From NCBI RefSeq assembly GCF_030517065.1, contig NZ_CP103950.1, positions 620,001-684,000 of the forward strand: a DNA stretch of 64,000 nt, written 5' to 3'. This document shows positions 1 to 64,000 of this stretch, one piece after another; position 1 is the stretch's first letter, and each line of letters begins with the position of its first letter. The position numbers were made by a program, and so were the translations under genes. Origin of the DNA: Riemerella columbina. Its GTDB lineage: Bacteria > Bacteroidota > Bacteroidia > Flavobacteriales > Weeksellaceae. The notes below the pieces were generated by a model that made no database searches, had not been told where the DNA came from, and worked only from the letters and a program-made list of their open reading frames with translations.

Positions 1-443
1 GGAAATGCCGTAGAATAAACCTGCCCCTCGGCGCCTTTGGTAGGGACAGAAAAATATTCCTGTTGATAGAAACTTCCTGCCAACTTTCCACCGGCATAAA
101 ATCCATTTTTAGGATTTTCGTGGTCTATGCTCATCATATAAAATGCACCCAATTTCCCGAAATAACCTTTGGCATCGGCTAAATAGGCATTTTTATCATA
201 ATGAAGTTTAGCAAAACCGCCTTCTATCACAGCATTGAGCCTCTTTTTAATGGTAGAACTGATGAAAAACTGCACTTTTTTCTGTTCCGAAAAGGCAGAA
301 ACACCAGCACCCAAAACATCAATCCCCACCATAAAATTAGGCTGATAGCGCCAATGGGCTTTCGTGGAATCTATCTGCTGTGCGGCATAAAATCCAAAGA
401 GGGCGAGGCTAAAAAATAAGGTAAATAGGCGTTTGGTTTTCAT
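1..443 (-). CDS. DUF6048 family protein, 3' end cut by the window edge
   Basis: The visible 147 codons start at an ATG complementary to 441-443. They begin with a signal peptide-like stretch (MKTKRLFTLFFSLALFGFYA) followed by AQQ, a typical Sec cleavage site, and then beta-rich sequence with alternating hydrophobic residues, as in a small outer-membrane barrel. It overlaps the end of the upstream DUF6452 gene by 35 bp and follows rlmD in the same direction, so the three are probably co-transcribed. The DUF6048 call rests on recalled neighbourhood and N-terminal style. The function is unknown and the C-terminus is outside the window. Confidence 0.7.
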   Translation of the reverse strand, partial: MKTKRLFTLFFSLALFGFYAAQQIDSTKAHWRYQPNFMVGIDVLGAGVSAFSEQKKVQFFISSTIKKRLNAVIEGGFAKLHYDKNAYLADAKGYFGKLGAFYMMSIDHENPKNGFYAGGKLAGSFYQQEYFSVPTKGAEGQVYSTAF

Positions 444-897
444 TGTTGATGGAGGTTGCATTGGTTTCTACATTTTTTACGGCGGCGGCTTGCTGTACGC
501 TGGCAGAGACTTGCTCATACAAGCGCCTGATGCCACACGCTGGCGATACATATTCTGATTTTGGCGTGTAATGAATCCGTACGACAGCCGTTTTTTCGGA
601 AGGATTATTGGGTTGAGTTCTGATATAAAGGTCGGTATACGGTTGCTCATCTACACGGAGGGGAACCAGCACAGAGTCAGGTTTTATGGCAGATACAACG
701 GTTTTAATGGTATCGGCATCGGTCAGCTGTACGCCAATAAGGAGCGTATCGGGCTGGTAGAGTTTATTATTCTCCGTTTTAAACTTGATTTTAAGCCTTG
801 GCGTACCCAAACCTTTGTCGCAAATATCATCATCACTATTACAAGAGATGAGCGCTATGCTGAGTAGGAGTAGCCATAAATAACGCGTGATAGCCAT
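409..897 (-). CDS. DUF6452 family lipoprotein
   Basis: A 162-residue protein with a hydrophobic N-terminus ending in LISC, a lipobox that places the lipidated Cys near residue 19, followed by Asn-Ser-Asp-Asp. It is therefore expected to be a membrane-anchored periplasmic or outer-membrane lipoprotein. The rest is a small beta-rich domain; a second Cys lies in the segment SPACGIRRLYEQ. It begins 3 bp after the rlmD stop codon and overlaps the next gene by 35 bp, so it looks translationally coupled to both. DUF6452 is assigned from recalled synteny with DUF6048 in flavobacteria. The role is unknown. Confidence 0.75.
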   Translation of the reverse strand: MAITRYLWLLLLSIALISCNSDDDICDKGLGTPRLKIKFKTENNKLYQPDTLLIGVQLTDADTIKTVVSAIKPDSVLVPLRVDEQPYTDLYIRTQPNNPSEKTAVVRIHYTPKSEYVSPACGIRRLYEQVSASVQQAAAVKNVETNATSINNENQTPIYLIF

Positions 898-900
898 AAT

Positions 901-2316
901 TTAAGAATTGATTTTGGTGAGGAGTGCAATATTTTCAATATGATGCGTTTGTGGGAACATATCCACAGGAAGGATTTTCTCCACGCGGTATTGATGTTTC
1001 ATCAGAGCTAAATCTCGCGCTTGGGTGGCGGAGTTGCAGCTCACATAAACAATTTTCTCTGGTGCTAATTTTAAAATTTGCTCCACCACTTTGGCGTGCA
1101 TACCATCGCGAGGCGGGTCGGTGATGAGGACATCCGCTTTAGGATGCTGAGCAAGGAATTCATCGGTAAAAATATCCTTCATATCGCCACAATAGAAAGT
1201 GCAGTTGTGGAGCCCGTTATGTTGGGCGTGCTCTTTGGCGGCAGCAATGGCCTCTGGCACAGACTCTATCCCAATTACCTGCTTGGCATTCCTCGCAACA
1301 AATTGCGCAATGGTGCCCGTGCCTGTGTAGAGGTCGTACACCACTTCATCACCTTTTAAATCAGCGAATTCTAAAGTTTTCCTATACAGATTGAGCGCCT
1401 GTTGGTAGTTGGTTTGGAAAAATGATTTAGGCCCGATTTTAAACTCTAAGCCGTCCATTTCTTCCACCAAAAAGCCATCGCCATAATATGGGATAATGTC
1501 TAAATCATAAATAGAATCGTTAGATTTGGGGTTGATGGTATAGACCAAAGTTTTAATCTGTGGGAACTTCTGGAGGAGAAAATCAAACAAGGCTATTCTA
1601 TGCTCGGTTTCCTCTCTGTAGATTTGGAACAGTACCATCCATTCGCCTTTTGAGTTTTGGCGCAGCATCAAAGTTCGCAGGAAACCCTCTTGATTTTTCA
1701 CATCAAAAAAGGCTAAGTTGTGGGCATCAGCGTATTGCTTTACCGCTAATCTGATGTCGTTAGAAGGGGCTTCTTGGAGATAGCATTCTTTAAGATCAAG
1801 GATTTTACTCCACATCCCAGGAATATGAAATCCTAAGGCATTTTTGTGGGTAATGGCTTGGTCTTCGGCAATTTCTTCTGCCGTGAGCCATCGGGCATTG
1901 GAGAATGAAAACTCCATTTTGTTTCGGTAAAAATAAACCTCCTCTGAGCCTAAAATAGGCAGGGTTTCAAAATTTTCTATTCCGCCAATTCTCTTCAAGT
2001 TGTTCAGTACTTCGTTTTGTTTAAACTCTAACTGTTTGCTGTAAGAGAGGTTTTGCCACTTGCAGCCACCGCACACACCAAAGTGGATGCACACAGGCGC
2101 CACACGGTCTTTGGAAGGTTCTATAATGTCTAAAACTTCGGCTTCATCATATTGTTTTTTGGATTTTTTAACTCTGGCTCTAACCACATCACCAGGTACA
2201 GCTCCAGAAACGAGCACCGTTTTCCCAGCTTCTGTTTTCCCGATGGTTACGCCTTTGGCGCCTGCGGTGGTCAGTTGGATGTTTTCTAAGATGATATTTT
2301 TTCTTCGTTTAGACAT
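901..2316 (-). CDS. rlmD: 23S rRNA (uracil-C5)-methyltransferase, RlmD/RumA family
   Basis: A 471-residue SAM-dependent enzyme expected to form m5U in 23S rRNA (U1939 in E. coli). An N-terminal TRAM domain (about residues 1-66) is followed by Cys76-X5-Cys82-X2-Cys85, which with Cys178 forms the 4Fe-4S site known from RumA. The C-terminal Rossmann methyltransferase domain carries the SAM loop DLYTGTGTIAQ, the TDPPRDGM motif and the catalytic Cys in VYVSCNSATQ. All key residues are intact and the length is normal. RlmD, RlmC and TrmA are hard to separate by motif alone, so the exact target uracil is inferred. It leads an operon with the DUF6452 and DUF6048 genes. Confidence 0.93.
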   Translation of the reverse strand: MSKRRKNIILENIQLTTAGAKGVTIGKTEAGKTVLVSGAVPGDVVRARVKKSKKQYDEAEVLDIIEPSKDRVAPVCIHFGVCGGCKWQNLSYSKQLEFKQNEVLNNLKRIGGIENFETLPILGSEEVYFYRNKMEFSFSNARWLTAEEIAEDQAITHKNALGFHIPGMWSKILDLKECYLQEAPSNDIRLAVKQYADAHNLAFFDVKNQEGFLRTLMLRQNSKGEWMVLFQIYREETEHRIALFDFLLQKFPQIKTLVYTINPKSNDSIYDLDIIPYYGDGFLVEEMDGLEFKIGPKSFFQTNYQQALNLYRKTLEFADLKGDEVVYDLYTGTGTIAQFVARNAKQVIGIESVPEAIAAAKEHAQHNGLHNCTFYCGDMKDIFTDEFLAQHPKADVLITDPPRDGMHAKVVEQILKLAPEKIVYVSCNSATQARDLALMKHQYRVEKILPVDMFPQTHHIENIALLTKINS

Positions 2317-2351
2317 AAGTATTTGTAATAAATTGATAACCGATGAGGCTG

Positions 2352-2359
2352 CAAAAATA
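2352..2359 (-). promoter_or_regulatory. -7 box of the rlmD promoter
   Basis: The minus strand reads TATTTTTG, a full match to the Bacteroidota -7 consensus TAnnTTTG, 36 bp upstream of the rlmD ATG. No TTTG is seen 19 bp further upstream, so the -33 half is missing or weak. Confidence 0.45.
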
Positions 2360-2400
2360 AGATTTATAAATTTAAAATGAAGCCCTATTTTGCCTTCCGT

Positions 2401-3402
2401 TTATTCTTCGGTTTTGGGATTGGTCTTTAAAAGCTGTGCCACAAAGGCTTTGGCTTCTGTGCTGGGGTTGGCGTGGAGCTGGTAGACTTTGTTTTTATGC
2501 GTGGCGTATTGCTCTGCCAAGGCGTGCGATTGTTGGGTTTGGGCTAAAATATAATTCTGCACCCAGTAATCAAAGCGTTTTTCGGCTTGTTGTTGGCGGC
2601 TCAGTTGCCATCGGTTGTGGTCTTTTTTGAATTGGATATAATCTTGGATTTGGTTATAAACTTCTGCTATGCCCTCGTGGTGGAGCGCCGAACCTAATAA
2701 AATAGGGACTTTCCATTGTGGTTCTTTGGGCGGAAGAAATTGCAATGCCCGAGATAATTCCAGCTTGGTATTTTTAGCTTTTTGGCGATTTTCGTCATTC
2801 ACTTTGTTGATGAAAATAAGGTCTACCATTTCCATAATACCGCGTTTGATGCCCTGCAATTCATCACCACCACCAATGATTTTTAAAAATAAAAAAACAT
2901 CGGTGATGTCTGCCACCAGCGTCTCGGATTGCCCTACACCAACGGTTTCTATGAGGATCATATCATAGCCAGCGGCTTCGCAGAGGAGCATCGTTTCAAA
3001 AGTGGTATTGGCTACGCCGCCTAAAAATCCAGAACTGGGCGTAGGGCGGATAAAGGCGTGGGGCTCTCGTGCCAGCTCTTCCATACGGGTTTTATCGCCC
3101 AAAATACTTCCTTTGGTGCGAGAAGAACTGGGGTCTATGGCTAAAACCGCTACCTTTTGACCCTGCCGAATGGCGTATTGCCCAAAACTCTCGATAAAAG
3201 TGGATTTACCAGCGCCTGGCACTCCTGTAATCCCAAGGCGAACCGAGCGCCCAGTATGGGGCAGAATTTGTCTGAGCAAGCCTTCTGCCTGTTGCTGGTG
3301 TTCCGTTTTTTTACTTTCTACAAGGGTAATGGCTTTGCTCAGGAGCCTTTTATCGCCGTTTAAAATCCCTTGTACTAAAACCTCTGTGGAAATGGTGGGC
3401 AT
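2401..3402 (-). CDS. meaB: Methylmalonyl-CoA mutase-associated GTPase MeaB (ArgK family)
   Basis: A 333-residue P-loop G3E GTPase. The Walker A motif GVPGAGKST comes after an N-terminal helical segment, and base recognition is suggested by the INKVNDENR segment. MeaB gates cofactor loading and protects adenosylcobalamin-dependent methylmalonyl-CoA mutase; no mutase gene lies in this window. I start at the ATG whose complement is 3400-3402 (MPTISTEVLVQG). The open frame continues 28 codons upstream but that extension is basic and hydrophobic and overlaps the neighbouring gene. The start lies inside the last 53 bp of the upstream small membrane protein gene. Confidence 0.92.
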   Translation of the reverse strand: MPTISTEVLVQGILNGDKRLLSKAITLVESKKTEHQQQAEGLLRQILPHTGRSVRLGITGVPGAGKSTFIESFGQYAIRQGQKVAVLAIDPSSSRTKGSILGDKTRMEELAREPHAFIRPTPSSGFLGGVANTTFETMLLCEAAGYDMILIETVGVGQSETLVADITDVFLFLKIIGGGDELQGIKRGIMEMVDLIFINKVNDENRQKAKNTKLELSRALQFLPPKEPQWKVPILLGSALHHEGIAEVYNQIQDYIQFKKDHNRWQLSRQQQAEKRFDYWVQNYILAQTQQSHALAEQYATHKNKVYQLHANPSTEAKAFVAQLLKTNPKTEE

Positions 3403-3790
3403 AGTGATTATGATAAACTTTAAAATATTTTTTTTTCGCAAAAAAGCTATAGTAAATGAGCGGTAGAATGTAAATAAAACTAACAACTAACCATAAAGGC
3501 GATACCAACCCTAAGAAAAGCAATACACATAATAAAATGCTGATACCTCCGCCCAACAGATAATATAAATCTGGTATTGCGCTAACAATTTTTATGGTAG
3601 AATGATCATTAAAAGGTATCGTTTCTTTATTTGTTATCCATTGATTACTGATTTCTATATCAATAGTTTTTATTTCTTGATGATTGATCTCCAACGATTT
3701 AGACTCATTGGGTTTCAAACTAAAAGTTAAATCATTTAGTTTGACATCAATTTTTGATAATGGAAAAATACTTCGTTTGATTAGAATCAT
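3350..3790 (-). CDS. Hypothetical small membrane protein
   Basis: A 146-residue protein not recognised as a named family. The first 65 residues are polar and beta-like. Two hydrophobic segments follow (about residues 73-92 and 97-116), then a basic His/Arg-rich tail, so a two-pass membrane protein with an N-terminal soluble domain is likely. Its last 53 bp overlap the start of meaB in another frame, which suggests translational coupling. The DNA is more AT-rich than meaB and mfd on either side. It could be a recent insertion or a lineage-specific gene. Confidence 0.55.
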   Translation of the reverse strand: MILIKRSIFPLSKIDVKLNDLTFSLKPNESKSLEINHQEIKTIDIEISNQWITNKETIPFNDHSTIKIVSAIPDLYYLLGGGISILLCVLLFLGLVSPLWLVVSFIYILPLIYYSFFAKKKYFKVYHNHYAHHFHRGFSTRDFKRR

Positions 3791-3900
3791 ATCATTTCTA
3801 TTTTAGCAATTGTCGTCACTTTATACAACAATTTTTCTTCCTTTTTGATTGCCTATTGACCTTCGGTCTTCTGTTTTATAAAAATCTCAAATTTTAAAAT

Positions 3901-3926
3901 GTGAATCAATAAATTGTGATTCACAA
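3901..3926. promoter_or_regulatory. Nested inverted repeats upstream of the small membrane protein gene
   Basis: Two overlapping dyads are seen: GTGAATCA-N8-TGATTCAC (3901-3924) and TTGTGA-T-TCACAA (3914-3926). They lie in the 193-bp AT-rich gap between mfd and the gene starting at 3790, about 110 bp upstream of that start. They may be an operator or an RNA hairpin. No U-run follows on either strand, so they do not look like a terminator. Confidence 0.3.
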
Positions 3927-3983
3927 ATATAGGTTTTATGATTGAAAAAACATTATTTCTGCGACATTTTAGGGAAGTTTTTT

Positions 3984-6900
3984 CTATTTTAAAATATTTT
4001 GCAGCAAGGTATTTACCTCATCTATATTATGCAGATGCTCTTTTCTCATCATCAGTTGGGTGCCTTCGGCTGTGTGTTTTTCTTTGAGGGCAGCATCTTG
4101 CGGATTTTGGCTAAGATAGTTGATGATGTGATGAAACTTCTCACTTTGATAAAATTTATCCTGCGGATGACTTGGGAAGTAGCCTAAGAATACCCCATTC
4201 TTCATCACGATTTTTTCAAAGCCAATGTCTGCCGCCAACCATTTTAACCGCACTGATTTCAGCAAATTCTGAGCCTCTTCTGGGAGAGGACCAAAGCGGT
4301 CGTTAAGTTCATACTCAAATTGCTGTAACGCCTCTGGTTGGGTAATGTCAGCTAACTTTTGATAAAGACTTAGGCGCTCTTCTATACTACTCACATAGGC
4401 ATCTGGCAGCATCAGTTCTAAATCGGTATCTATATTGACCTCTTTCTGAGATTTGAAGAGCTTTTTGCGGTCGTTTTCACTTTCAAAAAGGGTATCAAAT
4501 TCAGGGTCGCTCTGAAGCTCTTCTAAGGCTTCTTGCATAATTTTTTGATACGCCTCAAAGCCCATTTCGTTGATGAAGCCACTTTGCTCGGCACCCAGCA
4601 AATCCCCAGCACCACGGATTTCTAAATCCTTCATCGCGATTTGGAAACCGCTGCCTAAGTCGGAAAATTGCTCTATGGCTTCCAAGCGTTTGCGAGCATC
4701 GGAAGTCATCATATCAAACGGCGGTGTGATGAGGTAACAGAACGCCTTTCTATTGCTCCGCCCCACGCGCCCACGCATCTGGTGGAGGTCTGCCATACCG
4801 AAGCGCTGAGCATCATTGATGAAAATGGTGTTGGCATTCGGAACATCTACGCCACTTTCTACAATGGTGGTGGAGACCAGAACATCATATTTACCTTCCA
4901 TAAAGTCTAAAATATTTTGCTCCAACTGCTTGCCATCCATTTGTCCGTGCCCTGTAATCACGCGGGCATCTGGCACCAAACGCTGGATAAGCCCTGCGAT
5001 GTCTTTTAGATTTTCTATCCTATTGTTGATGAAATACACCTGCCCATCGCGTTGCAGTTCGTAGGAAATGGCATCTCTTATCGTGGCTTCATTAAAGCCG
5101 ATGAGCTGAGTTTCCACAGGTTGGCGGTTGGGTGGAGGTGTTTTGATAACGGATAAATCCCGCGCTGCCATCAGCGAGAATTGTAGCGTTCTTGGGATGG
5201 GCGTGGCGGTAAGCGTGAGGGTGTCTATATTGGCTTTCATCGTTTTGAGTTTATCCTTTACGGAAACTCCAAATTTATGCTCCTCATCTATAATGAGAAG
5301 CCCCAAATCTTTGAATTTTACCTTCTCCGATGCCAGCTGATGCGTACCGATGATGATGTCTATTTTCCCCGCTTCTAACTGTTCCAATGTTTCCCTTTTT
5401 TGCTTAGCCGTACGGAAGCGGTTGAGGTAAGAAATGTTGACAGGGAAATCCTTAAGCCGTTCCACAAAACTTCTGTAATGCTGAAATGCCAAAATGGTGG
5501 TAGGCACCAGCACTGCCACTTGCTTGCCATCTGTAGCGGCTTTAAAGGCGGCTCTTATCGCCACTTCGGTTTTTCCAAAGCCTACATCGCCGCAGACCAA
5601 ACGATCCATAATGGTTTCGGCTTCCATATCTTTTTTTACATCCAGCGTTGCTTTTTCTTGGTCTGGCGTGTCTTCGTAGATGAAGCTGGCTTCCAACTCG
5701 TTCTGGAGGTAGGTATCTGGCATATACGCAAAGCCTTTGGCAGTTTTTCTTTTGGCATAGAGTTTTATCAAATCAAAAGCGAGCTGTTTTACCTTGGCTT
5801 TGGTCTTGTTTTTTAAGTTTTTCCACGCTGGAGAACCTATTTTGGAAAGCACCACCTCTCTGCCCTCGGGACCGTTGTATTTGGATATTTTGTGTAGGGC
5901 GTGGATGCTCACATAGAGCAAATCTCCGTTTTTATAAGTGAGTTTAAAACACTCTTGGACCTTATCGCCATTGTTCACTTTAACCAAGCCTAAAAACTTC
6001 CCGATGCCGTAATCAATATGGGTAATGTAGTCGCCTACTTTGAGGGACATCAGGTCTTTGAGGGTCAGTTGTTCAGATTTGGCAAAGGCATTTTTAGGCT
6101 GATAGCGCTGGTAGCGGTCAAAAATCTGGTGGTCGGTATAGATCAAGATTTTGCTCTCGTGGTCGATCAAGCCTTCGTGGAGTTCAGATTTAAAGAATTG
6201 AAAGTGAATAGACTGTCCCAAATCCTCAAAGATACTCTGCAAACGGTCTTTTTGCTTATCTGTAGCGAAAGAAATCCAAATCTCGTAATCCTGTTGCTGT
6301 TGCTCTTTCAGGTTCTCGATAAGGAGCTCAAAATTTTTGTTGAAACTGGGTTGGGGCGTTTGTTTTAATTCAAGGTGGGGGGCTTGTGGCAGCTGCAAAG
6401 ACTGTGCGGTAAAATCAACCGTGCTAAAGTTTTGGTATTGATTAAAAAACGCCTCATCAGACACAAATAATTCCTCTGGTTTTTGTCGCTGGATCCCCTC
6501 GCCGAATTGAGAAAAACGGACTTCCGCCTTCTGATAAAAATCCCGAATGTAGTTCAGCCCTAAGTATGCATTTTTAGTGACGATAAGGCTGTCTTTCGGC
6601 AAAATTTCTAACAGCGAAACCTTGCTGCCTTGTATGGCGTAGCTCATATTAGAGACCAATTGCAGGCTGTCCACTTTCTCTATCGAGAGTTGGCTTTCAA
6701 TATCAAAAGTTTTGATGCTCTCCACCTCGTTGCCAAAAAAGGTGATGCGATAAGGTCGGTCGTTAGCGTAAGAAAACACATCTACAATACCGCCCCTCAC
6801 GGCAAATTCTCCAGGTTCAGAGACAAAATCTGTCAACTGGAAGTTAAACTGATGCAGAAGCTCCTCCGTAAAATCAAAATCCAGTTGGTCACCCACTTTG

Positions 6901-7343
6901 ATATGATGAGAAATGGCTTTAAAATCTTCCTTCTTCAGCACTTTTTCGGTCAGCGCCGAGTAGTGGGCAACAATACACCGTGGCGTTTTGGAGGTGTTGA
7001 GTTGGTTGAGCACCTCTGTTCTCAGGACCAAATTGGCATTTTGCGTTTTCTCTATTTGGTAAGGCTCCAGATGGGTGGCAGGGAAATAAAGCACTTGGTG
7101 TTCTCCCAAGAGTTCCTCCATTTCCGTGGTGATGTAGTGGGCGTCTTCCTTATCATCGGTAAGGAGGACGATGGTTTGGTTTAAACTCAAAAAAGCCTCT
7201 GCCGCAATAAGGCTTGGCGTAGAGCCTGCAGCGCCCTTCACAGTAATATGCTGGTGCTGTGCCAATGCTTGGAAGATGGAAGCCCCAAACTGGCGTTTCA
7301 GAAGTTGGGGGAGTAGGGTGGTATTGATCGATTGTAGATTCAT
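3984..7343 (-). CDS. mfd: Transcription-repair coupling factor Mfd
   Basis: A 1119-residue ATP-dependent DNA translocase that removes stalled RNA polymerase and recruits UvrA. In order it shows the UvrB-like N-terminal module, the polymerase-interacting domain (KVGDYITHIDYGIGKFLG), a superfamily 2 helicase core with Walker A GDVGFGKTE and DEEH box, motif III TLTATPIPRTL, motif VI QMRGRVGRS, and the C-terminal TRCF regulatory domain. The length fits the family. A GTG three codons further upstream would also work; I chose the ATG complementary to 7341-7343. It is divergent from ribBA. Confidence 0.96.
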   Translation of the reverse strand: MNLQSINTTLLPQLLKRQFGASIFQALAQHQHITVKGAAGSTPSLIAAEAFLSLNQTIVLLTDDKEDAHYITTEMEELLGEHQVLYFPATHLEPYQIEKTQNANLVLRTEVLNQLNTSKTPRCIVAHYSALTEKVLKKEDFKAISHHIKVGDQLDFDFTEELLHQFNFQLTDFVSEPGEFAVRGGIVDVFSYANDRPYRITFFGNEVESIKTFDIESQLSIEKVDSLQLVSNMSYAIQGSKVSLLEILPKDSLIVTKNAYLGLNYIRDFYQKAEVRFSQFGEGIQRQKPEELFVSDEAFFNQYQNFSTVDFTAQSLQLPQAPHLELKQTPQPSFNKNFELLIENLKEQQQQDYEIWISFATDKQKDRLQSIFEDLGQSIHFQFFKSELHEGLIDHESKILIYTDHQIFDRYQRYQPKNAFAKSEQLTLKDLMSLKVGDYITHIDYGIGKFLGLVKVNNGDKVQECFKLTYKNGDLLYVSIHALHKISKYNGPEGREVVLSKIGSPAWKNLKNKTKAKVKQLAFDLIKLYAKRKTAKGFAYMPDTYLQNELEASFIYEDTPDQEKATLDVKKDMEAETIMDRLVCGDVGFGKTEVAIRAAFKAATDGKQVAVLVPTTILAFQHYRSFVERLKDFPVNISYLNRFRTAKQKRETLEQLEAGKIDIIIGTHQLASEKVKFKDLGLLIIDEEHKFGVSVKDKLKTMKANIDTLTLTATPIPRTLQFSLMAARDLSVIKTPPPNRQPVETQLIGFNEATIRDAISYELQRDGQVYFINNRIENLKDIAGLIQRLVPDARVITGHGQMDGKQLEQNILDFMEGKYDVLVSTTIVESGVDVPNANTIFINDAQRFGMADLHQMRGRVGRSNRKAFCYLITPPFDMMTSDARKRLEAIEQFSDLGSGFQIAMKDLEIRGAGDLLGAEQSGFINEMGFEAYQKIMQEALEELQSDPEFDTLFESENDRKKLFKSQKEVNIDTDLELMLPDAYVSSIEERLSLYQKLADITQPEALQQFEYELNDRFGPLPEEAQNLLKSVRLKWLAADIGFEKIVMKNGVFLGYFPSHPQDKFYQSEKFHHIINYLSQNPQDAALKEKHTAEGTQLMMRKEHLHNIDEVNTLLQNILK

Positions 7344-7413
7344 GGCGTACACTTACGGTCTATTATCAACAAAAAAACACGCTGATAGGGATTTCCCATA
7401 GCGTTATATAGGG

Positions 7414-7421
7414 CAAAGATA
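7414..7421 (-). promoter_or_regulatory. -7 box of the mfd promoter
   Basis: The minus strand reads TATCTTTG, a perfect TAnnTTTG match, 71 bp upstream of the chosen mfd start. There is no clear -33 TTTG. It sits back to back with the ribBA -7 box in the divergent gap. Confidence 0.5.
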
Positions 7422-7491
7422 AGACTTTTTTTAAGATGAAAAATGAGTGAGGATTGCAACCTAATAACGCGGTAGGTCTCAAAAAAAATAT

Positions 7492-7499
7492 TATCTTTG
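7492..7499 (+). promoter_or_regulatory. -7 box of the ribBA promoter
   Basis: TATCTTTG matches the Bacteroidota -7 consensus. Transcription would begin near 7504, giving a leader of about 20 nt before the ATG at 7524. That is too short for an FMN riboswitch. No TTTG lies 19 bp upstream. Confidence 0.5.
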
Positions 7500-7523
7500 T
7501 CCTTCATTAAAACCATACCAATA

Positions 7524-8645
7524 ATGTCAGAGATCCAACTCAATACCATTCCAGAAGCTTTAGAAGACCTAAAAAACGGGAAAATCATCATTGTAGTAGA
7601 TGATGAAAACCGCGAGAACGAAGGCGATTTCCTTTCGGCAGCGGAGCTGACCACCCCAGAGATTATCAACTTTATGTCCACATATGGCCGTGGTTTAATC
7701 TGCACACCACTACCCGAAGAGCGCTGTGATGAGTTGGGGCTGGATATTATGGTCACGCGGAGTAGCGACCCTAAGGAAACCGCATTTACCGTTTCCGTAG
7801 ATTTATTGGGCGAGGGCGTTTCCACAGGGATTTCTGCCAGCGACAGAGCCAAAACCATTTTGGCACTGATGAATGAAAACACCAAGCCTACCGCCTTTAT
7901 GAAACCTGGGCACATCTTCCCACTAAGAGCCAAAAAAGGAGGCGTACTCAAAAGAGCGGGCCACACCGAAGCGGCGATAGACCTTACCAAGTTGGCAGGG
8001 CTTAAAGAAGGAGGCGTTATCTGCGAGATTATGAATGATGACGGTTCTATGGCGCGTCTCCCTCAGTTGGTAGAGCTCGCGAAAAAGCATCAGCTCAAAA
8101 TCATTTCTATAGAAGATTTAATAGAATACCGCCTCAGAAAAGGCGATCTGGTTCATAAGATAGAAGAACGCGAGGTGGAGACCATCTATGGCAACTTCAC
8201 ATTCCACGCATTCCAAGAAAAACATACCGAGCAAATCCATTTTGCCTTTACCAAAGGAGAGTGGACAGAAGATGAGCCTATATTGGTCAGAGTGCAGAGT
8301 TCCAGCGCCTATTTTGATGTCCTTAGCCGACTGATTTCAGGGGAAAAACCACTACTCAAAAAAGTGACCGATATGATTAACGAGGCAGGCAAGGGCGCTA
8401 TTATTTTCATCAATAATGTCTCTAATGCCGAGCATACGATGCGCAAGCTCCAACAGTTTTTAGACTACCAAGATGGCCAGGTGCAGCGCCCTACGTTGTC
8501 GGCTAACTATATGGAATACGGCGTGGGTACCCAGATTTTGAAGCATTTGGGCATTACCAAATTTAGAGTGATAACCCAGAACCCACAACAGAAACCCGTC
8601 ATATCTGGTTATGATGTGGAGGTGACGGAAATGGTGCAACTTTAA
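7524..8645 (+). CDS. ribB: 3,4-dihydroxy-2-butanone-4-phosphate synthase with a degenerate GTP cyclohydrolase II half (RibBA type)
   Basis: A 373-residue protein. Residues 1-205 are a complete RibB domain that turns ribulose 5-phosphate into the four-carbon riboflavin precursor: DDENRENEGDF (26-36), the SDRAKTI segment and RAGHTEAAIDL (144-154) are intact. Residues 220-373 align with RibA, but the zinc-binding HSEC...RCDCG region reads QSSSAYFDVLSRLISGEKPL with no Cys, and the QEGRNIGL loop is replaced by NNVSNAEHT. This half is therefore predicted to lack GTP cyclohydrolase II activity, and a separate RibA should exist elsewhere. The start is the ATG at 7524 (MSEIQLNTIPEAL), not nine codons earlier. 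Confidence 0.92.
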   Translation: MSEIQLNTIPEALEDLKNGKIIIVVDDENRENEGDFLSAAELTTPEIINFMSTYGRGLICTPLPEERCDELGLDIMVTRSSDPKETAFTVSVDLLGEGVSTGISASDRAKTILALMNENTKPTAFMKPGHIFPLRAKKGGVLKRAGHTEAAIDLTKLAGLKEGGVICEIMNDDGSMARLPQLVELAKKHQLKIISIEDLIEYRLRKGDLVHKIEEREVETIYGNFTFHAFQEKHTEQIHFAFTKGEWTEDEPILVRVQSSSAYFDVLSRLISGEKPLLKKVTDMINEAGKGAIIFINNVSNAEHTMRKLQQFLDYQDGQVQRPTLSANYMEYGVGTQILKHLGITKFRVITQNPQQKPVISGYDVEVTEMVQL

Positions 8646-8711
8646 TCCCAAGAGCCCTTCCAGCTCGGTTTTCGCTATGTTTTGTGCTTAATGATAGACT
8701 TTAATTGAGAG

Positions 8712-10616
8712 ATGCCCTATACGCGACAGCAAATATCAACCCTTATTGAGGATACTTTAGCTCATTTTTGGGGTTATAGCACCTTCCGCGATGCCCAGAA
8801 AGACATTATTTTCTCCATTTTAAACCACCGAGACACCTTGGCGCTACTCCCAACAGGAGGAGGCAAGTCGCTTTGTTATCAACTGCCCGCTTTGGTATTA
8901 GAGGGCACCTGTCTGGTGGTCTCGCCGCTATTGGCGCTGATGAAAGACCAAGTGGGACAGCTCAAACAAAGAGGCATAGAAGCCGAATACCTCAGTTCCG
9001 AATTAGAGGAAGACGAAGCCGAAACCATCTATGCCCGTTGCATAGAGGGGATTACCAAAATCTTATTTGTTTCTCCAGAGCGACTGAAGAATATGGTGTT
9101 CCTCAGTAAAGTGGAGGAGATGCAAATCTCCTTTTTAGCCGTAGATGAGGCGCACTGTATCTCAGAATGGGGGCAAGACTTCCGCCCGAGTTATCAGAAT
9201 ATAGAAGCATTTAGGAAAGACAAGTTGAGCGGTCAGCCCGTGCTGGCGCTCACCGCTACAGCCACGCCCAAGGTGGTGGAAGACATCAAAACCAAGTTAG
9301 GGCTACAGAGCCCCCAGATCTTCCAGAAGAGTTTTAAGCGAGACAACATCAGCATTTATACAGAAGCCACGGTGGATAAATACGCTCGGGTCTTCCATTT
9401 ACTCAAAAATAACCCTGCCACGGGCATCATCTACACCGCTACGAGGAAGCAAGCAGAGCAACTCTCCGAATACCTTAATCACAGCGGCTTGTCGCAGGTA
9501 GATTACTACCACGCAGGGCTCTCGCTGCAGGATAAGAACCGAAAACAAGCCGAATGGCTCACCCTCCCCAACCGTGTGCTGGTGGCAACCAATGCTTTTG
9601 GTATGGGGATAGATAAGGAGGATGTGCGTTTTGTGATCCACTTCTCGCCGCCCACCTCTCTTGAGAATTATTACCAAGAAATAGGGCGCGCAGGGCGAGA
9701 TGGACAGCCTTCTTTTGCGGTATTGCTTTGGTCGGAAGATGAAATATCAAGGTTTGATGGGGTATTGTACCAACAGATTCCCAGCCGAGACTTCTTTAAA
9801 AAAGCCGTGTCTTATCTGTATTCTTTATTCCAAATTGCGGACTATGAACAGGCAGAAGGCACCTTTCAGTTCAACATTCAAAGTTGGCAGAGGGTTACCC
9901 GTGCACCATTGCCGATGCTCAATAACATCTTGACCTTCCTCCACAACCAAGAGATTATTTATTATAATGCGCGCCAGTCCAAATCCTCTGTGGAGCTGAC
10001 CATTGAGGTCTCAGATTTTGAACTCCTACCCAAGAGCGATGCCTATTTTATAGAAACTTTGCTTCGGAATTTATCCGGTTTCTCCACCCACAAGGTGTAT
10101 TTCCGTGAGGAGGCATTAGCCCAAAAACTCCATATGCCTGCGGCACAACTTAAAGAACATCTGCAGAGTTTAAAGAAGAGAGGATTTGTCCATTATATAG
10201 ATGGCGGAGCGGGGAGCATTAAGTTTTTAATCCCTCGCGATGAACAGAGCTTTGGGGGCAAGTGGTGGCATCTGTTCTTTGAAATCCAAAGGAACAAAGT
10301 CCAGAAGTGGGAAGAGATGAAATACTTCATCCAAAACCGAGACCGCTGCAAGATGCAACTCATTTTATCCTACTTTGGCGAAGCCACTGCACAAAATTGC
10401 GGTCATTGTTCCGTATGTCTCAACCGCCAGTACCAGCAAGAGGAAGTTCAGCACCCTGCATTGCTCCTTTTGGCGGAGCGCCCGCAGACTTTATTAGAGT
10501 TAGCCGCTGCCCTGCCGCAGATCGATAGCCCCCAGCTGTTGAGAGACCTGATCAAACTCCTTAACGAAGGAAAAATAAAAATGTTAAACTATAAAACCTA
10601 CACACTCAACCCATGA
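8712..10616 (+). CDS. recQ: ATP-dependent DNA helicase RecQ
   Basis: A 634-residue 3'-5' DNA helicase used in recombination and fork repair. It shows Walker A TGGGKS (48-53), the DEAH box (145-148) followed by CISEWGQDFRPSY, motif III LTATATP, and motif VI QEIGRAGRDG. The RecQ-C zinc region (CKMQLILSYFGE...CGHCSVCL) comes next, then a winged helix. The last 65 residues do not look like a standard HRDC domain, so HRDC may be absent or very divergent. Its stop overlaps the fmt start by 4 bp (ATGA), which indicates translational coupling. Confidence 0.95.
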   Translation: MPYTRQQISTLIEDTLAHFWGYSTFRDAQKDIIFSILNHRDTLALLPTGGGKSLCYQLPALVLEGTCLVVSPLLALMKDQVGQLKQRGIEAEYLSSELEEDEAETIYARCIEGITKILFVSPERLKNMVFLSKVEEMQISFLAVDEAHCISEWGQDFRPSYQNIEAFRKDKLSGQPVLALTATATPKVVEDIKTKLGLQSPQIFQKSFKRDNISIYTEATVDKYARVFHLLKNNPATGIIYTATRKQAEQLSEYLNHSGLSQVDYYHAGLSLQDKNRKQAEWLTLPNRVLVATNAFGMGIDKEDVRFVIHFSPPTSLENYYQEIGRAGRDGQPSFAVLLWSEDEISRFDGVLYQQIPSRDFFKKAVSYLYSLFQIADYEQAEGTFQFNIQSWQRVTRAPLPMLNNILTFLHNQEIIYYNARQSKSSVELTIEVSDFELLPKSDAYFIETLLRNLSGFSTHKVYFREEALAQKLHMPAAQLKEHLQSLKKRGFVHYIDGGAGSIKFLIPRDEQSFGGKWWHLFFEIQRNKVQKWEEMKYFIQNRDRCKMQLILSYFGEATAQNCGHCSVCLNRQYQQEEVQHPALLLLAERPQTLLELAAALPQIDSPQLLRDLIKLLNEGKIKMLNYKTYTLNP

Positions 10617-11563
10617 GCCAACCGTTGAAAGTCGTTTTTTTTGGAACGCCAGAATTTGCACAGAAAAGTTTAGAAGCCATCCACTGTTCACGCCACCAAG
10701 TGGTGGGCGTAGTGACCGTAATGGATAAAGCCAGCGGCAGGGGGCAGAAAATCCAAGCCTCCCCAGTGAAACAATACGCCGAGGCAGAGCAATTGCCCAT
10801 CCTCCAGCCAGAGAAACTCCGTGACCCTCAATTTTTAGAGGCAGTTAAGGCTTGGGATGCCGATATTTTCGTGGTGGTGGCATTTAGGATGATGCCTAAA
10901 ATCTTGTTCCAGATGCCGCGCTTGGGCACCTTTAACCTCCACGCCTCGTTGCTCCCAGATTACCGTGGGGCAGCGCCTATCAATTTCGCGATTATCAACG
11001 GCGAGACCACCACAGGCGTGACCACTTTCTACATCAATGAGAAAATAGATGAGGGCAACCTCCTCCTTCAAAAATCTACCCCTATAGGGGCTGATGAAGA
11101 TGCAGGCAGCCTCCACGACCGCCTGATGCTCATCGGCGCAGATTTGGTGGTGGAAACACTGGACAGAATTGCTGAAAATACCATCACGGAGACACCACAG
11201 CCCGATGTGGCAGTGCCGAAGAACGCCTTTAAGATTTTCAAGGAAGATACCAGAATCAACTGGCGAGCCTCAGGGCGAGAGATTTACAACTTCATCCGTG
11301 GGCTGTCGCCTTACCCTGCCGCCTTTACCACCGTGAACATCGGCGAGGAGGCAAAGACCCTGAAAATCTACCGCGGACACTTTGAGCCTACCGAACACAG
11401 CCGCGCCGTGGGGACTGTGGAGCGCAGCAAGCATCAATTCAAAATTTTTGTGAAAGATGGCATCTATATCCCAGAAGAAGTGCAGCTGCAAGGCAAGAAA
11501 CGAATGCCCGTGAAGGATTTTCTTAACGGTTTTCAAGAGGATACCCACATCAGCTTAGCGTAA
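10613..11563 (+). CDS. fmt: Methionyl-tRNA formyltransferase
   Basis: A 316-residue enzyme that formylates initiator Met-tRNA using 10-formyltetrahydrofolate. The N-terminal catalytic domain has the FFGTPEFA start and the signature FNLHASLLPDYRGAAPINFA with the catalytic Asn/His pair, and later the GVTTFYINEKIDEGN segment. The C-terminal tRNA-binding OB-like domain (about 210-310) is present. The ATG overlaps the recQ stop by 4 bp. No obvious terminator follows directly; the next 540 bp are the repeat region. Confidence 0.95.
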   Translation: MSQPLKVVFFGTPEFAQKSLEAIHCSRHQVVGVVTVMDKASGRGQKIQASPVKQYAEAEQLPILQPEKLRDPQFLEAVKAWDADIFVVVAFRMMPKILFQMPRLGTFNLHASLLPDYRGAAPINFAIINGETTTGVTTFYINEKIDEGNLLLQKSTPIGADEDAGSLHDRLMLIGADLVVETLDRIAENTITETPQPDVAVPKNAFKIFKEDTRINWRASGREIYNFIRGLSPYPAAFTTVNIGEEAKTLKIYRGHFEPTEHSRAVGTVERSKHQFKIFVKDGIYIPEEVQLQGKKRMPVKDFLNGFQEDTHISLA

Positions 11564-11640
11564 AGGCAGCGCAATAGCCCTAATTTATCTTAATTAAAGG
11601 ATATTTTTTTGAGGAAAGCTTTGTTTTAATCATAAAACTG

Positions 11641-11934
11641 AGTGTCCAGCCGTGTTGACAGTCTCAACAAGCTTCAAAAGTAAGTGTCCAGCGGTGTTGA
11701 TAGCCTCAATGGGTTTCAAAAGTGAGTGTCCAGCGGTGTTGACAGCCTCAAATGAGTTTAAAAGTAAGTGTCCAGCGGTGTTGATAGTTCCAAATGAGTT
11801 TAAAAGTAAGTGTCCAGCGGTGTTGATAGTTCCAAATGAGTTTAAAAGTAAGCGTCCAGCGGTGTTGACGGTCCCAACTGAGTTTAAAAGTGAGTGTCCA
11901 GCGGTGTTGACAGTCCCAAATGAGTTTAAAAATT
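11641..11934 (+). repeat. Seven tandem copies of a 42-bp minisatellite
   Basis: The units begin at 11641, 11683, 11725, 11767, 11809, 11851 and 11893. Each starts with AGTGTCCAGCGGTGTTGA or a one-base variant and ends in an AAAAGTA-like tail. The middle differs among units: copies 4 and 5 are identical, and copies 1-3 contain a small dyad TTGA-N5-TCAA. The most diverged units are the two outer copies, as expected when inner copies are homogenised. The unit length is a multiple of three, so several frames stay open by chance. Both flanks are single-copy. Confidence 0.95.
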
Positions 11935-11947
11935 ATGCGGCTCGCAA

Positions 11948-11984
11948 CGGGACAGTTTCCTGAATATGTCGGGAAGCTGTCCCG
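11948..11984. other. GC-rich hairpin just after the tandem repeats
   Basis: CGGGACAGTTTCC pairs with GGAAGCTGTCCCG, a 13-bp stem with one G-U wobble and an 11-nt loop. The right arm is followed by GCTGATTTTATAG, only a short T tract. It could be the transcript end for fmt, or part of the repeat element. Confidence 0.5.
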
Positions 11985-11999
11985 CTGATTTTATAGTGG

Positions 12000-12035
12000 T
12001 TTTTATCAATAAAACTGAGTTTTTATTGATAAAAA
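12000..12035. terminator. Perfect AT-rich palindrome, possible bidirectional terminator
   Basis: TTTTTATCAATAAAA and TTTTATTGATAAAAA form a perfect 15-bp stem around CTGAGT. It lies between the converging fmt and smr-family transcripts, 67 bp beyond the smr stop. The stem is almost all A/T, so it is a weaker candidate than the GC-rich hairpin beside it. Confidence 0.4.
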
Positions 12036-12102
12036 TGTATTCTGATGGAAAAGGTTGAGGGGAAGCGCGAGGTTTTTAGGGGTGCTTCATTATTGTTGGA
12101 GG

Positions 12103-12591
12103 TTAGCGCCATTCCACCCAAACAGAGCCTTGCTGGTGGTAGAAGAAACCGCCATCGTCAAACTCTATATCGGTTTTGTTGCGGAGGACTTCGTAGACCA
12201 TTTTCTGGAGCACGCCATCGCCGATACCGTGGATGATTTCCAGTTTTTTGATTCTGTGGGTGCGGCAGAACTCTAAGGTGTCCTCTAATTTCTCCCTTTG
12301 GATCAGTAGGCGTTCAAAACTGTCGTAGTTTTGTGGATGCTCCACCAGTTGGTCAAAATGAAGGTCTAAGACCAGATGCTTTTTGGTTTTTTTAGGGCGT
12401 GTGGGCTGGGGCTCCGCCTTTGGGATAATGGGCGCTTGGTCGTACACATCTTGGTGAGGCACCAGAAGGTGCTTGGGGTAGCGGTGGGCAAAGCCTTCGG
12501 CATCTATCAGGGTGATTTGGTCGTGGTGTATGGCGCTAATGGTGCCCACCAGAGGTTCATCAATCACGGCAACGGTGTCTCCTATTTTCAT
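12103..12591 (-). CDS. Smr-domain protein
   Basis: A 162-residue protein. The first 45 residues form a small SH3/KOW-like barrel (MKIGDTVAVID...GTISAI). A charged linker leads to a C-terminal Smr domain (about 72-162) with the LDLH motif (75-78) and HGIGDG (121-126), the conserved nicking or binding loop of Smr domains known from MutS2 and ribosome-rescue factors. There is no MutS ATPase part. Its ATG overlaps the stop of the upstream phosphoesterase gene by 4 bp, so the two are coupled. Whether the substrate is DNA or ribosome-bound mRNA cannot be told from the sequence. Confidence 0.85.
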   Translation of the reverse strand: MKIGDTVAVIDEPLVGTISAIHHDQITLIDAEGFAHRYPKHLLVPHQDVYDQAPIIPKAEPQPTRPKKTKKHLVLDLHFDQLVEHPQNYDSFERLLIQREKLEDTLEFCRTHRIKKLEIIHGIGDGVLQKMVYEVLRNKTDIEFDDGGFFYHQQGSVWVEWR

Positions 12592-13082
12592 TTCTTTCCG
12601 AGTTCTATAATTTCTAAATTGTTGATGTCTTTGCCCTCAATGCGGAAGCGCATCATCGTTCTCATCTGGTGCCAGCCCTGTTGTCCTGCAGCACCAGGGT
12701 TGAGGTGGAGGAGCTGGTTGGTGTGGTCATACATCGCTTTCAGGATGTGGGAATGCCCGCTGATGAACAGCTGGGGGCGGTACTCGCTGATGCTCTTTTT
12801 TGTCAATGGAGTGTAGCGCTGTGGATAGCCGCCAATGTGGATCATCAGGACCTCCACCTCCTCACAGCGGAAGTGTGCCACCTCTGGAAATTGCTTCCGA
12901 ATGTCTGCGCCATCTATGTTGCCATACACGCCTCGCAGGGGTTTTATTTGAGCCAAAGTATCTACCACTTGCAGGTTGCCAAAATCACCGCAATGCCAGA
13001 TTTCATCTGCTTCTTGGGCATAGGCGAGGATCCTCTCATCAAGGTGGCTGTGGGTGTCAGAAAGGAGTAAGATATTTTTCAC
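12588..13082 (-). CDS. YfcE/MJ0936-type metallophosphoesterase
   Basis: A 164-residue calcineurin-like phosphoesterase. The metal-binding motifs are in order: SDTHSH (8-13), HCGDFG (30-35), GNID (54-57), HIGG (82-85) and GHSH (109-112). Family members hydrolyse phosphodiesters, but the physiological substrate is usually unknown. It is translationally coupled (4-bp overlap) to the downstream Smr-domain gene, which hints at a shared nucleic-acid role, though that is only inference. Confidence 0.88.
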   Translation of the reverse strand: MKNILLLSDTHSHLDERILAYAQEADEIWHCGDFGNLQVVDTLAQIKPLRGVYGNIDGADIRKQFPEVAHFRCEEVEVLMIHIGGYPQRYTPLTKKSISEYRPQLFISGHSHILKAMYDHTNQLLHLNPGAAGQQGWHQMRTMMRFRIEGKDINNLEIIELGKK

Positions 13083-13282
13083 GGGGCTAATTTAGGAGAT
13101 TTTTTTTGAACGATGAACATCTGAGTGGTTTTAAAGTGATTTTAAAGCGGATAAAAACCCGTTTGAAATGGGGCTTTGGGGTAGAGGGTGGGCGTGGGGT
13201 GCTTCATCTTTTTTGGAGAAACGCCTTTTAAATCCATATATTTTTCCGACTTTTGCAACTTCATTATTAAGCGCATAGGGCA

Positions 13283-14038
13283 GTGAGATATTGTATAGAA
13301 TTTTCTTATAACGGACAGCATTATTTTGGTTACCAGCGGCAGCCACAGCAGATTTCTGTGCAGGAAGAGCTGGAGCGGGCGCTATCCACCATTCTAAGAA
13401 CGGCGGTGAAAACCACAGGTGCAGGCAGAACGGATACAGGGGTACACGCACGGAAGATGTTTGCCCATTTTGATGTGGATTTTGCCTTAGACCCTGCGCT
13501 GCCTATGCGGCTCAATGCCTTCTTGCCTCCAGATATTGCCATCCACCGTTTGTTCCGTGTGAGAGATGATTTCCACGCGAGGTTTGATGCCACCTACCGC
13601 ACTTATCAATATTACATCGCCTTAGATAAAGACCCTTTTAGCCAGAATTCGGCGTGGAGCTACTGGCGCCGCGGGCTTTCCATCGAGCGGATGAATGCTG
13701 CGTGTGCCATCCTCTTTGAGTACGAAGATTTTACGAGTTTCTCTAAACTCAACACTGATGTGAAGACCAACCTCTGCAAAATCTATAAAGCGGAATGGAC
13801 GCAAGAAGGTCGCCACTTGGTATTTACCATCTCTGCCAATCGGTTTTTGAGGAATATGGTGCGCGCTATTGTGGGGACTATGGTGGATATCGGCAGTGGT
13901 AAGATAGCCCCCGAAGATTTGCACGGCATTATTCAAGCGAAATATAGAAACTCGGCAGGCGTTTCGGCACCTGCACAAGGTTTGTTCTTGGTAGATGTAG
14001 GTTATCCGTGGGAGCAAGCCCTCATTATAGAAGATTAA
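13283..14038 (+). CDS. truA: tRNA pseudouridine(38-40) synthase TruA
   Basis: A 251-residue pseudouridine synthase. The catalytic Asp51 lies in AGRTDTGVHA, and the FLRNMVRAIVGTMVDIG segment matches the C-terminal lobe. It starts with GTG at 13283: a stop codon (TAA, 13268-13270) closes the frame just upstream and no ATG is available. The stop is 5 bp before the ATG of the ABC exporter gene, so the two are probably co-transcribed. Confidence 0.94.
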   Translation: MRYCIEFSYNGQHYFGYQRQPQQISVQEELERALSTILRTAVKTTGAGRTDTGVHARKMFAHFDVDFALDPALPMRLNAFLPPDIAIHRLFRVRDDFHARFDATYRTYQYYIALDKDPFSQNSAWSYWRRGLSIERMNAACAILFEYEDFTSFSKLNTDVKTNLCKIYKAEWTQEGRHLVFTISANRFLRNMVRAIVGTMVDIGSGKIAPEDLHGIIQAKYRNSAGVSAPAQGLFLVDVGYPWEQALIIED

Positions 14039-14043
14039 ACAAG

Positions 14044-15783
14044 ATGAAAAAACAAAATACTTGGCAGCTGATTAAACGGCTCTTTTTTATCGGAATGAAA
14101 TTTAAGCGTTGGTTTGTTTTAGCGCTACTGATTTCTATTATTTTGGCTGTGATATCTACCTATCGCCCTATTTTAACCAAAAATGTGGTGGATTATGATA
14201 TTATGCAGCGGAAAGACAACACGCTACTCCTCCACGATGTCTATTGGCTAATAGGTCTGGTGGTGGCAGAGACTTTTCTCAATTTCTTTTTGGTGTTTTT
14301 GTCTAATTACATCTCTCAGAATGTGATGCGGGATATCCGCGAGCGCCTCTACCATAAGCTGATTTATTTTAAGGTTTCGTTTTTTGATAAAACTGCGATT
14401 GGGCAACTGGTCACTCGTGCCGTAGGCGATGTGGAAACCATAGCTACCGTTTATACCGATGGTTTTTTAATGGTGTTTGGCGATGTGCTCCGTATTATTA
14501 TGGTTTTGGTCGCGATGTTTAATGTGAACACGCACCTGAGCTTTGTGGCTTTAGCGATTTTACCATTGATGATGCTCATCACGCGGTTTTTTCAAAAGAA
14601 ATTAAAGAAAACCTTCGGCGATGAGCGCCAGTGGACGGCGACTCAAAATTCATTTGTACAGGAACGGCTATCGGGAATGTCCATTATCCAAGTGTTTAAT
14701 CGGCAGGAGGCGGAGTTTAAGAAGTTTGATGCCATCAATGGGCAGCTGAAAGCGGCGCTCCTAAAAACGGTGTTTTATTTCTCGCTGTTCTTCCCTGTGG
14801 TGGAGTTGATTTCCTCGGTGTTTATTGGGTTAATCCTGTTCTATGCAGGGTATAATGCCCTCTATAAGCAAAATGCAACGCCAGGGGAGGTAATTGCTTT
14901 TATTCAGTTTGTAAGTATGCTCATCCGACCGCTTCGGCAGATTGCTGACCGCTTTAATAATATACAGCGTGGATTGGTAGGTGCAGAGCGGGTACTGGGC
15001 GTGATAGACCAAAATGAAGAAATGCCTAACCATGGGACTAAAATCTTAACCGATGTAAAAGGCGCGATTGATTTTAAGGAAGTTCACTTTGCGTATGATG
15101 ATAAACAGGAGGTTCTAAAGGGCATCAGCTTTAAAGTCAACCCTGGCGAAACGGTAGCGATTGTAGGGGCAACAGGTGCGGGTAAATCTACCATTATCAG
15201 CCTGATTACACGCTTTTATGATGTTAATTCTGGGAAGATTTTGTTAGATGGGGTAGACCTCAGAGATTATGATTTGTATAGTCTTAGGCAACATATTGGC
15301 GTAGTTTTGCAAGATGTATTCCTCTTCCACGGTTCTATTTTTGAAAACTTAACCTTGGGTGATGAAAGTATTACCTTAGAGCAAATAAAAAAAGTAGCGA
15401 AGGAAATAGAGGTTGACCAGTTTATAGAGAGCTTGCCAGGCGGTTATCAGTATATGGTGAGTGAGCGAGGATCTTCTATCTCTTTGGGACAGCGGCAGTT
15501 GTTATCGTTTTTAAGAGCGTATTTAAGTCACCCTAAAATTTTAATTTTAGATGAAGCGACCTCTTCCATAGACCACGAGAGTGAAAAGCTTATCCAAAAA
15601 GCCACGGAGAAAATTACCCAAGATAGAACTTCTATTATTATAGCTCACCGACTTTCCACCATTGTGAATGCGGATAAAATAATCGTGATGGATAAGGGGA
15701 AAATCGTGGAAACAGGAACGCACCAAGAGCTGTTGGCTCAAGGCGGTTATTATGCTCTGCTGTACCGCTCTCAGCTTAAATAA
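14044..15783 (+). CDS. ABC exporter, fused membrane and ATPase domains (MsbA/MDR-like)
   Basis: A 579-residue half-transporter. An N-terminal six-helix type IV exporter domain covers about residues 20-310. The ATPase domain has Walker A GATGAGKST, a Q-loop (VLQDVFLF), the signature ISLGQRQ in place of LSGGQ, Walker B ILILDEATSSID and the H-loop IIAHRLSTI. The Walker B Glu and the His are intact, so the ATP site should work. The Leu in the signature resembles subfamilies that pair as heterodimers, but no partner is adjacent. The ATG at 14044 is preferred over an upstream in-frame start inside truA. The substrate is unknown. Confidence 0.9.
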   Translation: MKKQNTWQLIKRLFFIGMKFKRWFVLALLISIILAVISTYRPILTKNVVDYDIMQRKDNTLLLHDVYWLIGLVVAETFLNFFLVFLSNYISQNVMRDIRERLYHKLIYFKVSFFDKTAIGQLVTRAVGDVETIATVYTDGFLMVFGDVLRIIMVLVAMFNVNTHLSFVALAILPLMMLITRFFQKKLKKTFGDERQWTATQNSFVQERLSGMSIIQVFNRQEAEFKKFDAINGQLKAALLKTVFYFSLFFPVVELISSVFIGLILFYAGYNALYKQNATPGEVIAFIQFVSMLIRPLRQIADRFNNIQRGLVGAERVLGVIDQNEEMPNHGTKILTDVKGAIDFKEVHFAYDDKQEVLKGISFKVNPGETVAIVGATGAGKSTIISLITRFYDVNSGKILLDGVDLRDYDLYSLRQHIGVVLQDVFLFHGSIFENLTLGDESITLEQIKKVAKEIEVDQFIESLPGGYQYMVSERGSSISLGQRQLLSFLRAYLSHPKILILDEATSSIDHESEKLIQKATEKITQDRTSIIIAHRLSTIVNADKIIVMDKGKIVETGTHQELLAQGGYYALLYRSQLK

Positions 15784-15800
15784 AAAAATAATTGCGGTAT

Positions 15801-15832
15801 GTTGTAGAATAGATAAAAAAAAATTATCTTTG
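15801..15832 (+). promoter_or_regulatory. Promoter of the rpsP-rimM operon
   Basis: GTTG (15801-15804), a 20-bp spacer and TATCTTTG (15825-15832) fit the Bacteroidota -33/-7 form. Transcription should start near 15837, giving a leader of about 43 nt before rpsP. Confidence 0.65.
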
Positions 15833-15879
15833 CAGCCTTAAATATTAACAGGGACGAGTTCCCATAAAAACAATCAAAT

Positions 15880-16431
15880 ATGTCAGTAAAAATTAGATTA
15901 CAAAGACACGGTAAAAAAGGAAAGCCTTTTTATCACATCGTAGTAGCGGATGCCAGAGCTAAAAGAGATGGTAAATTTATCCAAAAATTAGGAATTTACA
16001 ATCCTGTAGCTAACCCAGCTATTATAGAATTAGATGTAGATGCTTCTGTAGAATGGCTAAACAAAGGTGCTCAACCTACGGATACTGCCAGAGCAATTCT
16101 TTCTTACAAAGGAGCCCTTTACAAAAAACACTTACAAGGTGGTGTAGCCAAAGGTGCTTTTGATGAAGCTGAAGCGGAAAGAAGATTTAACGCTTGGTTA
16201 GAAGAGAAAGAAGCCAGAATTCAAGGTAAAAAAGACAGCTTAGCTAAATCTAAAGAAGAGGCTAAAAAAGCAGCTTTAGAGGCAGAGGAAAAAGTAAACG
16301 AAGCCAGATTAAACGCTAAAAAACAAGCTGAAGAAGAAGCTAAGGCGGCAGCAGAAGCTGAGGCAGCGGCTGAAGAACCAGCAGTAGAAGAGCAAGGCGA
16401 AGCTCCTGCAGAAGAGGCTCCAGAGGCTTAA
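15880..16431 (+). CDS. rpsP: 30S ribosomal protein bS16 with a long C-terminal tail
   Basis: A 183-residue protein. Residues 1-85 are normal bS16 ([20 protein letters not shown], then [12 protein letters not shown]), which binds 16S rRNA and helps 30S assembly. Residues from about 100 to the end are an extra Lys/Glu/Ala-rich segment, predicted helical and then strongly acidic, ending in repeated Ala-Glu-Glu. E. coli S16 is about 82 residues, so the tail more than doubles it. Extended S16 forms are known in Bacteroidota. It heads an operon with rimM, 14 bp downstream. Confidence 0.97.
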
Positions 16432-16445
16432 AAAAACAACAATCG

Positions 16446-16967
16446 ATGCGAAAAGAAGATTGCTATTTCCTTGGCAAAATCACTCGTAAGCACGGTCTTT
16501 CGGGGAATGTTATCTTGAAATTAGATACAGATCAACCCGAATTTTATCAAAAATTGGAATCAATATTCGTTGAAATCAACGGATTATTGGTTCCTTTTTT
16601 TATTGAAAAACAACAATGGCAAAAAGCGGATACTAAGATTATTCTTTTCAAAAATGCCACCGAGGCTTTGGTGGATCAGTGCTTGGGAAAATCCGTGTTC
16701 TTGCCACTTTCTACACTGCCGCCGCTCACAGGAAAACAGTTTTACTATCACGAGGTATTAGGCTTTGAAATTTATGATGAAAATGGGCATTTGTGTGGTA
16801 CTATAAAGGCAATTAACGACCAAACGGCACAGCATTATTTCATTTTAGATCGGGATGGAAAGGAAGTGATTATCCCGATTATTAAAGATTGGATAACCTC
16901 TGTAGACCGAGAAAACCACCAAATTACGATGAACCTACCGGAAGGTTTATTAGAGATTTTTGAATAA
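16446..16967 (+). CDS. rimM: 16S rRNA processing protein RimM
   Basis: A 173-residue ribosome maturation factor. The N-terminal RimM barrel begins with LGKITRKHGLSGNVILKLDTD. The C-terminal PRC-like barrel contains YYHEVLGFEIYDENG and VIIPIIKDWI. RimM binds uS19 and assists 30S head maturation. Placement next to rpsP is the common bacterial arrangement. A possible terminator hairpin overlaps its stop codon. Confidence 0.94.
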   Translation: MRKEDCYFLGKITRKHGLSGNVILKLDTDQPEFYQKLESIFVEINGLLVPFFIEKQQWQKADTKIILFKNATEALVDQCLGKSVFLPLSTLPPLTGKQFYYHEVLGFEIYDENGHLCGTIKAINDQTAQHYFILDRDGKEVIIPIIKDWITSVDRENHQITMNLPEGLLEIFE

Positions 16968-16984
16968 ATCTCTAAATTTTTAAA
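16950..16984 (+). terminator. Possible terminator of rpsP-rimM
   Basis: TTAGAGATT (16950-16958) pairs with AATCTCTAA (16967-16975), followed by ATTTTTAAATTTT. The stem overlaps the rimM stop codon and is AT-rich, so it is only moderately convincing. Confidence 0.45.
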
Positions 16985-17013
16985 TTTTCCTTATTTTTTT
17001 TATTGATAAAGAT

Positions 17014-17628
17014 TTAATAAAGATGAGATGGGATGCTTTGGGTTTCATCAACAATCGTGTAATGGAGTGCTTTAGTGAGGACAAAAATCTCGTTGAGGTT
17101 TTTAAGTAATTGGGTCTTGCTTAGCGCGATGAGTTGCTTTTGATCTACGCTTTTATAGGCTTGCTGTTTCGCATTTTCCGTGATTTTTTTCAAATCTTTT
17201 TCATCAAATCGGTCAAAGAACGAGTCGTCCATAGATTGGATTTCCACACTCGGTGTAATCTTGATTTTAGGCTCTGGTAGGGCTTTGATGATGAGTTTTT
17301 TATTCGTGCTGTCCACTTCTATTTTCATCTGGGAGAGGTTGTAGCTGACCTGTGCGTTGGTTTTGGTGAGTGTTAATATTTTCTTCTCAGATACGGGCAG
17401 ATAGCGGCTTCCCAAGAGTTCGGATTTGATACTGGTGCGCTGTAGGCTGGAGAAATCTTGCTCTACCACCACCAATTTATTCATCTTAGAAATTTGATTG
17501 TTGATGAGGTAATAATCACTAACCACCTCATCTTCAGCTTTTGCGGTTATGCCGCGCCAAGCAAAAAAGATGAGGAGCATTAGTAAAGCACCAGAAATAA
17601 ATCCGATGATGTATTTTATATTTTTCAA
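17014..17628 (-). CDS. DUF4230 family membrane-anchored protein
   Basis: A 204-residue protein. One N-terminal membrane helix (about residues 6-26) is followed by a soluble, presumably periplasmic, domain. This has the DUF4230 pattern: a ISKMNKLVVVEQDF strand, then a beta-rich segment that includes KIEVDSTNKKLIIKALPEPKI, then a helical C-terminus. Its start overlaps the stop of the upstream thioredoxin-fold lipoprotein by 4 bp, so the pair is co-translated. The role is unknown. Confidence 0.75.
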   Translation of the reverse strand: MKNIKYIIGFISGALLMLLIFFAWRGITAKAEDEVVSDYYLINNQISKMNKLVVVEQDFSSLQRTSIKSELLGSRYLPVSEKKILTLTKTNAQVSYNLSQMKIEVDSTNKKLIIKALPEPKIKITPSVEIQSMDDSFFDRFDEKDLKKITENAKQQAYKSVDQKQLIALSKTQLLKNLNEIFVLTKALHYTIVDETQSIPSHLY

Positions 17629-18299
17629 TTTTCTGTATTAGATTTTGATTTTTTCTTCTTTTTGGTTTTCTTTTCGCGCGGTTTCTTTTCTTTCTTTTCC
17701 TTTACTTTTTTCTCTTTTTTAGGTTTTTTTTCCTTCTTAGCTTTGGCTTTTTTGGTTTTGATGCCGCCATCTTGCTTCACAATATTGTATAAATCTTGCT
17801 CTAAGAAACCAGATTCTGGATATTCGGTAATTCTGCCAACCTCCTTGCCATAGCGCTCTATAACGATGGTGGGCACTCGGTTGATGTGGTAAGTGAGTTC
17901 TTCGCTTTCAGGAGATTCCATTCTTCTACTTAGGGCGATGATTTTCATTTTGCTCATAGGATATTTGAGCTCTTCCAAAATTTTAATCAGCCTTGGGAAT
18001 TCTCTGTGGCTGTCCTCGCACCAAGTGCCTACAAAGACTTTAAGGTTGTATTTGTTTAGCGATTTCCCGAGCATTGCCAATGTGGTTTTGTCGGAATCGT
18101 AGTTGGCGTAACTTTCATCATACCAAGTTTTAAAAGGTTCTTTTTGAAACTGGCTGAGTGTCTGTTGTCCTAATAAAATTTTGCCGTCTTTTTCGGAATT
18201 AACTTGTCTGTTAACCACTACTTTTTCACTTACGCCACAAGAAAATAGTGCAGAGAAAATAATGGTCAGTACGATAATGTGGTTGATTTTTTTTATCAT
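17625..18299 (-). CDS. Thioredoxin-fold lipoprotein with a Lys-rich tail
   Basis: A 224-residue protein. The lipobox is LFSC with the lipidated Cys at 21. A thioredoxin-like domain follows: VFVGTWCEDSHRE has one Cys (94) where thioredoxins have CxxC, and RVPTIVIERYGKEVGRI carries the cis-Pro. With Ser in place of the second Cys (CEDS), it cannot act as a normal dithiol oxidoreductase. From about residue 182 the chain is almost only Lys, Glu and Pro. Such a polybasic tail could bind lipopolysaccharide phosphates, peptidoglycan or nucleic acid. It overlaps the DUF4230 gene by 4 bp. Confidence 0.8.
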   Translation of the reverse strand: MIKKINHIIVLTIIFSALFSCGVSEKVVVNRQVNSEKDGKILLGQQTLSQFQKEPFKTWYDESYANYDSDKTTLAMLGKSLNKYNLKVFVGTWCEDSHREFPRLIKILEELKYPMSKMKIIALSRRMESPESEELTYHINRVPTIVIERYGKEVGRITEYPESGFLEQDLYNIVKQDGGIKTKKAKAKKEKKPKKEKKVKEKKEKKPREKKTKKKKKSKSNTEN

Positions 18300-18310
18300 T
18301 GTGGTATTAA

Positions 18311-18781
18311 TTATGGTTCTAAAATGGATTTTAAATCGGCAGGAGAGTAATATTTGTTTTTGAGTACTTTATGGTCGCTGCTGCGGTGTACATTATATTT
18401 GTCTCCTGATTTTTCATAATAGGCATCTTCGCCTTTGGTGTTTTTATAAAACTCTACAGTTTCTTGGGCTTGTTGCTCATCATCACAAGCTTTGGACATA
18501 TTAGAGCGTTGCACTTCGTTAAATAATTCTACAAATTTTTCCCCCAAACCGAATTCTAAAACGGCACCGCTGAGGACATATTGTAAATCACAAAGGGCAT
18601 CTGCCACCTCCACGATATTTTGGTCTTCTATGGCTTGCTTTAGTTCGTTGAGTTCTTCTTGTAATAGGCTTACCCGCAGTTCGCATCTCGATGGAGAAGG
18701 GATTTGCGGCGTGTCTAAAATAGGGGCATTAAAAGTTTTATGAAATTCTGCCACCTGGTTGAGGCTATCTAATTGCTCCAT
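18311..18781 (-). CDS. MazG/PRA-PH-like nucleotide pyrophosphohydrolase family protein
   Basis: A 156-residue all-alpha protein. The metal-binding pattern EELNELKQAIEDQN followed by EVADALCDLQYVL matches the MazG and phosphoribosyl-ATP pyrophosphohydrolase superfamily, which splits nucleoside triphosphates into monophosphate and pyrophosphate. The C-terminal part (KNTKGEDAYYEKSGDKYNVHR) resembles stand-alone pyrophosphohydrolases that may clean damaged nucleotides. The hisE role is not suggested, as no histidine genes are nearby. Confidence 0.8.
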   Translation of the reverse strand: MEQLDSLNQVAEFHKTFNAPILDTPQIPSPSRCELRVSLLQEELNELKQAIEDQNIVEVADALCDLQYVLSGAVLEFGLGEKFVELFNEVQRSNMSKACDDEQQAQETVEFYKNTKGEDAYYEKSGDKYNVHRSSDHKVLKNKYYSPADLKSILEP

Positions 18782-18811
18782 TCTGTGTTTCTCTTAAAAA
18801 TTTCAACAAAG

Positions 18812-18845
18812 ATAAAAAAAAGCACCGAATAAAATCTTTCGGTGC
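18812..18845 (-). terminator. Terminator of the acyl-CoA dehydrogenase gene
   Basis: GCACCGAA (18822-18829) and TTCGGTGC (18838-18845) form an 8-bp stem. On the minus strand it is followed by a run of eight T, and it lies 32 bp beyond the stop. Confidence 0.8.
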
Positions 18846-18877
18846 CTTAATAATTTATCATTTTGGAGGATTTGAGA

Positions 18878-20008
18878 CTATTTTGTAATCTCTCTACCGA
18901 TCACCAATTTCTGAATTTCGGAAGTGCCCTCGCCAATGGTACAGAGCTTGGCATCTCTATAATATTTTTCGGCAGGGAAGTCTTTGGTATAACCATATCC
19001 GCCGAAAATTTGTAAAGCGTTATTGGCAATTCTTACACAAGCTTCGGAAGCGTATAGTTTTGCCATAGCGCCTTCTTTGGTCATTTTTTGTTTAGCATTT
19101 TTCATGGTGGCGGCTCTATGGATCAAGAGTTCTGCGGCATCAATTTCCGTTGCCATATCGGCTAACATAAAGTTAATGGCTTGGAAGTTAGCAATGGCTT
19201 TTCCAAATTGATGTCTTTCTTTGGCGTATTTTAAAGCGGCTTTGTAGGCGCCTTTGGCAATACCTAAACTCAGTGCTGCAATGGAAATTCTACCGCCATC
19301 TAAAATTTTAAGTGCTTGTTTAAAACCTTCGCCCACTTGCCCTAAACGATGAGAATCAGGTACTCTAACTTGGTCAAAGATAAGTTCAGCCGTTTCTGAG
19401 GCGCGCATTCCTAATTTATTTTCCTTTTTACCAGAGGTAAAGCCTGGCATTCCTTTTTCTAAAACAAAAGCGGTGGCATTATTAGAGGTGTTTTTTTCTC
19501 CCGTTCTGGTCATCACCACGGCAATATCTCCCGAAATAGCGTGTGTAATGAAATTTTTAGCCCCGTTAATGACCCATTCATCGCCATCTTTTACAGCGGT
19601 GGTGTTCATTCCACCAGCATCAGAGCCAGTATTGTGCTCGGTTAATCCCCAAGCGCCTATCACTTGACCAGAAGCCAATTTAGGGAGCCATTTTTTTCTT
19701 TGTTCTTCGTTTCCGAATTCGTATATATGGTTGGTACATAGGGAGTTGTGTGCGGCAACAGAAAGCCCAATGGAAGGATCTACTTGAGAAATCTCATCAA
19801 TGATAGCCACATATTCGTGATAGGAAAGTCCAGAGCCACCGTATTCTTCAGGAACCACGATGCCCATAAAGCCCATTTCTCCTAACTGATGGAAGAGCTC
19901 CACAGGGAAAGTTTGGCTTTCATCCCATTCCATAATATTGGGGCGGATATTTTTTTCAGCAAAATCACGAGCAGTCTCGGCGATCATTTTTAAGTTTTCT
20001 GTGTTCAT
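18878..20008 (-). CDS. Acyl-CoA dehydrogenase
   Basis: A 376-residue FAD-dependent enzyme that introduces a trans-2 double bond into acyl-CoA. The family signatures are GAWGLTEHNTGSDAGGM and the C-terminal RDAKLCTIGEGTSEIQKL. The catalytic Glu lies in the helix before FPAEKYYRDAK. The length fits short- or medium-chain or branched-chain members, but chain preference cannot be told. Two adjacent ATG codons (complement 20006-20011) are possible starts; I chose the second. It is monocistronic with its own terminator. Confidence 0.92.
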   Translation of the reverse strand: MNTENLKMIAETARDFAEKNIRPNIMEWDESQTFPVELFHQLGEMGFMGIVVPEEYGGSGLSYHEYVAIIDEISQVDPSIGLSVAAHNSLCTNHIYEFGNEEQRKKWLPKLASGQVIGAWGLTEHNTGSDAGGMNTTAVKDGDEWVINGAKNFITHAISGDIAVVMTRTGEKNTSNNATAFVLEKGMPGFTSGKKENKLGMRASETAELIFDQVRVPDSHRLGQVGEGFKQALKILDGGRISIAALSLGIAKGAYKAALKYAKERHQFGKAIANFQAINFMLADMATEIDAAELLIHRAATMKNAKQKMTKEGAMAKLYASEACVRIANNALQIFGGYGYTKDFPAEKYYRDAKLCTIGEGTSEIQKLVIGREITK

Positions 20009-20186
20009 CATTACAATTAAATTTATTTGCCCCAAATATAAATAAATTATTTAAATAAAAGAAGTTTTTTGTGGTAAAATAATTTTAAATCTGTAAATAG
20101 TAGTTTATCAGTAATATAGAATGGGTTTTGTTATAAGGTTTTGATATTGATTGTTTTTTTTATTTACAAAAATAAAATAATTAAAG

Positions 20187-20217
20187 TTTGTGGGGTTAAA
20201 ATAATTTATTAATTTTG
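20187..20217 (+). promoter_or_regulatory. Promoter of the OmpA-family gene
   Basis: TTTG (20187-20190), exactly 19 bp, and TAATTTTG (20210-20217) are a perfect match to the Bacteroidota consensus. Start is expected near 20222, giving a leader of about 25 nt. This suggests strong expression, as expected for an abundant outer-membrane protein. Confidence 0.85.
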
Positions 20218-20246
20218 CAACATAAATATTTAAAAAATACTCATTT

Positions 20247-21401
20247 ATGAAAAAGCAATTAGCAGCTTTGGCTTTAGTTTTAGTAGGACTTAGCAGCCAA
20301 GCTCAAGATTACAACAAGTGGTCAATTGATGTTAATGGTGGTGTAAACAAGCCTGTAGCGCAGATGTCTTCAGGAAGTTTTACTTCTACACCAAGTTTTT
20401 GGACTGTGGATGGAGGTATCCGTTATATGTTCAGCAACAAAGTTGGTATCCGTTTAGGTGGAGGTTACGATAGCTTTAAAAATAGCGACGATAGCAAAAA
20501 AACTTTTGAATCTTCACTTTGGAATGTGAACTTACAAGGTTATGTTAACCTTGGGCGCGTATTAAACTTTGAAACTTGGACTTCAAGCTTAGGTTTATTA
20601 ACACACGCAGGTTTCGGTTACGGAAGATTAAGCAGTGATAACTTAAAAAGTGATGATCAAATCGCATTTGGTGTGGCTGGTATCTCTCCTCAAATCAAAC
20701 TTTCTGAGAGAGTAACTTTATTTGCTGATGGTTCTGTTTATCTTAATGGAAGACAGCAAAACACTTTTGATACTTATTCTCAAACAACAAGAAGAGGTAT
20801 CCAAGGAGTTAAATTCACAGCGACTGCAGGTCTTAGCATTGCTTTAGGTAAAGCTGAAAAGCACGCCGATTGGTATGTAGAGCCAGTAGTTAAAAACGAT
20901 TTTGAAGAGAGATTAACTCAACTTGAAAATGATGTACAGCAACTTAAAAATACAGTTCGTGATGAGAACGGTAACAATGTACCAGATGCTGTAGAATCTT
21001 ACCTTGAAGCTAACTACGCTAAGAAAGGTTACAACGCAGAATCTCCTTCAGGAGACATCGCGGCTGACCTTATCAAAAATGGTTATGTAAGCGTTTACTT
21101 TGATTTCAATGTAGACCGTCCGCAAGCAGGTTCTATGTGGGCTAATGAGTTTGTTATTAAGTACTTAAAAGAAAATCCTTCTGCAACAATCAAATTAGTT
21201 GGTTACGCTGATGAATTAGGTAGCGATAGCTATAACCAAAGATTATCAGAAAGAAGAGCTAATAATGTAAAACAATTGTTAGTTGCAGCTGGAATTGATG
21301 CTTCAAGAATTTCTGCAAAAGGTCTTGGTGAAGATAAATCTATCAACCAAAGAACTGCAGATGCTCGTCAGTTAGCAAGAAGAGTAACATTCAGCTTCTA
21401 A
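20247..21401 (+). CDS. OmpA-family outer membrane protein
   Basis: A 384-residue protein. The signal peptide MKKQLAALALVLVGLSSQAQ is followed by an eight-stranded-barrel-like domain to about residue 210. A linker with the calcium-binding-like DENGNNVPDAVESY follows, then an OmpA C-terminal peptidoglycan-binding domain (about 270-384) with YADELGSDSYNQRLSERRA. It should tie the outer membrane to the cell wall. The perfect promoter and strong terminator around it point to a highly expressed single-gene unit. Confidence 0.94.
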   Translation: MKKQLAALALVLVGLSSQAQDYNKWSIDVNGGVNKPVAQMSSGSFTSTPSFWTVDGGIRYMFSNKVGIRLGGGYDSFKNSDDSKKTFESSLWNVNLQGYVNLGRVLNFETWTSSLGLLTHAGFGYGRLSSDNLKSDDQIAFGVAGISPQIKLSERVTLFADGSVYLNGRQQNTFDTYSQTTRRGIQGVKFTATAGLSIALGKAEKHADWYVEPVVKNDFEERLTQLENDVQQLKNTVRDENGNNVPDAVESYLEANYAKKGYNAESPSGDIAADLIKNGYVSVYFDFNVDRPQAGSMWANEFVIKYLKENPSATIKLVGYADELGSDSYNQRLSERRANNVKQLLVAAGIDASRISAKGLGEDKSINQRTADARQLARRVTFSF

Positions 21402-21443
21402 TTTGATGATATAATAAGATTAGACTTTATCATAATATAAAGC

Positions 21444-21478
21444 AAAGTTCGGCTATCCAAGGATAGCCGAACTTTTTT
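21444..21478 (+). terminator. Strong terminator after the OmpA-family gene
   Basis: AAAGTTCGGCTATCC and GGATAGCCGAACTTT form a perfect 15-bp stem around AA, followed by more T. It lies 43 bp after the stop codon. Confidence 0.92.
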
Positions 21479-21554
21479 ATGGTTATTTTTTTTCTTTGTG
21501 AAAACTTTTACTTTAACGATTAAAATCTACGGCTTTAATTCTAAAAAATTAAAC

Positions 21555-21562
21555 TAATTTTG
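21555..21562 (+). promoter_or_regulatory. -7 box upstream of the PfpI-family gene
   Basis: TAATTTTG matches TAnnTTTG, 17 bp before the ATG at 21579. No clean TTTG lies 19 bp upstream. Confidence 0.4.
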
Positions 21563-21578
21563 CACTAAATAAAATACG

Positions 21579-22268
21579 ATGAATAGAAAAAAGCTTCTCT
21601 TGGTTGTAACCAATGTTGCGCATTATACCAGTGGCTTAGAAACAGGCTTGTGGCTGAGTGAACTCACACATATTTACCATACAGCAAAAGAAAAAAATTG
21701 GGAAGTAACAATTGCCAGTCCCAAAGGCGGCAAAGTCCCTATTGATCCAGAAAGTTTAAAGCCTTTGGTGCTGGATAAAATCACAAAAGATTATTATGAA
21801 AATCAAGATTTTATGGCGGAACTCAACCATTCTAAAAGTTTAGCTTCGGTAGAAAACGAATCTTTTGATTGCGTTTATTTGGCGGGCGGTCACGCCACGA
21901 TGTATGATTTCCCGAATGATAAAACCTTGCAGAGTATCATCGCTTAACAATATGAAAGCGGCAAGAAAGTGGCAGCCATTTGCCACGGTGTCGGTGGGTT
22001 ATTGAATGTCAAGATGTCCGATGGCAATTATCTTATTAAAGATAAAAAACTCACTGGTTTTGATTGGTTTGAGGAAAGTATTGCCAGAAGAAAAAAAGAA
22101 GTACCATTCAACTTAGAAGCCGAATTGAAAACCAGAGGCGTTATTTATAAAAAAGCCTTTATTCCGATGACTTCTCAGGTGGTGGTAGATGGCAACCTCA
22201 TCACAGGGCAAAATCCATTTAGCTCAAAAGAAATGGCAAAAGTACTCGCTAAGGAATTAGAAAAATAA
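21579..22268 (+). pseudogene. DJ-1/PfpI (HchA-like) family gene interrupted by an in-frame stop
   Basis: A single reading frame of 229 sense codons is broken only by one TAA at 21945-21947; sequence before and after is in the same frame and both halves are family-like. Part one (122 codons) has the N-terminal strand KLLLVVTNVA, Glu28 of the TGLWLSEL segment, and AGGHATMYDF. Part two has the nucleophile elbow AICHGVGGLL with Cys at codon 135, and a C-terminus ending in GQNPFSSKEMAKVLAKEL. The stop is 12 codons before the catalytic Cys, so the short product would be inactive. It is a recent nonsense mutation, a sequencing error or, less likely, read-through. Confidence 0.88.
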
Positions 22269-22321
22269 GATTTCCCACTTCAATTTTTTATCAATAAAAA
22301 GCGAAATATTCCGATAATCAA

Positions 22322-22358
22322 AAAAAAAATCCGTACTCTTTTGAATACGGATTTTTTA
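22322..22358. terminator. Bidirectional terminator between PfpI-family gene and gcvP
   Basis: AAAAATCCGTA (22325-22335) pairs with TACGGATTTTT (22346-22356) around a 10-nt loop. Runs of A on the left and T on the right serve both converging transcripts. Confidence 0.85.
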
Positions 22359-22375
22359 TTAAAATGAAGTCATCG

Positions 22376-25234
22376 TTACATATAACTTTCTATCGGTTCG
22401 CAGGTGCAGACCAAATTTCTATCGCCATAGGCTTCATCTACGCGAGATACAGAAGCGAAGAATTTATGCTCTCTCACCCAATCCAGAGGGTAGGCGGCTT
22501 TTTCTCGGCTATAAGGCTTATCCCAAGCATCAGAAATGACCACTTGCTCTGTGTGTGGTGCATTTTTGAGAACATTATTTTTAGCATCGGCTTTACCTTC
22601 TGCAATTTCATCAATCTCTTTTTTGATGGAAATTAATGCTTCGGCAAAGCGATCTAATTCTTCTTTACTTTCGGATTCCGTAGGCTCAATCATCAAGGTG
22701 CCTGCCACAGGGAAACTCACCGTAGGTGCGTGGAAGCCGTAGTCCATCAATCGTTTGGCGATGTCTGCCACCTCAATACCCAAGGCTTTGAATGGTCTAA
22801 AGTCTACAATACACTCGTGAGCCACGCGCCCATGCTGGTTAGAGTAGAGAATAGGGTAATGCTCTTTTAGCACATCTTTTAAATAATTAGCATTTAATAT
22901 GGCGTGTTCTGTCGCTTTTTTAAGCCCCTCGGTCCCTAACATTTTGATGTAGGCATAAGAAATGTTCTGTACCAATGCAGAGCCGTATGGTGCGGAAGAA
23001 ATCGCATCGATGGCTTCGGCACTGCCTACCTTAATATTAGGGTTAGAAGGTAAAAACGGAACCAAATGCTCGGCTACGCAGATGGGACCTACACCAGGAC
23101 CGCCGCCGCCGTGAGGAATAGCAAAGGTTTTGTGTAAATTCAAGTGGCAAACATCAGCACCGATGATACCAGGACTGGTGTAGCCTACTTGAGCGTTCAT
23201 ATTGGCGCCATCCATATAGACTTGTCCGCCGTGGTCGTGGATCAGCTGGGTAATGGCTTTGATATTTTGATCAAAAAATCCATAAGTAGAGGGGTAGGTA
23301 ATCATAACCGCAGACAGATTTTCGCTGTGTTGCTCTGCTTTGGCTTTTAAATCTTCAAAGTCTATTTCTCCGTTTTCAAGATTTTTTACCACCACCACTT
23401 TCATTCCTGCCATCACTGCAGAAGCTGGGTTAGTGCCGTGCGCCGACTGTGGTATAAGGATGATATTTCTATGCCCTTCGCCTTTAGATTTATGGTATTC
23501 TCTAATGACCATTAGCCCTGCATATTCGCCTTGTGCGCCAGAGTTAGGCTGTAGAGAAGTCCCCGCAAAGCCTGTAATTTCGGCTAAGTCTTTCTCTAAT
23601 TCTTTAATCATCAGTTGGTAACCGCCCGCTTGCTCTGTTGGCACGAAAGGATGCACAGCGCCCCATTCTGCCCAAGATAAAGGCAACATTTCTGTAGCTG
23701 CATTGAGCTTCATCGTACAAGAACCTAAGGAAATCATCGATTGGGTGAGGGATAAATCCTTTCTTTCCAAACGCTTGATGTAGCGCATCAGTTCTGTTTC
23801 CGTATGGTATTTATTGAAAACTTCCTCTTTAAGAATTTCATCTGTTCTCAATAGAGATTGAGGAATGGTATTTTCTTCTTTAATGTTGATTTTAAAGCTT
23901 TGTTTGGCTTTGAAATTAGCAAAAGCATCTACCAATTTTTGGAGTTTAGGTTCAATGGATGTTTCATCGATGGAAAGGCTGACAATCCCTTCTGTAAAAT
24001 AATTAAGGTTGATATTTTGACCTCTCATCAGCATCATTAAGGCTTGTTTTTCCTCTTCACTGAGTTGGATTTTAACCGTATCAAAAGTTGGTTCTTCCAC
24101 CACATCATAGCCTAAAATTTTAAGTGCTTCTGCTACGGCATTGGCTTTATAATGAATGCGATTAGCAATATTGGCTAATCCCTGAGGACCGTGATAAACG
24201 CAGTACATCCCCGCCATTACGGCTAATAAAACTTGCGCTGTACAGATGTTAGAAGTGGCTTTTTCTCTCTTGATGTGCTGTTCTCTGGTTTGGAGCGCCA
24301 TTCTGAGGGCTCTTTTGCCGTACATATCTTGCGAAACCCCAATAATTCGCCCTGGAATATCTCTTTTATAAACTTCTTTACAAGTGAAAAATGCCGCGTG
24401 AGGTCCGCCATAGCCCATAGGAATACCGAAGCGTTGTGTAGTTCCCACAGCGCAATCTGCCCCCATAGCGGCAGGCGATTTTAATTTAACCAATGCCAAA
24501 GGATCACAAGCGACAGCCACTTGCAGGTTTTTCTCTTTGTATTGCGCAATGGTATCGGTATAGTCTATCACGGCGCCGTTTTTCCCTGGGTATTGCAATA
24601 AAGCCCCAAAAAACTGCTCATCTATGGCTTGCGTTTCGTGGTTGCCGATAACGATGGTGATGCCCAAGCCTTCCGCCTTAGTTTTTAATACGGCAATGGT
24701 CTGCGGGAATACCAAATCTGAAACGAAGAAATGGCATGCATCGTTCTTTTTTTGCTCCTTAGTTCGGCTTTCAAAAAACATATGCATAGCTTCTGCAGCG
24801 GCGGTACCTTCATCTAAAAGAGAAGCGTTAGAGAGCGGAAATCCAGAGAGTTCTGCCGCTACCGTTTGGAAGTTGAGCAAAGCCTCTAATCTCCCTTGGG
24901 CTATTTCGGCTTGGTAAGGTGTATAAGCCGTGTACCAGCTGGGATTTTCAAAAATATTTCTTTGGATGGGAGAAGGGAGTATGGTGTTATAATAACCGAA
25001 GCCAATATAAGTGTCAAACAAATGATTTTTGGCTGCCAGCTCCTTAGAATGCAAAAGCATTTCGTACTCTGATAAAGGTTCCGAAATGCTTAGTTCTTTT
25101 TCTGTCCGTATTTCTGCAGGAATGGTCTGAGAGATGAGCTCTTCCATAGAGGCAACGCCTATTTTTTGAAGCATAGCCTTCTGGTCTTCTTCATTGATAC
25201 TAATGTGGCGATTAACAAACGCTTGTGTATTCAT
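22376..25234 (-). CDS. gcvP: Glycine dehydrogenase (decarboxylating), P-protein, single-chain form
   Basis: A 952-residue PLP enzyme of the glycine cleavage system. It decarboxylates glycine and passes the aminomethyl group to the H-protein lipoyl arm. Both halves are present: the N-terminal half includes the conserved YIGFGYYNTILPSPIQRNIF region, and the C-terminal catalytic half has the PLP-lysine in NLHKTFAIPHGGGGPG. It is the fused alpha plus beta type. gcvT and gcvH are not in the window. No glycine riboswitch is visible in the 145-bp upstream gap. Confidence 0.97.
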   Translation of the reverse strand: MNTQAFVNRHISINEEDQKAMLQKIGVASMEELISQTIPAEIRTEKELSISEPLSEYEMLLHSKELAAKNHLFDTYIGFGYYNTILPSPIQRNIFENPSWYTAYTPYQAEIAQGRLEALLNFQTVAAELSGFPLSNASLLDEGTAAAEAMHMFFESRTKEQKKNDACHFFVSDLVFPQTIAVLKTKAEGLGITIVIGNHETQAIDEQFFGALLQYPGKNGAVIDYTDTIAQYKEKNLQVAVACDPLALVKLKSPAAMGADCAVGTTQRFGIPMGYGGPHAAFFTCKEVYKRDIPGRIIGVSQDMYGKRALRMALQTREQHIKREKATSNICTAQVLLAVMAGMYCVYHGPQGLANIANRIHYKANAVAEALKILGYDVVEEPTFDTVKIQLSEEEKQALMMLMRGQNINLNYFTEGIVSLSIDETSIEPKLQKLVDAFANFKAKQSFKINIKEENTIPQSLLRTDEILKEEVFNKYHTETELMRYIKRLERKDLSLTQSMISLGSCTMKLNAATEMLPLSWAEWGAVHPFVPTEQAGGYQLMIKELEKDLAEITGFAGTSLQPNSGAQGEYAGLMVIREYHKSKGEGHRNIILIPQSAHGTNPASAVMAGMKVVVVKNLENGEIDFEDLKAKAEQHSENLSAVMITYPSTYGFFDQNIKAITQLIHDHGGQVYMDGANMNAQVGYTSPGIIGADVCHLNLHKTFAIPHGGGGPGVGPICVAEHLVPFLPSNPNIKVGSAEAIDAISSAPYGSALVQNISYAYIKMLGTEGLKKATEHAILNANYLKDVLKEHYPILYSNQHGRVAHECIVDFRPFKALGIEVADIAKRLMDYGFHAPTVSFPVAGTLMIEPTESESKEELDRFAEALISIKKEIDEIAEGKADAKNNVLKNAPHTEQVVISDAWDKPYSREKAAYPLDWVREHKFFASVSRVDEAYGDRNLVCTCEPIESYM

Positions 25235-25343
25235 ATTTTTTAATTAGATTTTTTCTCGTTTTTAAGTTCGTAAATTTACAACTTTTTAGCATATACCACA
25301 ATTTGAATTTTTAATTTTTTACCACGAATAAAATTTATTTTTA

Positions 25344-25374
25344 TTTGTAATTATTATAAATTGTATTATCTTTG
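25344..25374 (+). promoter_or_regulatory. Promoter of the 52-residue Cys-rich ORF
   Basis: TTTG (25344-25347), exactly 19 bp, and TATCTTTG (25367-25374) are a perfect Bacteroidota promoter. The start would be at about 25379, the first base of the ATG, so the mRNA may be leaderless. Confidence 0.8.
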
Positions 25375-25378
25375 CCTT

Positions 25379-25537
25379 ATGAAGGCTAGTGTAATACCAT
25401 TTAAAGTACCACCGTTGCCCTCTGTGTATGCAGGAAGTGCCCAGCCAGAATTGTTTTGTGGAAAGAAAAAATGCTGTAAAAAATTCAAAAAAGGCAAGCG
25501 CTGCAAAAAATGTCCAGGTCGGCTTAAGTTAGCTTAA
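25379..25537 (+). CDS. Small Cys/Lys-rich protein, 52 residues
   Basis: This short ORF begins with ATG at 25379 and ends with TAA at 25535-25537. It has a Pro-rich N-terminus ([19 protein letters not shown]) and a C-terminal block of five Cys within strongly basic sequence: C-GKKK-CC, then C-KK-C four residues before the end region (Cys at 27, 32, 33, 42, 45). The Cys spacing suggests a single bound metal ion. A perfect promoter directly in front supports it as real. It overlaps the end of the convergent J-domain gene by 9 bp. I do not recognise a named family. Confidence 0.65.
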
Positions 25538-26209
25538 AAAATGCCGTAGGGCAGTGATGAGGCTATAAACCAAAACAGCTAAAATAAATACCCATAACCA
25601 TATGGGCGGTGCCCATTGGAATTTCACCAAAAAGGGTAAAGGTTGGCGTTTTTTCGTTTTTTTATAGGTGAAATAAACCGTCTGTTGCGGGTTTTTAGGC
25701 GTTTCTGGTACGGATTCACCGCTAAGTTCTTTAATGACAATGGCTTTAGCCACCGTTTTGTGGAGTTTAGTATTGGTGGCATTCAGTAGGAGGTGAAACT
25801 CGCCTTTGCTATCAAATTCCGTGATTTTAAACCGCCGCTCACCATACGATTTTTCTAATCCAAATGGCATTATTTTAACCAAATCGGCGTTCTGAGTTTG
25901 CCACGATAGGATGATTTCTTCGCCTTTCTTGGCGCGTATTTTATTGGACTGAAAGCTTTTAATATAAGGTGGTAGATTAGAATAAGTGAAACGCTGTGCT
26001 TGAGCCAAATTTTGGTCATAGATTTTTCTTGTTTCGGGTTGAGAAAGCGTTTCGTAAGCCTCTTGCACTTCCTTAAAGCGTTCTGCGAAAAATACATCAT
26101 TATCATTCTTATCAGGGTGGTATTTCAGCGAAAGTTTTCGGTAGGCTTTTTTAATGTCTTCCGAAGTTGCATTTTCTTTGATCCCTAAAAAATAATAATA
26201 ATTTTTCAT
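25529..26209 (-). CDS. J-domain protein with a C-terminal membrane helix
   Basis: A 226-residue protein. The N-terminal J-domain (1-68) has the HPD motif at 31-33, which stimulates DnaK ATPase activity. There is no Gly/Phe or zinc region, so it is not DnaJ itself. The middle region (about 80-160) is beta-rich, and the last 25 residues form a membrane helix ([16 protein letters not shown]) that would leave the J-domain in the cytoplasm. It starts 14 bp after the Rossmann-fold gene. dnaK lies 29 kb away. The client is unknown. Confidence 0.85.
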
Positions 26210-26223
26210 AGAAAAACAGCGGT

Positions 26224-26853
26224 TTATACAACAGGTTCTATAATATGAACGCCGTGGTGATAGGTGCTGGCGGCGTCTACCATCACTTGTGCCACCCTTT
26301 CTACACGCACGGGTTGATAGGCTTTAAAAAGTCCAATGCTATTGAGAATTTTGAGTAGTGCTGCCGATACTTTTTCGCCAAAACGGTCGGTGTTTGGTCG
26401 GAGTAAAAGGCTGGGTCTTAATATGATAAGGGTAGGGAAATCCAAAGCGGTGATGGCATCTTCCAACTGCCCTTTCATCTTCACATAGAAATTAGAAGAC
26501 TGTGCATTAGCCATTTTAGAAGACATTAAAACAAAGGTGGAAACGCCTTGTTGCTTGGCTATTTTGGCAAATTCCAACTGGTATTCATAATCCACTTTCC
26601 ATTGTGCTTCTTGGCTTCCTGCGGCTTTTAGCGTTGTTCCCAAGCACGAAAAAGCCACATCGCCAAAAATGGCATCACGGTATTCATTCAAATGATTGAA
26701 GTCTACCTGTACTTGCTGGATGCGTGGGTCTATTTCAGTTTTGGGCGTTCTCACCAAAGCACGGATTTCAGTATAAGTGGGAGATTGCGCTAATATTTTG
26801 AGGAGGCTTTTGCCTGTGGCGCCCGTTCCGCCAATTACTATTGCTTTTTTCAT
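26224..26853 (-). CDS. NAD(P)-binding Rossmann-fold protein (HTATIP2/oxidoreductase-like)
   Basis: A 209-residue atypical short-chain dehydrogenase-type protein. The dinucleotide loop [11 protein letters not shown] is at the N-terminus and the domain continues with [13 protein letters not shown] and a [16 protein letters not shown] segment. The catalytic YxxxK is replaced by YVKMK, which still offers Tyr and Lys in the right order. The family includes NmrA-like regulators and quinone reductases, so the reaction is not known. The ATG complementary to 26851-26853 is preferred. It is followed by the J-domain gene in the same direction. Confidence 0.8.
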
Positions 26854-26862
26854 TATCAATCC

Positions 26863-26891
26863 ATAAAAAAATCGCCTCGCGGGGAGGCGAT
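26863..26891 (-). terminator. Terminator of tpx
   Basis: ATCGCCTC (26871-26878) and GAGGCGAT (26884-26891) form an 8-bp stem followed on the minus strand by seven T. It separates tpx from the Rossmann-fold gene. Confidence 0.88.
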
Positions 26892-26900
26892 GGGTGTTTT

Positions 26901-27401
26901 TTAAGCTTTTAAAGCTGCCAAAGCTTGTTCGTAGTTAGGTTCTTGGGTGATTTCTGGCACTTGTTCTGTGTAAATCACTTGGTTGTTTTCATCGGTAACG
27001 ATGACTGCTCTACTGAGCAAACCTTTTAGCGGAGAATCTTTTAGGGTTACCTCATAATCTTCGCCAAAGTGTCCTCTAAAATCCGAAAGTGTTTCTACAT
27101 TGTCCAAGCCTTCTGCCGCGCAAAATCTTCCTAAGGCGAAAGGTAAATCTTTAGAAATGTTAATCACCACCGTGTTGTCTAATTGTGATGCTTCCACATT
27201 AAATTTCCTTGCAGAGGCGGCACAAACGCCAGTGTCTACACTTGGGAAGATGTTGAGAATCTTCTTTTTACCCGCAAAATCGCTGAGTTTTTTCTCGGCT
27301 AAATCTGCATTAACCAAAGTGAAATCTTTTAATTCTGCCCCTTTTGCAGGCAGCTCGCCCAAGGTATGTACTTCGTTTCCTTTTAATGTAATGGTTGCCA
27401 T
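26901..27401 (-). CDS. tpx: Thiol peroxidase (atypical 2-Cys peroxiredoxin)
   Basis: A 166-residue peroxiredoxin that reduces peroxides with electrons from thioredoxin. The peroxidatic Cys lies in [13 protein letters not shown] and the resolving Cys in [13 protein letters not shown], the Tpx arrangement. The length matches E. coli Tpx (168). It has its own perfect promoter and terminator, so it is a single-gene unit directly downstream of the copper operon. Confidence 0.95.
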
Positions 27402-27427
27402 TATGGTTTTGTATTTTAAAATTTAAC

Positions 27428-27458
27428 CAAAGGTAAGGATAAAAAATTAAAACACAAA
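27428..27458 (-). promoter_or_regulatory. Promoter of tpx
   Basis: On the minus strand TTTG (27458-27455), exactly 19 bp, and TACCTTTG (27435-27428) are a perfect consensus. Start is expected near 27423, with a leader of about 22 nt. Confidence 0.85.
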
Positions 27459-27481
27459 ATAGCGGTGCCCAGAGCCTTTGG

Positions 27482-28471
27482 CTACAGATTGAAATTCACA
27501 TAGAGAGAATGTCGGTTTCGGATGCGAACATAACCATCAGACAGCGCAGATTTGAGCGGAAGTTGGCTTTCTACCCCAATATTAAAGCGTTTAAATGCCA
27601 CCTCGGCGCCTATTTTACTTAAAACGATGTAGCCACCCGTATGCGGAATTTTCTCGCCGACTTGTACATTTGGGAGGTATTTTTCTGTTGCAATACCCAA
27701 CCTCGGTGATAGGGTAAAATTTTGAAAATTATGAATGTAATAACCTGTTAATGAGGTGTTCCACTGGTCGCCGAAGCGGTAGTATTTTTTATTCTGGGTT
27801 TTAAAGGTGTAGTCTGTAGAGAATGCCAGCGCCCACTGTTCGCGGAGGAAAGTATAGTTGAGAATAGCGGAATAATCCCAGCTGCCTGTTCCCCTTTGGA
27901 AACTCGGATTGTACGACTGCGCCGAGGCTTCATCAAATTTAGCGATCGGGATTTTAACGCCTGCGCCAATATGAAGGCGGTGGACTTGTGCGCTATCCAA
28001 TGCAATTTTATAAATAACAGAAGTGGACAAATCTCCAATGCCAGAAAGCGTCTGTTGAGGCGTGGTTTCTCGCTGATGAAAGTGATAAGGCAGGCTGGCG
28101 TAGAGGTCTATTTTTGAAGCGACAGGAATTCTGCTCCAGAGCTGCACGGTATTATAATGCTCAGGGATGTTGTAATCCGCATCTAAAACATTGGCTTTAG
28201 AGGCGTAAGTTTGGTGCAAATACTTGATACCGATAAACTGCGGATTTAGAATGCTCTCAAACCCAGAAGAAGCGCTACCCACGGAGCAACCACAAGCATC
28301 ACAATCATCATCTAAGAGAAGAGAAGGTGCCGTAAATGCTGGGCGCCCGCTGAGGCTATCGCGGTCTTTGGCAAAAAATAGGGTAGGCATTAAAATTAAT
28401 AGCCATAGGGTGAAAAGACGGTTCATTGGGGATAAATGTTGAAATTGAGATTTTGTTTTCATAAGTTTCAT
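27482..28471 (-). CDS. Outer-membrane barrel protein of the copper/diheme operon
   Basis: A 329-residue protein, last gene of a four-gene operon. After a signal sequence, the mature N-terminus has a Cys cluster, DDCDACGCS (Cys 57, 60 and 62), suited to bind copper. The rest is aromatic-ended beta strands (YASLPYHFHQ, DYSAILNYTFL, SLTGYYIHNF) as in an outer-membrane barrel. I start at the ATG complementary to 28469-28471, one base after the mbnH-like stop; a second candidate (MNRLFTLWLL at 28426) gives a cleaner signal peptide. Family members beside mbnP/mbnH genes are often labelled transporter. The role in copper passage is inferred. Confidence 0.75.
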   Translation of the reverse strand: MKLMKTKSQFQHLSPMNRLFTLWLLILMPTLFFAKDRDSLSGRPAFTAPSLLLDDDCDACGCSVGSASSGFESILNPQFIGIKYLHQTYASKANVLDADYNIPEHYNTVQLWSRIPVASKIDLYASLPYHFHQRETTPQQTLSGIGDLSTSVIYKIALDSAQVHRLHIGAGVKIPIAKFDEASAQSYNPSFQRGTGSWDYSAILNYTFLREQWALAFSTDYTFKTQNKKYYRFGDQWNTSLTGYYIHNFQNFTLSPRLGIATEKYLPNVQVGEKIPHTGGYIVLSKIGAEVAFKRFNIGVESQLPLKSALSDGYVRIRNRHSLYVNFNL

Positions 28472-28472
28472 A

Positions 28473-29516
28473 TTATTCTGAAAAATTAGGGTTGCTAATA
28501 AATTGAGGGTCACTAAGGGTATTTAAAAACTTGATAAGTTGCTGTTTCTCAGCTTCGGAAAGGCGGATGCCCACACGCCCAGGGTATTTTCTGAACTCGG
28601 GGTCTAAGTTGGGTTGATCCTCCATACCGCTATCGTAGAAATCCAACAAGGCTTTTAGGGTGTAGAACCTGCCATCGTGCGTATAAGGCGCAGTGTAGGC
28701 TACATTTCTCAAACTCGGCACTCGGAATTTTAGAAAATCTTCCGCTTTGCCTGTTACCCTTTTTCTGCCTTCATCTTGGGTTATTGGGTTGTAGGGAATG
28801 CCTGTATTTCGGAAACTTTCATCGGTAAAGAGCGCTGTGGTGTGACAGCTGGCACATTTATTCTGAAAAACCGCGTAACCTTGGGCTTCCTCTGGGGTGA
28901 ATTCGCTTTCGTGGCGTATCACACGGTCGTATTTGCTGTTGGCAGAAATTAAAGTCGCCATAAACTGCGTAATAGACTTTAAAATGCGCTCTGCCGTGAT
29001 GTTTTTATCACCATAAACAATGGAAAACAACCGCTGATATTCGGTATCATCTTTTATTTTGATGATGATATTTTCTATGGTTTCATCCATTTCCTCGTGG
29101 GTAGAAATGGGGATGATGGGCTGCATATCTAACTGTGTTACAGAGCCGTCCCACATATAGCGTTTTAGGAAAATCATATTTTGTATGGGCGGTGCATTTC
29201 TGATGCCTTCGCGACCTTCCACGCCGTGGCTTACGCTGTGTCCGTGGTGGGTAAAGGCATTCTCTTGAATATGGCAAAAAGCACATGCCACGGCATTGTC
29301 TTTGGCTAAGCGTCCATCGTAGAAGAGTTTTTTGCCTAATGCCACGCCATATTGGGTGGGCGGGTTGTCTTTTAATGCATATTGCACCGCAGGAAAATGG
29401 GAAGGCAATGCCAGATGATAAGGCTGATCTATAGGGAGTTGAGCGGTGTTATCATCATTTCGGCACGCCCAAAGTATCCCAAAAACCATAAGAATGGCAA
29501 GATAATAAGATTTCAT
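28473..29516 (-). CDS. Diheme cytochrome c peroxidase family lipoprotein, MbnH-like
   Basis: A 347-residue protein of the CcpA/MauG family. Lipobox LWAC (Cys18). Two c-type heme sites: CAFCH (78-82) and CASCH (221-225). The length and the partner gene favour MbnH over a classical peroxidase. In the known MbnH-MbnP pair the diheme enzyme uses peroxide to convert a Trp of MbnP to kynurenine, which then helps bind Cu(I). That chemistry is established for the family and inferred here. The stop is one base before the next start, so the genes are coupled. Confidence 0.85.
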   Translation of the reverse strand: MKSYYLAILMVFGILWACRNDDNTAQLPIDQPYHLALPSHFPAVQYALKDNPPTQYGVALGKKLFYDGRLAKDNAVACAFCHIQENAFTHHGHSVSHGVEGREGIRNAPPIQNMIFLKRYMWDGSVTQLDMQPIIPISTHEEMDETIENIIIKIKDDTEYQRLFSIVYGDKNITAERILKSITQFMATLISANSKYDRVIRHESEFTPEEAQGYAVFQNKCASCHTTALFTDESFRNTGIPYNPITQDEGRKRVTGKAEDFLKFRVPSLRNVAYTAPYTHDGRFYTLKALLDFYDSGMEDQPNLDPEFRKYPGRVGIRLSEAEKQQLIKFLNTLSDPQFISNPNFSE

Positions 29517-29590
29517 TGTTTAAAAAGATAAGAAGCCAAAGGAAAGCCGTGTTGGCGCCTCCCTTTGGCTTAGAGGTTCAACTAAAAAGG

Positions 29591-30403
29591 TTAATCGTTA
29601 TGTACATGGTCTACATGGAACATCTCCGCAAGGTTTTCTGAAACCTGTTGCACAATGGTTTTGCTTGGGTGCATACCCTCGTGGTTGTCTGGGCTGAGGG
29701 TAATGCTGTGTTTGCCGCTCAAAGCCTGGTAAACATCTGCCATAATATGGATTTTTGGCGCTATTTCTTGTCGAACTTTTGCGGTTTGTGGCAAATCTAA
29801 CTGAACGATTTTATAGACATTCGGAGTTTTAGAAACCTCGGGATTACCGATGTTTCCGATATGGATTTTAAAATGTTGGCTTAAATCTTGACCGTAAACG
29901 CCTTCTAAATTCACGAATTTATAACCTGAAGCCCAAGACCAGCCCATTCCTGCTTTTTTGGCTTTGTCCCAAAATGTCGCTTGCTTATTTTCACCTAAAA
30001 CAAAGGCTTCAGGCGCAATGCCCAACCCAAAGCGCACAGCTTTATAATCTCCAGCTGGAATGTCTTTTAAAACAAAATTATGGGTGGTGCTGGCTTCGCT
30101 TTGGTCTATAATGTAGGCGCCTTGGTCAGGGTCTAAATGGTGGTATTTGAATTCGGAACCATCAGATTTGATGAGGGTAACATCGCTGATGATGTATTTT
30201 AAAGTTTGAAATTTGAATGTCTGTCCAGCTTTGGAAGTATAAGTTCCGCTGAGCCCAGCCATCGCTTGTTGATTATAGATGTTTTCAAATTTAAGAGTTA
30301 GGTTGTTGTGTTCGTTAGATTTGATTTCTGGTTCGCTATCACGGTTACAAGATATCACGAATAAACTGGCTATGGCAACCCACAGCATCATATATTTTTT
30401 CAT
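29591..30403 (-). CDS. MbnP-like copper-binding lipoprotein
   Basis: A 270-residue protein with lipobox VISC (Cys19). The family hallmark MGWSWASGYKFVNLEG is present at 143-158, with Trp145 and Trp147; one Trp of this motif is the expected site of oxidation by the MbnH partner. His-rich patches (YHHLDPDQGAY and the final HVDHVHND) could also bind metal. It lies second in the operon, 74 bp before the mbnH-like gene. No methanobactin precursor or mbnB/mbnC gene is nearby. Confidence 0.85.
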   Translation of the reverse strand: MKKYMMLWVAIASLFVISCNRDSEPEIKSNEHNNLTLKFENIYNQQAMAGLSGTYTSKAGQTFKFQTLKYIISDVTLIKSDGSEFKYHHLDPDQGAYIIDQSEASTTHNFVLKDIPAGDYKAVRFGLGIAPEAFVLGENKQATFWDKAKKAGMGWSWASGYKFVNLEGVYGQDLSQHFKIHIGNIGNPEVSKTPNVYKIVQLDLPQTAKVRQEIAPKIHIMADVYQALSGKHSITLSPDNHEGMHPSKTIVQQVSENLAEMFHVDHVHND

Positions 30404-30487
30404 TGTTTTTTTAATTTTAAAGTTGAATCGTTTAATAAAATAAGACCAACCGCTTCTATCATTTTAAATGTAGAACGCTGATGGCAT

Positions 30488-30871
30488 CTAAGAAAAAACA
30501 AATGAAACCGTAGGCGGACGCAGAGTTTCGCGGATAAAGGTTTGTAATTTTAACTTTTCGGAATATGCCGTTTTAGGGAGCGGCGTATAGAAAATTCGTA
30601 ATATTGGTGGGGTATATTCTGCCGAGATGGGCGGAAATACGATAGGCTCATAAAGGCTAAAACCTTGCACAGAAGTAGGTTCAGTGGTGTTTTTGAGTTC
30701 CTTTTCTAATTGACACTTACCGTGGCAGTTGAGCTGTGGGCGTGCTTTGTTGATGCAATAATTTTGCTCTATAAAATCTTGGTTAAGTTTGAAATGAAGG
30801 ATGATGATACTCTGCTGCAAAGCGAGCAAAAGTACCAAAAGAGACATCCCTATACCAAACCATTTTTTCAT
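30488..30871 (-). CDS. Small membrane protein with CHGKC motif, first gene of the copper operon
   Basis: A 127-residue protein with one N-terminal membrane helix (about 6-26). A short extracytoplasmic domain follows with Cys39 and the motif CHGKC (49-53), then a Pro-rich tail. The Cys/His cluster is well suited to bind Cu(I). I start at the ATG complementary to 30869-30871. The open frame extends 16 codons further, but that part covers the promoter and operator. The next gene (mbnP-like) follows after 84 bp. No named function is known to me. Confidence 0.75.
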   Translation of the reverse strand: MKKWFGIGMSLLVLLLALQQSIIILHFKLNQDFIEQNYCINKARPQLNCHGKCQLEKELKNTTEPTSVQGFSLYEPIVFPPISAEYTPPILRIFYTPLPKTAYSEKLKLQTFIRETLRPPTVSFVFS

Positions 30872-30875
30872 ATCC

Positions 30876-30883
30876 CAAAGGTA
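30876..30883 (-). promoter_or_regulatory. -7 box of the copper operon
   Basis: The minus strand reads TACCTTTG, a perfect TAnnTTTG. The start would be at about 30871, the A of the ATG, so the first gene may be leaderless. There is no -33 TTTG; the dyad at 30905-30920 lies upstream instead, which suggests an activator-dependent promoter. Confidence 0.65.
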
Positions 30884-30904
30884 TAAGTATTCTGCCCAAT
30901 AGAA

Positions 30905-30920
30905 TATGATTCTAATCATA
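30905..30920. promoter_or_regulatory. Crp/Fnr-type operator of the copper operon
   Basis: TATGA-TTCTAA-TCATA is a perfect 16-bp dyad with the TGA-N6-TCA core shared by Crp/Fnr-family sites. The centre (30912.5) is 36.5 bp from the last base of the -7 box and about 41.5 bp upstream of the predicted start, the class II activator position. The same half-sites occur in the nos region at 54342-54357. Confidence 0.7.
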
Positions 30921-31037
30921 ATCCTTGAATGATAAAAATCAGTTGATGGTCCCTTGGTAAGGCTTAGTTTGCCGTTACTAATGATAAATGATAAGGCTTA
31001 TTTTGAACATCATTAGGGCTACTTCAATAGAAAGTAT

Positions 31038-31045
31038 TATCTTTG
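31038..31045 (+). promoter_or_regulatory. -7 box of the PASTA-rluD-sprF-hemW-mazG-aroA cluster
   Basis: TATCTTTG, a perfect TAnnTTTG, 26 bp before the ATG at 31072. No matching -33 element at the normal distance. Confidence 0.5.
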
Positions 31046-31071
31046 CTCTTAGTTTTTTAATATAGAAAGTT

Positions 31072-32124
31072 ATGTTTAAATCTCTTTTCCACTGGAAAGT
31101 TTTACTTAATTTAGTGATTGCCATAGGCGTGCTGATCGGTTTAGTGTGGTTGACCTTCCGTTGGTTAGAAGTCCATACCGACCATGGTAAAGAAGTCCCA
31201 GTGCCTAATGTGGTCAATATGTCTATGCACAATGCCATTAAAGTTTTAGATGATGCAGGCTTAGACTATGAAATAGACAGCGGAAAATATGACCCTAAGT
31301 ATAAAGCCTTCCAAGTATTGCAGGTGTATCCATCGGCGGGCTCTCGCGTGAAGGAAAGCCGCTCTGTAAGGCTGAGAGTGAACCCGAGAACTTGGGCGCC
31401 AGTGACCGTGCCAGATGTCCTCAACCGATACAAAAACACCGCATTTGTCCAGTTGGAAAGGGTAGGACTAAAAATAGGCGATACCATCTATGAGCCGAGC
31501 ATTCAGCCTGATGCCATCATTGGGATGAAATACAATGGCACACCACTAAAACCAGGCGTTACCTTACCGAGATTTTCGGTAATTGATTTGGTAATCGGTA
31601 CAGGACCAAGGCGTAATATTGCCGTGCCTAATGTGGTGGGAATGACCGTAGCGCAAGCCAAGCAAGTGATAGAGCAAAACTACTTTGCTTTAGGATTAGT
31701 GGAGCACGAAGATGGTGATAATGATGATAGTGATATAGTTTATTACCAAGACCCAGCACCAGGCGCTCTAAGAGACCAAGGAATGCAGGTTGATATCTGG
31801 GCAACCAAGAAAACTTTGGCAGAGATGCAAAACAAAATCAATGAGCTGGATCAAGTGTATAGAGTGCGGACAGAGCCTGTGTCGCCTGTGTACGAAGAGC
31901 CTATTTATACGCCTTCGGAGCCTGTGGTAGTGCCACAAAAACCAAAAAATATAGAGCCTACTACGGAAGAGACACCAAAGCCTAAGCCAGCACCAGCGCC
32001 TCAGCCAGAGAAAAAAGAAGCTCCAAAACCTAAAGCTCCAGAAACCAAGCCTGCCGCAGAAAAGCCAGCACCAAAGGCTAAAGCGGAAGAAAAACCTAAA
32101 GCAAAGAAAATCATCATAGAATAA
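31072..32124 (+). CDS. PASTA-domain membrane protein
   Basis: A 350-residue protein. A membrane helix (about 10-29) is followed by three PASTA repeats (about 41-107, 112-182 and 186-255), each opening with VPNVVNMS-, VPDVLNRY- or VPNVVGMT-like sequence. A Pro/Lys/Ala/Glu-rich tail from about 290 ends the protein. PASTA repeats bind peptidoglycan fragments, but there is no Ser/Thr kinase domain, so this is not a PknB-type receptor. The rluD-like gene follows after 27 bp. Confidence 0.88.
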   Translation: MFKSLFHWKVLLNLVIAIGVLIGLVWLTFRWLEVHTDHGKEVPVPNVVNMSMHNAIKVLDDAGLDYEIDSGKYDPKYKAFQVLQVYPSAGSRVKESRSVRLRVNPRTWAPVTVPDVLNRYKNTAFVQLERVGLKIGDTIYEPSIQPDAIIGMKYNGTPLKPGVTLPRFSVIDLVIGTGPRRNIAVPNVVGMTVAQAKQVIEQNYFALGLVEHEDGDNDDSDIVYYQDPAPGALRDQGMQVDIWATKKTLAEMQNKINELDQVYRVRTEPVSPVYEEPIYTPSEPVVVPQKPKNIEPTTEETPKPKPAPAPQPEKKEAPKPKAPETKPAAEKPAPKAKAEEKPKAKKIIIE

Positions 32125-32151
32125 AAACGCTATTACAATCAGCGGAAACAT

Positions 32152-33210
32152 ATGGCAGAAGATTATAACGATTTTGAGACCGAAGCGCCGTGGACAGATG
32201 ACCAAAACGAAGAAGATGGCGGTTTGTACGAGCATCTCAACTTGGTGGTGGATAAAAAACAAGAACCGCTAAGGATAGATAAATATCTCCTCATTTTTAG
32301 GCAAAACTCTTCTCGGAATAAAATTTCGCAAACCTGTAGAGCGGGCAATGTGGTGGTTAATGGCGTTCCCGTAAAACAAAATTATAGAGTAAAACCAGGG
32401 GATCATATTTCGGTGTTGCTGACCCATCCGCCGAGAGAAAATGTGATTATCCCACAAGATATTCCGCTGAATATCGTTTATGAAGATGATGATGTTCTGG
32501 TGGTGGATAAAGAAGCTGGAATGGTGGTGCACCCTGGGTTTGGCAATTGGGATGGCACTTTGGTGAATGCCTTGGCGTATCATTTTGAAAAGAATGGACT
32601 CAAAACCGATTTAGACAGAGTGGGGCTGGTGCATCGGATTGATAAGGATACCTCGGGACTTTTGGTGATTGCCAAGAACGAGTATGCGATGAGTTTCTTA
32701 GCGAAACAATTTTTTGAGCGTACCACCAAGCGCCTTTATTGGGCGTTTGTTTGGGGCAATCTCCAAGAAGATGAAGGCACCATTAGAGGGCATATTGGGC
32801 GGCACCTTAAAAATAGAATGCAGATGGCAGTTTTTGAAGATGGCAGCCATGGCAAGCACGCCGTTACCCATTACAAAGTTTTAGAACGCTTTAAATATAT
32901 GACTTGGGTAGAGTGTAAGCTGGAAACAGGAAGAACGCATCAAATTAGAGCCCATTTCAAGCACATTGGTCATACGCTTTTTAACGATGAACGCTATGAA
33001 GGGCATCAGATATTAAGAGGCATTAACCTACCGAAGTATAAGCAATTTGTTCGGAATGTGTTTGAAGTTCTACCAAGGCACGCCCTGCACGCGCACACTT
33101 TGGGCTTTGTACACCCTACCACCAAAAAGGAGTTGTACTTTGAAAGTCCTATGCCGCAGGATATGCAACAAGCGGTGGACAAGTGGCGCACCTATTTAGG
33201 CCGTGATTAA
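32152..33210 (+). CDS. RluA/RluD-family pseudouridine synthase
   Basis: A 352-residue enzyme. An acidic N-terminal extension (1-35) precedes an S4 RNA-binding domain (about 38-95) and the RluA catalytic domain with Asp164 in HRIDKDTSG and the VECKLETGRTHQIRAH motif. The target is likely 23S rRNA uridines (RluD role), but RluA, RluC and RluD cannot be split by motif alone. The acidic extension is longer than in E. coli RluD. It overlaps the short region before sprF. Confidence 0.92.
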   Translation: MAEDYNDFETEAPWTDDQNEEDGGLYEHLNLVVDKKQEPLRIDKYLLIFRQNSSRNKISQTCRAGNVVVNGVPVKQNYRVKPGDHISVLLTHPPRENVIIPQDIPLNIVYEDDDVLVVDKEAGMVVHPGFGNWDGTLVNALAYHFEKNGLKTDLDRVGLVHRIDKDTSGLLVIAKNEYAMSFLAKQFFERTTKRLYWAFVWGNLQEDEGTIRGHIGRHLKNRMQMAVFEDGSHGKHAVTHYKVLERFKYMTWVECKLETGRTHQIRAHFKHIGHTLFNDERYEGHQILRGINLPKYKQFVRNVFEVLPRHALHAHTLGFVHPTTKKELYFESPMPQDMQQAVDKWRTYLGRD

Positions 33211-33244
33211 AAAAAGGCGAATAACAAAAAAACACCTTGAAAAG

Positions 33245-34198
33245 ATGAAAACAAAGCTAACATTGATATTAGGATTTTTAGGTTTTATAGCATTTAAAGC
33301 CCAAGAAGCCGTTCCGTATTACCAGCAATATTTATTAGATGGCGCCTATTTGTTCAATCCAGCTCATTTCGGCGAGTCTGATGATGTGGTACTCAATGCC
33401 AATTATCAAAAGCAATTTACCAAATTCAGCGAATCTCCTAATGTTCAGTCTGTAGGCGTTCATGCCAATATTTTTGATCGAGTGGGGGGCGGTGCTTATT
33501 TTTTTAGAGACCAGAACGGTCCTATTTCTGCCAATGGCATTGCGTTTGGGGTTTCGTATTTTATTCCACTGAGTGATGAGGACGGGCGTCAAGACCAATT
33601 TTCCTTCGGTACCAGTGTTAATTTATACAATACCAATGTGGATTTATCACAGCTCAATCCTAAAGACAGCGGCGATCCACTTTTGCAAAGCAACAGCAAT
33701 GGCGCTTTTATCGCCTATTCTAATATTGGGATGCAAGCCACCTACAAAGGCTTTTTTGGAAGTGCTGCCGTGGTAGATATTCCGCTGAGCAACCAAAAAG
33801 CCATCGTTAATGGGATAGAGCCTTCGCCAACCAAATTTTTTATTCAAGGCGGGTATCGCTGGGCGTTTACAGAGGTGCTGGCATTAGAGCCTTCGGTTTT
33901 GGTCAATCTGAATACCAATTCTTCTCGCTTGGTAGATCTAAACCTTATGGCGAGGTTTCAACAAGATGAAGATTATTTTGCAGGGGGCATCAGCTATCGG
34001 ACGGCAAAATCTGTAACTGGTAGTGAGCAGCTGGCATTTTCTCCAATCATCAAAGCTCGGTTCAGCCGTTTTACTTTTGGGGCAGCGTATAATTTTAACC
34101 TATCGCAGGTGGCAGCATTTGGCGGCAATAGTTTTATGCTGAGTATAGGCTATGCGTTTGAGAATTTCATCAACCCTCGGGGCTTCCGTTACCGTTAA
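33245..34198 (+). CDS. PorP/SprF-family type IX secretion membrane protein
   Basis: A 317-residue protein with signal peptide MKTKLTLILGFLGFIAFKAQ. It continues as a PorP/SprF barrel: VPYYQQYLLDGAYLFNPAHFG near the N-terminus and a C-terminus ending in beta strands with terminal aromatic residues. PorP/SprF proteins help anchor or export type IX secretion cargo such as the SprB adhesin. No T9SS cargo gene is adjacent, so this may be an orphan copy. I start at the ATG 33245, not 14 codons upstream. Confidence 0.88.
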   Translation: MKTKLTLILGFLGFIAFKAQEAVPYYQQYLLDGAYLFNPAHFGESDDVVLNANYQKQFTKFSESPNVQSVGVHANIFDRVGGGAYFFRDQNGPISANGIAFGVSYFIPLSDEDGRQDQFSFGTSVNLYNTNVDLSQLNPKDSGDPLLQSNSNGAFIAYSNIGMQATYKGFFGSAAVVDIPLSNQKAIVNGIEPSPTKFFIQGGYRWAFTEVLALEPSVLVNLNTNSSRLVDLNLMARFQQDEDYFAGGISYRTAKSVTGSEQLAFSPIIKARFSRFTFGAAYNFNLSQVAAFGGNSFMLSIGYAFENFINPRGFRYR

Positions 34199-34207
34199 AA
34201 TTAGCAG

Positions 34208-35332
34208 GTGGTTTACATTCATATCCCGTTCTGTAAGCAGAAGTGCAGTTATTGTAATTTCCATTTTTCCACTTCTTTGAGACAAAAAGAAGACCTCCTT
34301 TTGGCATTGAAAAAAGAACTGATGCTAAGGGCGGGAGAATTGCCGATGTCTGAGATTTCCAGCCTTTATTTTGGTGGCGGCACGCCTTCTATTCTTACGA
34401 TTGCAGAAATTCAACAGTTGATAGATGAGGTACTAAAATATTATGATTTTAAGCCTGATATAGAAATCACCTTAGAAGCCAACCCTGATGATTTATCGCC
34501 AGAATATTTAAAAGCTTTGGCACATACGGAGGTCAATCGGTTGAGTATAGGAACTCAAAGTTTCTTTGATGCTGATTTAAAACTGATGAACAGAGTCCAC
34601 AATGCCAGCCAAGCCGAAGCTTCTATAAAACGAGCGCAAGATACAGGTTTTGAGAATGTTAGTATTGATTTAATCTACGGCAGTCCTACTTCTGATATGG
34701 CTATTTGGCGAAAAAATTTAGAAATGGCGATCGCCTTGCAGGTGCCTCATATTTCATCTTATGCCCTCACGGTGGAAGCAAAAACAGCGCTCCAAAGTTG
34801 GATCGCCAAAGCCCAAGTGCCTGCACCAAAAGAAGACTTTCAGAATGAAGCGTTTCATTACCTCTCAGAGCGGTTAAAAGCGGCAGGTTTCATCCATTAT
34901 GAAATTTCCAATTTCGCGCAACCTGATTTTTATTCTAAGCACAACACGGCGTATTGGCAGTATCAGCCTTATTTAGGAATAGGACCTTCGGCGCATTCTT
35001 ATAATGGTGCGGAGCAACGCGCTTGGAATGTGGCAAATAACAGCTTATACCTCAAAAGTTTAGCCGAAAATCAACGCCCTTTGGAAACCGAAATATTATC
35101 CGAATACGAGCAATTTAACGAACGATTGATGATTGGGCTCAGAACCATTTGGGGCGTAGATATGAAGGCTTTAAGGCAATTTCTAATGATAGAAAATGCA
35201 GAATTTCAGAGAAACCTCAATGAAAAACTCAGCGCAGGCATTTTGGAAATAAAAGATGACCGATTGATCATTCCAGAGCGGCATTGGTTTATGGCAGATG
35301 GCATAGCGGCAGATTTATTTGTGTTACCTTAA
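34208..35332 (+). CDS. hemW: Radical SAM protein HemW (coproporphyrinogen III oxidase-like)
   Basis: A 374-residue radical SAM protein. The cluster motif C-X3-C-X2-C is Cys9, Cys13 and Cys16 (FCKQKCSYCNF), followed by FGGGTPS and the HemW core to the C-terminal domain. HemW is now seen as a heme chaperone rather than the oxygen-independent oxidase HemN. It opens with GTG at 34208; a TAG at 34202-34204 closes the frame directly upstream, so the start is well bounded. It is 9 bp after the sprF-like stop. Confidence 0.9.
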   Translation: MVYIHIPFCKQKCSYCNFHFSTSLRQKEDLLLALKKELMLRAGELPMSEISSLYFGGGTPSILTIAEIQQLIDEVLKYYDFKPDIEITLEANPDDLSPEYLKALAHTEVNRLSIGTQSFFDADLKLMNRVHNASQAEASIKRAQDTGFENVSIDLIYGSPTSDMAIWRKNLEMAIALQVPHISSYALTVEAKTALQSWIAKAQVPAPKEDFQNEAFHYLSERLKAAGFIHYEISNFAQPDFYSKHNTAYWQYQPYLGIGPSAHSYNGAEQRAWNVANNSLYLKSLAENQRPLETEILSEYEQFNERLMIGLRTIWGVDMKALRQFLMIENAEFQRNLNEKLSAGILEIKDDRLIIPERHWFMADGIAADLFVLP

Positions 35333-35349
35333 TTTTGATTGATATTATG

Positions 35350-35676
35350 ATGGAAATAACAAAACTACAACAGCAAGTAGATGAGTGGATTAAGACCATT
35401 GGTGTCAGATATTTTAATGAGCTGACCAATATGGCGATTCTTACAGAAGAAGTAGGCGAGGTGGCGAGAATCATCGCTCGGAGATACGGAGAACAGAGCG
35501 AAAAGCCCTCTGACCAAGCCAAAAATTTAGGCGAAGAATTGGCAGATGTTCTCTTTGTTACGCTGTGTTTAGCCAACCAAACGGGTACCGATTTACAAGC
35601 GGCTTTTGACCAAAAAATGAAACTTAAAACCCAACGTGATGCCGAGCGCCACGCTCAAAATCTTAAACTTAAATGA
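35350..35676 (+). CDS. MazG-type nucleotide pyrophosphohydrolase
   Basis: A 108-residue single MazG domain: EEVGEVARIIARRYGE followed by LGEELADVLFVTLCLANQTG supplies the EExxE and ExxD metal ligands. It hydrolyses nucleoside triphosphates to monophosphates, a house-cleaning role. Two adjacent ATG codons (35347 and 35350) are possible; I chose the second. The stop overlaps the aroA start by 4 bp. Confidence 0.88.
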   Translation: MEITKLQQQVDEWIKTIGVRYFNELTNMAILTEEVGEVARIIARRYGEQSEKPSDQAKNLGEELADVLFVTLCLANQTGTDLQAAFDQKMKLKTQRDAERHAQNLKLK

Positions 35677-36908
35677 TGAAAACCAAAACCCTCAAACTTC
35701 GCCAGTGGACAGAGAACTCTTGCCCTAAAATCCAAATTTCAGGCTCTAAAAGTGAGACCAACCGCTTGCTGATTTTGCAAAAATTATATCCTCATTTTGA
35801 GATTAAAAACGCCTCTGATGCCCAAGATACACATCTATTAAAACAAGCTTTAGAAAACCATACCCCCGAGGTGGATATTCATCACGCAGGAACCGCTATG
35901 CGTTTTCTCACGGCTTATTTTGCAATACAAGAAGGCAAGGAAACCCTTCTCACAGGCTCTTCTCGGATGAAACAACGCCCCATAGCACCGCTGGTAGAAG
36001 CACTAAGAATGCTGGGCGCAGACATCACCTATTTGGAAAACGAAGGCTATCCACCATTAAAAATCAAAGGCAAAACGCTGATGAAGTCCGAAGTGACCAT
36101 CTCCGCCTCTATTTCATCGCAGTTTATTAGCGCTTTATTGCTGATTGGTGGGCGCTTGCCGCAGGGGCTTCGTTTAAATCTACAAGGCGAAATCACCTCT
36201 CGCCCTTACTTAGAAATGACCCTCCAAATGCTCTCGGATTTGGGCATCAAAAACGAGTGGAGGGGTCAGAGCATTCAAGTGGAGCCGATGCCATCAGCAC
36301 CGAAAATTTCGGTTGAAGAGGTGGAGAGCGATTGGAGCTCGGCATCGTATTTTTATTCATTGGCAGCGATTGGGCGCCACTCCGTTCGTTTAGGGAGTTT
36401 TAAAGCCCATTCTAAACAAGGCGATGCTGTTTTAGCCCAACTTTATCACACTTATTTTGGTATCAAAACCCAGTTTGAGCCCCATCACCAAATCCGATTA
36501 GAGCCACAGCCTGATTTTCAGTTTCCAGAGTTGATCCGCTTGGATATGAATGACTGTCCCGACATTGCGCAAACCCTTTGTGTAACGGCGGCAGCACTCA
36601 AAATTCCATTTGAAATTACGGGCTTAGCCACTTTAAAAGTGAAAGAAACTGACCGACTGGTGGCGCTTCAGAATGAACTTAGGAAAATCGGTGTGAAAAC
36701 GGCAATTTCTGCCGATGCGATTAAAACGCTGGCTTTCACTACGCCAGAGCTTTGCCCTGAGATTAAAACCTACCACGACCATCGTATGGCGATGAGTTTT
36801 GCGCCTTATGCCTTGGTGGCACCGCTGAAAATAGAAGACCCCGAGGTGGTAGAAAAATCGTATCCTCGTTTTTGGCAAGATTTTGATGCCGTTTTAAAGG
36901 AAAAATAG
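35673..36908 (+). CDS. aroA: 3-phosphoshikimate 1-carboxyvinyltransferase (EPSP synthase)
   Basis: A 411-residue enzyme of the shikimate pathway that joins phosphoenolpyruvate to shikimate 3-phosphate. The active-site motif GSKSETNR (24-31) and the C-terminal KVKETDRLVALQNELRKIG are intact, as is GTAMRFLTAY. The chain is at the short end of the family (E. coli 427). The start overlaps mazG by 4 bp. Confidence 0.95.
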   Translation: MMKTKTLKLRQWTENSCPKIQISGSKSETNRLLILQKLYPHFEIKNASDAQDTHLLKQALENHTPEVDIHHAGTAMRFLTAYFAIQEGKETLLTGSSRMKQRPIAPLVEALRMLGADITYLENEGYPPLKIKGKTLMKSEVTISASISSQFISALLLIGGRLPQGLRLNLQGEITSRPYLEMTLQMLSDLGIKNEWRGQSIQVEPMPSAPKISVEEVESDWSSASYFYSLAAIGRHSVRLGSFKAHSKQGDAVLAQLYHTYFGIKTQFEPHHQIRLEPQPDFQFPELIRLDMNDCPDIAQTLCVTAAALKIPFEITGLATLKVKETDRLVALQNELRKIGVKTAISADAIKTLAFTTPELCPEIKTYHDHRMAMSFAPYALVAPLKIEDPEVVEKSYPRFWQDFDAVLKEK

Positions 36909-36921
36909 GCTTAAGCGCGCA

Positions 36922-38844
36922 TTAAAATTGTTCCAAAGCTTCGGAAAGGCTTTCCCATTCTGCCATAATGCCTTCTAACTCGGTTTGTAGGCTTTGGTAT
37001 TTTTGCAATTCTTCTTCCTGAGGGTTGGTTTTGGCAAAAAGAGCTTCCAGCTCGGCAATTTCTTTCTCGTAATCGGCAATTTTCTCTTCTACTTTTTTGA
37101 TTTTGTTTTGAAGATTTTTTTGCTCTTTGCTGATGAAATTTGACGAGGTTGAAGCTTGTTGAGGTGTCGCTTTTTCAGTAGGCTCAGGCTTAGGTGAAAG
37201 CTTGGATTTTTCAATGGAAACCTCTCGGATGCTTTCTTTTTCTCGGTACTCCAAATATTCATCTATGCTGCCTAAAAATTCTTTCATCTGCCCATCTCGG
37301 AACTCAAAAATTTTGTTGCAAAGCCCTTGTAGGAACTCTCTGTCGTGGGAGATGACAATCACGGTGCCTTCAAAATTCTGCAGTGCCAATTTGATGATTT
37401 CTTTAGACTGAATGTCCAAGTGGTTGGTGGGTTCGTCCATAATCAGGGTGTTGAATGGGCGAAGGAGTAACTTGCAGAGTGCCAAACGGTTCCGCTCTCC
37501 ACCAGAGAGTACTTTTACTTTTTTATTTACGGCATCACCTTGGAAGAGGAAACTGCCTAACAAATCCCTTACCCTTGGGCGGGTTTCTTCGGTGGCGGCA
37601 TCTTCGGCTTCTTCTAACACGGTTTTGTTGGAGGTCAGTACTTCTTCTTGATTTTGAGCAAAATAGCCGATGTTCACATTATGCCCCAAAGTCCAACTGC
37701 CTGTATAGTCTTTAATTTCGCCAGCTAAAATTTTAGCGAGGGTGGTTTTACCTTGTCCATTTTGCCCAAGGAGCGCTATTTTTTGTCCACGCTGTACAAA
37801 GAAATCCACGCCATCAAAAACTTGCTTGTTGCCATAGGTTTTTCCTAAATTTTCGGCTTCAAAAATAACTTTCCCAGGGATAATGGACTGCACAAACCGA
37901 ATGTTAAATTTAGAAACATCTTCTTGGTCGATCTCTATGCGCTCTATTTTTTCCAATTTCTTCATCAGAGATTGAGCGAATGCCGCTTTGGAAGCCTTAG
38001 CACGGAAACGGTTGATGTTGTCTTCCAGTTGTTTAATCTCGGCATCTTGGTTTTTCTTGGCTTGTTCCAACTTCTCCTTTCGCTCCTTGCGAAGTTCCAA
38101 ATATTGCGTGTAGTTGGCTTTATAGTCGTCTATTTTTTTATTGTTGATGTCAAAAGTACGGTTGCACACGGCAGTCATAAACTGTTTATCGTGGCTGACT
38201 AAGACGATGGCGCCAGAATAATCTTTCAAAAAGTTTTCTAACCAAATGATGGATTCCATATCCAAATGGTTGGTGGGCTCATCTAAAAGTAGGAGGTCAT
38301 TTTTTTGTAATAAAAGTTTGGCGAGTTCTATGCGCATCCGCCAGCCGCCAGAAAATTCATCGGTAATTTTTTGAAAATCTTCGGCTTTAAAACCTAAACC
38401 TAAAAGGACTTTTTCGGTGTCGCCTTCCAGATTGTAGGCGTCGTGGTGGTGGAGCAAGTCGTTGAGCTCCGTCATCCTATGGATGAGCTGGTGGTAGGCA
38501 TCGCTTTCGTAATCTGTGCGGGTGGCGAGCTGGTGGTTGACCTCTTCTAACTCTGCCTTCATCGCGTTGATTTGTTCAAAAGCTTGCATCGTTTCTTCCC
38601 AAACGGTTCTGCCTTTTACAAAATCTAAATCTTGCTTGAGAAATCCAATGCTGATGCTGCCTTCGGTGGTCACCTCGCCTTCGAAGAAGTTGATTTCGCC
38701 AGAGAGCATTTTGAGGAGGGTAGATTTTCCAGCGCCATTTTTCCCTACAAGCCCTATTTTGTCGTCTTTTTTTATTGTGAAATTAACATCGCGGAAGAGG
38801 TAGTTCCCCGAGTGATGCAAGCCTAAACCTTGAACTGAAAGCAT
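36922..38844 (-). CDS. ABC-F family ATPase
   Basis: A 640-residue protein with two ATPase domains and no membrane part. Domain 1 has GKNGAGKSTLL, the signature FSGGWRMR and LLLLDEPTNHLD. Domain 2 has GQNGQGKTT, LSGGERNRLAL and LIMDEPTNHLD. An inter-domain helical linker and a C-terminal coiled coil (about 545-640) follow the Uup/YdiF-type plan. ABC-F proteins act on ribosomes as translation factors or resistance proteins. The paralogue cannot be fixed here. Confidence 0.92.
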   Translation of the reverse strand: MLSVQGLGLHHSGNYLFRDVNFTIKKDDKIGLVGKNGAGKSTLLKMLSGEINFFEGEVTTEGSISIGFLKQDLDFVKGRTVWEETMQAFEQINAMKAELEEVNHQLATRTDYESDAYHQLIHRMTELNDLLHHHDAYNLEGDTEKVLLGLGFKAEDFQKITDEFSGGWRMRIELAKLLLQKNDLLLLDEPTNHLDMESIIWLENFLKDYSGAIVLVSHDKQFMTAVCNRTFDINNKKIDDYKANYTQYLELRKERKEKLEQAKKNQDAEIKQLEDNINRFRAKASKAAFAQSLMKKLEKIERIEIDQEDVSKFNIRFVQSIIPGKVIFEAENLGKTYGNKQVFDGVDFFVQRGQKIALLGQNGQGKTTLAKILAGEIKDYTGSWTLGHNVNIGYFAQNQEEVLTSNKTVLEEAEDAATEETRPRVRDLLGSFLFQGDAVNKKVKVLSGGERNRLALCKLLLRPFNTLIMDEPTNHLDIQSKEIIKLALQNFEGTVIVISHDREFLQGLCNKIFEFRDGQMKEFLGSIDEYLEYREKESIREVSIEKSKLSPKPEPTEKATPQQASTSSNFISKEQKNLQNKIKKVEEKIADYEKEIAELEALFAKTNPQEEELQKYQSLQTELEGIMAEWESLSEALEQF

Positions 38845-38861
38845 TGATTTTGATTTTAAAA

Positions 38862-38911
38862 ATGAAAAAAATAAGGTGAGAAAATGGCAAAATGCGGTAT
38901 TTTCTCACCTT
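38862..38911 (-). terminator. Terminator of lpxK-PNP
   Basis: AAGGTGAGAAAAT (38873-38885) and ATTTTCTCACCTT (38899-38911) form a perfect 13-bp stem, followed on the minus strand by TATTTTTTTCATT. It sits just after the purine nucleoside phosphorylase gene. Confidence 0.9.
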
Positions 38912-38923
38912 TTATTGTGGTGT

Positions 38924-39736
38924 TTAGTAATTTTTCACCAAGCCTTTAACAATGGTGATGACATTCGGCATCGCTTTGTTGGCAGCGGCTAACACTTCAT
39001 CGTGAGAAACATTAAACGCGATTTCTGGTCCGCCCAAATCGGTAATGATGGAAATTCCGAAAACATCCATCCCTTGGTGCTTGGCAACGATAACTTCTGG
39101 TACGGTGCTCATCCCCACGGCATCTCCACCGATGGCTCTTACCATTCCGTATTCTGCAGGCGTTTCAAAGGTAGGGCCTTGCAAGCCAACATAAACGCCG
39201 CGGTGAACTGTAATTTGGTTTTCGGCAGCCACTTCTTCGGCAATGCTGAGCATTTTTTTGTTATAAGGCTCGCTCATATCCACAAAACGAGGTCCTAACT
39301 CATCGATGTTTTTGCCTCTTAGTGGGTGCTCAGGCATCATATTGATGTGGTCTTCTATCAGCATCACATCGGCAACTTTAAAGTTCGGATTAACGCCGCC
39401 AGAAGCATTGGAAACGATGAGATTTTTAATACCCATTAAATGAAATACACGGAACGGGAAGGTCACAGTTTCCATAGAATAGCCCTCGTAATAGTGGAAT
39501 CTTCCACTCATCATAAGGACTTTTTTGCCTTCTAAAATGCCATAAATCAGCTTGCCGCCGTGCCCAGCCACTGTGGTCTGCGGGAAGTTGGGAATGTCCT
39601 TGTAGTCTAAGATGTGTATGGCTTCTACTTCATCTTTTAACTGCCCTAAGCCAGAGCCTAAAACAATGGCAAAATCTGGGGTATCACCAATAATATTTTT
39701 GATGAATGCTGCGGTTTCTTTAAATTTTTCTAACAT
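38924..39736 (-). CDS. Purine-nucleoside phosphorylase
   Basis: A 270-residue trimeric-type PNP that cleaves purine nucleosides with phosphate. It has the phosphate loop VLGSGLGQLKDE, the GRFHYYEGYSMETVTFP segment and SNASGGVNPNFKVADVM. The length and motifs place it in the PunA family rather than hexameric DeoD. Its start overlaps the end of lpxK by 17 bp, an uncommon but clear coupling. Confidence 0.93.
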   Translation of the reverse strand: MLEKFKETAAFIKNIIGDTPDFAIVLGSGLGQLKDEVEAIHILDYKDIPNFPQTTVAGHGGKLIYGILEGKKVLMMSGRFHYYEGYSMETVTFPFRVFHLMGIKNLIVSNASGGVNPNFKVADVMLIEDHINMMPEHPLRGKNIDELGPRFVDMSEPYNKKMLSIAEEVAAENQITVHRGVYVGLQGPTFETPAEYGMVRAIGGDAVGMSTVPEVIVAKHQGMDVFGISIITDLGGPEIAFNVSHDEVLAAANKAMPNVITIVKGLVKNY

Positions 39737-40745
39737 AATTGATTATCATTTCGTTAAACTCTTGTATTTTATCTATTTCTACATGGATAGGCCAATAGAA
39801 CAAATGGTCTTTGAGAGACTCAAAGGTTTTTAGCCTTGCGTAGTCTTTTTCTGTGGTTAAGATGAGCTTGTAATCGCCTAACTTTTTATATTCTTCTCTT
39901 ATTTTTTTGATGTCGGCATCGGTAAAGTTGTGGTGGTCTTTAAACTTTAAATGCTTGACTTTCTTGCTAAAACGATGCAAATGTTTGGTGAAACTATCAG
40001 GATTGGCAATGCCTGTAATCACTAAAATATCGTAATAGGCTAAATTGTTATCAGGCAGAGATTTGGTTTGAGAAACCACCATTTCATCATAGTTGATGGT
40101 GGAGAAAAAGACCTTCTGATGTGGCTGCGGCTTAATCCGCGAGCGGTAATATTGTTTTTTCTCTTCGGTAATATCGGCTGGGCACTTGGAAACCATAATG
40201 ATTTGTGCGCGCTTCATCCCACTGCGGCTTTCCCTTAAATCTCCTGCGGGGAGAAGGTGGTCTTTAAAATAAGGATCGTTATAATCCGTCATCAAGATGT
40301 TGAGCCCTGCTTTAATGCGGCGGTGCTGGTAGGCATCATCTAAAATAAGGACATCTAAATCCATATCGGTAATGATTTTCTTAGCGCCGAAGACCCTGTC
40401 CTCACAAACCCCAATAACAAAACGGTTTTTGAACCTTTGGAAAAGTTGCATTGCCTCGTCGCCCACGGTTTTGTAGTTGCTGTCATAGTTCACGATGCCA
40501 TAGCCCTTTGTGGTTCGCCCATAGCCTCGTGAGAGTACGCCCGTGCGGAAGTATTTGGATAACAAATCGGCTAAATACATGACCATTGGAGATTTGCCGC
40601 TGCCGCCCACAGAGAGGTTGCCTACATTGATGATAGGCGTGCGGAATGGCGTGGAGCGGAATAAGCCCCAATCGTACATTAAGTTTCTAAAAGCACTTCC
40701 TATATAATATAGTAAAGAGAAAGGGTAGAGATACCATCTTTTCAT
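39720..40745 (-). CDS. lpxK: Tetraacyldisaccharide 4'-kinase
   Basis: A 341-residue membrane-associated kinase that adds the 4'-phosphate in lipid A synthesis. The P-loop VGGSGKSP is at 46-53, directly after an N-terminal hydrophobic segment (about 8-22). The LLPAGDLRESRSG motif and the FKDHHNFTDADIKKI region are also family-specific. Other lpx genes are not nearby. Confidence 0.94.
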   Translation of the reverse strand: MKRWYLYPFSLLYYIGSAFRNLMYDWGLFRSTPFRTPIINVGNLSVGGSGKSPMVMYLADLLSKYFRTGVLSRGYGRTTKGYGIVNYDSNYKTVGDEAMQLFQRFKNRFVIGVCEDRVFGAKKIITDMDLDVLILDDAYQHRRIKAGLNILMTDYNDPYFKDHLLPAGDLRESRSGMKRAQIIMVSKCPADITEEKKQYYRSRIKPQPHQKVFFSTINYDEMVVSQTKSLPDNNLAYYDILVITGIANPDSFTKHLHRFSKKVKHLKFKDHHNFTDADIKKIREEYKKLGDYKLILTTEKDYARLKTFESLKDHLFYWPIHVEIDKIQEFNEMIINYVRKI

Positions 40746-40771
40746 AGAGTCCTGTTAGCGTTTTACGGCTG

Positions 40772-40779
40772 CAAAGATA
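40772..40779 (-). promoter_or_regulatory. -7 box of lpxK-PNP
   Basis: The minus strand reads TATCTTTG, 27 bp upstream of lpxK. No TTTG appears 19 bp further upstream. Confidence 0.5.
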
Positions 40780-40853
40780 GTGATTTTTGTAGCATAAAGG
40801 ACTTTGATAAAGGGTAAAATTAAAGGAAAACGATGCCTTTTTTCAGGTTGATT

Positions 40854-41438
40854 TTAATCATAGTTGAGCCTAAACGACTGCCTGTGGTGTATGGTGGGAC
40901 CATAGCGTTTGAGGGCTTCGCGGTGCTGGCGCGTGGCATAGCCAAAGTTTTTATTCCAGCCGTATTCTGGGAATTCTTCGTGGAGGTTGATCATCAGGCG
41001 GTCTCTGTAATTTTTAGCCAAAATGGAAGCGGCAGCAATGGAAAGCACTTTGGAATCTCCTTTGATAATGCACTGGTGGGGAATAAAAGGATAAGGCTTA
41101 AAGCGGTTGCCATCTACTAAAATGAGCTCTGGGCGGATCTTCAATTGGTCTAATGCCAAGTGCATTGCGTGGATGCTGGCGTTGAGGATATTATACTCAT
41201 CAATAAAGGCTGGTGGGAGTTCAGCAATGGAATAGTCTAAAGCGTGTTCTTTAATGTATTGATCTAAAGCGTTTCGGGTTTTGAAGTTGAGTTTTTTAGA
41301 ATCGTTGATGAGGTTTTGTTCAATATCGGCATCTAAAATAACGGCAGCGGCAACCACGGGACCACAGAGACAACCTCTGCCTACTTCATCACAACCAGCT
41401 TCTATATAATTTTCAGTCCATTTATTTATTAAATTCAT
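40854..41438 (-). CDS. rnhB: Ribonuclease HII
   Basis: A 194-residue enzyme that cuts RNA in RNA-DNA hybrids. The acidic active site DEVGRG begins at Asp17-Glu18 and the later conserved DGNRFKP and KGDSKVLSIAAASILAKNYRD segments are present. A possible -7 box, TAAATTTG on the minus strand at 41486-41479, lies 41 bp upstream. Confidence 0.95.
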   Translation of the reverse strand: MNLINKWTENYIEAGCDEVGRGCLCGPVVAAAVILDADIEQNLINDSKKLNFKTRNALDQYIKEHALDYSIAELPPAFIDEYNILNASIHAMHLALDQLKIRPELILVDGNRFKPYPFIPHQCIIKGDSKVLSIAAASILAKNYRDRLMINLHEEFPEYGWNKNFGYATRQHREALKRYGPTIHHRQSFRLNYD

Positions 41439-41560
41439 AAAATTGCTTGGTTTATGTGCTTGTATATTATTATATCTGCAAATTTAGTATTTTTTAACAT
41501 TTAATTTGCATATATTAATAAAATGTTATAAACTTGTCCCAATGAAAAATTTATTTTGAT

Positions 41561-44551
41561 ATGAAGAAATTGACAACAAGCGTTTTAGCGGTGGTTCTAT
41601 CTTCTACTTTTGTGACTGTAGATGCACAAAAAACGAAGACAGATACTGTTAAAACTAAAGACATCGATAAGGTGGTAATTACTGCCTTAGGGATTAAGAG
41701 AGAGAAGAAATCTCTCGGTTATGCTTCTACAGAAGTGAAAGCGGAAGCGCTAACTTCAGGGACAACGAATACGGGAAATGTCGCTTCTTTACTATCTGGT
41801 AAAGTAGCTGGTTTACAGGTGAATACGAATAATAACTTTGGTGGATCTTCTAACCTTATGATTAGAGGTTTTAAATCTATTACAGGAAATAGTGCCCCAC
41901 TTATTGTTATTGATGGTTCTCCAGTGAATAACTCAACTTATTCTGGACAATTTGACTATGGTAACTTCCTTTCGGATATCAATCAGGAGGATATTGAGTC
42001 TATGAATGTCTTGAAAGGTGCTGCCGCTTCTGCATTATACGGTGAGAGAGGGAGTAACGGGGTTATCGTGATTACGACTAAAAACGGTAGAGGTAAAGAT
42101 GATAGCTGGGGCGTTACCCTTCAGTCTTCCATCAATATGGGCTTTATCGATAAGTCTACTTTCCCTAAATACCAAACGAGATACGGTGCAGGGTATGGAC
42201 CTTATTATGGACCAGATCATAAACAATATTTTAATTACACAACTAATGGAGAGCTTGAGGTTCCTTTCACTGAAGATGCTTCTTATGGTAGAGAGTTTGA
42301 TCCTAACTTATTGGTATGGCAGTGGGATTCTTATGATCCTAATTCCCCTAACTATGGTAAACCAACACCGTGGGTGGCGGCTAAAAATGGACCAATTACT
42401 TTCTTTGAAACTCCAATTACAACGGTAAACTCTATTGGTATAGATAAAGGAGACAAGAACAGCAACATTAGTTTGAACTATACCAATATGTTATCTAATG
42501 GACTGTTGCCGAACTCTACATTAAAGAAAAATTCATTATCGGCTAAGTTTAATTATGCATTAAATGATAAACTTACCGCTACGGTTTACTCTACCTTGAC
42601 TTTACAAAATACAGTGGGTAGAAATGAAACGGGGTATTCTGATAATATTGTTACCAATTTTAGACAATGGTGGCAAACCAATGTGGATATAAAAGCACTC
42701 CAAGATGCTTATAATAAAAGCGATGGTAAGAACATCACATGGAATAGAAAATCTGCAGCAGATGGAAGACCAGAGTTCTGGAACAACCCTTATTTCCAGC
42801 GTTATCAAAGTTACCAGTCTGATGACAGAGTAAGAAGCTTTAGCTACGCACAGTTAAAATACGATGTGAGCAAAAACTTTGGAGTAACCGCTAAAGTGTC
42901 TCACGACTATTTAACAATGTTGTACGAAGAAAGATTGGCATTAGGTACTTTACCACAAAGCTTCGGTACTTCTGGGGCGAATGTAACTTCTGGATACGCA
43001 AGAGGAAATAGAAATTCATCAGAAACCAATATTGATGTATTTGCTAACTATAAATTCAATATTACTTCAGACCTTGGTGTTACAGGGGTATTCGGAGGTA
43101 ATGTGAGAAGAAATAGTTATGATAATATTTACCAATCTACAGAAGGCGGCTTAGTAGCACCAGGTTTATATGCTATCTCTAACTCTGCAGGTCAAGTATT
43201 GCCAGCGGTAGAAAGCTCTGCAAAATATGTAACAGCAGGTGCTTACGCTACAGCATCATTTGATTTTAAGAAAACATTATTCGTAGATGCTACTTATAGA
43301 GTAGATAAGAGTTCTAACTTACCAAAAGGAAATAATGTTTATGGTTACCCATCTATTACAGGTACGGTAATCCTATCAGAATTAGTAAAACCATCTTGGT
43401 TAAGCTTCTGGAAAGTGAGAGCCAACTATGCAGAGGTAGGTTCTTCTACTACACCATATAAACTCCAAAACACATATAGCGTAAGAGGGGTGTTTAATGG
43501 AACAGGGTTATTCAACCAACCTTCTTTCTTAGCGAATGCGGACTTGAGACCAGAGCGTTCTAAAGAATTTGAAACAGGGATGGAAGTTCAGTTCTTTAAA
43601 AATAGATTAGGCTTTGATATCGCTTACTATAAAACCAGAACTTTTGACCAAATTATAGATGTATCAATAGCTTCAGGTTCAGGTTACAGAAGTATGTTGA
43701 TTAATGCAGGTCAAATCAATAACGAAGGTATAGAAATCCAATTGAACGGAACACCAGTTAGAACCAAAGATTTCCGTTGGGATATTGATGTTAACTGGGC
43801 GAAGAATAAAAACCAAGTTGTAGATTTATACCCTGGAATAGACAACTATCTATTAGGTTCTTACCAAGGTGGGGTAAGCCTTAATGCCAGAGTGGGACAA
43901 CCATTTGGGGTGTTAGAAGGAACAGATTATAAATACGATGCTAACGGTAATAAAATAATAGATCCTAAAAGTGGACGCTATTATAAAGAATCTAATAAAG
44001 TCATAGGTAACATCAACCCTGATTGGACAGGAGGTGTGAGAAACAGCTTTAAGTACAAAGGCTTATCTGTAAGCTTCCTTATTGATGTGAAAAAAGGCGG
44101 CGATGTGTTCTCTACCGATATGTACTATGGTTTAGCCACTGGACTTTATGAAGAAACCGCTGTTGGAGATTACAGAACCAAAGGTGTGGTTTGGGAAGGT
44201 GTAAACCCGAATGGACAAGTGAACACAACAGCAACTATAGGCGCTAATCAGTTTGGTAATGTGGATGGATATAGAAGAATGCCGAACAAGAGATTCGTTT
44301 ATGACGCTTCGTATGTTAAGCTGAGAGAAGCCAGCATTGGTTACCAACTACCTAAATCTTTGTTGAGCAATACCTTTATCAATGATGCTAAAATCTCAAT
44401 TGTAGGTAGAAACTTATGGATTATCCATAAAAACCTTCCTTATGCAGACCCAGAAGCTGGTACAGGAGGAGGTTTAAGATCTAAAGGTAATTCTGTAGGG
44501 GTACTCCCAACTACTAGAGATATCGGCGTAGATATAACATTAAAATTCTAA
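41561..44551 (+). CDS. SusC/RagA-family TonB-linked outer-membrane transporter
   Basis: A 996-residue protein. The signal peptide ends near residue 22 (VTVDAQKT). The plug domain starts almost at once (IDKVVITALGIKREKKSLGYA), so the carboxypeptidase D-like regulatory domain usual in SusC is absent. Plug motifs include LSGKVAGLQV and a GERGSNGVIVITTK segment. A large barrel ending in DIGVDITLKF follows. It pairs with the SusD-like gene 18 bp downstream. No glycosidase, sulfatase, peptidase or sigma/anti-sigma gene flanks it, so the imported substrate is not predictable. Confidence 0.93.
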   Translation: MKKLTTSVLAVVLSSTFVTVDAQKTKTDTVKTKDIDKVVITALGIKREKKSLGYASTEVKAEALTSGTTNTGNVASLLSGKVAGLQVNTNNNFGGSSNLMIRGFKSITGNSAPLIVIDGSPVNNSTYSGQFDYGNFLSDINQEDIESMNVLKGAAASALYGERGSNGVIVITTKNGRGKDDSWGVTLQSSINMGFIDKSTFPKYQTRYGAGYGPYYGPDHKQYFNYTTNGELEVPFTEDASYGREFDPNLLVWQWDSYDPNSPNYGKPTPWVAAKNGPITFFETPITTVNSIGIDKGDKNSNISLNYTNMLSNGLLPNSTLKKNSLSAKFNYALNDKLTATVYSTLTLQNTVGRNETGYSDNIVTNFRQWWQTNVDIKALQDAYNKSDGKNITWNRKSAADGRPEFWNNPYFQRYQSYQSDDRVRSFSYAQLKYDVSKNFGVTAKVSHDYLTMLYEERLALGTLPQSFGTSGANVTSGYARGNRNSSETNIDVFANYKFNITSDLGVTGVFGGNVRRNSYDNIYQSTEGGLVAPGLYAISNSAGQVLPAVESSAKYVTAGAYATASFDFKKTLFVDATYRVDKSSNLPKGNNVYGYPSITGTVILSELVKPSWLSFWKVRANYAEVGSSTTPYKLQNTYSVRGVFNGTGLFNQPSFLANADLRPERSKEFETGMEVQFFKNRLGFDIAYYKTRTFDQIIDVSIASGSGYRSMLINAGQINNEGIEIQLNGTPVRTKDFRWDIDVNWAKNKNQVVDLYPGIDNYLLGSYQGGVSLNARVGQPFGVLEGTDYKYDANGNKIIDPKSGRYYKESNKVIGNINPDWTGGVRNSFKYKGLSVSFLIDVKKGGDVFSTDMYYGLATGLYEETAVGDYRTKGVVWEGVNPNGQVNTTATIGANQFGNVDGYRRMPNKRFVYDASYVKLREASIGYQLPKSLLSNTFINDAKISIVGRNLWIIHKNLPYADPEAGTGGGLRSKGNSVGVLPTTRDIGVDITLKF

Positions 44552-44569
44552 AAAATTAAAAATAGTACA

Positions 44570-46069
44570 ATGAAAAATATAATAAAAATATCAAGTTTGT
44601 TGGGGATCGCTCTATTAGGGACCACTTTGTCTTCTACATTGGTATCTTGTGAGAGTGATATCACAGCGCTTAATGTAGACCCTAAGAAACCGACAGTAAT
44701 TCCATCAGGTAATTTGGTGGCAAGTGCAGAGCAGTCATTGTTATCTCAGTTACTTACAACTAATGTTAATAGAAATATCTATCGTTTTTTCACACAACAA
44801 TGGGCGCAGACCACTTATGTAGACGAGTCTAATTATGATATGGTAACAAGACCCATTCCAAGAAACCACTATAATTATTTAATGTCTTCGTCTTCTGGAG
44901 CGGTTAACTCTCCAGGGGTATTATCAGCATTAAGAGATGCAGAGGTTTTCTTAGCAGAGGAAAAATCGAAAGAGAGATTATCTGATGCCGAGGTTAATAA
45001 TAGAAAAGCGATTATAGAATTGATCAGTGTTTATACTTGGGCTAACTTAGTAGATACTTATGGAGATATTCCTTATTCAGATGCTCTAAAACTATCAACT
45101 AAAGATAGAAATCCACAGTATATTTCGCCTAAGTATGATGATGCTGAAGAGATTTATAATGATTTATTCAAGAGAATAGATGCCGCAATTGCTAATATCA
45201 ATAGTTCTGCAAGTTCTTACACAGAAGATATTATCTACGGTGGAGATATGGCCAAATGGAAAAAAATGGGCAACTCTCTTAAGTTCAAATTAGCATTGAA
45301 TATTGCAGACAAAAACCCTGCGCTATCTAAGCAAAAAGCAGAAGAAGCTTTCCAAGCGGGACTTTTTGAAGGTAAAGATGATAACTTTGGTTTATCGGCA
45401 TTCCCTTCAGGTATATTTGCTAACCCAGTTTACTTAGATGTAGTAGCATCAGGTAGAAATGACTTTATCCCATCTGATGTTTTAGTAGATGTAATGAATG
45501 GTAAGGATGATCCAAGAAGAGCCGTTTGGTTTACCACAGTAGGTGGAGATTATAAAGGAGGTAAATATGGCGCTAACAACTCATTTGCTAACTTTTCCCA
45601 CTTCACATCCGCCATCTCTGGCGAAAATGAACCAGGGTACCTATTGGATTTCACAGAAATTAGCTTCCTTAAAGCTGAAGCAGCAGCAAGAGGTTACTCT
45701 GTGGGAGGAACAAAAGAAGATTTATTCGCAAAAGCCATTAAAGCCTCTATGGAAGAATATGGTGTAGATGCTGGTTCTGCGGATAATTATGTAGCCAATA
45801 ACCCATTGGGAGCAGATTGGAAAAAATCAATTGGAGAGCAAGCATGGATTGCAATGTTCAATAGAGGATACCAATCTTGGAATTTTTCGAGAAGATTGGA
45901 TTATCCACAATTTAAAAATCCAGCTAACTCTGCAGTAGAATCAGTTCCTGTGAGAATGAAGTATTCAGACCAAGAATATCTTTTGAATAAAGCCAATGTA
46001 ACTGCCGCAGCCAATAAACTGTCTGGTGGTGATAAAGTATCTTCAAAAATATTCTGGGATATTTACTAA
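44570..46069 (+). CDS. SusD/RagB-family nutrient-binding lipoprotein (SusD-like_2)
   Basis: A 499-residue protein with lipobox LVSC near residue 27 followed by Glu-Ser-Asp. A TPR-rich helical body follows, with NLVDTYGDIPYSDAL and EISFLKAEAAARGYS, both typical of SusD. It caps the SusC channel on the cell surface and delivers substrate. The Asn-Val-Asp-Pro-Lys start (TALNVDPKKPT) is common in the SusD-like_2 family linked to peptide or unknown ligands. Confidence 0.9.
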   Translation: MKNIIKISSLLGIALLGTTLSSTLVSCESDITALNVDPKKPTVIPSGNLVASAEQSLLSQLLTTNVNRNIYRFFTQQWAQTTYVDESNYDMVTRPIPRNHYNYLMSSSSGAVNSPGVLSALRDAEVFLAEEKSKERLSDAEVNNRKAIIELISVYTWANLVDTYGDIPYSDALKLSTKDRNPQYISPKYDDAEEIYNDLFKRIDAAIANINSSASSYTEDIIYGGDMAKWKKMGNSLKFKLALNIADKNPALSKQKAEEAFQAGLFEGKDDNFGLSAFPSGIFANPVYLDVVASGRNDFIPSDVLVDVMNGKDDPRRAVWFTTVGGDYKGGKYGANNSFANFSHFTSAISGENEPGYLLDFTEISFLKAEAAARGYSVGGTKEDLFAKAIKASMEEYGVDAGSADNYVANNPLGADWKKSIGEQAWIAMFNRGYQSWNFSRRLDYPQFKNPANSAVESVPVRMKYSDQEYLLNKANVTAAANKLSGGDKVSSKIFWDIY

Positions 46070-46096
46070 ATAAGTTTTTTATACATTCATATTACG

Positions 46097-46118
46097 CCAC
46101 CCTTCGGGGTGGTTTTTT
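46097..46118 (+). terminator. Terminator of susCD
   Basis: CCACCC-TTCG-GGGTGG with a stable UUCG tetraloop, followed by six T. It lies 28 bp after the SusD-like stop. Confidence 0.94.
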
Positions 46119-46126
46119 ATTTTCCG

Positions 46127-46134
46127 TATATTTG
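46127..46134 (+). promoter_or_regulatory. -7 box of argS
   Basis: TATATTTG matches TAnnTTTG, 20 bp before the argS ATG. The upstream region is taken up by the susCD terminator, so there is no -33 TTTG. Confidence 0.45.
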
Positions 46135-46153
46135 CATTTTAAAAATTTAGACT

Positions 46154-47917
46154 ATGGACATTAAGGCACAGTTGCAGCAACATATTTCAGAACTCATCGA
46201 GAAAAATTACCAATTGCCAGAGGTTAAATTGGAAGTACAAGAAAACAAAACCCCATTTGAAGGCGATTTTACAGTGGTTATTTTCCCTTTGGTTAAACAA
46301 CTTAAAAAAAGCCCAGATGCCTTAGGGCAAGAAATAGGCGCGCAACTACAAGCCGAGAATGATGCCGTATCCAATTTTAATGTCGTTAAAGGGTTTTTGA
46401 ATTTAAGCATCAAGCCAGAATATTTTGTGAAAATGCTACAAGGCGTGGAGCAAAATTTTGACACGCTAAGCCCTAAAAATGAAACCATTATGGTGGAATA
46501 TTCCTCGCCGAATACCAATAAACCATTGCATTTGGGGCATATTAGAAATATATTGTTGGGGTATGCCGTGGCACAGATTTTAAAAGAAGACGGCTATCGG
46601 GTGATAAAAACCCAAATTGTGAACGACCGAGGCATTCACATCTGTAAGTCAATGCTGGCGTGGGAGAAATTTGGAAATGGCGAAACCCCAGAAACCGCCC
46701 ATACCAAAGGTGACAAATTGGTGGGAAATTACTATGTGAAATTCGATCAAGAGTATAAAAAAGAAATCAAAACACTCACAGACAGCGGACTTTCTGAAGA
46801 AGAAGCCAAAAAGCAAGCGCCTATTTTTGTGGAAGCGCAGAAAATGCTTTTAGACTGGGAGCAAGAGAATGCCGATGTAAGAGCGCTTTGGCAGATGATG
46901 AACCAATGGGTTTATGCTGGTTTCGGCGAAACTTACCGCAGATTGGGCGTAGATTTTGACCAAATCCAGTACGAGAGCAACACCTATATTTTGGGTAAAG
47001 ATGTCATCCAAGAAGGGCTGGACAAGGGCGTATTTTACAAAAAAGAAGACGGTTCTGTGTGGTGCGACCTCACCGAGGAAGGCTTAGACCAAAAGCTTTT
47101 GCTCCGTGCAGATGGCACTTCGGTTTATATGACCCAAGATTTGGGCACCGCCGTGGAGCGCTTTAAAAATAATGATATTCAGCAACTCATTTATACCGTG
47201 GGCAATGAGCAAGATTACCACTTTCAAGTTTTATTCAAAATTTTGAAAAAATTAGGCTATCCGTGGGCAGAGCATTTGTACCACCTCTCTTATGGAATGG
47301 TGGAGTTGCCGCACGGCAAAATGAAATCTCGTGAAGGCACCGTGGTAGATGCCGATGATTTAATGCAGGAAATGTACCTCACAGCCAAAGAGAAAGCCCA
47401 AGAATTAGGCAAAATGGAATCTCTAAGCGAGGAGGAAAAAGAGCAATCTTATGAAACGGTAGGCTTAGGCGCCTTAAAATACTTTATGCTAAAAGTAGAT
47501 CCTAAGAAAAAAATGCTCTTCAATCCAGCCGAAAGCATTGATTTTAATGGCAATACAGGACCTTTCATCCAATACACCTACGCCAGAATACAATCGCTGT
47601 TGGAGAAAGCCAACTTCCAACCACAGGAAATTGCCAACACAGTGGAAATGAACGCCTTTGAGAAAGAGCTCGTGCTGCAATTGGCGAACTTTAAACCCGT
47701 AATTACGAAAGCAGCAGAAGCCCTTAGCCCTGCCCATTTAGCCAATTACATTTATGATTTGGTGAAAGCCTACAATGCCTTCTATCAGAATAATCCTATT
47801 CTCATTCAAGAGGATCAGGCACTGAAACAATTCCGTTTGCAATTATCGGCGCTCACGGGAAAAACCATTAAAAAAGGCTTGTCTCTATTAGGTATCGGCG
47901 TGGTGAATAGAATGTAA
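46154..47917 (+). CDS. argS: Arginyl-tRNA synthetase
   Basis: A 587-residue class I synthetase. An N-terminal Add-1 domain (1-100) precedes the HIGH-type motif HLGH (126-129). The KMSKS loop reads KMKSREG. The C-terminal anticodon-binding domain with the DALR-like helices is complete. The stop lies 2 bp from the convergent nosY stop. Confidence 0.96.
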   Translation: MDIKAQLQQHISELIEKNYQLPEVKLEVQENKTPFEGDFTVVIFPLVKQLKKSPDALGQEIGAQLQAENDAVSNFNVVKGFLNLSIKPEYFVKMLQGVEQNFDTLSPKNETIMVEYSSPNTNKPLHLGHIRNILLGYAVAQILKEDGYRVIKTQIVNDRGIHICKSMLAWEKFGNGETPETAHTKGDKLVGNYYVKFDQEYKKEIKTLTDSGLSEEEAKKQAPIFVEAQKMLLDWEQENADVRALWQMMNQWVYAGFGETYRRLGVDFDQIQYESNTYILGKDVIQEGLDKGVFYKKEDGSVWCDLTEEGLDQKLLLRADGTSVYMTQDLGTAVERFKNNDIQQLIYTVGNEQDYHFQVLFKILKKLGYPWAEHLYHLSYGMVELPHGKMKSREGTVVDADDLMQEMYLTAKEKAQELGKMESLSEEEKEQSYETVGLGALKYFMLKVDPKKKMLFNPAESIDFNGNTGPFIQYTYARIQSLLEKANFQPQEIANTVEMNAFEKELVLQLANFKPVITKAAEALSPAHLANYIYDLVKAYNAFYQNNPILIQEDQALKQFRLQLSALTGKTIKKGLSLLGIGVVNRM

Positions 47918-47919
47918 GG

Positions 47920-48687
47920 CTATAAATTTTTCTTGTTGAACTGAATGAGGCTGTATAAAAATGGTGCCAATGCCCACAGGCTCAAAATAAGTAAAGAAAT
48001 GCCCATTCCACCGCCGCTACCAAAGATTTGTTTGAAAATGGCACCCGTGTAGCCCAGCATAGCCGAAACATCTAATTGCAATAACACAAAAATGCGAGAT
48101 AACCCTATGGGGTTCAGGGCTGCCAAGGTCGCCATAATGCCTTCAATAGGGTAGTCGGCAAATTGGAACATCAAGACCAATAAAAAGCCATCATAAAGGA
48201 GGCCAAAGAATAGCCATAAGAAAATAGCGAGTCCTACACCTTTCGCTCGATCTTTGGTGGAAATAGCAGCCAACATCGCTAATGAAGTGAAAATCACCGA
48301 AAGAAAACAGCCACTAAGCACCAAAGATAAACCTGTACTCAGCGAGGCATACAGGAAAATAGGCAACGCACAACCGATCAGAAACGCCATAACAAGGGCA
48401 GAAGAAAGCCCCACAAAAATTCCAATCCAAATTCTACTCCTTGGCACAGGCTGGCTGAGGAGCAGTTCTATAAACTGGCTACTGTTATAAACATAAATGG
48501 TGGAAAACATTAAACTGACCAAAGGCACCACCAAGAGCATCACATTGAGTAGGCTCAGTGTCGCTTTGGAAGGGTTAGTCTCTAAACCGAGGACCACCCA
48601 AGAGATTAAAAATAAGACCAAAGCATAGGCGATGATCACTTTGTTTTTTAGAATATCTAAGACGATGAATTTCGCGGTTTTATGCAT
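47920..48687 (-). CDS. nosY: Nitrous oxide reductase maturation ABC permease NosY
   Basis: A 255-residue polytopic protein with about six membrane helices, of the ABC-2 type. It forms the NosDFY complex with NosF and NosD, which helps deliver copper/sulfide for the CuZ site of NosZ. It overlaps nosF by 8 bp. Identification rests on the operon context together with ABC-2 permease topology. Confidence 0.9.
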   Translation of the reverse strand: MHKTAKFIVLDILKNKVIIAYALVLFLISWVVLGLETNPSKATLSLLNVMLLVVPLVSLMFSTIYVYNSSQFIELLLSQPVPRSRIWIGIFVGLSSALVMAFLIGCALPIFLYASLSTGLSLVLSGCFLSVIFTSLAMLAAISTKDRAKGVGLAIFLWLFFGLLYDGFLLVLMFQFADYPIEGIMATLAALNPIGLSRIFVLLQLDVSAMLGYTGAIFKQIFGSGGGMGISLLILSLWALAPFLYSLIQFNKKNL

Positions 48688-49396
48688 ACTTCATTTTTTT
48701 TAAGATGGTGGTAATAGCTTCGGAGATGGTGGCTTGCCCAGTTTCTACTTTCAGTTGTTCCACGGACTGGTGCACCATCACTTGCCCTTCATTCATAAAT
48801 ACAATTTGGGTAATGATGTCCTCTAACTCACTGAGGAGGTGCGAGGTAATGATGATCAACTTCCCGTTATTTTTTTCTTTGATGATTTTTTGTTTCAGAA
48901 TTTCTGCCGCCAGAGGGTCTAAGCCTGCCGTAGGTTCATCTAAAATCACAATATTGGGGTTGAACATAAACGCCAGCACGGCGCTCACTTTTTGTGTGGT
49001 ACCGCCAGAGAGCGTGCTCATTTTCTTGTCAAAAAGTTGTTCTAGCTCATAGGCATCCATCAGTTCGGTATCCAGTTGCGCTTTGGGCACATTCCGTATA
49101 GACTGGATCATTTGTATGGTCTGCCCAATGCTCATATTTTCAGGATAGCGCCCAATCTGAGGCATATACCCAATTTGCTCACGGTAGTGATAGTCCTCCA
49201 TCACGCTTTTTCCATTAACGGAGATGCTGCCTTGCTCCACCACATTAAGCCCCAGAATAGACTTGATGAGCGTGGTTTTGCCACAACCATTAGGACCGAT
49301 GAGCGCTATGGATTCTCCCTTTTTAAAATCAAGGTTGATGTCCTTTAAGGCAGTAAAACGATGAAACTTTTTGGTTAAATTTTGAATATGAATCAT
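48680..49396 (-). CDS. nosF: NosF ABC ATPase
   Basis: A 238-residue ATPase. Walker A GPNGCGKTT (34-42), a Q-loop, the signature LSGGTTQKV and Walker B NIVILDEPTAGLDP are all intact. It powers NosDFY. It lies between nosD and nosY and overlaps nosY by 8 bp. Confidence 0.93.
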   Translation of the reverse strand: MIHIQNLTKKFHRFTALKDINLDFKKGESIALIGPNGCGKTTLIKSILGLNVVEQGSISVNGKSVMEDYHYREQIGYMPQIGRYPENMSIGQTIQMIQSIRNVPKAQLDTELMDAYELEQLFDKKMSTLSGGTTQKVSAVLAFMFNPNIVILDEPTAGLDPLAAEILKQKIIKEKNNGKLIIITSHLLSELEDIITQIVFMNEGQVMVHQSVEQLKVETGQATISEAITTILKKMKYA

Positions 49397-49418
49397 AGAA
49401 CATTATAAAATTACACTT

Positions 49419-50669
49419 TTAAGCGCTGTTTTTCATTTTTAGGGTATTTTTTCGCATCATTGGCGCTTCATCAACGAAGTTTTCTGGCGTTAAGCTGGGG
49501 ATGAATTTTTCAATTTTGTTGAGAAGCTCCACGAAAAAAGTACGATAGAGCAACATCACCGATGGATTTTTTTCCGTTAGTACCGCATACCAACTGAGCG
49601 GATGATAAGGCACATCGCCAATGCGGTTTTTGTCCAAATCATAACCCTCATATTTGTCCCAATAGTTGTGTTTAAAGGTGTTCATCACCATCGTGCCATT
49701 GGTGCCAACATCAAAGGTGTTGTTGATGAAATTATTGGTAAAAATCCTGTTTTCCATACAGTTGGCATTAATTTTTAAGCCCCAACCATTGTTTTCAAAT
49801 GCATTATTTTGAAGGTCTATTTTGGTGGCGCCATCCATCAGCACAGCGGTGGTATTGCTTCGGAAAGTGTTGTGTTTGATTTTACTGAACGAAATATCTT
49901 TGAGGAGGAGCCCATAGGCGGCATCGCCCCAATTATCGCTGAAGAGGTTGTACGCCATTCCCACATTTTTGCTGTACATGACCGCCACGCCTGCGTTATT
50001 ATTGCGAAATACATTGCGAACATACACATTGTTATCAGAGAACATAAAATGCAGTCCGTAGCGTAGATTTTTGTAAGATACATTATGATAAATGTAAGAA
50101 TTGATGACTTTTTCTAAATAAATGCCATCTTTGTAGCCAGAGACATAGTTGTCTTTAATCCAAAGCTCAGCGCTTACCCACGCGTGGATGCCATCGCCGC
50201 TGCGTTCTTGGGAGGTAGCTCGGGTAGAGGTAAAGCGGTTGTGCTGGATAAGGCAACGGTAGCCGCGCTGGATGTAGATACCGAAATAATTGTTCTCAAA
50301 AATATTATCTACAATGCTGGAATAATGGCTATCGTAGAGCCTAATCGCACCGATGTTTTCTACCTCGTCTTCTCCAGAATTGATGATTTTAAACCCTTTT
50401 AAATGAATCCGATTGGCTCTAAAAGATAGAATTTCGTACTTCATTTCGCCATCTAATATAGGGCGGTTTTCGCCGATGAGCGTTAAGGGTTTATCAATGC
50501 TGATGTTGCCCTCTTTATAAACCCCTTGGGTCACCCAAATGGTATCTCCACTATGGGCTTGGGCAATGGCTTCCTTGATGCTGGTATAAGCCTCGCCAGC
50601 ACCTACACGCCGAATTTTGGCATCAAAAAAAGTAACGCAGAGCAAACACCAAACGAGCAAATATTTCAT
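49419..50669 (-). CDS. nosD: NosD periplasmic beta-helix copper-assembly protein
   Basis: A 416-residue protein with a Sec signal peptide (about 1-17). It forms a right-handed parallel beta-helix, seen as repeated Asn-Asn/Phe-Asn rungs such as NIFENNYFGIYIQ and NVFRNNNAGVAV. NosD captures copper from NosL and works with NosFY on CuZ assembly. The start is the ATG complementary to 50667-50669. Confidence 0.92.
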   Translation of the reverse strand: MKYLLVWCLLCVTFFDAKIRRVGAGEAYTSIKEAIAQAHSGDTIWVTQGVYKEGNISIDKPLTLIGENRPILDGEMKYEILSFRANRIHLKGFKIINSGEDEVENIGAIRLYDSHYSSIVDNIFENNYFGIYIQRGYRCLIQHNRFTSTRATSQERSGDGIHAWVSAELWIKDNYVSGYKDGIYLEKVINSYIYHNVSYKNLRYGLHFMFSDNNVYVRNVFRNNNAGVAVMYSKNVGMAYNLFSDNWGDAAYGLLLKDISFSKIKHNTFRSNTTAVLMDGATKIDLQNNAFENNGWGLKINANCMENRIFTNNFINNTFDVGTNGTMVMNTFKHNYWDKYEGYDLDKNRIGDVPYHPLSWYAVLTEKNPSVMLLYRTFFVELLNKIEKFIPSLTPENFVDEAPMMRKNTLKMKNSA

Positions 50670-50684
50670 AGGGGCGTGGCAAGA

Positions 50685-51098
50685 TTAAGGGAGAAGTTGA
50701 GCATTAAGTTTTTGGGCGTATTCTTCGGCTTTTTGAGAGTCTGAGAAAGCGGCAGTGTTCCCATTCATTGGGCTTTTAATCTCGCCACCAGAGATGAGCG
50801 TTGCCGTTTCCAGCGGAATCAGTTTTTTATCTAAAAAGTCAGAAACATAGAGGTGGGCTTTCTCGGCGTGTTCAGGGTGCTCTTTCTCATAAGCCTCCAT
50901 ACAACTTAAATCGTCAAATTTATAAACGCGCCCTTTGTCTGTTACCAATTCCGTAGCGAAGCTGTCTTCTGTAATCGTCATTTTACAGTGGTCGCAATCA
51001 TCTTTTCCAAATTGGATAGGCTGTGGACCTTCTTGGGTGCAAGCGGTTAAACTTAAAGCGAATAGAGAGGCTATGGATAGGATTGTGTGTCGTTTCAT
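50685..51098 (-). CDS. nosL: NosL copper chaperone lipoprotein
   Basis: A 137-residue lipoprotein with lipobox LTAC (Cys20). The Cu(I)-binding motif CDHCKM (35-40) is present, with a second conserved segment KFDDLSCMEAY. NosL binds Cu(I) in the periplasm and passes it to NosD. It is 15 bp upstream of nosD. Confidence 0.93.
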   Translation of the reverse strand: MKRHTILSIASLFALSLTACTQEGPQPIQFGKDDCDHCKMTITEDSFATELVTDKGRVYKFDDLSCMEAYEKEHPEHAEKAHLYVSDFLDKKLIPLETATLISGGEIKSPMNGNTAAFSDSQKAEEYAQKLNAQLLP

Positions 51099-51131
51099 TT
51101 TTGATAAGATTTTAAAAATTTATTGTGTTTT

Positions 51132-51707
51132 TTATTTTCTTCGCCATTCGTAAATGGTTAGGAGCATTAAAATGCCTGCCGCAGCAATCATCATCCAACC
51201 GCCAAGGTCAGGGTAAGAATAAGCTCCAAAATTAAGCAATTGTTTAAAGCCAAATAAAGGAGGTTGGTACGCCATTCCTGGAACTACAATGGCAGCATTA
51301 GGGTCTAAATTATGCCCATAATCATACTCCCAAAGCCAAAAATCAACCATAAAAGCGACCCCAAAAATAAGAAATAAAATGCAAGTGAGGGTCAGTAGGC
51401 TTTTTTTATTAACAAAAGCGGCAATAAAGCAAAGGAGGCTAAAGAAGCCTAAGGCATAAGGCATAATTTTAAACTCCCAGAAATCATCTTGATGGATTTT
51501 CCGCATCCCGATGTAGTGGTTAAGCCCATTGATGATGTCTACATCTCCCGTGATTTTATTGGCGTGCAGGAACATAGACAGCCCTTCTGGGTACTGTGGT
51601 GCTTCTAAGTAAATAGCCCAAATTGGTACAAAGATAGAAGCGAGGAGCGCTACACCGCACACCGCGAGGAGAACTCGGCTTATAGGTTTTAGAACAATAG
51701 GTTTCAT
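51132..51707 (-). CDS. Polytopic membrane protein between nosZ and nosL
   Basis: A 191-residue protein with four membrane helices (about 10-30, 84-103, 107-126 and 165-184). Between helices 1 and 2 is a roughly 50-residue extracytoplasmic loop with PQYPEGLSMFLHANKITG, and a second loop carries DYGHNLDPNAAIVVPG. The position between nosZ and nosL recalls the NosB protein of epsilonproteobacterial clade II clusters, but I cannot show homology by eye. His and Met in the loops would suit copper or electron transfer. Confidence 0.75.
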   Translation of the reverse strand: MKPIVLKPISRVLLAVCGVALLASIFVPIWAIYLEAPQYPEGLSMFLHANKITGDVDIINGLNHYIGMRKIHQDDFWEFKIMPYALGFFSLLCFIAAFVNKKSLLTLTCILFLIFGVAFMVDFWLWEYDYGHNLDPNAAIVVPGMAYQPPLFGFKQLLNFGAYSYPDLGGWMMIAAAGILMLLTIYEWRRK

Positions 51708-51724
51708 AAGCGACTTAAATTTAT

Positions 51725-51750
51725 AAAGGGCAGTGGTTAAACTGCCCTTT
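51725..51750 (-). terminator. Hairpin after nosZ, partial terminator or mRNA stabiliser
   Basis: AAAGGGCAGT (51725-51734) and ACTGCCCTTT (51741-51750) form a perfect 10-bp stem with a 6-nt loop. On the minus strand it is followed by ATAAATTTAAG rather than a clean T-run. It would let nosZ be made in excess over the downstream assembly genes. Confidence 0.6.
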
Positions 51751-51758
51751 TTGATGGA

Positions 51759-53762
51759 TTAGTTAGAACTTCCTGTTTTTACAGGGCCAGTTGCATTGTC
51801 ATTTTTGTTGTTTAAGCTGTAGATGAGCGGCGTGTTGCTACCCGCAGGGGATACTCGCACATAGCCTTGCATCTCTTGGTGTAGTGCAGAACAGAAGTCG
51901 GTGCAGTACATTGGATACATTCCAGCTTTTTTAGGCACCCATTTGAGCGTGCAGGTTTCACCTGGCATAATCAATAGCTCGGCATTTTCAGCCCCTTTGA
52001 TAGCGAAACCGTGTGGCACATCCCAGTCTTGTTCTAAGTTGGTAATGTGGAAGTAAACTTCATCACCTACGCGGATACCTTCAATATTATCTGGTGCAAA
52101 GTGAGAACGGATAGAAGTCGCATAAACATGAACTTTGTTGCCTTCTCTCACCACTTTACTTTCAGCCTCGCCTTTGGTAGCGTAAGGGTTTTTATTGTCA
52201 GCAATGTTGTAGAATTTCAACTGATTTTTGCTAATCAATTCTCCTGGTGCTGCCTGTGCGTAGTGCGGCTCTCCAAAGGTTGGGAAGTCTAAAAGTAACT
52301 TCATCTTATCACCGCTGATGTCATAGAGCTGCGCTGATTGGGTGAGCTCTGGACCTGTTGGTAAATATCTATCCTTAGTAATTTTGTTATAAGCCACTAA
52401 GTATTTGCCATAAGGTTTTGCAGTGTCCCCGCCAGGGATCATCAAGTGTCCTACAGAGTAGAAAGTAGGCTGTCTGTCTAAAACTTTACACTCTTTGATG
52501 TTCCATTTTACCACTTCGGAAGACACGAACATAGAGGTGTAAGCATTACCTTTACCATCAAACTCGGTGTGTAATGGACCTAAACCTGGTTTCTGAACTT
52601 CGCCGTGTAGTGCAGATTCATATTTAATAACAGGCACGCCATCATACTCGCCAGAGAAATCTTTATTGGCAATGGCTTTTTGGATTTTATCAAAGCTAAA
52701 CACTGGGATGAGTGCTGCCAATTTTCCAGAACCGATGATGTATTCTCCCGTTGGGTCTACATCACAACCGTGTGGAGATTTCGGGCAAGGGATCATATAG
52801 CAAAGGTCCTTCAATTCTTTGGCAGAAAGTACGGTTACCTCTTGCTCCATAGTAGAAGTGGCAGTTTGTGTAGATTCATTGAATTTATTGTGTGCAAACT
52901 GTGTTTTCACTTTTCTACCTTTGCCCGCTTTTAGGTACTCCTCGGCTTTTTTCCAATTGACTGCCATAATGAAGTCTTTATCATTCTGAGAGGCGTTTAC
53001 TTCTAATAAAGTGTTGGCTTGCTCAGAGTTATAGCAAGAGAAGAAGAACCAGCCGTGTGATTTTCCTTTTCCAGCGTGGGATAAGTCAAAGTTAACCCCT
53101 GGCGCTTCTATTTGGAATGAAAGGTCCATATCTCCAGATTCAGGATTAACCCCAATGAAGGAAATCACGCCTTTAAAGTTTTGTTTGAAAGAGTTGATTG
53201 GCACATCGCCATTAGCATCATCCGTTGGCACCGCAAAACGCGTTCCCGCTACCACATACTCTGTATTTTCTGTAATAAATGGTGATGAGTGGTTACCCGC
53301 AGAGTTCGGAAGTTCCAAAATTTCTACCGTGCGGAAGGTTTTTAAGTCTATTCTTGCCACACGCGGCGTGTTGTTGGCGTTAGCAAAAATCCATCTGCCA
53401 TCTACCTCGCCTTTGGTTTGGGAGAGTTCTAAGTGGTGCTGGTCATCCCAAGGGATAAAACCGTGCGAAGTTTGGAGCATTGGCTTGGTTTCCTCGCTGT
53501 AGCCATAACCATTTTCTGGATTTTGGGAGAAAATAGGAACAACTTTGAGCAATCTTCCAGAAGGCAAGCCATAAACGCCCATTTGTCCGTTAAAACCACC
53601 ACTCACGAAGTTATAAAACTCGTCATACTTACCGGGAGCCACATAGACTTTCTCGGCAGCATCGCCACTTACGGCGCTTTCGGTTCCTTTTGGCTTACAG
53701 CCTGTAAGCGCTAAGGAAGAGGCTAAAACAGCCACACCTAAATGTTTATATATATTTTTCAT
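51759..53762 (-). CDS. nosZ: Nitrous oxide reductase, clade II (Sec-type), as a lipoprotein
   Basis: A 667-residue copper enzyme that reduces N2O to N2. The N-terminus carries a Sec lipoprotein signal with lipobox ALTGC (Cys22) in place of the Tat signal of clade I. The seven CuZ His are visible: DDQHH (109, 110), GNHSS, SPHGCD, LHTEF, VGHLM and EPHYA. The CuA site is CTDFCSALHQEM in the C-terminal cupredoxin domain. The chain continues about 25 residues past CuA. It follows the cytochrome c gene by 25 bp. No nosR or nosX is present, as usual for clade II. Confidence 0.96.
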   Translation of the reverse strand: MKNIYKHLGVAVLASSLALTGCKPKGTESAVSGDAAEKVYVAPGKYDEFYNFVSGGFNGQMGVYGLPSGRLLKVVPIFSQNPENGYGYSEETKPMLQTSHGFIPWDDQHHLELSQTKGEVDGRWIFANANNTPRVARIDLKTFRTVEILELPNSAGNHSSPFITENTEYVVAGTRFAVPTDDANGDVPINSFKQNFKGVISFIGVNPESGDMDLSFQIEAPGVNFDLSHAGKGKSHGWFFFSCYNSEQANTLLEVNASQNDKDFIMAVNWKKAEEYLKAGKGRKVKTQFAHNKFNESTQTATSTMEQEVTVLSAKELKDLCYMIPCPKSPHGCDVDPTGEYIIGSGKLAALIPVFSFDKIQKAIANKDFSGEYDGVPVIKYESALHGEVQKPGLGPLHTEFDGKGNAYTSMFVSSEVVKWNIKECKVLDRQPTFYSVGHLMIPGGDTAKPYGKYLVAYNKITKDRYLPTGPELTQSAQLYDISGDKMKLLLDFPTFGEPHYAQAAPGELISKNQLKFYNIADNKNPYATKGEAESKVVREGNKVHVYATSIRSHFAPDNIEGIRVGDEVYFHITNLEQDWDVPHGFAIKGAENAELLIMPGETCTLKWVPKKAGMYPMYCTDFCSALHQEMQGYVRVSPAGSNTPLIYSLNNKNDNATGPVKTGSSN

Positions 53763-53787
53763 AAGACATAAAATTTTTCAGGATATA

Positions 53788-54288
53788 TTATTTAACACCA
53801 TCAATTTCTCTCATATACTCCAAAATGCTGCGGGCTTCTTTCTCATCTAAGCCTTGGTTTGGCATTCTTACCAAACAGATTTCCAATTGTTTTTGTACCT
53901 CTGGATCTTGGTCAATCATCGGATCTGGATTGGTGATGAAGTTCATAATCCAATACGGTGTATGTCTTTCAGTAACGCCTTTCCAGCCTGGTCCTACTAA
54001 CTTTTCGGTAGTGGTTTTGTGGCAAGAGGCGCATTTAACATCAGAGATGCTTTTGCCCTCAGCTGCCATATTAGCGTTAAAAGTACTAACATCTACATTA
54101 GAGGCGTCATATTTTCCTAAACCTCTTTTAGGGTCGTAGGCGCCATCTGTAGTGGCGGTATTTTCAGTGCTCTCGGTGGCTTCTGTTGTGGTTTCAGAAG
54201 AAGTGGTGTCTTCTGTTTTTTTATCACCACCGCAAGAGATCATCATTGCTGTGAAAGCAAAAATTGCGAATAATTTTAAGTGTTTCAT
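53788..54288 (-). CDS. Cytochrome c lipoprotein, first gene of the nos operon
   Basis: A 166-residue protein. Lipobox MISC (Cys19), then a Thr/Glu/Ser-rich linker (about 20-60) and one class I cytochrome c domain with CASCH (86-90) and candidate axial Met142 (RMPNQGL). It lies directly upstream of nosZ in the same operon, so it is the most likely electron donor. The acidic flexible linker would let the heme domain reach NosZ. Confidence 0.9.
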   Translation of the reverse strand: MKHLKLFAIFAFTAMMISCGGDKKTEDTTSSETTTEATESTENTATTDGAYDPKRGLGKYDASNVDVSTFNANMAAEGKSISDVKCASCHKTTTEKLVGPGWKGVTERHTPYWIMNFITNPDPMIDQDPEVQKQLEICLVRMPNQGLDEKEARSILEYMREIDGVK

Positions 54289-54311
54289 TTTTGTTCAATT
54301 TTATTTTGATA

Positions 54312-54319
54312 CAAAATTA
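54312..54319 (-). promoter_or_regulatory. -7 box of the nos operon
   Basis: The minus strand reads TAATTTTG, a full match to TAnnTTTG. The start is expected at about 54307, with a leader of about 19 nt. There is no -33 TTTG at 19 bp; the Crp/Fnr-type dyad lies there instead. Confidence 0.65.
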
Positions 54320-54338
54320 GAAAGATAGAAACCCAAAG

Positions 54339-54360
54339 GTTTATGACTGCAATCATAAAC
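54339..54360. promoter_or_regulatory. Crp/Fnr-type operator between divergent cytochrome c/nos promoters
   Basis: GTTTATGA-CTGCAA-TCATAAAC is a perfect 8-bp dyad with the TGA-N6-TCA core. Its centre (54349.5) is 36.5 bp from the end of the plus-strand -7 box and 37.5 bp from that of the minus-strand box. Both promoters would thus be in the class II position near -41.5. The inner half-sites TATGA/TCATA equal those of the copper operon site at 30905-30920. Confidence 0.75.
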
Positions 54361-54378
54361 GGTATAGAATGTTTTTCC

Positions 54379-54386
54379 GAACTTTG
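54379..54386 (+). promoter_or_regulatory. Degenerate -7 box of the plus-strand cytochrome c gene
   Basis: GAACTTTG keeps the TTTG half but not the TA of the consensus, which fits an activator-dependent promoter. The expected start is about 54391, 24 nt before the ATG at 54415. Confidence 0.45.
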
Positions 54387-54414
54387 CTATCACGAAAAAT
54401 AAATAAAATTTAAG

Positions 54415-54816
54415 ATGAAAAAAATAATGCTTGCAAGCTGTTTAGGGTTGAGCCTAATCGCTTGTTCCGAGAAAAAAGGAGAACCTGCACAAGAGGCAGA
54501 AACCAATGTGATGTTAGAAGAGCCCAAAGCCACCGCTCAGAATGATGAGGCGGCAAGTGGTAAAGATGAGGGACTTAAACTGATAGAAGGCGCCGACTGT
54601 TTGGGTTGCCATAAGACAGACACGAAACTTGTGGGACCGTCTTATGAAGAGGTTGCCAATAAATACACTGAGGCAGATGTGGATATGTTGGCAGACAAAA
54701 TCATCAATGGTGGACAAGGCAACTGGGGCGAGGTGCCAATGAGTCCACACGCTGGATTGAGCAAAGAGAACGCAAAGAAAATGGTGGAATACATCTTATC
54801 TTTGAAGAAAAAGTAG
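54415..54816 (+). CDS. Cytochrome c lipoprotein divergent from the nos operon
   Basis: A 133-residue protein. Lipobox LIAC (Cys17), then an acidic linker and one c551-like heme domain with CLGCH (62-66) and axial Met109 (VPMSPH). The Met motif and length resemble small cytochrome c551/c552 electron carriers. Divergent position and a shared operator tie it to N2O respiration. It could be a second donor to NosZ or a link to other anaerobic reductases. Confidence 0.9.
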   Translation: MKKIMLASCLGLSLIACSEKKGEPAQEAETNVMLEEPKATAQNDEAASGKDEGLKLIEGADCLGCHKTDTKLVGPSYEEVANKYTEADVDMLADKIINGGQGNWGEVPMSPHAGLSKENAKKMVEYILSLKKK

Positions 54817-54852
54817 AGACCAATATATGATGAATTAAATTATAAACCGAAG

Positions 54853-54882
54853 GCGCGGCATCTGAGATGTGGCGCTTTTTTT
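54853..54882 (+). terminator. Terminator of the divergent cytochrome c gene
   Basis: GCGCGGCATC and GATGTGGCGC form a 10-bp stem with one mismatch and one G-U pair around TGA, followed by seven T. Confidence 0.85.
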
Positions 54883-55003
54883 CGTTCTGAAAAAAAAGAA
54901 ACTGACATTTTGGCATAAAAATAAATGTGGCATATTCTTGGTGAATTTGCAAGCGTAAAACATTAAAAATAATATTAACAAATAAAAATAAATTATAACA
55001 GAT

Positions 55004-56905
55004 ATGAGTAAAATTATTGGAATAGACCTTGGAACCACCAACTCTTGTGTGGCTGTGATGGAAGGGAAAGACCCTGTAGTAATCCCTAACGCAGAAGGTA
55101 AAAGAACAACGCCATCTATCGTAGCATTTACAGAAGATGGTGAAAGAAAAGTAGGTGACCCTGCGAAAAGACAAGCGGTTACCAACCCTAAAAATACAGT
55201 ATATTCTATCAAAAGATTTATAGGAACTCACTTTAAAAACGACGCTGCCGAGGTAGCCAGAGTGCCTTATCAAGTGGTAGAAGGACCTAACGATTCTGTA
55301 AAGGTAAAAATTAACGATAGAGAATATACCCCGCAAGAAATCTCCGCAATGATTCTTCAAAAAATGAAGAAAACAGCAGAAGATTACCTCGGGCAAGAAG
55401 TAACAAGAGCGGTAATTACCGTGCCAGCTTACTTTAACGATGAACAAAGACAAGCCACCAAAGATGCTGGAGAGATTGCAGGTCTTAAAGTGGAAAGAAT
55501 CATCAATGAGCCTACCGCTGCAGCTTTGGCTTACGGTTTAGATAAATCTCACAAAGACCAAAAAATTGCAGTTTATGACTTAGGTGGTGGTACTTTTGAC
55601 ATCTCAATCTTAGAGTTAGGAGATGGCGTATTTGAAGTATTATCAACCAACGGAGATACCCACTTAGGGGGTGATGATTTTGATGATGTGATCATCGATT
55701 GGTTGGCTTCTGAATTTAAAAACGAAGAAGGGGTAGACTTAAAAGCCGATCCTATCGCATTACAAAGATTAAAAGAAGCCGCAGAAAAAGCCAAAATAGA
55801 ATTATCATCTTCGGCACAGACAGAAATCAACTTGCCATACATCACGGCTACAGCTTCTGGACCTAAGCACTTAGTGAAAACATTAACTAGAGCTAAATTT
55901 GAACAACTCTCTGCCGACTTAGTGAAGCGTTCGATGGAGCCTTGTAAAAAAGCCCTCCAAGATGCAGGATTATCCACTTCGGATATTGATGAGGTGATTT
56001 TAGTAGGTGGTTCTACCAGAATTCCAATCATCCAAGAAGAAGTAGAAAAATTCTTCGGCAAAAAACCTTCTAAAGGTGTTAACCCAGATGAGGTAGTGGC
56101 TATAGGTGCTGCCATCCAAGGTGGGGTATTAACAGGAGATGTAAAAGATGTATTGCTTCTTGATGTTACGCCATTATCATTAGGTATTGAAACAATGGGT
56201 AGCGTATTCACCAAATTGATTGAGGCCAATACCACCATTCCAACTAAAAAATCCGAAGTTTTCTCTACCGCAGCAGACAACCAACCTGCCGTAAGTATCC
56301 GCGTAGGACAAGGGGAGAGACCAATGTTTAACGATAACAAAGAGATTGGTAGATTTGAACTTACCGACATTCCACCAGCGCCAAGAGGTGTGCCTCAGAT
56401 TGAAGTAACCTTTGATATTGATGCCAACGGAATCCTCAGCGTATCTGCAAAAGATAAAGGAACAGGTAAGGAACAATCCATCAAAATCCAAGCTTCTTCA
56501 GGACTTTCTGATGAGGAGATTGAAAGAATGAAGAAAGAAGCACAGGAAAACTCTGCAGCAGATGCTAAGAGAAAAGAAGAAGCCGATTTAATCAACAAAG
56601 CAGATGGACAAATCTTCCAAACTGAAAAGCAATTGAAAGAATTTGGAGATAAAATTTCTGCCGATAAAAAATCAGCGATTGAAACTGCAGTGGCAGAGCT
56701 TAAAACCGCATTTGAAGCCAAAGATATGGAAGCTATAAAAACCAAATCTGAAGCCTTAGATGCTGCATGGATGGCAGCGTCTGAAGAGATGTACAAAGCT
56801 CAAGCTGATGCTCAAGGAGCTGCTGATATGGGTGGCAACGCAGGAGCAGGCAACGCTAACGATGCAGATGATGTACAAGACGCCGATTTTGAAGAAGTAA
56901 AATAA
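55004..56905 (+). CDS. dnaK: Chaperone DnaK (Hsp70)
   Basis: A 633-residue Hsp70. The N-terminal ATPase begins [14 protein letters not shown] and carries [13 protein letters not shown] and [12 protein letters not shown]. The substrate-binding domain and helical lid follow, and the C-terminus DADFEEVK resembles the EEVK end of Hsp70. No dnaJ or grpE is adjacent, so it is a separate unit with its own terminator. No clear TAnnTTTG promoter is visible in the upstream 187 bp. Confidence 0.97.
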
Positions 56906-56929
56906 TTTTGCTTTCATTATAATTGAATG

Positions 56930-56961
56930 GCCGCCTCAGGAAACTGGGGCGGCTGTTTTTT
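56930..56961 (+). terminator. Terminator of dnaK
   Basis: GCCGCCTCAG (56930-56939) and CTGGGGCGGC (56944-56953) pair with one G-U and a GAAA loop, followed by TGTTTTTT. Confidence 0.93.
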
Positions 56962-57002
56962 GTATTTTTTCATAGGAAAACAAAAAATTACCAAAAAGAG
57001 GT

Positions 57003-57010
57003 TATCTTTG
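57003..57010 (+). promoter_or_regulatory. -7 box upstream of the small membrane protein pair
   Basis: TATCTTTG, a perfect TAnnTTTG, 22 bp before the ATG at 57033. No -33 TTTG at the usual distance. Confidence 0.5.
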
Positions 57011-57032
57011 TCGTTGTAAAAAGAAAATAACG

Positions 57033-57392
57033 ATGTTAGAAAAAATAGTAGACAGTTTTGAAAAGTTATGCATTCGCATTATTATCGATGTAATTTTAAT
57101 CCCGATAACGATTTATAAAATTTTCACAAAATCCTCATTCTGTTATGACTACACACATCAAGAAATGGACAAAGAGGAAGACGAACAGTTTACGCATTAC
57201 CTGTCGCCCATCAAGCTTTCCGTTTATACATCGGTGTTTGTATCGTTTATTTTAATGGATTTAAACAAAAATCAAGGCATCTTTGGGAAACTCAGCCAGC
57301 TGACGATTACGGAGAAAATTCTCGTTATTTTCTTGCTCAATAATTTCACTTCTGTGGTATTTAGTTTGTTGGTAAACAAGATGTTAAAATAG
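57033..57392 (+). CDS. Hypothetical membrane protein, first of a pair
   Basis: A 119-residue protein with about three hydrophobic segments (about 13-31, 59-75 and 93-112) and a charged acidic loop (HQEMDKEEDEQ) between the first two. No named family is recognised. The next small membrane protein gene starts 12 bp downstream, so the two are likely to act together. Confidence 0.6.
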   Translation: MLEKIVDSFEKLCIRIIIDVILIPITIYKIFTKSSFCYDYTHQEMDKEEDEQFTHYLSPIKLSVYTSVFVSFILMDLNKNQGIFGKLSQLTITEKILVIFLLNNFTSVVFSLLVNKMLK

Positions 57393-57404
57393 TAAGTGAA
57401 CACA

Positions 57405-57752
57405 ATGGCGTATAAAAAGCTGTTATTTTCTTTCATCTATGCCTCTATTTATTCGGTGACGCCATTTTTCCTTTTGATTATTTCGATGATGTTTATCGGT
57501 GGTTCTGTGGATATTACAGACCTTTTAAAGGCAACTCAAAGTGTTACAGGAAATGAAAATCAGCAAATTGCATTGGGTATTTGTGTGTTTATCGTCGGTT
57601 TTATTTCCCTCATTGTTTTTTTCAAACACCTCAAAGCCTACCTTCATATTCTCCACGAAAGCCTTACCATCAGCCCTTGGAAGGAAACTTTGATCGCGAT
57701 AGTTTTCTTTATTTTTCAGGTGCTTTATACTTGGTCGGTGCTTAGTTTTTAA
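57405..57752 (+). CDS. Hypothetical membrane protein, second of a pair
   Basis: A 115-residue protein with three hydrophobic segments (about 7-30, 52-72 and 93-113). A GTG at 57396 is also in frame; the ATG at 57405 is preferred. Not recognised as a named family. It pairs with the previous gene and is convergent with the DUF4136 lipoprotein gene. Confidence 0.6.
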   Translation: MAYKKLLFSFIYASIYSVTPFFLLIISMMFIGGSVDITDLLKATQSVTGNENQQIALGICVFIVGFISLIVFFKHLKAYLHILHESLTISPWKETLIAIVFFIFQVLYTWSVLSF

Positions 57753-57760
57753 GTTGAGAG

Positions 57761-57792
57761 CATAAAAAAGACCACCGTTCAGTAGTGGTCTT
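57761..57792 (-). terminator. Terminator of the DUF4136 lipoprotein gene
   Basis: AAGACCAC (57768-57775) and GTGGTCTT (57785-57792) form an 8-bp stem, followed on the minus strand by TTTTATG. Confidence 0.8.
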
Positions 57793-57809
57793 AGCTTCAT
57801 TGTTTTGGA

Positions 57810-58334
57810 TTATTTTTGAGGCGGATAATGGCTCAATATTTCCGAAATAAGTTGAGGGATTTGCTTTTGCTTAGATTTAGGGTTATCCACTTGGATGCCA
57901 CTGCCGATGCCTTGCCAAACCAATTTTTGCGTTTTAGCATCAATAAAATCAATGGTCAGCCCGCCCACATTATAGTTAGAAACCCAAGTCCGCTGGACAC
58001 CTACGCCCCAGCCCCACGGTGAGCCCCAACCCCAAACGCCATAAGGATTGGTGCTGTTCACATCTTCTATTTTTTTATGAGAAGCTTTAAGGTTGATAAT
58101 TAAATCTGGCGAGGTACTAACGCTCAACCCTTTCTGAGAAAGCTGTTTTGAGATTTCACTCGTTACGCGGTCTTTGTCTAAATCGTTGAGTTTTAAATCA
58201 TCGGTGCGAAGAGCATAAGTTTTATACTGCGCAAAAGCTGCCGTTTCGGAATAGTCAGTTTTGACATTAAAAGAGCTACAAGAACTGATGCTCAGCGTGC
58301 TGGCAGCCAAAGCTAAAAACAATAATTTTTTCAT
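57810..58334 (-). CDS. DUF4136 family lipoprotein
   Basis: A 174-residue protein. Lipobox SISSC (Cys19). The DUF4136 pattern is seen in VKTDYSETAAFAQYKTYAL near the N-terminus and GGLTIDFIDAKTQKLVWQGIGSG near the C-terminus. A Gly/Trp-rich loop (NPYGVWGWGSPWGWGVGV) lies between them. It should be an outer-membrane-associated lipoprotein. The function is unknown. The DUF5522 gene ends 6 bp upstream, so the two are probably co-transcribed. Confidence 0.85.
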   Translation of the reverse strand: MKKLLFLALAASTLSISSCSSFNVKTDYSETAAFAQYKTYALRTDDLKLNDLDKDRVTSEISKQLSQKGLSVSTSPDLIINLKASHKKIEDVNSTNPYGVWGWGSPWGWGVGVQRTWVSNYNVGGLTIDFIDAKTQKLVWQGIGSGIQVDNPKSKQKQIPQLISEILSHYPPQK

Positions 58335-58340
58335 AATTTT

Positions 58341-58511
58341 TTATTTTAAGGGTTTTGTTTTAAAAGTGTCTGTCTTTTTATCATAGCCGTAGGGACAGTG
58401 TTTGCAGCCGTTTTTGCAACAGTAGCCACGCTTCAGGTGGAACTTTTCCGTAAACACCTTATAGCCCTGTTCGTTATAATAAAAATCTTCATTTTCTTTG
58501 ATGTCTTTCAT
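58341..58511 (-). CDS. DUF5522 family small Cys-rich protein
   Basis: A 56-residue protein that begins at the ATG complementary to 58509-58511 and ends with TAA at 58341-58343. The core is RGYCCKNGCKHCPYGYDKK, with Cys31, Cys32, Cys36 and Cys39, matching the recalled DUF5522 motif CCxxGCxHCPYG. The four Cys and one His could hold a metal. It is divergent from the HExxH protein gene and 6 bp before the DUF4136 gene. The function is unknown. Confidence 0.85.
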   Translation of the reverse strand: MKDIKENEDFYYNEQGYKVFTEKFHLKRGYCCKNGCKHCPYGYDKKTDTFKTKPLK

Positions 58512-58529
58512 TGGTATAAGTTAAATTTT

Positions 58530-58537
58530 TATCTTTG
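58530..58537 (+). promoter_or_regulatory. -7 box upstream of the HExxH protein gene
   Basis: TATCTTTG, a perfect TAnnTTTG, 19 bp before the ATG at 58557. It lies in the 45-bp gap shared with the divergent DUF5522 gene. Confidence 0.5.
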
Positions 58538-58556
58538 TCAAAACATTAGACGAGAG

Positions 58557-58880
58557 ATGATCATAGTATGCCAAAGTTGGCTTAAAAATACAAAAATTAA
58601 CGGAATTACACTATTCCCCTTTATTTTTTTGAGAAATACTGCGGATAGAGGGAATAAAGTGCTCATCAACCATGAGAAAATCCACCTGAGGCAGCAGTTA
58701 GAATTGGGCATTGTGTTCTTTTATTTATGGTATGTGGTGGAGTTTTATGTGCTGTGGTTCAGGTATAAAAATCCGTATAAAGCTTATAGGAATATCCGTT
58801 TTGAGCGTGAAGCCTACGCCAATGAACACCGAATGAATTACCTTAAACAAAGAAAATTTTGGGCGTTTTGGAACTATTAA
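58557..58880 (+). CDS. Small membrane protein with an HExxH motif
   Basis: A 107-residue protein. HEKIH (39-43) comes right before a membrane segment (about 50-68), and the segment FEREAYANE (82-90) offers a possible third zinc ligand at Glu85. This is the order of a gluzincin-type metalloprotease in a very small chain. It starts at ATG 58557; the open frame continues upstream only as a chance extension across the divergent promoter. Its stop overlaps the start of the next gene by 22 bp. No biochemical function is known to me. Confidence 0.65.
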   Translation: MIIVCQSWLKNTKINGITLFPFIFLRNTADRGNKVLINHEKIHLRQQLELGIVFFYLWYVVEFYVLWFRYKNPYKAYRNIRFEREAYANEHRMNYLKQRKFWAFWNY

Positions 58881-59794
58881 ACCTTGCAAATTTACCCGAC
58901 CGACCTCTCATTTCTATCCCATTAGAACATTCATCGGTGGCGCTTTATATTAAACGGGAAGATAGGGTGCATCCAGAAATTTCAGGGAACAAATTTTGGA
59001 AATTGTGGCATAATATCCATTATTATCTTCACCAAAAGCCTAAGCATCCTTTGCTCATCACTTTTGGTGGGGCTTTTTCTAACCATATTGCGGCTACGGC
59101 GGCGCTCGGGCGCTTGCTCAAGATTCCGACTATTGGTATTATTAGAGGCGAGGAATGGGCAACCCAGTGGCAGGATAACCCCACATTAGCTAAGGCGTAT
59201 GCAGATGGTATGCGCTTCCAATGCGTGAGTAGAACCACCTACCGAGATAAGGCGGCTTATACAGAGCTCCTAAAAAAAGACTTCCCCGAAGCGCTCATCA
59301 TCCCCGAAGGAGGCTCTAATGCGTTGGGAGTGCAGGGCATTCAGCATATGCTCAATGAAGAAACCAAAACTTTTGATTATCTTTGCACAGCGGTAGGCAC
59401 GGGCGGCACGGTGGCAGGCTTGTCAAAATATGCAGCACCGCATCAGCAAGTTTTGGGGTTTAAGGTGGTTAATGATACCTCTTTAGAGGCGCAAGTGAAA
59501 ACTTGGAGTGGGCGAGAGAACACCACGCTCATTGATGCTTTTGGCGCTGGCTATGGGAAAATATCGGTGGCGTTGGTGGATTTTATCAATGGATTTTATC
59601 AAGACTATCAACAGCCTTTGGATCCGATATACACAGGAAAAATGATGATGCAGCTACTCCAGATGATTGCGCAAAATAAATTTCCAGAAGGGAGCCGTAT
59701 TTTGGCGTTTCATACTGGTGGCTTGCAAGGGATTATCGGTGCCAATAAGATGCTGAAGAAACAAAATAGAAACTTAATCAATATTCAATTATAA
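58859..59794 (+). CDS. PLP enzyme of the ACC deaminase/D-cysteine desulfhydrase family
   Basis: A fold-type II PLP enzyme of about 311 residues. The PLP-lysine is Lys45 in SGNKFWKL, followed by GGAFSNHIAATAALG and the phosphate loop GTGGTVAGL. The family includes 1-aminocyclopropane-1-carboxylate deaminase and D-cysteine desulfhydrase; the latter is more common outside plant-associated bacteria. No ATG is available near the N-terminus. TTG at 58859 is the first possible start and overlaps the previous gene by 22 bp, so the true start could be slightly later. Confidence 0.85.
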   Translation: MGVLELLNLANLPDRPLISIPLEHSSVALYIKREDRVHPEISGNKFWKLWHNIHYYLHQKPKHPLLITFGGAFSNHIAATAALGRLLKIPTIGIIRGEEWATQWQDNPTLAKAYADGMRFQCVSRTTYRDKAAYTELLKKDFPEALIIPEGGSNALGVQGIQHMLNEETKTFDYLCTAVGTGGTVAGLSKYAAPHQQVLGFKVVNDTSLEAQVKTWSGRENTTLIDAFGAGYGKISVALVDFINGFYQDYQQPLDPIYTGKMMMQLLQMIAQNKFPEGSRILAFHTGGLQGIIGANKMLKKQNRNLINIQL

Positions 59795-59834
59795 GGTAAA
59801 AATCTACACCGTAGAACTTTATTAAATCATTATT

Positions 59835-60908
59835 ATGAAGAAATTTTTGGTAGCGTGTGCCCTTGTAGCACTTTCAAAAATACCAGCTCAAACTTGGGCT
59901 ACAGATGACCAATACATCCAGCGTTTTGCCGCTTATGCCGTGGAGGAGATGGAGAAATATAAAATCCCTGCGAGCATCACTTTGGCACAAGGACTTTTAG
60001 AAACGGGTGGCGGACAATCGCGCTTGGCACAAGAGGGCAACAACCATTTTGGGATTAAATGTAAAGAAGACTGGACAGGCAGAACTATGCGCCACACAGA
60101 TGATGCGCCCAACGAGTGTTTCCGTGTGTATGATGACCCTAAACAATCGTATGAAGACCACTCTAAATTTTTGGCTTTCAGAAAGTATTATGTCAATTTA
60201 TTTAAACTCAACCCCAAAGATTATCGCGCTTGGGCACATGGTTTGAAGAAAGCAGGCTATGCCACCAACCCTCGCTATGCTTATATTTTAATCGATAGGA
60301 TAGAAAAATATAGACTCTACGAGTTTGATAATACCAACTCTAACGAGGTGCTGTATACCGTGCTGAAACTCTATCCAGAACTCAATAACGATACTGAGTT
60401 TATGGCGAAATTATCAGGCAACCGCACCAACCCAACTTCTACCAAAACTCCAAAAGATCCTGTAACGGTTATTGTGCCGTACAAGCAAACCTCCTACGCA
60501 GAGCAACAAAAAACAGCGGAACAATTACGGAAAGAGAAATTGGCATTGCTCAATAACATTACGGTGAAAAGGCATCCTAACGGCGGACTTAAATACATCA
60601 TCATCCCTACAGATACCGATTTGGCGTACATCGCTAAAAAGTTTGATGTGAGAGAAGGACGCCTGACCAAGTGGAATGAACTCACCAATAACCGACTAAA
60701 AACCAATGATATTCTATTTTTAGAATCCAAAAATTCATCAGGAAATGTAGCGACTTATAGAGCTGCGGCAGGCGATACCATGCATCTTATTGCTCAAAAA
60801 TTTGGCATCAAACTGAATAAGTTATACCGCAAAAACAGAATGGAAGTCGGCGAAGAGCCACAGCAAGGGCAAGTGATTTATCTGCAATCTAAAAAACCGA
60901 GAAACTAA
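59835..60908 (+). CDS. Glucosaminidase with two LysM domains
   Basis: A 357-residue cell-wall hydrolase. Signal peptide (about 1-18) with a PAQTWA end. The glucosaminidase domain (about 25-170) has the catalytic Glu56 in AQGLLETGGGQS and the NNHFGIKC region. Two LysM peptidoglycan-binding modules follow (about 250-292 and 303-352). It should cut the glycan strand between GlcNAc and MurNAc during growth or division. Confidence 0.92.
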   Translation: MKKFLVACALVALSKIPAQTWATDDQYIQRFAAYAVEEMEKYKIPASITLAQGLLETGGGQSRLAQEGNNHFGIKCKEDWTGRTMRHTDDAPNECFRVYDDPKQSYEDHSKFLAFRKYYVNLFKLNPKDYRAWAHGLKKAGYATNPRYAYILIDRIEKYRLYEFDNTNSNEVLYTVLKLYPELNNDTEFMAKLSGNRTNPTSTKTPKDPVTVIVPYKQTSYAEQQKTAEQLRKEKLALLNNITVKRHPNGGLKYIIIPTDTDLAYIAKKFDVREGRLTKWNELTNNRLKTNDILFLESKNSSGNVATYRAAAGDTMHLIAQKFGIKLNKLYRKNRMEVGEEPQQGQVIYLQSKKPRN

Positions 60909-60984
60909 TTTCATCAAAATAGAAAATCCTGACGGTGGCATCTATTTTCGCTGAGGATTTTCACATTTTTTAAAACAAAAAATT

Positions 60985-62265
60985 ATGCTATACCAAAGAA
61001 GTAGCGCTTTGTTCCAAGAAGCCAAACAATACATTCCAGGGGGCGTTAATTCCCCTGTGCGCGCGTTTAAATCGGTGGGTGGCACGCCTATTTTTATGAA
61101 ATCTGCCCAAGGCGCCTACCTTACCGATGCAGATGACAGAACTTATATTGACTACATCAACTCGTGGGGGCCAGCCATTTTGGGGCACACGCATCCTGTG
61201 GTGTTGGAGGAAGTAAAAAAGCAAGCCGACAAAGGTTTTTCCTTTGGTACCCCTACCGAATTGGAAACCGAAATTGCAAAATTCATCACCGAAAATGTCC
61301 CGAATATCGACCAAATTAGAATGGTTTCTTCAGGAACTGAGGCTTGTATGAGTGCTATCCGCTTGGCACGAGGCTATACAGGACGAGATAAAATCATCAA
61401 GTTTGAAGGCTGTTACCATGGGCATTCGGATTCGTTTTTGATTAAAGCGGGCAGTGGTGCGGCGACTTTTGGCAACCCTAATTCGCCAGGCGTTACGCAG
61501 GGCACGGCGCAAGATACCCTATTGGCGCGGTATAACGATTGGGAGCAAGTGCAAGACCTCTTCCGCCTTAATGAAGGGCAGATTGCCGCTGTGATTATAG
61601 AACCTGTGGCAGGGAATATGGGCTGCGTATTGCCGGAGAATGATTTTCTACAAAATCTGAGAAGCATTTGTGATGAAAACGGCAGTCTTCTCATCTTTGA
61701 TGAGGTGATGACAGGCTTCCGCTTGGCTTTTGGTGGGGCACAAGAGGTCTATGGCGTAAGAGCCGATTTGGTGACTTATGGCAAGGTGATTGGCGGCGGT
61801 ATGCCAGTGGGCGCCTTTGCAGGAAGACAAGAAATTATGGATAGCTTGGCACCAAAAGGGGCGGTATATCAGGCGGGAACGCTCAGCGGCAATCCTATTG
61901 CAATGCGGGCAGGCTTGACCACTCTAAAGCTGATCAAGGAAACGCCAGACTTTTATGCCAACCTCAGTAAAACCACAGAAACTTTAGATTTTGAAATCGG
62001 AAAAATATTGAATGAAAAAGGCATTGCCCACCGCATCAACCGCAAAGGCTCTATGATGTCTGTGTTTTTCCACACCAACCGAGTGTCCAACTTTGATGAG
62101 GCTCAAAAAGCCAATCACTCGTTGTTTAATACCTTTTTTCATCATCTTTTAGAGCGTGGCGTTTATCTGCCGCCAAGCGGCTACGAGACTTGGTTTATCT
62201 CTTCAGCTATTACGGATAAAGAAATAGACCAAACCCTGGAAGCGGTAAGAAGTTTAGAATATTAG
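60985..62265 (+). CDS. hemL: Glutamate-1-semialdehyde 2,1-aminomutase
   Basis: A 426-residue PLP enzyme that forms 5-aminolevulinate, the first tetrapyrrole precursor in the C5 route. The PLP-lysine is Lys267 in [11 protein letters not shown], with [14 protein letters not shown] and FDEVMTGFR upstream. It provides heme for the cytochromes encoded elsewhere in this window. Confidence 0.96.
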
Positions 62266-62270
62266 AATAA

Positions 62271-62306
62271 AAAATCCCTCTTTATTATATAAGGAGGGAT
62301 TTTTTT
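62271..62306. terminator. Bidirectional terminator between hemL and the AHSA1 gene
   Basis: ATCCCTCTTT (62274-62283) pairs with AAGGAGGGAT (62291-62300) with one G-U, flanked by A-run and T-run. It serves both converging transcripts. Confidence 0.88.
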
Positions 62307-62317
62307 AGCGATACGAT

Positions 62318-62731
62318 TTATTGTGCTTCGGCATATTGTTTAAAGTGATTTAAAATGGCTTGCCAACCTTGCCTTTGCATTTCTATGGGGTGCTCGGTTT
62401 CAGGGTCAAAGCTGAGTGTGAGCCGCGTGCCATGTTCTACCGCTTCAAAGGTCACAGTAGCCTCCCGACCACCAAATTCATAAGTGAAACTTTCCAAAAG
62501 TTTTAGCGCGGTATAGGTGGCTGTAAAGTCAAAGCCCATGCTGCCATCTTTGGCTTCCATACGCGTTTGGTAAGTGCCGCCCACCCGCAAATCATTAGTG
62601 GCAGAGGGGCAGTGCCAACTCTCATCCGCAAAGTTCCATTGGGTAATATGTTGAGGTTCGGTATAATACGCCCAAACCTGCGCCAGAGGCTTATTGACCT
62701 CTGTGCTTATCGTAATTTTTTCAAGCTCCAT
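62318..62731 (-). CDS. SRPBCC/AHSA1-family protein
   Basis: A 137-residue START-like fold protein. It begins ITISTEVNKPLAQVWAYYTEP and ends with GWQAILNHFKQYAEA, both typical of the AHSA1 (Aha1 C-terminal-like) family. These bind hydrophobic ligands or act with chaperones, but roles vary and no ligand can be assigned. It is a single gene with a shared terminator. Confidence 0.87.
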   Translation of the reverse strand: MELEKITISTEVNKPLAQVWAYYTEPQHITQWNFADESWHCPSATNDLRVGGTYQTRMEAKDGSMGFDFTATYTALKLLESFTYEFGGREATVTFEAVEHGTRLTLSFDPETEHPIEMQRQGWQAILNHFKQYAEAQ

Positions 62732-62801
62732 AAGGGTAAAATTTTAAAATTCGCCACAAAGATAATGAAAAAGTGGGGGAGGAGAGGTAGCCTGAAAAAT
62801 T

Positions 62802-63419
62802 CTAATTTTTCTCTAAATTATTTATTCTTTGCTTTATTCTCTGAGCTGTTATAATTGGAGCTATACCCCATAAAATAAATGAAGCCAATGAAAGATAAAG
62901 GATAGCATTAAATATTAGAAAAGCTATTGTTTTGATGTTTTTTGATGTTTCTATATTTGAAATGTATATAGTTAAAAATAAGCTTGCAAATATTAATATA
63001 AAAGCACAAATTAACGAAATGTTTTTAACCATGATATGTATTTTAGGTACTTCAATGGTGATGTTATTATTTTTGTCAGATTTTAAATACTGCTTGGCAT
63101 TCTTTATATTTTGCCATGTAAAACTTTTACCTAATTTATTTTTAAATTGACAATAACTACGGATAAGCTTTTGATTGGTATTAATCTCTGTAAGTTCATA
63201 GAAGATATTTTCTTCCATCGTAGGGTTAATAAACTCTTCTTGAAAATCTTTAGAGGTAAAATGGCTCAACTTTTCTATGTCAAGCTCTTTTATTTTACTC
63301 TTTTTATTCTTCTGTGGATTTAGAAGGTTAGAAATAAATGGAAGTTTTAGAATACTTGGAATACTACCTACTATTCCAGATATAGAAGTTGTTATAGTTA
63401 TAAGTTCAGTGATTGTCAT
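62802..63419 (-). CDS. Hypothetical AT-rich membrane protein
   Basis: A 205-residue protein. A short N-terminal hydrophobic segment is followed by a charged helical region (about 40-125) and two membrane helices (about 134-154 and 161-187). No named family is recognised. Its codon usage and flanking DNA are much more AT-rich than the neighbours, and it sits alone between two long AT-rich gaps. That points to recent acquisition or a fast-changing gene. Confidence 0.6.
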   Translation of the reverse strand: MTITELITITTSISGIVGSIPSILKLPFISNLLNPQKNKKSKIKELDIEKLSHFTSKDFQEEFINPTMEENIFYELTEINTNQKLIRSYCQFKNKLGKSFTWQNIKNAKQYLKSDKNNNITIEVPKIHIMVKNISLICAFILIFASLFLTIYISNIETSKNIKTIAFLIFNAILYLSLASFILWGIAPIITAQRIKQRINNLEKN

Positions 63420-63585
63420 ATCATTTTTTATTAAAATTAATTAGAATACAAATATATGAAATTATAGTGAAAAATACTTTTGATTAAATAAATATCTAAT
63501 GTTTTTTAAGCTAGGTTTGTTGTAAATATTTAAATTTTTTTAGTTGTAATCAAGTTTAAAATACAGAATTTCTTTAGCTAATCCC

Positions 63586-63624
63586 CCACAAAAAATCCGC
63601 CCGCCCCAATTTTGGGGCGGGCGG
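63586..63624 (-). terminator. Very GC-rich terminator of the edge gene
   Basis: CCGCCCGCCCCAA (63597-63609) and TTGGGGCGGGCGG (63612-63624) form a 13-bp stem, followed on the minus strand by ATTTTTTGTGGGGG. It lies 38 bp after the stop codon at 63662. Confidence 0.92.
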
Positions 63625-63661
63625 CAATTAAAACTTCTAAACTTCAATCCACAGCTACGGA

Positions 63662-64000
63662 TTATTTAAAATCGGTAGCGATGGCTTTGTTGATGTCGTA
63701 GCGTTGCACTTCAAAATTAAGATCGGTGCCACCCATATTTTGGGTGATTTTAAATGGCAATTTTACGCCTTCCACTTCACGATAATCAGAGTAAACGGTC
63801 GGGATTACCATTTCTTGGTCACCCATTTTTTGCGTTTGATTTTCACCAACTTTAAGCCCTGTTTTCACGCTATAGAAATAAGTGGTATCGCCATGTTTTA
63901 CGGCATATGCCTCTTCATTATTGATGTTTTCTATGCCTTTCAGTTCATAGCCAGCACCATTTTTGAAAGCGAGTTCTGGAAAGATTTCGGTCTTTTTAGC
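63662..64000 (-). CDS. C-terminal part of a secreted or outer-membrane protein (LolA-like domain), cut by the window edge
   Basis: The last 112 codons are visible, beginning AKKTEIFPELAFKNGAG and reading through GIENINNEEAYAVK, TTYFYSVKTGLKVGENQTQ and YSDYREVEGVKLPFKITQNM to the stop. The GLKV and VKLPFKI pattern is that of a LolA/LppX-like lipid-carrier barrel. In flavobacteria this domain can also be the C-terminal module of an M16-type protease, which I cannot tell without the N-terminus. The start and the rest lie outside the window. Confidence 0.65.
   Translation of the reverse strand, partial: AKKTEIFPELAFKNGAGYELKGIENINNEEAYAVKHGDTTYFYSVKTGLKVGENQTQKMGDQEMVIPTVYSDYREVEGVKLPFKITQNMGGTDLNFEVQRYDINKAIATDFK

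Follow-up and report, generated by a model that had tools for sequence, protein, structure and literature searches.

A putative Crp/Fnr-type operator shared by the nitrous oxide reductase operon and an MbnP/MbnH-like operon in Riemerella

The dyad TATGA-N6-TCATA stands, at the distance from the promoter expected of a class II activator site, before both the clade II nos operon and an MbnP/MbnH-like operon in a Riemerella genome (family Weeksellaceae). It is probable, from the sequence comparisons given below, that a Crp/Fnr protein, Crp2, works through this operator on nos family-wide and, in Riemerella, on the MbnP/MbnH-like operon too. The dyad would be the operator of a Crp/Fnr-family activator which, centred at about -41.5 (class II), would take the place of the -33 promoter element and drive the clade II nos operon across the Weeksellaceae. 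Within the Riemerella lineage the MbnP/MbnH-like operon would have acquired the same operator, and N2O respiration and periplasmic copper handling would thereby be switched on together. The activator would be Crp2, a Crp/Fnr protein without the Fe-S cysteine set, whose gene is usually found beside nos in relatives; the inducing signal would most likely be anoxia with NO or N2O. Such an arrangement suggests that a single regulator may make NosZ and ready its metal supply at the same time.

The stretch of DNA analyzed (the window, 64 kb) covers positions 620001–684000 of the single-contig, 2.04-Mb genome. It contains just two perfect copies of TATGA-N6-TCATA, TATGATTCTAATCATA on the copper-operon side and TATGACTGCAATCATA on the nos side, both belonging to minus-strand promoters. 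Shuffled windows contain a mean of 0.08 perfect dyads, and none of 100 shuffles reached two. The two sites and their -7 boxes are as follows.

30905–30920, minus strand: copper-operon dyad TATGA-N6-TCATA, centre 30912.5, predicted position -41.5
30876–30883, minus strand: copper-operon -7 box, TACCTTTG
54342–54357, minus strand: nos-operon dyad, centre 54349.5, predicted position -42.5
54312–54319, minus strand: nos -7 box, TAATTTTG

A first-pass annotation had described the same half-sites at these two places, and both matches are indeed exact. It had also given them an identical spacing of 36.5 bp, which needs a small correction: the distance from the dyad centre to the last G of the box is 36.5 bp for the copper operon and 37.5 bp for nos, 1 bp apart and both within the range of 36.5–38.5 bp found at nos promoters (see below). 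Its further remark that the promoters lack a -33 TTTG agrees with what was seen here, since neither has one at the usual distance; the nos promoter has one TTTG, located between the dyad and the box, just 14 bp ahead of the latter. A near-site at 623776 (window position 3776) was considered as a third promoter of the window and not adopted; an ORF begins within it. Operators at the class II activator position are centred near -41.5. A study of Flavobacterium psychrophilum places the TAnnTTTG box at -12 to -5 (PMC9723704), so a spacing of 36.5 bp corresponds to -41.5, and spacings of 36.5–38.5 bp from the end of the -7 box would therefore place the dyad centres at -41.5 to -43.5 relative to the predicted start sites, the class II position. 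For nos the predicted start site is window position 54307, minus strand.

The presumed copper operon has four genes.

30488–30871, minus strand: small membrane-type protein of 127 aa with an NCHGKC motif, first gene (from the sequence)
29591–30403, minus strand: MbnP-family protein (Pfam MbnP, 140 bits, cut-off 27)
28473–29516, minus strand: MbnH/MauG-like di-haem protein (Pfam CCP_MauG, 174 bits)
27482–28513, minus strand: final gene, encoding a 343-aa protein with a CDACGC motif (from the sequence)

Against the corresponding NCBIfam models, the MbnP-family protein scores 53 bits (cut-off 140) and the MbnH/MauG-like protein 213 bits (cut-off 363), both below threshold. Neither the 127-aa protein nor the 343-aa protein has a match in Pfam or NCBIfam; a gene like the latter is found in the same order in R. 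columbina. A phmmer search of PDB sequences (E 0.01) gave no relative for MbnP. The adjacency of an MbnP-family gene to a MauG-like di-haem gene recalls the MbnP/MbnH pair as described in a 2013 paper (PMC3621798), with the difference that both proteins here match at the Pfam level and score below the NCBIfam cut-offs. A copper role is likely, judging from this family resemblance; according to that paper, no data at the time tied close MbnP homologues to copper (PMC3621798). MbnP-like proteins occur in 179 of 296 genomes of the family. A separate contig scan with MbnP gave one locus only, in R. columbina, the nearest named relative found, with 69% protein identity.

The nos operon begins on the other side of the window's second dyad from a divergent cytochrome gene.

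54415–54816, plus strand: divergent c-type cytochrome gene, across the nos dyad from the operon (15 of 20 fetched nos regions have a relative next to nos)
53788–54288, minus strand: c-type cytochrome, first gene of the nos operon (Pfam Cytochrom_C)
51759–53762, minus strand: NosZ, Sec-dependent, clade II type (TIGR04246, 938 bits, cut-off 625)
50685–51098, minus strand: NosL (Pfam NosL)
49419–50669, minus strand: NosD (Pfam NosD)
48680–49396: ORF in the NosF position, placed by position alone
47920–48687, minus strand: NosY-type permease (Pfam ABC2_membrane_2)

The TIGR04246 score assigns NosZ to clade II (Sec-type). NosZ is present in 64 of the 296 family genomes, and the regions upstream of nos were read in 57 of these, with a script that preferred dyads having a box at 35–39 bp. 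A perfect dyad with TAnnTTTG 36.5–38.5 bp from its centre was found in 53, and two more have one mismatch, for a total of 55 of 57. The spacing in these 55 is 37.5 bp in 45, 36.5 bp in nine, and 38.5 bp in one. Of the two exceptions, G101 has a perfect dyad without a box, and G006 has NosZ with neither dyad nor box. Across the 55 sites TGA and TCA are invariant and the central two bases free, and the base counts give TATGA....TCATA. By this comparison the dyad is a family-wide putative nos element across the Weeksellaceae.

In the genome as a whole, TATGA-N6-TCATA has seven perfect copies, compared to one for a reversed-pattern control. This search, proposed by the first-pass annotation, places the motif above its control and also shows that it is not confined to the two sites of the window; the statement that there is no third perfect copy holds within the window and fails outside it. 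An extended form, TATGAYTNNARTCATA, with an inner YT-N2-AR core, has five copies in the genome and none in the reversed control, and a second-order Markov simulation of 12 Mb produced no extended dyads and 2.6 short-form dyads per genome. The five extended sites are listed by genome position.

520732: faces no ORF of usual size; possible small RNA
650905: faces the copper operon
674342: faces the nos operon
1077810: broken outer-membrane-type gene on the minus side, ZIP transporter on the plus side
1360735: faces a TonB-dependent receptor

Four of the five (520732, 650905, 674342, and 1077810) have TAnnTTTG on the minus strand 35.5–37.5 bp from the dyad centre, for which a simple binomial gives a chance of about 6e-7. 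At the TonB-receptor site the box is 64.5 bp away, which by the F. psychrophilum numbering would put the dyad near -69.5. The remaining two short-form sites, at 1496888 and 1528043, lack both the YT-N2-AR core and a box at 35–39 bp (one has a box at 46.5 bp); they are likely chance occurrences, and the seven were not all taken as functional. Lists with mismatches were also set aside as descriptions of a regulon, the one-mismatch list (131 vs. 59 in the control) as too noisy and the two-mismatch extended list (49 vs. 41) as near background. With five extended sites this species stands out from the other 63 NosZ genomes, which have between none and three each, 75 in all (Poisson tail 0.0075); the 64 together have 80, against a control sum of 5. 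As part of the explanation preferred overall, the regulon has probably grown to five strong sites in this species. The minus-strand gene facing 1077810 has a signal-peptide-like start and no ORF of at least 60 aa (L034:3800–4757), and looks broken.

Conservation of the copper-operon dyad is much narrower. Upstream regions were read for the best 30 loci from the 179 genomes with an MbnP match; three have the dyad with the box, and none of the other 27 does. The three are this genome (perfect, spacing 36.5 bp), R. columbina G004 (perfect, 38.5 bp), and G005 (one mismatch, 37.5 bp), or three of six Riemerella genomes; two of the five having both nos and copper systems are without it. Between R. 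columbina (TATGACTAGAGTCATA) and this genome (TATGATTAGAATCATA) the arms are kept and inner positions have changed. In G001–G003 the aligned place has a TATGATTTTTATC-C-ATA-like stretch, longer than the dyad by one base and perhaps a relic of it. Among the best 30 of 179 MbnP loci, the copper-operon dyad is thus a putative operator belonging to part of Riemerella. If the box lies at -12 to -5 (PMC9723704), the predicted start site of the copper operon coincides with the A of the ATG (30871), and the mRNA would therefore be leaderless. The presumed first codon follows the TAnnTTTG box by 4–5 bases in all six Riemerella genomes; in F. psychrophilum, 5.5% of the mRNAs examined were leaderless (PMC9723704).

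The regulator of the dyad is most likely Crp2, on evidence from its sequence, its distribution, and its gene neighborhood. By HTH model this genome has two Crp/Fnr genes; a third, weaker relative scores 22.9 bits against the Crp2 profile. Crp2 (193 aa, genome position 1,183,696, plus strand, about 510 kb from nos here) belongs to the Crp/Fnr family by PF00027 (56.7 bits) and PF13545 (32.3 bits), each score exceeding its cut-off. Nine Crp2 sequences, with one to three cysteines each, share no set of FNR-type 4Fe-4S cysteines. Neither do they have the CRP pattern: the position of R180 is T, I, or V in all nine, and the operator is TATGA instead of TGTGA-N6-TCACA. Their common recognition helix, GLxxETxIR, keeps the equivalents of CRP E181 and R185 and has lost R180; under the CRP contact rule (PMC1274295), a helix that has E181 but not R180 suits TATGA better than TGTGA.

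In genus g26, 31 of 36 genomes have Crp2 (E <= 1e-15), and they coincide exactly with the NosZ-bearing ones (naive probability of this match 2.7e-6, ignoring kinship); the five without it also lack NosZ and have no extended dyads. By coordinate comparison, Crp2 is 4–6.5 kb from nosZ in 30 of the 31, G169 being the exception. Seven of the 31 have no extended dyads, their nos sites being short-form only. Among the 20 fetched nos regions, 11 include Crp2 with a gene for a 408-aa neighbour, two have the neighbour alone at the edge of the stretch, two have, directly upstream, a Crp gene that is more distantly related, and five have neither Crp2 nor the neighbour. The 408-aa protein (L038:3781–5007) is membrane-type, with QEAHSHFAFY and LHFQYNGFF motifs invariant in the alignment, and has no Pfam or NCBIfam match.

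The six Riemerella genomes differ in this gene. It is intact in G000, G004, and G005, frameshifted in G002 and G003 (apparently R. anatipestifer-like), and absent in G001, which is also without NosZ and the extended dyad. The copper-operon dyad tracks intact Crp2, being present in three of three genomes with it and none of three without (naive p = 0.05), and this split of three vs. three may represent one clade event. In G002 and G003 the crp2 frameshift falls just ahead of the DNA-recognition helix (L113:6465–7056 and the matching place in L114), and the nearby nos dyad is perfect. That the nos dyad is kept despite a frameshifted crp2 may mean that it has another reader or that the regulator is dispensable.

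The motif also occurs apart from nos. In genus g20, which appears to be Chryseobacterium, the dyad is common though the family-genome search gave no match for NosZ. Twenty of these loci were read, over about 3 kb or less each; 12 have a box at 36.5–37.5 bp, and 14 include an ORF matching the Crp2 profile, with up to 159 bits vs. 48 bits for the Crp1 of the Riemerella genome studied here. This suggests that there are paralogs of Crp2 type whose linked sites may serve self-regulation, and supports Crp2-type proteins as probable readers of the dyad, which would be a class motif and not private to N2O or copper. In G043 the dyad, with a box at 37.5 bp, precedes a pair of genes that is apparently NorC/NorB-like, judging from a haem motif, Pfam cytochrome c, and gene order. 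The proposal of a joint nos/copper regulon in the first-pass annotation is therefore only partly borne out. In its favor are the Crp/Fnr-type class II site shared by both operons, the 55 of 57 nos promoters, two further Riemerella copper operons, and a candidate regulator that tracks nosZ; a motif specific to N2O and copper is contradicted by the g20 dyads, which accompany other Crp2-like genes without NosZ, and by the two of five two-system Riemerella without a copper-operon dyad.

The other Crp/Fnr protein, Crp1 (237 aa, beside the ccoI/cbb3 cluster), might read the site instead within a general response to low oxygen, in which case nos and the copper operon would be co-regulated via oxygen and not N-oxides. 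Its gene is 2.7 kb from one dyad and adjoins ORFs read as ccoI and ccoN, its recognition helix (TESAIR) is compatible and also lacks an R180 equivalent, and in G002 and G003 the nos dyad is kept despite a frameshift in Crp2. However, G001 has Crp1 (82% identical) without Crp2, NosZ, or an extended dyad, no dyad was seen by eye in the crp1–ccoI intergenic sequence, and both the placing of Crp2 and its neighbour near nos in 11 of 20 regions and the much better match of the g20 ORFs to the Crp2 profile than Crp1 itself achieves point away from it; we consider a role for Crp1 unlikely.

That the dyad before the copper operon is a functionless match, due to chance or left over as a relic, is very unlikely. 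About 2.6 perfect short-form copies are expected in the genome, and 27 of the best 30 MbnP loci (of 179) have no dyad, but this one is of the rarer extended form, has a spacing among the 36.5–38.5 bp of nos promoters, and persists in R. columbina, where protein identity is 69%, with its arms intact and inner bases changed; with core, spacing, and conservation all against it, this explanation was rejected. Least probable of all is a metal-responsive regulator (Fur/Zur- or CsoR-type) that would bind the dyad and have both operons answer to copper itself. Several targets do look metal-related (NosZ, the MbnP/MbnH-like operon, the TonB receptor, and the ZIP gene beside one site), but a repressor operator would be unusual at the class II activator position that the site occupies, the same site and box precede the NorC/NorB-like pair of G043, and Crp2 co-occurs with nosZ in g26. 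Control by Crp2 being preferred, a broader version of it can be offered tentatively, as something we would currently doubt more than believe: an N-oxide-sensing Crp/Fnr regulator of the Weeksellaceae with its own operator, TATGA-N6-TCATA, would in this Riemerella master a coupled regulon of clade II nos, the leaderless MbnP/MbnH-like operon, the TonB-dependent receptor, and an FnrS-like small RNA, with regulator and copper-operon site having decayed together in the presumed R. anatipestifer clade.

Among known systems, the NO-responsive denitrification regulators DNR, NnrR, and NNR (PMC1274295) resemble the proposed one as Crp/Fnr activators of nos genes with a palindromic box, and the Crp2 profile finds DNR among PDB sequences (59 bits). 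E. coli CRP, however, matches it better (94 bits), and the DNR operator, TTGAT-N4-ATCAA (PMC1274295), is not what is found here, the base counts over 55 sites giving TATGA-N6-TCATA. The likeness to DNR/NnrR-type nos and nor control is at the level of sites only, in 55 of 57 nos promoters and one NorC/NorB-like pair. Nss of Wolinella succinogenes is likewise a case of Crp/Fnr control of clade II nos by N-oxides including N2O (PMC11539149, citing Kern and Simon 2016); it differs in its consensus, TTGA-N6-TCAA, and in belonging to another phylum, and the accessible part of that paper mentions no copper operon. A search of titles and abstract starts in the open-access literature turned up nothing on how nos is regulated in Riemerella or its family, which is weak evidence of absence, and nos regulation in clade II N2O reducers of the Bacteroidota seems little described. 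A precise putative operator, its position, and a candidate regulator can now be given for clade II nos of this group, along with what would be an instance of a likely metal-supply operon being drawn into a respiratory regulon. NosZ is a copper enzyme that removes a greenhouse gas, and a coupling of its expression to copper handling would therefore bear on when these bacteria are N2O sinks.

Behind the 520732 dyad, which has a TAAATTTG box at 36.5 bp, lies a short stretch at C1:520574–520703 on the minus strand (L033:6575–6704), where the predicted start site is C1:520698. It folds far better than shuffled versions (z -3.9), ends in a hairpin and U run, and includes a 24-codon ORF, making it a candidate regulated small RNA or micro-ORF. 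The crp1 regions of five relatives gave no convincing match to it (nor was an rpsB match found there), and its two Rfam matches are both far below gathering scores. FnrS is a small RNA under the control of an Fnr-type regulator, and the resemblance lies in a predicted short transcript that follows a Crp/Fnr-type promoter and ends in a terminator; here, in contrast, the transcript is a prediction, has the 24-codon ORF inside, and has no relative in the five regions compared.

For the TonB-dependent receptor, no dyad occurs within 320 bp upstream in any of the 29 other loci read. In relatives from four Riemerella and one other genus, a TTAG...CTAA-like inverted repeat can be seen by eye near the presumed -7 box, and the Crp-type dyad further upstream here vs. 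this repeat in relatives suggests a change of regulator. The nos regions themselves may contain an additional target. In five of the 20 fetched, a second perfect dyad precedes a gene for a small lipoprotein, toward the far end of nos, and in a sixth an imperfect dyad does so; the one such gene scanned matches Pfam Fasciclin.
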